The notes below the pieces were generated by a model. The model worked only from the letters and a program-made list of their open reading frames with translations. It searched no databases and had not been told where the DNA came from. From the IMG/VR virus record IMGVR_UViG_3300032116_001426, positions 1 through 22,325 of that record: a DNA stretch of 22,325 bases, one strand, 5' to 3'. The DNA comes from a virus. The position numbers were made by a program, and so were the translations under genes. Within the stretch, counting starts at the first letter, position 1; every line of letters begins with the position of its first letter. Positions 1 through 22,325 of this stretch are shown one piece after another.

Positions 1-2452
1 ATGTTCTAAGACCATCTGGACTTCCTAACACACTATAACCACTATTGCTTACAAGTAAACCAGAATTAGTATTAGAATAATTTATAGCAATATTTTGTGA
101 ACCAGTTAATTGTGCTTGGCCAGCAGTTATCTTGTTAAACGGTAATGTACTTACATCAAATGTTCCAGTACTAGATAACGTTAAAGAAGATCCTAAAGAA
201 GTTTTAAATAAAGTTCCTTCATCTGTTATTCCTAAAATACCATTTGCTGTGGTTACAGTTGTGGGTATATTAGTTATTTTTAAACTGCCATTTACAGTAA
301 CTAGTGAGCTAGTTAAAACAGTTGAGCTTGATGAAACATCTATTAAATTTGATATTTTTAAAGGTGTGTTTATATAATTATTGTTAGCATAACTATCAAA
401 TGTTAGTTCACTAAGAAGGTTATAATCAACACCGCTGCCACCAGTAGACTGCTTTAAAGTAGATTGTGTAATATTATATTGTCCTGTAGCATTTACATCA
501 GTCGCTTTAAGTAACAAACTAGGACTTAAATTTCCAATAGGCGTAATTAAATTTAATGATTGATTTACATTATCCCAAGTAAAGTTAGAAGAAGCTCCTA
601 AAGATCCACTGTTATTGTATTGTACTTCTGTATTATTACCAGCAGCAGGAGTAGTTGCATTAATCCATTTACTACCATCATACTTAATAACTTGATTGGG
701 TTGTATGTTAGATATTGCTACATTGTGCAGCTCTTCTAACTCATAACCATTTTGTATTCTATAAATTATACGTCCATTTGTAGGACTAGTTCTAGCTACA
801 ATACCTATAAATACAGCGTGGTTAGGTGCCGTTGGTTTTACTCTAGTAACATAACCAGCAGTAGTTGGAGATAACCAAATAGCATCACCATCTAATAATG
901 TATCAGAAGTAAACGGATATGGAGCACCGCCTGCTGCAGTTCTTGTATCTAAATCATGTAACGTACCTAAAGCAGCTACAAGACCGTCAGAGTTTAATCC
1001 TATATCATCAACAACTACACCAAAAGTTCCAGATGAAGTTGCTTCTGTATCTGCTTGTGCTTTATAAGCATTAGGTCTATTACCAGTAGAACCATTTAAG
1101 TAAACTATAGTACCTCTTCTAAGTATATCTGAAACTGAAGGATTCCTAACAGTTACAGCAACTGTTTCAGAATAATCTACAACACCATCGTCATCAATAT
1201 CATACGTAGTTTTTTGCATATCTCCAGTACCTATAGTGATCGTAGTATTTTGCCACTGAGAGGTAGTTGAATTATACTGAAGAATTTGACCATTATTTAC
1301 AGATGCAATTGTAACATCAGTTAAATCATTAATGCTGGAAATAGCATTAGAGATTTGTATATAAAGAGAACCTGTCCACCTGTAAGATCTATTTTGAAGT
1401 AAATCTACATATATCTTTCCTGTTTCTCCATTTATTATTGTAGTAAATCCTGCATCAGAGTAAAAAGCAGTTCCACTATAATAACCTTCAATTACATCGT
1501 CTACGTAAGAAGGTAATTGAGCAGTAGGAACTTTGCCTCCAACTAAATCAGCTTTTGAAGCAAGTGCATCAAAAACTCCGTTAGATGAAACAGCATTGTT
1601 ACTACCATCTGTAGGAATAGAATCTACTAATACTTGAGTTGGGATAGTTGGCTTGTTAAGAATCTGAGCATCTCCGCTAGTTGCATTCCAGTCAGCATTA
1701 ACATTGACTTCTGCTCCAGCAGCTATTCCAGCTAATTTACTTTTTTCAGCAGTAGTATAATTATTGTCAGTATGAACATATGCAGCATCTATAACAGTAT
1801 TAGCATTATATGGTTGAACAGTAGTACCTATTGCTGTTCCTGTAAGATATCCTGCTAAAGCATGATTACCCCAAGAGAAAGCTGTATTCCAGTTAGCAGA
1901 GTTATTTGTAATAGAAGTTCCCCAAGCACTTCCAGTTGATACTGGAATACCTGCAGGGGGGTATATCATTGATGTTATATTCCATGACCTATCTTGGGAT
2001 AAATCATATGTAGTACCATTTATTGTAAGTGTTCTAGTCAAAGGCACGAAGCTAGTAGCTCCGCCAGTTTCATTTCCTGGTACCCAGTTTGTTCCATCTC
2101 ACTTTATTATTTGATTTACTGTAGCTCCGCTTTGAGCAAGTTTACTTAGAGTAACACCTTTATTACTTATGTCTAACGGCATTAACACTGTTCCACTTCC
2201 AGTCAGTGCAGAAGAAGTATGGGCCCCTTCCCAAGAAAGAGGGCTCAAGGTACTACCATTACCAATAAGTCCATTTCCTATGGTAAGGCTTGCTGGGGGA
2301 GTATTCCCTATTAATAATTGAAGGGCCTCATATAGATTAACGGAATCGTTATAAGGCGCTATTCCTCTAGACGCAGTTGGAAAGTTGTCAGGCTTTCTCG
2401 ATACGTTTATTGGAATATTTATTTCTTTAATTTTATCTATTGTTAATGCCAT
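1..2452 (-). CDS. Tail fibre protein, 3' end outside window, one in-frame TGA (Trp)
   Basis: This is a tail fibre or receptor-binding appendage; the frame stays open from the ATG at 2452 to the left edge, at least 817 codons. The only interruption is TGA at 2099-2101 (residue 118). It falls in 'NQIIK-TGA-DGTNWVP', the common fibre motif 'vlkWdGtaWvp', so the residue is almost certainly Trp. A related motif, 'NQVIKYDGSKW', occurs further on. Mid-protein are the familiar fibre segments 'AEKSKLAGIAAGAEVNVNAD' and 'DAQILNKPTIP', then 'SNGVFDALASKADLVGGKVP'. An acidic 'DIDDDGVVDYSE' stretch may bind calcium. The composition is rich in Thr, Ser, Asn and Gly, as is usual for beta-rich fibres. The start overlaps the upstream stop closely (TAG then T then ATG), so the two genes are co-transcribed. 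The C-terminus, where receptor specificity would lie, is not in the window. Confidence 0.85.
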
Positions 2453-2453
2453 A

Positions 2454-3929
2454 CTATAATTGAGTTAATGATATACATTCAGAATCTGTTAGTGTACTTG
2501 GTAAAAACCACAATCCATGTATATCTAATGGGTGTTGTGGTGGAGATGTTGTACCAAAGTATTGAAAGTTTGTAGTTGTTACAGAACTATTATTAATAAC
2601 TTTTACACCATTTTCAAAAACAGATATTGATGAGTTTGCCCAAGTAACTAAAAGTTTTACTTCATCTGCAGTTGTTGTATGAGTAGCGTTTTCTACTGAA
2701 ATAATTAATCTTGAACTTGTAGTGTTACTAACACCCCCACTTACAAATATCCCATTTCCAGTAGCATTTGCTCCAGTACTAAGTCCTAATATTGGAAAAA
2801 GAGATCCTTGCCTTATTAAAGAAGTGTTGTTAATAATATGCATAAACATAGATCCAGTAGAAGATCCTACTATACCATCAGTAATCATATTTACTTTAAT
2901 AAAGTAATCGCCAGTTCTAGTATTAGCTGTAGTTGTTGAACCTATGTAATTTGTCGGATAGTTACTTAATTCTAATTGGGCTTTTGTTACCGTGCCTGTT
3001 ATAGTTAAAACTAAACTTGTTCCTGTAGAAGTAAAAGTAAATACTTTTCTTGTGTTAACACCATCTCCAACTACAGTTGCTGAAAAAGCATTACTTAAAG
3101 TAATAGTTCCAGTACCATAAAAAGATAATGTATAAGTGCTGGCAGTAACTGTTATTGTTTGTGTACTGGGAGTATCAGAGTTTAAAATTAAATTAGTTCT
3201 TTGTGGAAGTATTCTAATTGCAGATTTATTATTAGTATAATTTATTCTTGGTATATGTTGACTATTATCTGCATTTATATAGGGCATCATAATAGTACCC
3301 TCGTTAATTTGAACTCCCCACACGCTTACATCTGAAGCTGTAGGAATAACAAATCTAATGTCGCTATTTCCAGTACTTATAAAAGATATTCTTTTCCAAT
3401 TACTATCCGCAGTATTTATAATGGTACCTGCAAGTGTTTGAATTTGATACGTACTAGCAGTGTTAGATTTTACCCACATAGATACCGTATACGTTTTTGT
3501 TAATACTGGGGTAAAAGAAATTTGCGTAATACCGTATCCAGTTGTAACAATTCTTGTAGCATCATTTACATTTATAGGACTTGTGCTATAATTAGTAGTT
3601 ATTGTTGTTGCAGCAATAGCTACAAGAGTTCCTGAACATAAATTATACGGAAAATATTCTACATTACCGTCGCTATTTATTCTTGTATCACCTGAAGCAG
3701 ATGTTCGTGAATAAGTAACTGTATAATTTGCGTTATTTTTTAATAAATACAATTTACTTCTAGAGTAAGCGCTTGTAGATAAAAAAGTTACGTTATTAGT
3801 GTTTACAATTCTTTTTAATGTTTGAATATCATAATTTAATTTTTCAGGTTGCTCTACAATCCCTTTATTTGTAGCTACATTAGCAAAATGTGAATAGATT
3901 GCGTTATCGTATTGTAATGTTGTAAGCAT
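2454..3929 (-). CDS. Tail appendage protein with carbohydrate-binding-like and LamG-like domains
   Basis: This 491-aa protein is probably a receptor-binding or glycan-binding tail appendage. After a short N-terminal segment (about 1-90) come two jelly-roll-like domains of the kind found in phage fibres. The first, about 110-235, includes 'YTVSMWVKSNTAS'. The second, about 240-340, includes 'TNLILNS', 'STYTLSFYGTGTITLSNA' and a 'KAQLELSNYPTNYIGS' ending. The C-terminal part, about 345-491, looks like a concanavalin A/LamG fold ('VTWANSSISVFENGVKV'). No catalytic motif is evident, so I read it as binding rather than depolymerising. It ends in TAG immediately before the next fibre gene and starts 3 bp after the stop of the 197-aa fibre gene. 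Domain assignments are by pattern recognition only. Confidence 0.75.
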   Translation of the reverse strand: MLTTLQYDNAIYSHFANVATNKGIVEQPEKLNYDIQTLKRIVNTNNVTFLSTSAYSRSKLYLLKNNANYTVTYSRTSASGDTRINSDGNVEYFPYNLCSGTLVAIAATTITTNYSTSPINVNDATRIVTTGYGITQISFTPVLTKTYTVSMWVKSNTASTYQIQTLAGTIINTADSNWKRISFISTGNSDIRFVIPTASDVSVWGVQINEGTIMMPYINADNSQHIPRINYTNNKSAIRILPQRTNLILNSDTPSTQTITVTASTYTLSFYGTGTITLSNAFSATVVGDGVNTRKVFTFTSTGTSLVLTITGTVTKAQLELSNYPTNYIGSTTTANTRTGDYFIKVNMITDGIVGSSTGSMFMHIINNTSLIRQGSLFPILGLSTGANATGNGIFVSGGVSNTTSSRLIISVENATHTTTADEVKLLVTWANSSISVFENGVKVINNSSVTTTNFQYFGTTSPPQHPLDIHGLWFLPSTLTDSECISLTQL

Positions 3930-3932
3930 ACC

Positions 3933-4526
3933 TTAAAAGTTTAGTACATAAGCACCGTAGAAATTATTACCGTCATAAATAAGAGTAATGATATCGGTTT
4001 TATTTGCAGTTGTTGTTAATACAGGAGCAATACCACCGGACCATTTTACATTAACAGGCCATGTTACGTTTTTTCCGCCAGTACCATCTTGCGTTATTCT
4101 AAAAACAAAAGTACCTAATCTTGGAGATGTAAAACTAATAGTTGTACTGACATTAAGAGTGAGATTAAATATTTCTGCGTTAGTTAAATTCAGAGTAATA
4201 TTTGCGTCATTAACAGTTGCGCTTATTCCTCTTACAGGATTGCTTCAAGTGGCAGTCGTTCCATCTGTAAATAAGAATTTTCCATCGTTTCCTGTTTGAG
4301 AGGGTAGTGCATTTACAGTAGCCCAACTGAGAGTTGCGCCATCAGTAGTTAGGTATTTTCCAATATTACCTGTTTGATCAGGTAGTGAAGTTCCTCCTCC
4401 ACCAATTACTTTTAGTGGATTGGCTCTTGTTCCATCCCCATAAAGTGTAGAATCGTGATAAACTTTATATAATGGTTCATCAACTTTAAGTAGGGACTCA
4501 GAGAATGTATTTCTTTGTATAAACAT
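3933..4526 (-). CDS. Short tail fibre protein with tandem repeat and in-frame TGA (Trp)
   Basis: This 197-aa fibre or appendage protein is apparent only if TGA at 4245-4247 (residue 94) is read through; otherwise the product is truncated at 93 aa. Two 26-aa repeats occupy residues 48-73 and 74-99: 'LPDQTGNIGKYLTTDGATLS-W' and 'LPSQTGNDGKFLFTDGTTAT-TGA'. They align without gaps, placing TGA opposite a TGG Trp codon. After the TGA the frame continues with 'SNPVRGISATVND' and then 'FRITQDGTGGKNVTWP' and 'NVKW', a motif typical of phage fibre domains, and it ends at TAA. The gene follows a strong terminator and has little space for its own promoter. It opens the three-gene fibre cluster. Confidence 0.85.
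4230..4385 (-). repeat. Two tandem 26-codon repeats in the short fibre gene
   Basis: Unit 1 (residues 48-73) covers 4308-4385 and unit 2 (residues 74-99) covers 4230-4307. Both carry LP-x-QTGN-x-GK-aromatic-L and TDG at identical spacing. TGG at residue 68 of unit 1 is matched by TGA at residue 94 of unit 2, exactly one period later. This is an internal test of what TGA encodes. Confidence 0.85.
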
Positions 4527-4544
4527 AATAGAGTAGTTTTATGG

Positions 4545-4582
4545 GAAATAAAAAAGGGGAACGGGTTTCCCCATCCCCCTTT
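4545..4582 (-). terminator. Intrinsic terminator after the 453-aa structural gene
   Basis: On the minus strand this reads GGGGAA, loop ACCCG, TTCCCC, followed by TTTTTTATTT. A longer alternative stem pairs AAAGGGG with CCCCTTT. This is a classic GC stem plus U-tract lying 7 to 44 bp after the stop at 4589. It should end, or strongly reduce, late transcription before the fibre genes. Confidence 0.85.
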
Positions 4583-4588
4583 AGGTGA

Positions 4589-5950
4589 TTATTCTTTAAT
4601 AGCTGTGTTTCCAGTAGATTCTAACCAGCTGTTCATTGCCGCCTCGAAAAGGGCAATAAGTGGGTTAGTGGCAATACCGGTAGAGTAACGTGGTATCAAA
4701 ACAACTTCGCGCTTAGGCGCATAAACCAAGGAGTTAATATCTGGGTTAGATGTAGTTCCGTGGTTTATTACATAGGTGTTATAAACTGTACCATCTACAA
4801 TTGGTGATGGGAAATTGATAACTGGATCAGTAGTGTGTTTCTGTGTGTACTTACGCTGACCAGCAGTATTCTTATACCACAGATCAAGTTGACGAGAAAA
4901 TCCTTGACCTTCATCGAGGTTAGTAAAAGAAGCGCATTGTACAGTGTTAAAATCAAAACCAGAAGGAAGTCCTACTTGAAGGTTAACTTTAACTTGAGGA
5001 ATCCAATCTTCGTAAACTGGCTTGTGGTCAAGAGCTACGAACATCAGACCAGAAATCAAACCACCAGTAGCGCTAGCAGCACTAGCCAGATCTATAGTGT
5101 AAACATAAGAAGTGGCTGGAGTGAAACCTGAATTAGTTGCTGCGTTAACTATAGAAGTCAACATGGCTTGCGTAAGAGTGATTGAACGTACGATTCCTTT
5201 GTAATTAAATACGGCTAAAGTTGAACCTGCAGTAAGTGAGTCGATTGCTGTACCATTAGTAGCTACAGTTCCAATACCAAGAGCAATTACTGGAGAAGTT
5301 CCACGATAGCGGTTGAAAGAAAGAAACGCACTAGAGTTGCGGTTTACTTCGTAACCAAGATTGGTGAGAATGTAATCAATTTTAAGATCGTTGTTAAAAC
5401 CAACTGCCCAATTTGGTGTAGTTGTAGAAACAGTCAGGTTAGCAGATTGAACTTGTGTAGCCATCAGTTCATCGTAACGACGTGAACGGAAACCAATGTT
5501 CAAACGATATTCAGTGCTGTTAAGTGTGTTTACTGCAGCTGCTGCGTTTGTACTAGGAGCACCTACTACCCATACATTATGAGCATCAAGGCGATAAGCC
5601 TGTTTAGTAACAATTATATTATTTTGACGACCGCTTATATCCTGGGTCTTCTCAAACGGACGGACCCACAGCGGATAAGTAGCTGAAGATCCGACAACGT
5701 TTGCAGAATATTGTGTGCCTTGGTAAATACCAATTACTGGTGCTTCTGTAAAAGTAGGGGTAGCGTCTGTGAAACTGTTCATAGCAATTCCGCCGTAAGG
5801 AGAAACAGAAACGATACCAAGCTGACCATCAGCAAGGTTAATGTTACCGTTAGAACCTACCAAAGTTCCTGATGTAGGAAGAGCGCCTTGTGCTGCTTTA
5901 GCAACAACAAAAGTTTCAACACCGCGTTTTTGTGAATTTGTCGGGATCAT
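4589..5950 (-). CDS. Probable virion structural protein, 453 aa, family not identified
   Basis: This is a likely structural protein, judged from position and composition; I cannot name the family. It starts MIPTNSQKRGVETFVV and is rich in Ala, Thr, Ser, Asn and Val with many short predicted beta segments. It ends in an amphipathic, probably helical tail ('NPLIALFEAAMNSWLES'). There is no signal peptide, membrane segment or enzymatic motif. Trp codons are all TGG. It follows the neck-ring gene by 13 bp and is the last gene before the terminator, so it is transcribed with the head genes. Its length would suit a tail tube, an auxiliary capsid or a head-fibre subunit. Base use is less AT-rich than the fibre genes, like the major capsid gene, which suggests high expression. 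Confidence 0.6.
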   Translation of the reverse strand: MIPTNSQKRGVETFVVAKAAQGALPTSGTLVGSNGNINLADGQLGIVSVSPYGGIAMNSFTDATPTFTEAPVIGIYQGTQYSANVVGSSATYPLWVRPFEKTQDISGRQNNIIVTKQAYRLDAHNVWVVGAPSTNAAAAVNTLNSTEYRLNIGFRSRRYDELMATQVQSANLTVSTTTPNWAVGFNNDLKIDYILTNLGYEVNRNSSAFLSFNRYRGTSPVIALGIGTVATNGTAIDSLTAGSTLAVFNYKGIVRSITLTQAMLTSIVNAATNSGFTPATSYVYTIDLASAASATGGLISGLMFVALDHKPVYEDWIPQVKVNLQVGLPSGFDFNTVQCASFTNLDEGQGFSRQLDLWYKNTAGQRKYTQKHTTDPVINFPSPIVDGTVYNTYVINHGTTSNPDINSLVYAPKREVVLIPRYSTGIATNPLIALFEAAMNSWLESTGNTAIKE

Positions 5951-5963
5951 GTTTTAATAAGGT

Positions 5964-6683
5964 TTATTCATGTATTACAGTTTTCTTTTCTCTAACTGTA
6001 ATGTATTCTGGATTGAGTGAATTCTGCGCAGCTAACTGACAAGCAATATCTACAATTTCACGATGGGTATGCTCAGCGGTCTCTAGGGTAGAGGGCGGAT
6101 AAGTAATACCATCTATGTAAGCATAGTTACCAAAAGATACTCTGTTTGGATACTTAACATATTCAACTGCTACTGAAGTTATATTTTGTGTACTGTATAT
6201 ATAAATAGATGACCCTGTATTATTAGAATTCTTTCCTATATTATATGGTATAAACTCTTTGGAATCTTTATTAAATGGGTCTCTTAGGGCTTCGTTTATG
6301 TCATCATGTTGTGTAAATTTAAGAGGAACTCTTAAAGTACAATCTGCATTAGTGACAATAGCGTAAGCATTTATTAGTTGTAAATAGGGTAGAGTCGTTG
6401 TTGTTAAATCTACTTCATAAACACCTGGAGAAACTACTGTAGGAGTTATGTAAGGTTGAACTGGAAAATTAACAACTAAATTACCAAGATCATCAATTCT
6501 TTTTTGAAGAGTTTCAAACCCTGATCTTTTCATATTAGTTGTCCCCATTCTTTGTTTTACAAAGATCAACTGAGCCTCATTTAACAAAAAGTCAATTTCA
6601 GCAGGATTGAAGTCAGGGTTAGCAAGTGAATCTATTCTATCTAAATTTAATTTAAATTGATAATGTAGTTCTTGGATAGACAT
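5964..6683 (-). CDS. Head-tail connector (neck ring) protein, crAss-like
   Basis: This 239-aa protein resembles the neck or ring proteins that sit under the portal in crAss-like and other Bacteroidota phages. The N-terminal part has the recognisable pattern 'FNPAEIDFLLNEAQLIFVKQ', then 'GFETLQKRIDDLGNLV'. A beta-rich middle follows, and a C-terminal helix after 'TAEHTHREIVDIACQLAAQN'. The function would be to close the filled head and join the tail. The gene ends in TAA, lies 2 bp downstream of the stop of the 326-aa gene and is followed by the 453-aa structural gene. The family call rests on recognised sequence style, not on a search. Confidence 0.65.
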   Translation of the reverse strand: MSIQELHYQFKLNLDRIDSLANPDFNPAEIDFLLNEAQLIFVKQRMGTTNMKRSGFETLQKRIDDLGNLVVNFPVQPYITPTVVSPGVYEVDLTTTTLPYLQLINAYAIVTNADCTLRVPLKFTQHDDINEALRDPFNKDSKEFIPYNIGKNSNNTGSSIYIYSTQNITSVAVEYVKYPNRVSFGNYAYIDGITYPPSTLETAEHTHREIVDIACQLAAQNSLNPEYITVREKKTVIHE

Positions 6684-6685
6684 TA

Positions 6686-7666
6686 TTAAAGCTTAGCTTT
6701 TATCTGAGCCTTCAATTCGTCATACTCGTCTTTCTTCTTAGGGTTAAGCAAGAAGTCTACTGCTTCTGAGTATTTATCTCCAATTACAAGAGTAGCACCA
6801 CTCTCTCGTATCCAAGTCCAGATATCTTGTTTAGAGTAAACTAGCCTCACCTCTTGAGCTTGCTTTAACATATACATAACCTCAAACTTGGCCTTACCAT
6901 CAGCAGTTTTAAGTAACGACATATAGTGGTTAAACTTATCTATGTTCTTGCCTGCGGGCGAGGTTGTTGCGTCAATATAGTCAAAGAGCAAATTGTGGAT
7001 CTGTTCTGTAGATAGTTTAGTGCGGCTACTTGCAACATCAAGAAGCGCAATAAGTTTTTGTTTTACTGAATCTGTAAGATGTGAATCATGTAAAAAAGAG
7101 AACGCCTTAGTTTTAGCTTGCGTACGCTTATACTTGATTTCTTCAGATTCATTTTCAAGGGCAATATAATGAGTAGCTTTTGGCCACTTGTGTTCCCTCC
7201 ATTCTTTTTCAGAGTTAGCAACTTTAGATGATGCGAGCATTACATAATAACCTATTTCATCATCCATTTTAGAAAGATCTAAAACAGTTGTTCCATCTAG
7301 TAGTTGCCAAGATTTATTAAAGTAATAACCAAGGTCTGCGCCTGATCCTTTATAATCTTTAGGAGGGAGTGCGTTTGAAAAGAATCCTTTGGGCTTACCC
7401 CACTTCTTTTCTAGAAAAGTTTGAATAGTTATTTGTTCACCATTCTCGTCTTTTTCTACTTGTCCTGTTGCAGGATCTACTTTATAATTATATGATATAT
7501 AGTTTGCAAGTCCTCCGATCTTTTGAGAAGGAAGGGCTACCAACGAATCAGTAGCCCTACCAACTTTCGTCTTTTTCATTTTAAGACCTGAGGATGTTGA
7601 AACCCAGTCTGATATTCCCGTAGCTGTTTGACGAGGAATAGACATAATGAAGACTAATTTAGACAT
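6686..7666 (-). CDS. Unidentified 326-aa protein in the head-neck block
   Basis: I do not recognise the family. The protein is soluble, rich in Lys and Glu and mostly helical in appearance, with 'GYYVMLASSKVANSEKEWRE' near residues 142-161 and a helical Lys-rich C-terminus. It has no signal peptide, membrane segment or catalytic motif. A second Met at residue 8 (MSIPRQTATG) could be the true start; the upstream ATG at 7666 is preceded by an A-rich stretch and no clear Shine-Dalgarno, as is normal in Bacteroidota. Lying between the membrane proteins and the neck ring in a tightly packed block, it could be a virion, assembly or cargo protein. Confidence 0.6.
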   Translation of the reverse strand: MSKLVFIMSIPRQTATGISDWVSTSSGLKMKKTKVGRATDSLVALPSQKIGGLANYISYNYKVDPATGQVEKDENGEQITIQTFLEKKWGKPKGFFSNALPPKDYKGSGADLGYYFNKSWQLLDGTTVLDLSKMDDEIGYYVMLASSKVANSEKEWREHKWPKATHYIALENESEEIKYKRTQAKTKAFSFLHDSHLTDSVKQKLIALLDVASSRTKLSTEQIHNLLFDYIDATTSPAGKNIDKFNHYMSLLKTADGKAKFEVMYMLKQAQEVRLVYSKQDIWTWIRESGATLVIGDKYSEAVDFLLNPKKKDEYDELKAQIKAKL

Positions 7667-7710
7667 AAATTTTCTTTCTTCTTATTTGCATTAAACAAAA
7701 AGTCTGCGTG

Positions 7711-7989
7711 CTATTCAGGACGCATATTAAGTAACTTTTTAGAAATGTATAATTTGTTAATGAGTAACAACGTATTAAGAGCTGTTACAGCTATAGTTGC
7801 CGGTGACAATAATGTAGCAAGTTGAGCAGCGTTAGTAATAGTTACTAAGCCTCTAAAACACGTCATCTCTTTACTACCCAACTTAAGTGCTTTTTGTAGG
7901 TTCGGTAATTTATTTTGTGACAAATAAACAGTAGCTATCATGCTACTCAGCACCACCAGCAGGTTTATTAAGGTTAGTGTTTGTTCCAT
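7711..7989 (-). CDS. Small membrane protein, 92 aa
   Basis: This small protein has two hydrophobic segments, about residues 4-24 ('TLTLINLLVVLSSMIATVYL') and 57-80 ('ATIAVTALNTLLLINKLYI'), separated by a basic stretch. Its start lies 47 bp inside the preceding holin-like gene, in another frame. The overlap and pairing suggest a two-component lysis cassette, for example holin with antiholin or spanin-like partner, but no such motif is visible and no endolysin is in the window. It ends in TAG. The 44 bp to the next gene hold nothing recognisable. Confidence 0.55.
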   Translation of the reverse strand: MEQTLTLINLLVVLSSMIATVYLSQNKLPNLQKALKLGSKEMTCFRGLVTITNAAQLATLLSPATIAVTALNTLLLINKLYISKKLLNMRPE

Positions 7990-8281
7990 CTATATTTACA
8001 TATTTAGCCAGTATTTTTTCAGCGTTCGCCATTATAAAATTTATAATTTTCATGGAAACAAGTCCCAATATAAATCCTATTCCGGAAGAAAACTGATTGT
8101 CTACAGATAAATAGTGCGACATTACTGGATGCAAATAGGCTGCTGTGGAAGCACCGCCTATTATTAATAGAAGGGCTCTGGAGAAAGATAATCTAGTTTC
8201 ATAAGTTAACGAAACAATTCCTCCAATAAGTCCTGCTACGAGGACGGACAACTTAATCCCAAGTTGTTCCTCTATATTCAT
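7943..8281 (-). CDS. Putative holin, three membrane segments, 112 aa
   Basis: There are three likely transmembrane helices: about 9-28 ('IKLSVLVAGLIGGIVSLTY'), 32-51 ('SFSRALLLIIGGASTAAYL') and 66-88 ('SGIGFILGLVSMKIINFIMA'). The C-terminus is short and polar (NLNKPAGGAE). Length, the Gly-rich first helix and the 'R-x-L' start of the second fit small phage holins such as the LydA/superfamily III type, which form lesions in the inner membrane at lysis. The gene begins at the last base of the major capsid stop codon and overlaps the 92-aa membrane gene by 47 bp. Alternatives include an antiholin or a virion membrane protein. Confidence 0.55.
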   Translation of the reverse strand: MNIEEQLGIKLSVLVAGLIGGIVSLTYETRLSFSRALLLIIGGASTAAYLHPVMSHYLSVDNQFSSGIGFILGLVSMKIINFIMANAEKILAKYVNIDGTNTNLNKPAGGAE

Positions 8282-9780
8282 TAGTTATCGTAATCTGTGA
8301 TAAGCTCGCCGCAAGAAGTAACATCGCGGATGATTGCGCCCATTGTACCTTCGATGGCTACAGTGTAACCAGCTTTAGCAGTTACAGCCATACCTTTGTT
8401 AGTGATCGGACCCATTGGGGTAACTGATCCAGGAACGTAGAAGTAACGGAAAGTGTCTTTAACTTTGAGCAGCTCAATATTCTTACCAAGACCTTTAGCT
8501 GTTTCTACACCACGACCTTCGATGTTGAGGAAAGTCATACGAGCAGAATCAATTGGAATGTTGGGGTACTGTGGGTGCATCTTCTTGCAGTAGCGAAGAT
8601 CGTCGTAAAGTGGGTTGTGGATAAGACGGATGTCTATTCCCAGAGGACCAGTGTAACGAACGAACTGCGCACCAAATGCCAGACCTGGAGTTGAGGAATT
8701 AGGATTGGATTCGCTACGGATGTAGTTAGAATCTACAGTCAAGAAACCGTTAGCAACAGCAGTGAGGGCATTGTGGAAAAGAAGTGATCCAAGCTGACCA
8801 GTCATAAGAGTGATACCGCGATTTGCTTCATCTGTACGACCGAAGAAGATGTTGAGCAGGAAGTCTTGGAGGAGGTTTACAGTCAAAGGACCGTTAACAT
8901 ACTGAACCCAAGAGTCTTTCAGCTGCTGGCGAATACCAGCGCCTGTCTTCTGCCAGTATCCATCAGGACCTGTCATAGTTGATTTCTCACCATAAACAAG
9001 TGCCCATTCCATGGATTTGTACAGCTCATCAACCATCATAGCTTCTGCGTAAGGCAGGAACTTGTTTACAGTGGAAGAACGGCCATTGTAGTCAGTGGAC
9101 ATGAATTCAAAACCAAGACGACCTTGCTGGCGCCATGCTTTATCGGTAACATCAATTTTTTGACCGAAAGCACCAATCTGAGACTCAAGTTCAAAGATTG
9201 CTGGGTACTGCTGAGTACCAAACCACTGGTTCATTTCAGAAGGAACTGCAGTAGATACTTTGCACCACTCACGACCTGGGTTCAGGTATTGAGCATCAAG
9301 ATATTTGGTTGGATCGTCGGTGATCAGTTTAAGAGTGTAGATAGTACCAGTACCATCGCTTACTTTGTCTACAACTTGTACATTGTAGTCATTGTCTTCA
9401 GGAACAAGGATATCTGGGTAAGCGTAGTAATCCAGATCAAGTTTAACACGGAACTGAGTGTTGTTGATACCTGGGGTAAGGTTAGAAGAAGATTCTACGT
9501 TTTCGATAACGCGAGCGCACTTGTATTCTGCACCCTGAAGACGCCAGCGAACGATCTCTGTTTCTACTTCAGTACCACCGTTAGTACCCATACCAACGAG
9601 ATTAAGGAAAGGTTTTACTTTAAAAAACTGTGAGCCAGAAGAGTAGATCTTCATAAGTGCTCCGGGCAAGTAGTGCGGCTTACCAGTTTCGTAAGCGGCT
9701 GCCAAGTAATCGGAATCAATGAAGTTGCCTCCAAAGGAATCCCAATGTTTAATAATTAAGGAAGATTGAGGATTAGCCAT
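8281..9780 (-). CDS. Major capsid protein, crAss-like
   Basis: This 499-aa protein is expected to form the icosahedral shell (HK97-type fold in this family). It begins MANPQSSLIIKHWDSFGGNF, followed by 'HYLPGALMKIYSSGSQFFK' and 'DYYAYPDILVPEDNDYNVQV', segments I associate with crAss-like capsid proteins. It lies directly after an acidic scaffold gene and the portal, the normal order for a phage head module. Codon use is visibly richer in C and G at third positions than in its neighbours, as expected for a highly expressed gene. All Trp codons are TGG; no TGA occurs over 499 codons, in contrast to terL. No separate maturation protease gene is seen nearby. Confidence 0.85.
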   Translation of the reverse strand: MANPQSSLIIKHWDSFGGNFIDSDYLAAAYETGKPHYLPGALMKIYSSGSQFFKVKPFLNLVGMGTNGGTEVETEIVRWRLQGAEYKCARVIENVESSSNLTPGINNTQFRVKLDLDYYAYPDILVPEDNDYNVQVVDKVSDGTGTIYTLKLITDDPTKYLDAQYLNPGREWCKVSTAVPSEMNQWFGTQQYPAIFELESQIGAFGQKIDVTDKAWRQQGRLGFEFMSTDYNGRSSTVNKFLPYAEAMMVDELYKSMEWALVYGEKSTMTGPDGYWQKTGAGIRQQLKDSWVQYVNGPLTVNLLQDFLLNIFFGRTDEANRGITLMTGQLGSLLFHNALTAVANGFLTVDSNYIRSESNPNSSTPGLAFGAQFVRYTGPLGIDIRLIHNPLYDDLRYCKKMHPQYPNIPIDSARMTFLNIEGRGVETAKGLGKNIELLKVKDTFRYFYVPGSVTPMGPITNKGMAVTAKAGYTVAIEGTMGAIIRDVTSCGELITDYDN

Positions 9781-9788
9781 AAATTAAT

Positions 9789-10826
9789 TTACATAGACTG
9801 ATTAAATACATCCCAGTCAAAGTCTTTTGAAGACTGTGGACGCGTAGAAGATTTCTGAACTTGTTTAGGATCTATTGCTTTAGACAATAGTGTTTGGAAT
9901 TGTTGTGTTGCTTTTGTTTTAACCCTTTTTTCAAGGCGGTCTGAAGAAAAACCAGACGAAGGATCATACTCTAAAAGCAGGTCAGCAAGCTGAGCTTGAT
10001 GTTCTGGATTTTGCAATATAGAGTTTATGGCATAATTAAAACCAGTAGTAACTCCTTCTTGCGTATTAACGGGTTCAAAAAAGAACGCCTTTATTTTATT
10101 TCTTCTTTGTGGATGAATAGTTTGTGAAGACTCTATTGCAGAATGAAGAGCTTGAGTTTTTTGCTCCATCATTTGTCTTTGACGTTCCTGCTGAATCTTA
10201 GCTTCTTGAATCATACCATACTTCTTTTGTTCTTGTAAGGAAAGAAGTTCTCTATAAGACTCAGCAGCTTCAGAAGCTAATTCGTCTTCATCTTCTGCTA
10301 TTCTTGAAACTATTTTATTTATCTTTTCATCCGGATAATTAGATGTCTCTCTCAATGCTAAATACACAGCTCTTCTTTGTCCTTCTGTGGTTGATATATC
10401 AACAGTTGCAAGAGGGTCTTGATTATAAAGATTCATAAAGTCAACTACAGAATTTCCACCATTAGCTACATATTCTAACACAGGTTTAAAATCATCTGGA
10501 AGACTATTAAAGATTGTCTCTAGTGCTTCTTGTTGACGCTTTTGTTTTGTGTATTGAAATACTTGCTGAAGTTGATCTGGTGTACCTTTAAAATCAAACT
10601 CTTCAGGAATATCTACAAGTTCATTTTGCTGTAAAAAATCTATGTAAGCTTGTAGCTTATCATCTACTTCTTCAGATGTTTCTTGTGGAGGTTCCGAAGG
10701 GGACTGGGGCTCTTCATTAACTGGAGTTTCTTCGTTTTCCTGTTCTATTTCAGTAGGTTCTTCAGTAGTTTGTGCTTTAGCATCTCCAAACATTGAGGAG
10801 AAAAAGTCATCGTTTTCGTTTATCAT
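9789..10826 (-). CDS. Capsid scaffolding protein (acidic, coiled coil)
   Basis: This 345-aa protein sits between portal and major capsid genes, where scaffolding proteins are usually encoded. The first 55 residues are very acidic and disordered (Glu, Pro, Thr and Ser-rich). A helical middle follows, with a long Glu/Gln/Arg-rich coiled coil at about residues 190-235 ('QEAKIQQERQRQMMEQKTQ'). The C-terminus is basic, then ends 'KDFDWDVFNQSM'; a basic C-terminal region that touches the capsid is typical of scaffolds. There is no protease motif, so it would leave the head or be cleaved by something else. The assignment rests on position and composition, since scaffold sequences are poorly conserved. 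Confidence 0.7.
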   Translation of the reverse strand: MINENDDFFSSMFGDAKAQTTEEPTEIEQENEETPVNEEPQSPSEPPQETSEEVDDKLQAYIDFLQQNELVDIPEEFDFKGTPDQLQQVFQYTKQKRQQEALETIFNSLPDDFKPVLEYVANGGNSVVDFMNLYNQDPLATVDISTTEGQRRAVYLALRETSNYPDEKINKIVSRIAEDEDELASEAAESYRELLSLQEQKKYGMIQEAKIQQERQRQMMEQKTQALHSAIESSQTIHPQRRNKIKAFFFEPVNTQEGVTTGFNYAINSILQNPEHQAQLADLLLEYDPSSGFSSDRLEKRVKTKATQQFQTLLSKAIDPKQVQKSSTRPQSSKDFDWDVFNQSM

Positions 10827-10900
10827 GTAAAATTACTATGTTTATTATTGTGCAACAAAAGACTTAGTTAAAAATCGTTTTTATTTATATAGCCAAGTTA

Positions 10901-13321
10901 CTATTTAGATGATTTTCTAGCTTTTATTTTAAGGTCTTTTTCTTTTAGATCTGATTCTTTTTCAAATTTCTTTTCAGCTAAATCAAGCTCTCTTTCACGT
11001 AGATTTTGATCCGAAATAAATTTCTGTATCTCGAGTGGATCAGGAATACCGTTATTATCTATATCAATATCCTTTTGGAATTTAAATACTTCTATCTGAG
11101 CTAAACGTTCTTTATGTTCAAAGAGCCTGTCTTGCATCATTATATCAAACTGTTGTTGAGCTTGTTGCTGCTGTTGGGCTGCTTCTATTTGCTGCTGTTG
11201 AGATTGTTGTTCCCGTTTAAAGGTTTCTTCTTCAGACTGCCTGATAGCTGCTTTAAGTTCGGCAGAAGAATTCGCTTCGTAAAGAGTAATAAGATCAGAG
11301 AATGTAGCGCGATTTGTATTAAGTAGGCCATCAGATATACTTTTAAGGGCTGAGAACATTTCGTATTCTTTGCCAGAATCTGTAAGGAAAACACCTAGGT
11401 CGCAATTAGAAACATCTTCTGGAGAAAGTTCAAGTGTAGAAAGAGACATATCATCTAACACGTACTGCTTAATAACTGACTTACCTTTCCAAACGTGCTG
11501 AGCAACATGGATAAGAGCAGTTAATGCTTTTTCCCACATCTTAGCGTGGCTTTGAAAGTATATCTCAGTAATAAGAGCTGACATTTGTATGTTACTCTGA
11601 GCATTTGATACAGCTTCAGTTGGAGTAGTTTGTCCTTCTCTTTGTCTAGATACACCGGCTACTTCAGAGATTTGGTTATCAAGAGCTGCAAGTATATTAA
11701 TGTAATTCATTATATACTGCATATTTGACATATCTGTTTCTGAAGCTATCTTACCTCTTTGAGCTTGTCCTGGTTCATCCGCATTTGCAAGGGGGTTGAA
11801 TATATCAAGGTTCATTTCCTTAAGGTAATATAGTGTTTTCTCTATACCAATTTTTGGATCTACCATAGATACATCAAAGTGGAATACCTTACCTTGATCT
11901 TGAGCAATGAGCTTTTTAAGCTTATGCATTACTATAAAGTAAAGATACTGAAAAGGTTTCATCCTATCCATCAAGGAAACAGACTCAGCATTTGTAGCAT
12001 TATAAACTATGCCATGATATCCTAAGGAAACATCATAAGGATCGTCCATAGATCTAAACTGAACTTCTTTAGGACCAACCATAGTGTAAATATCGTGACC
12101 TATTTTAGTAGCAGTCCATACTTCTGGAATATAATCCCAATTAAGTTTATACACAGAATCTTCTAATTTCCAAATGTAGTACTCAGTCTTTACACCATAT
12201 CTACCACGAACTATTTCTTTGGTAAACTCAGTTGGGATTTCGAAATCCTCAGAAACAATAGTAGTTTCTTCTTCACCATACTCATTAAACATAGTAAGAA
12301 ATCCTACTTTTCTTTGGGATACCCATTCAACGTGTGATACGCGCACGTCCGTGTGTGAGCTTTTCCCATAAGATCCTTGGGTAGTTGTATAAGTATCGTG
12401 ATAGACTGGATCATAAGGAAGATTACCATACTTGGCGTTTTGCTCCATTGAGAATTCTCTAAGTGCATTTGTATCACCAAAAGCAGTATCTATCTTCTCA
12501 ATATCTTCTTGAGATAAATACTTTCCATAACGATCTAGTACCTCTGCTTGAGTCATAAATGTAGTATAACCGGCGTAAAGAGATTTTTGAATCCACTTTG
12601 TTTCTCCACTCTTATGATAGAAAAATCCTAGTGGATTAATAACTTCAATATGTGGTTCATCTCCATTAGTACCTACATAAACTACTTCTTCTCCAGATAT
12701 AAGGGCATGCTTAAAAGCATCGGTCTTAATATCTTTTATATCCATTTTACGATAAAGATACTGAAGAATATTTTGAGCAAGTATCTCCCTTCTTTCACGA
12801 TAAGAATACCTCATATATTTATCAAGATCTTTTGGATTAATAATATGCTCTTGATGAACTTCTAAGAGCTCTGGGGAATAAATATCTGAGAGAGAAGAGA
12901 TTGTTTGTTTTATTACAGAATCAATATAATTACGAAGCATTGCGTCTCTTTGCGAGAGCTTTGAACGAACTCCTTCTGCGTTTACTAATATTGTCCTAAA
13001 GTTAAAGGGCCTTTTAGATTCATCAGAAAGAAGTATTTGTATTTTATTATAAGTCTTATTGTAGGGTTGTATAGCATCCTTAAATTGACCTACATCAAGT
13101 CCTAATGGGTTACACTCTCTTTCAAAATCAAACTGGTTTAGTTGATTATTGTAAAGTTGGTAATTTGATAATTTTCTTTGGTAGGAAGAGTTATACTTAT
13201 TCACAACTCCTTCATCTTGAGGAGAATATGACAGTATAGAATCTACCACATCCTTTGCCCACTTAAAGTTACTAGAAGCTTTACGTGAATAAGGAAGGCG
13301 TTGTTTTGGGAAGTTGTACAT
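10901..13321 (-). CDS. Portal protein
   Basis: This 806-aa protein is the probable portal, the ring at the unique vertex through which DNA is packaged and ejected. It follows terL directly, its ATG lying inside the 3' end of terL (41-bp overlap). A helical N-terminal region and a mixed core include 'DKYMRYSYRERREILAQNIL' and 'ISGEEVVYVGTNGDEPHIEV', with 'EVAGVSRQREGQTTPTEAVS' in the second half, a segment typical of large portals. The C-terminal 120 residues are unusual: a Gln-rich tract (about 697-724), then 'DIDIDNNGIPDPLE' (751-764), a Ca-binding-like Asp/Asn loop, then a highly charged helix ending in Lys-rich residues. It ends in TAG; 74 bp without an evident feature precede the scaffold gene. 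Confidence 0.85.
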   Translation of the reverse strand: MYNFPKQRLPYSRKASSNFKWAKDVVDSILSYSPQDEGVVNKYNSSYQRKLSNYQLYNNQLNQFDFERECNPLGLDVGQFKDAIQPYNKTYNKIQILLSDESKRPFNFRTILVNAEGVRSKLSQRDAMLRNYIDSVIKQTISSLSDIYSPELLEVHQEHIINPKDLDKYMRYSYRERREILAQNILQYLYRKMDIKDIKTDAFKHALISGEEVVYVGTNGDEPHIEVINPLGFFYHKSGETKWIQKSLYAGYTTFMTQAEVLDRYGKYLSQEDIEKIDTAFGDTNALREFSMEQNAKYGNLPYDPVYHDTYTTTQGSYGKSSHTDVRVSHVEWVSQRKVGFLTMFNEYGEEETTIVSEDFEIPTEFTKEIVRGRYGVKTEYYIWKLEDSVYKLNWDYIPEVWTATKIGHDIYTMVGPKEVQFRSMDDPYDVSLGYHGIVYNATNAESVSLMDRMKPFQYLYFIVMHKLKKLIAQDQGKVFHFDVSMVDPKIGIEKTLYYLKEMNLDIFNPLANADEPGQAQRGKIASETDMSNMQYIMNYINILAALDNQISEVAGVSRQREGQTTPTEAVSNAQSNIQMSALITEIYFQSHAKMWEKALTALIHVAQHVWKGKSVIKQYVLDDMSLSTLELSPEDVSNCDLGVFLTDSGKEYEMFSALKSISDGLLNTNRATFSDLITLYEANSSAELKAAIRQSEEETFKREQQSQQQQIEAAQQQQQAQQQFDIMMQDRLFEHKERLAQIEVFKFQKDIDIDNNGIPDPLEIQKFISDQNLRERELDLAEKKFEKESDLKEKDLKIKARKSSK

Positions 13322-15521
13322 TGAATAGTCTGGTGTTGTTTACAAATAACCTATCAAAGTCCTTCTCAAATTGAGAAAGCTCCTTATCGGTTATGGATTT
13401 TTTGCGACTAAGATTGGATATTTCTTCTAGACCTAAAACACATCCTATTAACGAAGATACCCTATCAAAGTTGCCATCGAGGTTATAAGAGATTAATTCT
13501 TGTAATAATCCTATATCGGGTATTACATCTAAATTGCGTCTATTATCTCCTCTTTCTTCTAAGAGGAAAGAACGAACATATTGAAGTGCTTCTCATTTAA
13601 CTTTATCGTTTGATAAGGGGTAACCATAAATAATCTGGGGCCCTGTATCATAAGAAGCTTTTTTATTAAAAATAGTAACTGGTTGTCTAGCCAAAAGATC
13701 TAGACGGCGTATTTTATCAAAGTAATCTTTTACGTTACCTACGTTATTCTCAAAGTATATTTTAGCATTACCATAAAACAAGGAGAGTTTGTATAACGTC
13801 TCATTAACTTGATTTTTACCTAGGTAAGGTCTACCTATATATGTAGCAACTATTTCTGAATATCCAACAGTGGAAGGATACTTGTTAGTCTTCATAACAT
13901 AGACGGCAGCTAAAGATCCACCAGTTGAAGTATCATCTTTATAAGGGTCACAACCTATTATATAAGCTCCTTCTGGAACATGATCATCTACTAGTTTTGG
14001 GAATTCGTATATCATAACCGCTCCTTCTACATCATCTCCTTCGTAAGGAAATCTTGTTATAGCAGTTAGTTTAGTATTTATTTCGTAATTAACTCCATTA
14101 TAAACTTTAGCGGCGGGATCAAAAAACAGAGTCACTTTATTAGAGTAATCCTCCATCTTTTGAGATTGCACTTCTGAAAGACGTCTTCTAAGTTCTGCTG
14201 TTGGGAATATATTAGCAGTCTTGGTTAAGAACATTTCTGAAGGAACTATTGGACGATATTGAAGCTCTTTATTTAAAGCTTCGGAACCGCCTGAATCTCC
14301 AGCCTTTTGTTTACGAACTGTTAAGAGAGCTTTTTTAGCTGCCTCTTCATTTGTAACTCAGTTCTCATCTTTATACTCATTAAGAACTTGATAAGCTGGG
14401 AGAAAGTATCCTATTTGACCCCTATGCTCCCATATATCTTCAAACGTTAAGATATCATATCTATTAGGTTCATAAAACATCTCAGCAGCATCAATAGTTC
14501 CTTTCTCCATATCACCACCAGTACCAATCATCATAAGCATACCTGTTTTCCTAAGACCGTTACGAAGGTTATCCACCGTATTTGTGTAAACCTGTTTTAA
14601 GTTAGAGAACATACCTATCTCTTCTAATACTAAAAGAAGAGGTCGAGTACCTTGAGCTGCAAATGGGTTAGCAGAAAAAGATCTATGCTTAATAGATGAC
14701 TTAGATCCCGCAATTATCCAAGCTCCATTCTCACGTTTTTTATACTCAGCAACTATCTCTTTATTAACATCCCAAGACCCCCTGAATCTTTTAGAAAAAG
14801 GAGCTGGATAGGTCCTGTCAAAAGTAGATATTTTACCGGGAAGCCAATCAAATGCATCCCTTGTTTTTTTAAGTAGATCTGCTGATTTATCTGACTTTTC
14901 AGCACCAACTAATATCTCAGCTGGGGAGGGGTACTTTATACTTTCTTCATTATAATAAGTAGCTCCATCAAAAAGATAGTTGTGTGCTATAAGTCCTGAT
15001 ACCTGATAAGACTTACCAGACTCTCGAGATCCAAGTAGCATAAAATTCTGTAGATTATTCTCAAACAAAGGAGCACCTAAGGGATAATCATAGGTTTGGA
15101 ATAAAGCCTTTCGCGCGGGAATGTAAGTTTTACGAGAACCTGTGGAGGATATAGTATTTGGATAATACTTTAATAAGGTATCATCATCTATATCTGTTAA
15201 AAGTATTCTATGAGAGGAGTATTCATCATCGTCTTTAAAGCCAGAGAATCCACGGGCTTCAGTGTAATAATTAAAAAAGTTATATTCTACATCCCTGAGT
15301 CAAGGTCTACCAAAAGACTTTACAGATGAGTGAATAGATTTATTTAGCCTTATTGTATGGAAGTTTATATAATAGTAAAGGGCTGGGGGAACAAATGTCC
15401 CGCCAGCCCAGTAACCTTCGATACAACGCCGTTTCTGTTCGCGTCAAAATGTTTTATAATCTATTGATAGAGGATGATACTCAGGGACTTCTTTTATTAT
15501 AAAGTCTCTGTTATTGAACAT
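13281..15521 (-). CDS. terL: Terminase large subunit with four in-frame TGA codons
   Basis: This is the DNA-packaging motor and nuclease. With TGA read as an amino acid the gene runs as one frame of 746 aa from ATG at 15521 to TAA at 13281. In-frame TGAs fall at residues 26 (15444-15446), 74 (15300-15302), 388 (14358-14360) and 643 (13593-13595). The N-terminus reads 'YKTF-TGA-REQKRRCIEGYW' and then 'GRP-TGA-LRDVEYNFFNYY'. A Walker A-like loop 'GSRESGKS' is at 164-171 and Walker B 'LLLVLEE' at 295-301. The nuclease domain starts near residue 520 with 'GCDPYKDD' (metal-binding Asp about 525). The C-terminus includes 'DGNFDRV'. The start overlaps the groEL stop by 11 bp and the end overlaps the portal start, so the three genes are translationally linked. 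In the standard code it would look like a broken gene. Confidence 0.93.
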
Positions 15522-17121
15522 AGTCTGGTGATGGTGGAGTATATGGGGGCGTCCTATCTACATTAACCATCGCAGTGTCAGAAAGAATTATCATATTAGC
15601 TGCAGAAACAGCATTCTTAACTGCTTGTGTAACTACCATAGTTGGATCAATAATACCAGCTGCTTTTAAATCTTTATACTCAAAGCTTTTAGCATCGAAT
15701 CCAAAACTAGTGTCCGTAGATGCCTCTAATGTAGCAAGTACCATATCTGGACTCTTACCCGCATTAAAAACTATACGTCTAAGTGGCTCTTTTATAGCAT
15801 TAACGTATGCTTTTGTTATAGGATCATCAGTAGTTATCTTAGATGAAGCATAAAGAAGTGCAGTACCACCTCCGGGGAGATAACCTTCAACAATTGTTGC
15901 TGCAATAGCTTTAAGAGCATCTTCTACCCTATCTTTTTTCTCTTTTAATTCTGTTTCTGTAGCAGCCCCAACATTAATAATTGCTACTTTAGCTTTAAGA
16001 TCCGCAAGTCTTTTCTGATACTGTTGTAAAAGATAAGGATTATCAGAATCTTGGAGCATTTTAGAGTTTATTAACTGAACTCTTTGGTCAACCTTATCAG
16101 CGTTTTTATCTGGATTAATAAATACAGTCTTATCTTTAGAGATAACTACCTTTTCTGCAGAACCAAAATTAATAGGGGAAACATCAAGGGTTGCTCTAGA
16201 GGCATCTGTTGTTGTAAATATATTAGAAGAGGTTATAGCTGCAAGATCTTGAAGCAGTTCCGCTCTATTTTCTCCATAAGAAGGAGCTTCTACAGCAACT
16301 ACGGATATTCTTTGTTGTAACTTATTAATTATAAGGAGCTGTAGAGCTTGACCATCAATAGCATCAGCAATAATAAGGAGCGGCTTTCTACGAGATGCTG
16401 CATACTCCAAAATTGGGATTACTTCATCTGTGTGTCTAAGCTTATTATCAGTAATAAATATAAGGGGGTTTTCTAAAACTGCTTCTCCTTTAGCGGAATC
16501 TGTAATAAAATAAGGGGAAGCATAACCTTTAGATATAGATACTCCAGGTACAGCCTCAAGATAAGTATTACCTGTCTTAGATTCTCCCATAGACACTAAA
16601 CCATCTGTACCAACATACTCATAAGCAGAAAGAATGAGGACACCAATGTCAGAATCATTATTAGCAGATATAGTAGCCACATCATAAATATCTTGTGGCT
16701 TAAGTTCTCCAGTAGATAACTTATTAAGCTGTACAATAGTCTGGTGTTTTAAAGTCTCAAAGACTCTTTTAATTTCTATGGGCTGATAACCAACAGAAAT
16801 AAGTTTAAATGCCTCTTGTACTAAAGCCGAAGCAATAACAGTTGAGGTAGTAGTGCCATCTCCAGCAGTAGAAGCAGTTTTAGCAGCAGCTTGCTTAAGA
16901 ATATCCACAGCTAAGTTCTCAACTGGGTCTTCTAAAGCTATATGTTTAGCAACTGTTACACCATCTTTAGTTACAGTAGTTGCTCCATAGGGAGTTTCGA
17001 TTATTACATTCTTACCCATTGGTCCTAATGTAGACCCAACAGCATTAGAAATTTTTTCTACACCTTTAAGTAATTTTTCTCTTGTTTCTTCTTTAAACGT
17101 AACTTGTTTAGTTGGCGTCAT
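15511..17121 (-). CDS. groL: Phage GroEL chaperonin (Hsp60)
   Basis: This is a full-length, 536-aa group I chaperonin, which forms the ATP-driven folding chamber. ATP-site signatures are intact: 'LGPMGKNV' at 33-40, 'TKDGVTVAK' with Asp53, 'AGDGTTT' with Asp88, and 'RVEDALKA' with the hydrolysis Asp401; 'GGGTALLY' follows. The apical domain keeps the substrate-binding aromatics 'KGYASPYF' (Tyr200, Tyr204, Phe205). It departs from bacterial GroEL at the C-terminus, which is Pro-rich (TPPYTPPSPDYVQ) rather than a GGM tail. The start overlaps the preceding 76-aa gene by 14 bp and the stop overlaps the terL start. Its GroES partner is encoded 2.7 kb upstream in the same operon. It probably folds phage proteins such as the capsid protein. 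Confidence 0.97.
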   Translation of the reverse strand: MTPTKQVTFKEETREKLLKGVEKISNAVGSTLGPMGKNVIIETPYGATTVTKDGVTVAKHIALEDPVENLAVDILKQAAAKTASTAGDGTTTSTVIASALVQEAFKLISVGYQPIEIKRVFETLKHQTIVQLNKLSTGELKPQDIYDVATISANNDSDIGVLILSAYEYVGTDGLVSMGESKTGNTYLEAVPGVSISKGYASPYFITDSAKGEAVLENPLIFITDNKLRHTDEVIPILEYAASRRKPLLIIADAIDGQALQLLIINKLQQRISVVAVEAPSYGENRAELLQDLAAITSSNIFTTTDASRATLDVSPINFGSAEKVVISKDKTVFINPDKNADKVDQRVQLINSKMLQDSDNPYLLQQYQKRLADLKAKVAIINVGAATETELKEKKDRVEDALKAIAATIVEGYLPGGGTALLYASSKITTDDPITKAYVNAIKEPLRRIVFNAGKSPDMVLATLEASTDTSFGFDAKSFEYKDLKAAGIIDPTMVVTQAVKNAVSAANMIILSDTAMVNVDRTPPYTPPSPDYVQ

Positions 17122-17338
17122 TTTGTAAATCTTTTAATTTGTCCAAATTAAGGGGTGAATTTTTATACCAAGTATTAGGATGATGATTCTTAACGTGAGT
17201 AAGTAGGTTCATCTTTAAATTAGATGTCATAGAATCAACATAAGTATCCATTTTATGGAATTCATCCTGTGGTATTGTTACAGAAAGCTCTTGCTCATAT
17301 GGCCAAAGCTCATATTTAATTGATACTTTGATCTTCAT
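17108..17338 (-). CDS. Small protein of unknown function, 76 aa
   Basis: I do not recognise the family. The start is taken at ATG 17338 (MKIKVSIKYELWPYEQEL); a longer frame exists upstream but needs a TTG start inside the preceding gene. The protein looks like a small alpha/beta domain with a His-rich turn ('HVKNHHPNTWYKN') near the C-terminus. It ends 14 bp inside groEL and starts 7 bp after the stop of the 45-aa gene, so it is part of the same translational chain. Nothing indicates its role. Confidence 0.65.
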   Translation of the reverse strand: MKIKVSIKYELWPYEQELSVTIPQDEFHKMDTYVDSMTSNLKMNLLTHVKNHHPNTWYKNSPLNLDKLKDLQNDAN

Positions 17339-17345
17339 TTTGAGT

Positions 17346-17483
17346 TTAGTTAACTCTGTAGAGCCAATTTGCAATATCTGCGTCGTGCACAGCGTCTTTT
17401 TGTGTAACCATGTTCATTCTATACTCAGAAAGAAGATAATTACCAAAGTCTATGAGTTCAGTAAGTGTAAATTTATTTTCCAT
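17346..17483 (-). CDS. Very small conserved-looking phage protein, 45 aa
   Basis: This is a short gene reading MENKFTLTELIDFGNYLLSE and ending DADIANWLYRVN, then TAA. The pattern 'FGNYLLSE...DIANWL' is one I associate with small proteins of Bacteroidota phages, function unknown. It fits the operon exactly: its ATG overlaps the upstream TAA by one base (TAATG) and its stop lies 7 bp before the next ATG. That tight coupling is the best support that it is real. Confidence 0.65.
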   Translation of the reverse strand: MENKFTLTELIDFGNYLLSEYRMNMVTQKDAVHDADIANWLYRVN

Positions 17484-17782
17484 TATATACTTGTGTCTAA
17501 GGTTGGTTTTGGTGGCGTATCATTTTCTATACTTATACCACCATCGTTATCAGGATTGATCATTTTAAGTAGATTTTCTGCTTGTACTTTAAGGTAGTAA
17601 GTATTACCATCCGTAGTAGAGATAGCAGAATATCTTTTTAAGTCATCTGGAACGTCTGTGTCTTTTACAATCTTTCTAATAGTAACTATTTGAGACGTAT
17701 TTATCCATATTGGTATTTCAAAAAAGGAATTCTCTTCTAAAGAATCCCCTTCAGCCATTAATAGTGAAGTTTTTATCCACAT
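17483..17782 (-). CDS. Small protein of unknown function, 99 aa
   Basis: I do not recognise the family. The frame is open from 17800, but that start lies in the tRNA 3' end, so I take the ATG at 17782 (MWIKTSLLMAEGDSLEE); the Met at 17758 is also possible. The body 'IPIWINTSQIVTIRKI' followed by 'YSAISTTDGNTYYLKVQAEN' suggests a small beta-rich domain of the kind found in phage accessory proteins. The last 20 residues are polar and Pro-rich. Its stop overlaps the 45-aa gene start by one base. Confidence 0.6.
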   Translation of the reverse strand: MWIKTSLLMAEGDSLEENSFFEIPIWINTSQIVTIRKIVKDTDVPDDLKRYSAISTTDGNTYYLKVQAENLLKMINPDNDGGISIENDTPPKPTLDTSI

Positions 17783-17797
17783 AAAATTAAGTTTTAG

Positions 17798-17891
17798 CAA
17801 GGGCTGAGGGAATCGAACCCCCGCACGCCTTTTGGAAGGGCGTGTTCAGCGATTTTGAAGATCGGTTAGTACCCAGCTACTGTAGCCCCCG
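17798..17891 (-). tRNA. tRNA with UCA anticodon and long variable arm (UGA-reading)
   Basis: On the minus strand the T arm is unmistakable: GGGGG, loop TTCGATT, CCCTC. The anticodon arm has a CTTCAAA loop in a four-pair stem (CGAT/ATCG), giving anticodon UCA, which reads UGA. The D-loop region is AGCTGGGTA, and AGTA/TACT can form a stem. A long variable arm is present: CACGCC, 9-nt loop, GGCGTG. The acceptor pairs as GGGGGCT/AGCCCTT, with two terminal G-U pairs, or as an 8-bp stem with an added C-G; CCA is not encoded. UCA with a long variable arm is the architecture of tRNA-Sec or a Ser/Leu-type suppressor, not of ordinary tRNA-Trp. It lies within the late operon near tmRNA and thyX. Confidence 0.85.
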
Positions 17892-18048
17892 TAAAGCCGT
17901 TATGGAAGTTCCCTGAATCTTACGACTAGGGAACCGGGTCCATAAACGACTGTTATCAGTTTTTCCCGCTGTAATTTAAATACTAGGGCGGGACCCTGTA
18001 TCCTTCTCTTTTCTGGCAAAAGTTAAAATGAAGGCTTCTATACCACGA
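17892..18048 (-). other. Hairpin-rich intergenic RNA element between thyX and tRNA
   Basis: These 157 bp hold no convincing gene but strong inverted repeats. At about 17898-17950 a long interrupted hairpin forms: CGTTATGGA pairs with TCCATAAACG (one bulge) around GTTCCCT/AGGGAAC with a 13-nt loop. Upstream on the minus strand are CCCGC/GCGGG around an 18-nt loop, a small ACTG-ATAA-CAGT hairpin, and GGGTCC able to pair with GGACCC as an alternative fold. There is no T-loop signature, so it is not a recognisable tRNA, and no U-tract, so it is not a simple terminator. It could be a processing signal, an attenuator or a small structured RNA. Confidence 0.5.
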
Positions 18049-18762
18049 CTACCCAATAAGTTCAGGTTTATCAAATCCCCATGCTTCTAATGTAGCTTTA
18101 AAAGGAGCACCTTCTAAATTATAGACTATGGAGAGCATTTCTCTAGCAATTTCTCTTATCTCTTTTTGAGCGTGATCATCCATCCTTTGATTAATAAAAT
18201 TATGAAATGACCGCATATTAAACATAACATCCGCTGTTATCTGAGAATTATAAGTCTTAAAAAATCTAGCTGTTTCTTTAGCTCTTTTTCTACCAAGAAC
18301 TGGTGTAAGTTCTTTAACAGCTTCATGATAATAAACATTCCCAAGTTTTGTATACTCCTCTAATATAGAGAGAAGATCTTTATGGAATCTTTTAGACTTA
18401 ATACCCTTCCAATCTTCTGGTAGATAGTATTTATCTTCTTTAAGTTCTTTATATCTAGCTGACTCAGCATTAATAGAGGATATTCTATGCTTTAATAAAT
18501 GTATATGTGAAGCAATATCCGTAGTAACTAGGAAATGAACAATTCCCTTTTCAAACGGAGATCCATGTGGAACTGGGTGTGCATCCCAAAGCTGTTTAAT
18601 TAAAGCGGGGATACGTTCTTTCTTTTCTGGGGTTAAATCTCTAGATGTAGACGTCCATGCAGAAAGAGCTATTACTTCATCTGAACCATAGTAACCTATA
18701 AGTTCAACTTTATTTGTGGAGGCGGCGGGAGTCGAACCCGCGTCTTCAGTATTACTTTTCAT
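18049..18762 (-). CDS. thyX: Flavin-dependent thymidylate synthase ThyX
   Basis: ThyX makes dTMP from dUMP using FAD, NADPH and methylenetetrahydrofolate, supplying thymidine for phage DNA. The signature RHR-X7-S is present as 'KHRISSINAES' at 91-101, with Lys in place of the first Arg, then 'ARYKEL'. The C-terminal FAD/dUMP-binding segment 'QRMDDHAQKEIREIA' is also present. Length (237 aa) is normal. The start is odd: homology should begin near 'KVELIGYYGSDE', but no ATG, GTG or TTG lies there. The only in-frame ATG, at 18762, is inside the tmRNA 3' domain, so residues 1-16 (MKSNTEDAGSTPAAST) are encoded by tmRNA sequence. Either translation starts there or a non-standard start is used. The gene ends in TAG. 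Confidence 0.93.
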   Translation of the reverse strand: MKSNTEDAGSTPAASTNKVELIGYYGSDEVIALSAWTSTSRDLTPEKKERIPALIKQLWDAHPVPHGSPFEKGIVHFLVTTDIASHIHLLKHRISSINAESARYKELKEDKYYLPEDWKGIKSKRFHKDLLSILEEYTKLGNVYYHEAVKELTPVLGRKRAKETARFFKTYNSQITADVMFNMRSFHNFINQRMDDHAQKEIREIAREMLSIVYNLEGAPFKATLEAWGFDKPELIG

Positions 18763-18962
18763 TAACCTTTAAGTGTGATTTAATTTAAGCGTAAACTAAT
18801 TCTAAAATTTCTACCTCTTGAGAAACGTAGCTGGTAGAGTTCTCCGGCACTATAAGTGCATCTGCGTAAGAGTTGTCATTTATTGTTATCTACTTAAGGC
18901 GTAGACGACCTTCATCACAGTTAATGTAAGCACTATATACCAAATCAATACCAGGCGCCCCC
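18717..18962 (-). ncRNA. ssrA: Transfer-messenger RNA (tmRNA), compact 246-nt form
   Basis: tmRNA rescues stalled ribosomes and tags the unfinished protein. The 5' end GGGGGCG pairs with the 3' CGCCTCC plus discriminator A (CCA not encoded), and CTGGTATTGATTTGG matches the conserved tRNA-like 5' domain. The 3' end has GACGCGGGTTCGACTCCCGC, very close to bacterial tmRNA. Helix 2 is TTAACTGTGA (18915-18924) with TCACACTTAA (18769-18778), one mismatch. A first pseudoknot (AAGG/CCTT with CTAC/GTAG) precedes the tag region, a hairpin GCACT-TAT-AGTGC follows, and a second pseudoknot pairs GAGAA/TTCTC with CTACC/GGTAG. The likeliest tag frame reads NDNSYADALIVPEN and runs on to end ELVYA at TAA (18785-18787). 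Bacterial tmRNAs are usually 350-400 nt. It lies within the late operon and overlaps the thyX start. Confidence 0.92.
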
Positions 18963-18984
18963 ATAATAGTGGTGAAGAACACCA

Positions 18985-19482
18985 CTAAATTTCTCCTTTT
19001 TCAGAAGCAGATTCCTCTAAATCTCCATGAGTTTTAGTTTGACGTTCTTTAGCTAACCGCTCTAAAATAGATTCATACTGATCCCATAATTTGGGGGTAT
19101 TTGCAACCATCTTATCTTTAGCTTCAAAGGTATCTAAAGAATAAGGTATAGAGGAAATAAACTCATCTCTTTCATGTAGCGTCTTTTCCCATCTCATAAG
19201 AGCCCTTTCTACTTTAGTAAGTAGATTATCTTCTACAAAAGAAAGAAGATCAGAGTAGGACTCCCATGAGAAGGAAGGATCAGAGATAAGGTAATCCTTA
19301 TAAATAAGTTCTTGGCGTTCTTTAGGGGAAAGCTCAAAGAACTTAGAATCAGGGTGCGCGTATAAAAATATTGCTCATAAATGTTCAGAGGGTATTTCTA
19401 AAAAATCTTTTAATAGAACTGACAACTCAGGATTAGTAGAGAAAAAATCCTTATGTATATCAAAACTATTTAGGAGCGTCAT
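18985..19482 (-). CDS. Conserved phage protein of unknown function, 165 aa, one in-frame TGA
   Basis: Read with TGA as an amino acid, this gene runs from ATG 19482 to TAG 18985; the TGA at 19375-19377 is residue 36. The context is 'IPSEHL-TGA-AIFLYAHPDSKF' followed by 'LSPKERQELIYKDYL'. I associate this segment with a conserved protein upstream of terL in Bacteroidota phages, where a Trp before 'AI' is common; no function is known to me. The rest is helical and charged, with a Lys/Glu-rich C-terminus. In the standard code only the last 70 residues would be called. It starts 17 bp inside the preceding coiled-coil gene and lies 22 bp before the tmRNA 5' end. Confidence 0.8.
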
Positions 19483-19825
19483 TTTGAGGTTGCTTCTGTA
19501 TCAGATCTTTAAACTCCTTAATAAGGGAAACAATTTCTGCAATAGTAAGCATTAGCTCTTTCCAATGGAAAAGTATAGTCATTAGATTCGGCTTACGTAA
19601 TGCTTGAGGAGCAAGACGAGTTTCAATAGTTACCAATCTATTAAGTGCTTCTTGAGCAATTGCTTGCATTTGATTGGTCTGTTGTTTAGCAGTCTCAAGT
19701 TCTGCTTTAGTGTTTTCTAATTCTAGTGCAGTTTGGTTCATCTCTAAATATATTGGTGATTCTTCTAAAGAAGAAGTGTTTTCTACAACTTTAGGAGTTT
19801 TATTAGCTTTTGGTTTATTTTTCAT
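19466..19825 (-). CDS. Small coiled-coil protein, 119 aa
   Basis: I do not recognise the family. After a basic Lys/Pro-rich N-terminus (1-15), residues about 28-72 form a long coiled coil rich in Glu, Gln, Leu and Ala ('ELENTKAELETAKQQTNQMQ'). A hydrophobic or amphipathic stretch follows ('LMTILFHWKELMLTIAEIV', about 81-99), then a polar tail. It could be an oligomeric structural or accessory protein. The start overlaps the groES 3' end by 11 bp; the TAG stop overlaps the 165-aa gene by 17 bp. Confidence 0.65.
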   Translation of the reverse strand: MKNKPKANKTPKVVENTSSLEESPIYLEMNQTALELENTKAELETAKQQTNQMQAIAQEALNRLVTIETRLAPQALRKPNLMTILFHWKELMLTIAEIVSLIKEFKDLIQKQPQNDAPK

Positions 19826-20195
19826 CTTTAATAATAGCTTCTATAAGTGAAGTAGGTATAGATATATATCCATCAAAAGAAAGGATCTTTGTTGAACGAT
19901 CAATAAAGAATTGATACTGGGGGGAAACAGCGTGAGTAGATACATATACCCTATCACCTACTTGTAAATCAGTATTCTCCTTAGAAAGGAGATCTTTAGC
20001 GTGGGGGGATATAGAAACTACAGTACCTTGTGAAAGATAAGTAAGATCAGAAGCTTTAGCTTTAAGCTTACCTCCATCTGTCTCCTCATAAGTAAACTGA
20101 GGTATCAATAACCCCGATGAAGTAGTAGTGTGCTCTGGTTCCTTATCTAGGAGTACAAGAACTCTATTACCTATAAGATTAATATTAGTTAACAT
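19815..20195 (-). CDS. groS: GroES-like co-chaperonin
   Basis: This is the lid of the GroEL chamber, 126 aa (bacterial GroES is about 95; phage T4 gp31 is 111). The start is placed at ATG 20195 (MLTNINLIGNRVLVLLDKEP), matching where GroES homology begins; a longer frame upstream is chance read-through into the previous gene. A mobile loop is visible at about 20-34 ('PEHTTTSSGLLIP') with the hydrophobic triplet LLI that would bind the GroEL apical domain. The rest follows the GroES beta-barrel pattern: 'SQGTVVSIS', then 'LQVGDRVYV'. An insertion of about 20 residues follows the loop. It overlaps its upstream neighbour by 11 bp and the coiled-coil gene by 11 bp, and pairs functionally with the phage groEL in the same operon. 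Confidence 0.9.
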   Translation of the reverse strand: MLTNINLIGNRVLVLLDKEPEHTTTSSGLLIPQFTYEETDGGKLKAKASDLTYLSQGTVVSISPHAKDLLSKENTDLQVGDRVYVSTHAVSPQYQFFIDRSTKILSFDGYISIPTSLIEAIIKDEK

Positions 20196-20367
20196 ATACT
20201 TCAATAAGTTTTGAGAGTGCTTTTTCTGTTTGTTCTTTAAGAGAAGAAGAATCAGTAGTCTTAAGTAGTTCTGTAAGTGCTTTAATAGAAGCAATATGAA
20301 ACTCTCTTTGTGAATTTACTTGTTGAACAGTCTCTTGTGGAAAGACTGGAGTGTTTTTCTGTGCCAT
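20185..20367 (-). CDS. Small helical protein, 60 aa
   Basis: I do not recognise the family. It starts MAQKNTPVFPQETVQQV and continues as a likely helical hairpin ('REFHIASIKALTELLKTTD' then 'LKEQTEKALSKLIEVYV'). It is coupled to groES by an 11-bp overlap and follows the 113-aa gene by 2 bp, which supports its reality. Nothing suggests an enzyme; a small accessory or scaffold-type role is possible. Confidence 0.6.
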   Translation of the reverse strand: MAQKNTPVFPQETVQQVNSQREFHIASIKALTELLKTTDSSSLKEQTEKALSKLIEVYVN

Positions 20368-20369
20368 AA

Positions 20370-20711
20370 TTAATGATGCCAGGAACCAAATCGTTCCTTA
20401 TAATTTTTAGATTTATAATATTGATAAACTTGATGCCTTATCTTAAGGGCTGATTGAAACAATTTAACTTCAGTGGGGAATCTATTCTTACGAAGCTTAA
20501 TAAAGAGATGCCTCATCATATTCCTAAATCCTCCAGGCTTAAGTACTAAAGAACCTAAGTCTTCTAACCTAAATCCTACGTACCTAATATTCTTATAATT
20601 ATCAGAGATAACTTTAAACTGAAAATAAATAACATGTTTTACTTTATCCTCAGGCATCTTAAGTAGAAGGGAAGTCTGCTTAATCAGCGGCTCTATTGAG
20701 GAGAGTAACAT
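20370..20711 (-). CDS. Conserved-looking basic phage protein, 113 aa
   Basis: This basic protein has the segment 'NIRYVGFRLEDLGSLVLKPG' (about 41-60), a pattern like the 'I-x-GFG-x-F-P' motif seen in small proteins upstream of terL in Bacteroidota phages. The function is unknown; the Lys/Arg content would allow nucleic-acid binding. The start at 20711 lies 32 bp inside the preceding gene; Met19 (20657) is an alternative that would remove the overlap. It ends in TAA just before the 60-aa gene. Confidence 0.6.
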   Translation of the reverse strand: MLLSSIEPLIKQTSLLLKMPEDKVKHVIYFQFKVISDNYKNIRYVGFRLEDLGSLVLKPGGFRNMMRHLFIKLRKNRFPTEVKLFQSALKIRHQVYQYYKSKNYKERFGSWHH

Positions 20712-21045
20712 TAAATTCTTTTGTGTTTAAAAGTTTCTTTATAGTGGGAGTGTAATCAATAAAGTTATCTTCATCTCGATATAGATACCCTTTAGAAATA
20801 AGAGAGTTAACTTTAAGGGAAAGATTCTGCTTTGTCATCTTAGGAGTATAAGACTCAGACACTAACTTACGAGCCTTATAAGAGAAGGGATAGAACCTGT
20901 GAGTATCTGGTAAGGACATGAACCTCGCTAAGAGATCAGCCTCTGTATCGGAGATACTTTTATCCTCAGGAGAGAACAATCCTATTACCCTAAGTGTGTT
21001 GAACAGAAACTCTTTCGTATTGTCTGAACTTACATTCATCTTCAT
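20680..21045 (-). CDS. First late-operon gene: winged-helix-like protein, 121 aa
   Basis: This is the first gene after the promoter at 21062-21097. The N-terminal half is helical ('TKEFLFNTLRVIGLFSPED'). The C-terminal half, 'TKQNLSLKVNSLISKGYLYR' then 'YTPTIKKLL', resembles a winged helix-turn-helix, with a helix-turn-helix leading to a 'KGYLYRDED' wing. I have seen similar proteins near terL in crAss-like phages, with no established function to my knowledge. It might bind DNA, for example in packaging or late regulation. Two adjacent Met codons (residues 1 and 3) are possible starts. It overlaps the next gene by 32 bp. Confidence 0.65.
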   Translation of the reverse strand: MKMNVSSDNTKEFLFNTLRVIGLFSPEDKSISDTEADLLARFMSLPDTHRFYPFSYKARKLVSESYTPKMTKQNLSLKVNSLISKGYLYRDEDNFIDYTPTIKKLLNTKEFNVTLLNRAAD

Positions 21046-21061
21046 TTACTTTAATTTACTG

Positions 21062-21097
21062 CAAAGATACGAAATAAAAAGGGAGATGTCAAGTATT
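21062..21097 (-). promoter_or_regulatory. Late-operon promoter, Bacteroidota type
   Basis: On the minus strand this reads AAATACTTGAC, an 18-bp spacer, then TATCTTTG, fitting the Bacteroidota TAnnTTTG -7 box. The start would be about 10-15 bp before the first gene's ATG at 21045. It shares AAATACTTGACA with the promoter near 22.1 kb. It probably drives the head, chaperonin and RNA operon down to the terminator at 4545. Confidence 0.8.
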
Positions 21098-21124
21098 TAC
21101 TAAAATATTTTTAAATTATTTTGC

Positions 21125-21541
21125 GAGATTTATCGAGCATCTCAAGCTCCCCCTTGGGGGATGAGATTTAAGAGCTCAGGGGGACGGATACAGCTCTGCC
21201 CTTCCCCCTTAAAAATAAGGAGGTTAGGGCACCAGGTTTCCGGCCTGGTGGGGGTTTATTTTAAAGCTTAAGGGATGCCAGTGCTACCATCTATAAACGG
21301 TTACCCGATGAAGTGTGGATGCCTCGCCGTATAAGGTATTATAGTACCAAAGGCGTTAGCGAAATATAGTGCCCTACCAGAACCACTTCAATAACATCAC
21401 ATTCTATTCTTTAAAACATTTTCTCCGCTATCGGGGACAATTTCAACTTTCTTCAAGTCTATTAACCCGACTTCTAAACCCAGGGCTACTTTTTGCATTG
21501 GTGCCTGAGGGTTGACACAGAATTCTGATGGATTCGTGCGG
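21125..21541 (-). ncRNA. Candidate large structured non-coding RNA
   Basis: About 415 bp with no convincing gene in the TGA-as-Trp code, visibly less AT-rich than the surroundings and full of paired segments on the minus strand. These include AACCC/GGGTT (21477-21513), closing CAGG/CCTG; AAGTC/GACTT (21455-21473); GAAGTG/CACTTC (21310-21389), enclosing CGCC/GGCG and a GGTA-CTATAA-TACC hairpin (21335-21348); and a CGG-GTAA-CCG GNRA-type hairpin (21298-21307). Further on are an 8-bp stem in GCCC/GGGC (21198-21230), a perfect CACCAGG/CCTGGTG hairpin (21230-21250), and a layered hairpin GAGC-ATCTCA-CCCCC (21135-21177). A promoter lies just upstream. I see no RNase P, 6S, SRP or tmRNA signature. 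Large ornate phage RNAs such as ROOL and GOLLD are the nearest class by style. Confidence 0.6.
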
Positions 21542-21546
21542 AAGTA

Positions 21547-21579
21547 CAAATATACAAAAAAGGGAAATATGGGTGTAAA
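21547..21579 (-). promoter_or_regulatory. Probable promoter for the structured RNA
   Basis: On the minus strand TTTAC, a 20-bp spacer, then TATATTTG (21547-21554), fits the TAnnTTTG -7 box with a weaker -33 element. It lies just after the 91-aa gene and directly before the structured stretch, so transcription would begin near 21541. It is a weaker match than the other two promoters. Confidence 0.55.
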
Positions 21580-21597
21580 ATAATATTAGTAATTACT

Positions 21598-21873
21598 TTA
21601 CTCATTACTATTTGGAGATATAACGAGTTTAGGATGAGAGAGAAGTTTTGAGAGAGTTATATGAAATTGCTTTGGAAAATTAATAAGATCCAAATAAAAA
21701 TAATCATATATATCCTTATTCATAAAAGAAATAAGAGAATCTACATTATCTGAAAAAGTAGATACCGAATAAAAATTCTCTAAAGAAGGCCCTATCCTAA
21801 GACGATAGTTTCTAGAGTGTGGTCCATGAAACTCAAAGGAGGGTACGATTTCTAAACTATTGGCGTTGCGCAT
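21598..21873 (-). CDS. Small protein of unknown function, 91 aa
   Basis: I do not recognise the family. It starts MRNANSLEIVPSFEFHGPHS and has an aromatic-rich middle ('IYDYFYLDLINFPKQFHITL'). There is no membrane segment or motif of known function. Its start overlaps the 3' end of the MazG-like gene by 17 bp, so the two form a small operon driven by the promoter near 22.1 kb. It ends in TAA, 19 bp before the probable promoter of the structured RNA. Confidence 0.6.
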   Translation of the reverse strand: MRNANSLEIVPSFEFHGPHSRNYRLRIGPSLENFYSVSTFSDNVDSLISFMNKDIYDYFYLDLINFPKQFHITLSKLLSHPKLVISPNSNE

Positions 21874-22060
21874 TTCTTTGTTGTATTAATTTTTCAACAT
21901 AATTGGCTGCATCTAAAAGTTCTTCTTGTAAATGCAAAAGAAAGTCATCTGTATTATTCTCAAAGAGTGTAGTATTATATTTAGAAATACCAGTAGAAGA
22001 TCTTTGATTAAGCTTTGATATTACAGATAAAACAATTGGGTCAGTGGTTAGTGCTGTCAT
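21857..22060 (-). CDS. Small MazG-like/DUF-type phage protein, 67 aa
   Basis: The pattern R-x4-G-x2-KY ('RSSTGISKYNTTL') followed by 'HLQEELLDAANYVEKLIQ' matches small phage proteins distantly related to MazG-type nucleotide pyrophosphohydrolases, where the EE-x2-D motif binds metal. At 67 aa only one helix pair of that fold is present, so activity is uncertain. It ends in TAG and overlaps the 91-aa gene by 17 bp. It follows a strong promoter at 22104-22140. Confidence 0.65.
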   Translation of the reverse strand: MTALTTDPIVLSVISKLNQRSSTGISKYNTTLFENNTDDFLLHLQEELLDAANYVEKLIQQRNAQRQ

Positions 22061-22103
22061 ACATTATCTATATAATTTGTGTTCATGTTTTGTAAAGTTT
22101 ATA

Positions 22104-22140
22104 CAAAGATACAACATTTGAGTGTGCTTTGTCAAGTATT
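22104..22140 (-). promoter_or_regulatory. Bacteroidota-type promoter for the MazG-like gene
   Basis: On the minus strand AAATACTTGACA is followed, 19 bp after TTGAC, by TATCTTTG. This matches the late-operon promoter almost exactly, including the bases upstream of -33. The leader to the ATG at 22060 is about 35 bp. Confidence 0.8.
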
Positions 22141-22325
22141 TCGATAATTATTTTATGCCCCCCCCCTTCTTTTTTTACAATATTGATGGGGTAGGTATAC
22201 CCCCCCCTAAAATATATACGCGCCTAAGGGACACTAGTCCACAACAGAATACCCCCGCTGCGCTTTTGTCGGAACAAATGGGGTAGTGGCTCAATCTTCT
22301 TTGATTATGTCAGACTCACTGGTGA
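22141..22325. other. Gene-free right end with C homopolymers and inverted repeats
   Basis: No supported gene is seen. Runs of nine C (22158-22166) and eight C (22200-22207) occur on the plus strand. Short inverted repeats include GGAC-ACTA-GTCC, TTTGT-CGGA-ACAAA enclosed by ACCCC/GGGGT, and AGTG/CACT around AATC/GATT. One minus-strand frame is open only if two TGAs are read, and its product has no phage-like character. The stretch may be the 3' part of another structured RNA that continues past the edge. Confidence 0.4.

Follow-up and report, generated by a model that had tools for sequence, protein, structure and literature searches.

What does a phage keep in a stretch of more than 400 bp that lies between two promoters, at the head of its late genes, and holds no evident gene? 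The stretch belongs to the window, the whole 22,325-base virus record analysed here, which derives from a crAss-like phage as judged by its portal, terminase, head protein, GroEL and GroES. The portal is of the crAss type (phrog_6547, E 8e-106) and shares 26-31% identity with the relatives listed among named phages, the major head protein corresponds to phrog_11589, and a GroEL is also encoded. The late genes of interest that follow the stretch are:

20680-21045, minus strand: VpsT-like regulator, the first gene after the RNA (phrog_16323, function unknown)
20370-20711, minus strand: HU-like protein, matching positions 5142-5309 of the distant phage L109 (E 5e-5) and lying at the same place as protein HU in crAss001
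19815-20294, minus strand: GroES-like co-chaperonin (phrog_3188, E 2e-8)
13281-15521, minus strand: terminase large subunit (phrog_6681), with TGA read as tryptophan at four places
10901-13321, minus strand: portal protein of the crAss type (phrog_6547)

The VpsT-like, HU, GroES and terminase genes follow one another as they do in crAss001 and its kin. The name VpsT-like comes from similarity, judged by eye, to positions 4581-4937 of L109, whose tblastn hits are annotated as VpsT-like, together with the crAss001-like gene order; tblastn with the protein of 20680-21045 itself gave one chance match only, to a VpsT protein in MT837149. The phage reads TGA as tryptophan, since the terminase frame is open only with the four TGA codons read through. 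Set beside this terminase, a tRNA at 17797-17890 (minus strand, anticodon TCA, called SeC by ARAGORN) points to stop-codon reassignment.

The genetic code matters for the simplest explanation of the stretch, which is that it encodes a small protein. The earlier note had described it as free of genes, and this holds under code 11, with no ORF of at least 60 aa over 21125-21547. Under code 4, the code that the terminase requires, an ORF of 82 aa is open at 21301-21549 on the minus strand, with TGA as tryptophan. However, this ORF has no match in PHROG or Pfam; tblastn against phage records returned chance matches only (best E about 1), and tblastn in 181 loci found nothing better than E 4.7 outside the window's clade. 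Moreover, the homologous RNAs described below align across the ORF with indels of many sizes and with changes at paired sites. A conserved coding gene, which the earlier note had named as an outcome that would speak against an RNA, was sought and none was found. We consider a protein product very improbable, and the stretch 21126-21543 most likely yields a folded RNA instead. The coding strand of this RNA, for which the earlier note gave no orientation, is the minus strand. Its parts and the two flanking promoters are as follows:

21547-21554, minus strand: promoter -7 element TATATTTG of the TAnnTTTG type, read directly, before the RNA
21126-21543, minus strand: structured RNA of about 415 nt, with a probable 5' end near 21543-21536 and a probable 3' end near 21139-21126
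21538-21543, minus strand: 5' strand of helix P1, UUCCGC, paired with 21428-21423 and present in the minimum-energy fold
21477-21513, minus strand: hairpin P2, AACCC (21513-21509) with GGGUU (21481-21477), carrying the loop motif AAAGUA
21430-21471, minus strand: helix P3, GUCGGG (21471-21466) with CCCGAU (21435-21430), inside the conserved AGANGUNGGNUU and UCNCCNAUA
21423-21428, minus strand: 3' strand of helix P1, GCGGAG, partner of 21538-21543
21259-21416, minus strand: 3' domain closed by P5, UUUUAAAG (21416-21409) with CUUUAAAA (21266-21259)
21179-21208, minus strand: 3' hairpin GGGGG...CUGUAUCC..CCCCC, probable counterpart of the family 3' hairpin (family helix 8)
21139-21167, minus strand: end hairpin of 29 nt, AUCUCA..UGAGAU, lacking a clear U tract; possible terminator
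21062-21092, minus strand: second promoter, for the late genes, with TTGACA (21092-21087) and TATCTTTG (21069-21062), after the RNA

Folding energy proves little here and covariation has to decide, as the minus strand folds only modestly better than its shuffled versions (z -1.69, 3 of 100 as good), with z -0.94 for the plus strand and 0.02 for the homologue in L109.

To find homologues, relatives of the phage were fetched via the VpsT-like gene, GroEL, ThyX and the terminase. Four other contigs carry an identical RNA and are close copies. Compared with relatives that differ by about 2%, the RNA stretch is unchanged: it lies within the longest unbroken run in L010 (20920-21610, 689 bases) and within the second longest in L008 (20920-21565, 644 bases). 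L109 (terminase 41%) has a gene-free stretch at the same place. For the pair of window and L109 RNAs alone the support is moderate, with a global z of 3.85 reached by 0 of 200 shuffles and local scores reached by 6 and 3 of 200. The two RNAs have the 3' motif CTGTATCC in common, which is misleading when used alone and produced the false leads L117, L169 and L149. A pattern of motifs shared by the window and L109 retrieved 23 stretches from IMG/VR, comprising four of window type, L109, 12 new homologues and six non-homologues.

The 12 new homologues represent eight distinct sequences, from which we built a first covariance model, R1, leaving out both the window and L109. Over 85 sources (1.06 Mb), R1 recovered L109 (61.2 bits, E 1.7e-14), newly recognised L146 (40.7 bits, E 9.2e-9) and matched the window at 21390-21522 on the minus strand (31.5 bits, E 3.4e-6), the next best match having 12.5 bits (E 0.66); over 90 further sources (0.96 Mb) its best score was 9 bits (E 5.8). 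A broader motif scan of IMG/VR gave at least 120 stretches, so that the family size taken from it is a lower bound, and 78 of the 80 that were listed were new. Of these 78 loci, all but L381 (E 0.054) are matched by R1, the 77 matches having E-values no higher than 2.2e-4, a proportion that is not from an unbiased sample because the loci were picked by a motif lying inside the model.

A second model, R2, was built from 28 sequences with a larger 3' domain (27 loci of the scan plus L109), again without the window. It matches the window at 21226-21527 on the minus strand (E 1.9e-7 in 162 kb) and failed on the window-type copy in G001 and G002, where R1 had matched. The E-values of both models are rough, owing to a shortened calibration. 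That two models made without the window both match it indicates that the window copy belongs to the family. Blastn against 50,697 phage records gave only short chance matches for the window RNA and none for the RNAs of L275 and L391.

The predicted structure of the family consists of a 5' domain with P2 and P3 enclosed by P1, a multi-helix 3' domain of variable size, and a 3' hairpin. It is strongly supported by covariation. In an alignment of 11 sequences fitted to the model structure, with pairs that are also readable in a MAFFT alignment, 26 of 38 pairs have changed on both sides (shuffled mean 10.9) and 379 of 387 cells are paired (97.9%), and neither value is reached by any of 500 shuffles. 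At least one pair with a double change occurs in each of the eight helices, and all five pairs of P1 have changed on both sides. When partners are slid by one to three columns, pairing drops to 32-53%, with two to seven double-change pairs. An unfitted MAFFT alignment of 28 sequences, which contains near-duplicates, retains double changes in 24 of the 51 pairs proposed by RNAalifold. The covariation whose lack would have told against a structured RNA is therefore present, and the earlier note's proposal of a large structured RNA is now backed by both homologues and compensatory change.

The 5' domain P1-P2-P3 with AAAGUA, AGANGUNGGNUU and UCNCCNAUA is found in the window, and the identical copy in L271 fits both motif patterns. 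The assignment of the 3' domain is less certain than that of the 5' domain: the window's P5-closed domain, which holds inner helices and AGCACUG at 21285-21279, is larger than that of the family and fits less surely. The CUGUAUCC hairpin is present and expanded, and the R2 match extends to 21226.

Could this be a divergent form of a known RNA? The Rfam search proposed by the earlier note placed no family on the RNA: with Rfam 15, the RNAs of the window and L109 have no matching family at E up to 10, the window stretch giving three weak and unrelated matches that all lie on the plus strand, and 19 further member loci have none at E up to 0.5 (seven loci plus those of 12 of 13 sources, the thirteenth, L381, not being a confirmed member). 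This agrees with the absence of RNase P, 6S and SRP signatures remarked on earlier, and applies likewise to the group I intron. Nor is the RNA a tmRNA, of which the earlier note likewise saw no signature, the phage's own tmRNA being placed at 18714-18962 by both Rfam and ARAGORN. This tmRNA (minus strand, 62.9 bits) lies just before thyX in the crAss-like phage of the window, has an unusual tag that ends in VYA according to ARAGORN, and stands in surroundings that are unchanged in L010 and L008 (the run in L010 being 18652-19096).

The earlier note had left a choice between a divergent ROOL or GOLLD RNA and a new class, of which the second is supported and the first is not. GOLLD and ROOL are described in PMC12286853 as large structured phage RNAs of unknown function that often lie near tRNA genes. 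The RNA of the window is likewise large and structured, has the tmRNA and a tRNA within 4 kb, and belongs to a group in which the related phage L231 does carry GOLLD. However, neither GOLLD (RF02032) nor ROOL matched the window, L109 or the 19 other member loci in the searches above, and the recognition of GOLLD in L231 by the same library indicates that the search works. Moreover, R1 does not match L231, whose GOLLD lies on the other strand. The family described here is also smaller, with model lengths of 218 and 261, stands before packaging genes, and has motifs of its own. A divergent GOLLD or ROOL is thus highly improbable.

We conclude with high confidence that the RNA belongs to a family of structured RNAs that is new, lies outside Rfam 15 and is carried by crAss-like phages and by some other tailed phages. 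No such RNA is named in the parts of the literature covered by our survey, and it could appear as an unnamed entry in a published candidate list. A later list of candidate viral structured RNAs, by Fremin and colleagues, may contain the family without a name. Such lists, that of PMC2864571 being another, likewise come from finding phage RNA families by computation.

Several other RNAs and RNA-like stretches were observed in these phages. L231 2859-3254 (minus strand) is a true GOLLD; this crAss-like phage has it on the other strand, some 3 kb away from the VpsT-like gene. A different short, conserved RNA-like stretch of about 155-205 nt occurs at L235 4755-4920, L196 4630-4832 and 13 other places; it has a promoter motif and a terminator-like end and heads the late block in L109-like phages that have no R1 match, and although at first taken as a possible form of the same RNA, it is kept apart from the family because its alignment scores do not exceed those of shuffles. 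Gene-poor stretches of about 0.5-1.7 kb in crAss-like phages (L151 5114-6659, L124 4227-5931, L117 5393-5921 and L169 2701-3566) have no other Rfam match, L169 holding a tRNA, and may represent further structured RNAs. Among phages that bear the RNA, twister ribozymes were seen at L010 442-505 (type P3) and, below the gathering score, at L277 5061-5119 and L417 2368-2424 (both type P1), and two related phages have weak ctRNA_p42d-like hairpins, also below the gathering score (L277 2762-2797 and L417 3813-3848).

Synteny was examined in 48 RNA-bearing records, hand-picked from the members and mainly longer contigs. A crAss-type portal gene is present in 32 of these, including all 14 of at least 60 kb, and in 30 of the 32 the RNA lies 4.4-10.4 kb upstream of it on the same strand, as in the window, where the distance is about 8 kb. 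The two exceptions are G064, with the RNA on the other strand, and G005, which has only a copy of a second type near the contig end. This sustains the placement before the late operon given in the earlier note, the RNA of the window heading the VpsT-like, HU, GroES, terminase, portal and capsid genes. Already at the first homologue loci, HU-like, terminase (26-33% identity) or portal (22-25%) matches were found at nine of 12. The order RNA, GroES, VpsT-like, zinc finger, HU, nuclease, terminase occurs in L285 and L279 and partly in L272, while in L276 and L277 the RNA precedes other genes, with the portal gene further down. Four records of 54-58 kb lack a crAss-type portal; in one of these, L393, the RNA is followed by a small protein, a small terminase (phrog_51), a large terminase (phrog_38), a portal (phrog_156) and a head protein (phrog_1328). 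The genes next to the RNA thus differ (GroES, VpsT-like, several unrelated small proteins), a variety that speaks against a riboswitch dedicated to one gene. A conserved small protein (YTLRIVYD...GEIEHLSE) lies directly after the RNA in L401, L393, L374, L414, L416 and others.

Three close relatives of the window phage carry a second, divergent copy in the same orientation, which lies another 7.3-8.2 kb upstream, beyond the span of the window (G001 C1 19584-19723, G002 C1 32378-32517 and G003 C1 21550-21689), and the second-type copy of G005 is at C1 1846-1985. In L365 the second copy is preceded by a TATCTTTG motif, and after it comes GGGGATACCTATATCT, which resembles the family 3' motif.

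The RNA is not universal among these phages. Of 25 crAss-like records retrieved through their terminase, most of them picked among those without a known RNA, R1 left 24 unmatched; the exception, L146, was already known by then. Among named phages, R1 matched none of seven Steigviridae (W01-W07, gut phages) and gave one weak match in W08 (E 0.005), and R2 matched none of 10 named records, phi14:2 and Fpv1 among them. R1 was also silent in two and in 148 Bacteroidota genomes, searched with strict filters and no positive control. Of 48 pattern matches in GTDB contigs, only L313 passed a loose test (110 nt after the pattern), and by eye it lacks the remainder of the RNA. In viral contigs this pattern picked out 15 stretches, of which 13 were already known and two were due to chance.

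How, then, is the RNA made, and does it act on its own or as the leader of the genes behind it? We examined the flanks of 48 non-redundant members, obtained by reducing 88 at 90% similarity, for TAnnTTTG, which we take to be the promoter consensus of Bacteroidota, the probable hosts of the phages with this RNA. It occurs within 70 nt upstream in 25 of the 48 and is absent there from 23 (shuffled mean 3.2, maximum 10 in 200 shuffles), its reverse complement being found in two as a control. A 5' promoter is therefore well supported for about half of the members, and this count, TATATTTG in the window and synteny strengthen the earlier note's reading of an RNA that has a promoter to itself and lies before the late operon. 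Within 150 nt downstream the motif is present in 14 members and absent from 34 (shuffled mean 4.2, maximum 11), nine of the 14 having it at +47 to +58. An intrinsic terminator is not supported, as a run of five T within 45 nt past the 3' end exists in only nine of the 48. A same-strand ORF of at least 50 aa starts within 100 nt past that end in 41.

The scarcity of T runs and the closeness of the next ORF imply that in many members transcription could run on into the late genes, as it would with a cis-acting leader. Antitermination leaders such as the put RNA of HK022 and the EAR element fold as nascent RNA and load onto RNA polymerase. The chief rival to a separately acting RNA is a late-operon leader whose nascent RNA loads on RNA polymerase, so that the operon is read to its end, or controls translation. 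Like put RNA and EAR, the RNA of this family is structured and closely follows a promoter where a long operon begins. Its same-strand position before the head genes, seen in 30 of 32 records, the 39 members without a T run and the varied downstream genes all agree with such a role. However, the promoter motif between the RNA and the next gene in the 14 members, which include the window and L109, would bypass a leader, and the window RNA has a strong end hairpin. The RNA here is also larger and more elaborate than put RNA and EAR, and in some members the operon is served by a separate promoter motif. We regard a cis-acting leader as possible but rather doubtful.

Two further roles have been considered. 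The pRNA of phi29 is a phage RNA linked to packaging, and a packaging RNA working with the terminase or portal would suit a position upstream of packaging genes both in crAss-like phages and in one record with another terminase family. The likeness lies in this link to packaging genes. The phages here have standard large terminases, L393 has a small one as well, and the RNA is 4.4-10.4 kb away from the portal gene, which makes a pRNA-like function unlikely. The second candidate is a Y-RNA-like role alongside a TROVE (Ro60) protein of the phage, such a protein being reported for the early genes of crAss001 (PMC10136315). In contrast, PF05731 is found in none of 20 RNA-bearing records and in two of 18 records without the RNA (crAss001 and cr112_1), and the chance of such a partnership is close to nil.

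Taken as a whole, we favour as probable the reading in which the window RNA is a member of a new family, made late and acting as a separate RNA; action in trans, taken by itself, is a tentative proposal to which we give somewhat less than an even chance. Host RNA polymerase would make the RNA as late transcription begins, a scheme that fits its place at the head of the late block, since in Crassvirales the host polymerase is believed to transcribe the late genes (PMC10136315). The conserved stretches AAAGUA, GUCAGANGUNGG and UCNCCNAUA suggest a conserved partner, which they would contact and which may be the ribosome, the RNA polymerase of the host, or a phage protein active in packaging or assembly. 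The outcome may be that the RNA sets up late gene expression or particle assembly.

The strong covariation, and a place ahead of the packaging and head genes that stays fixed even between phages that have diverged widely, suggest that the RNA serves an important step. Its helices are clear, its locus can be deleted and a covariance model exists, which makes its function directly testable. In a bolder reading, to which we give a fairly low probability, this family, which many uncultured Crassvirales share with at least one phage whose terminase is of another family, supplies phages of Bacteroidota with an RNA component devoted to the late switch, or to packaging DNA and assembling heads. If true, an RNA machine that is absent from standard phage biology would stand at the head of their virion block.
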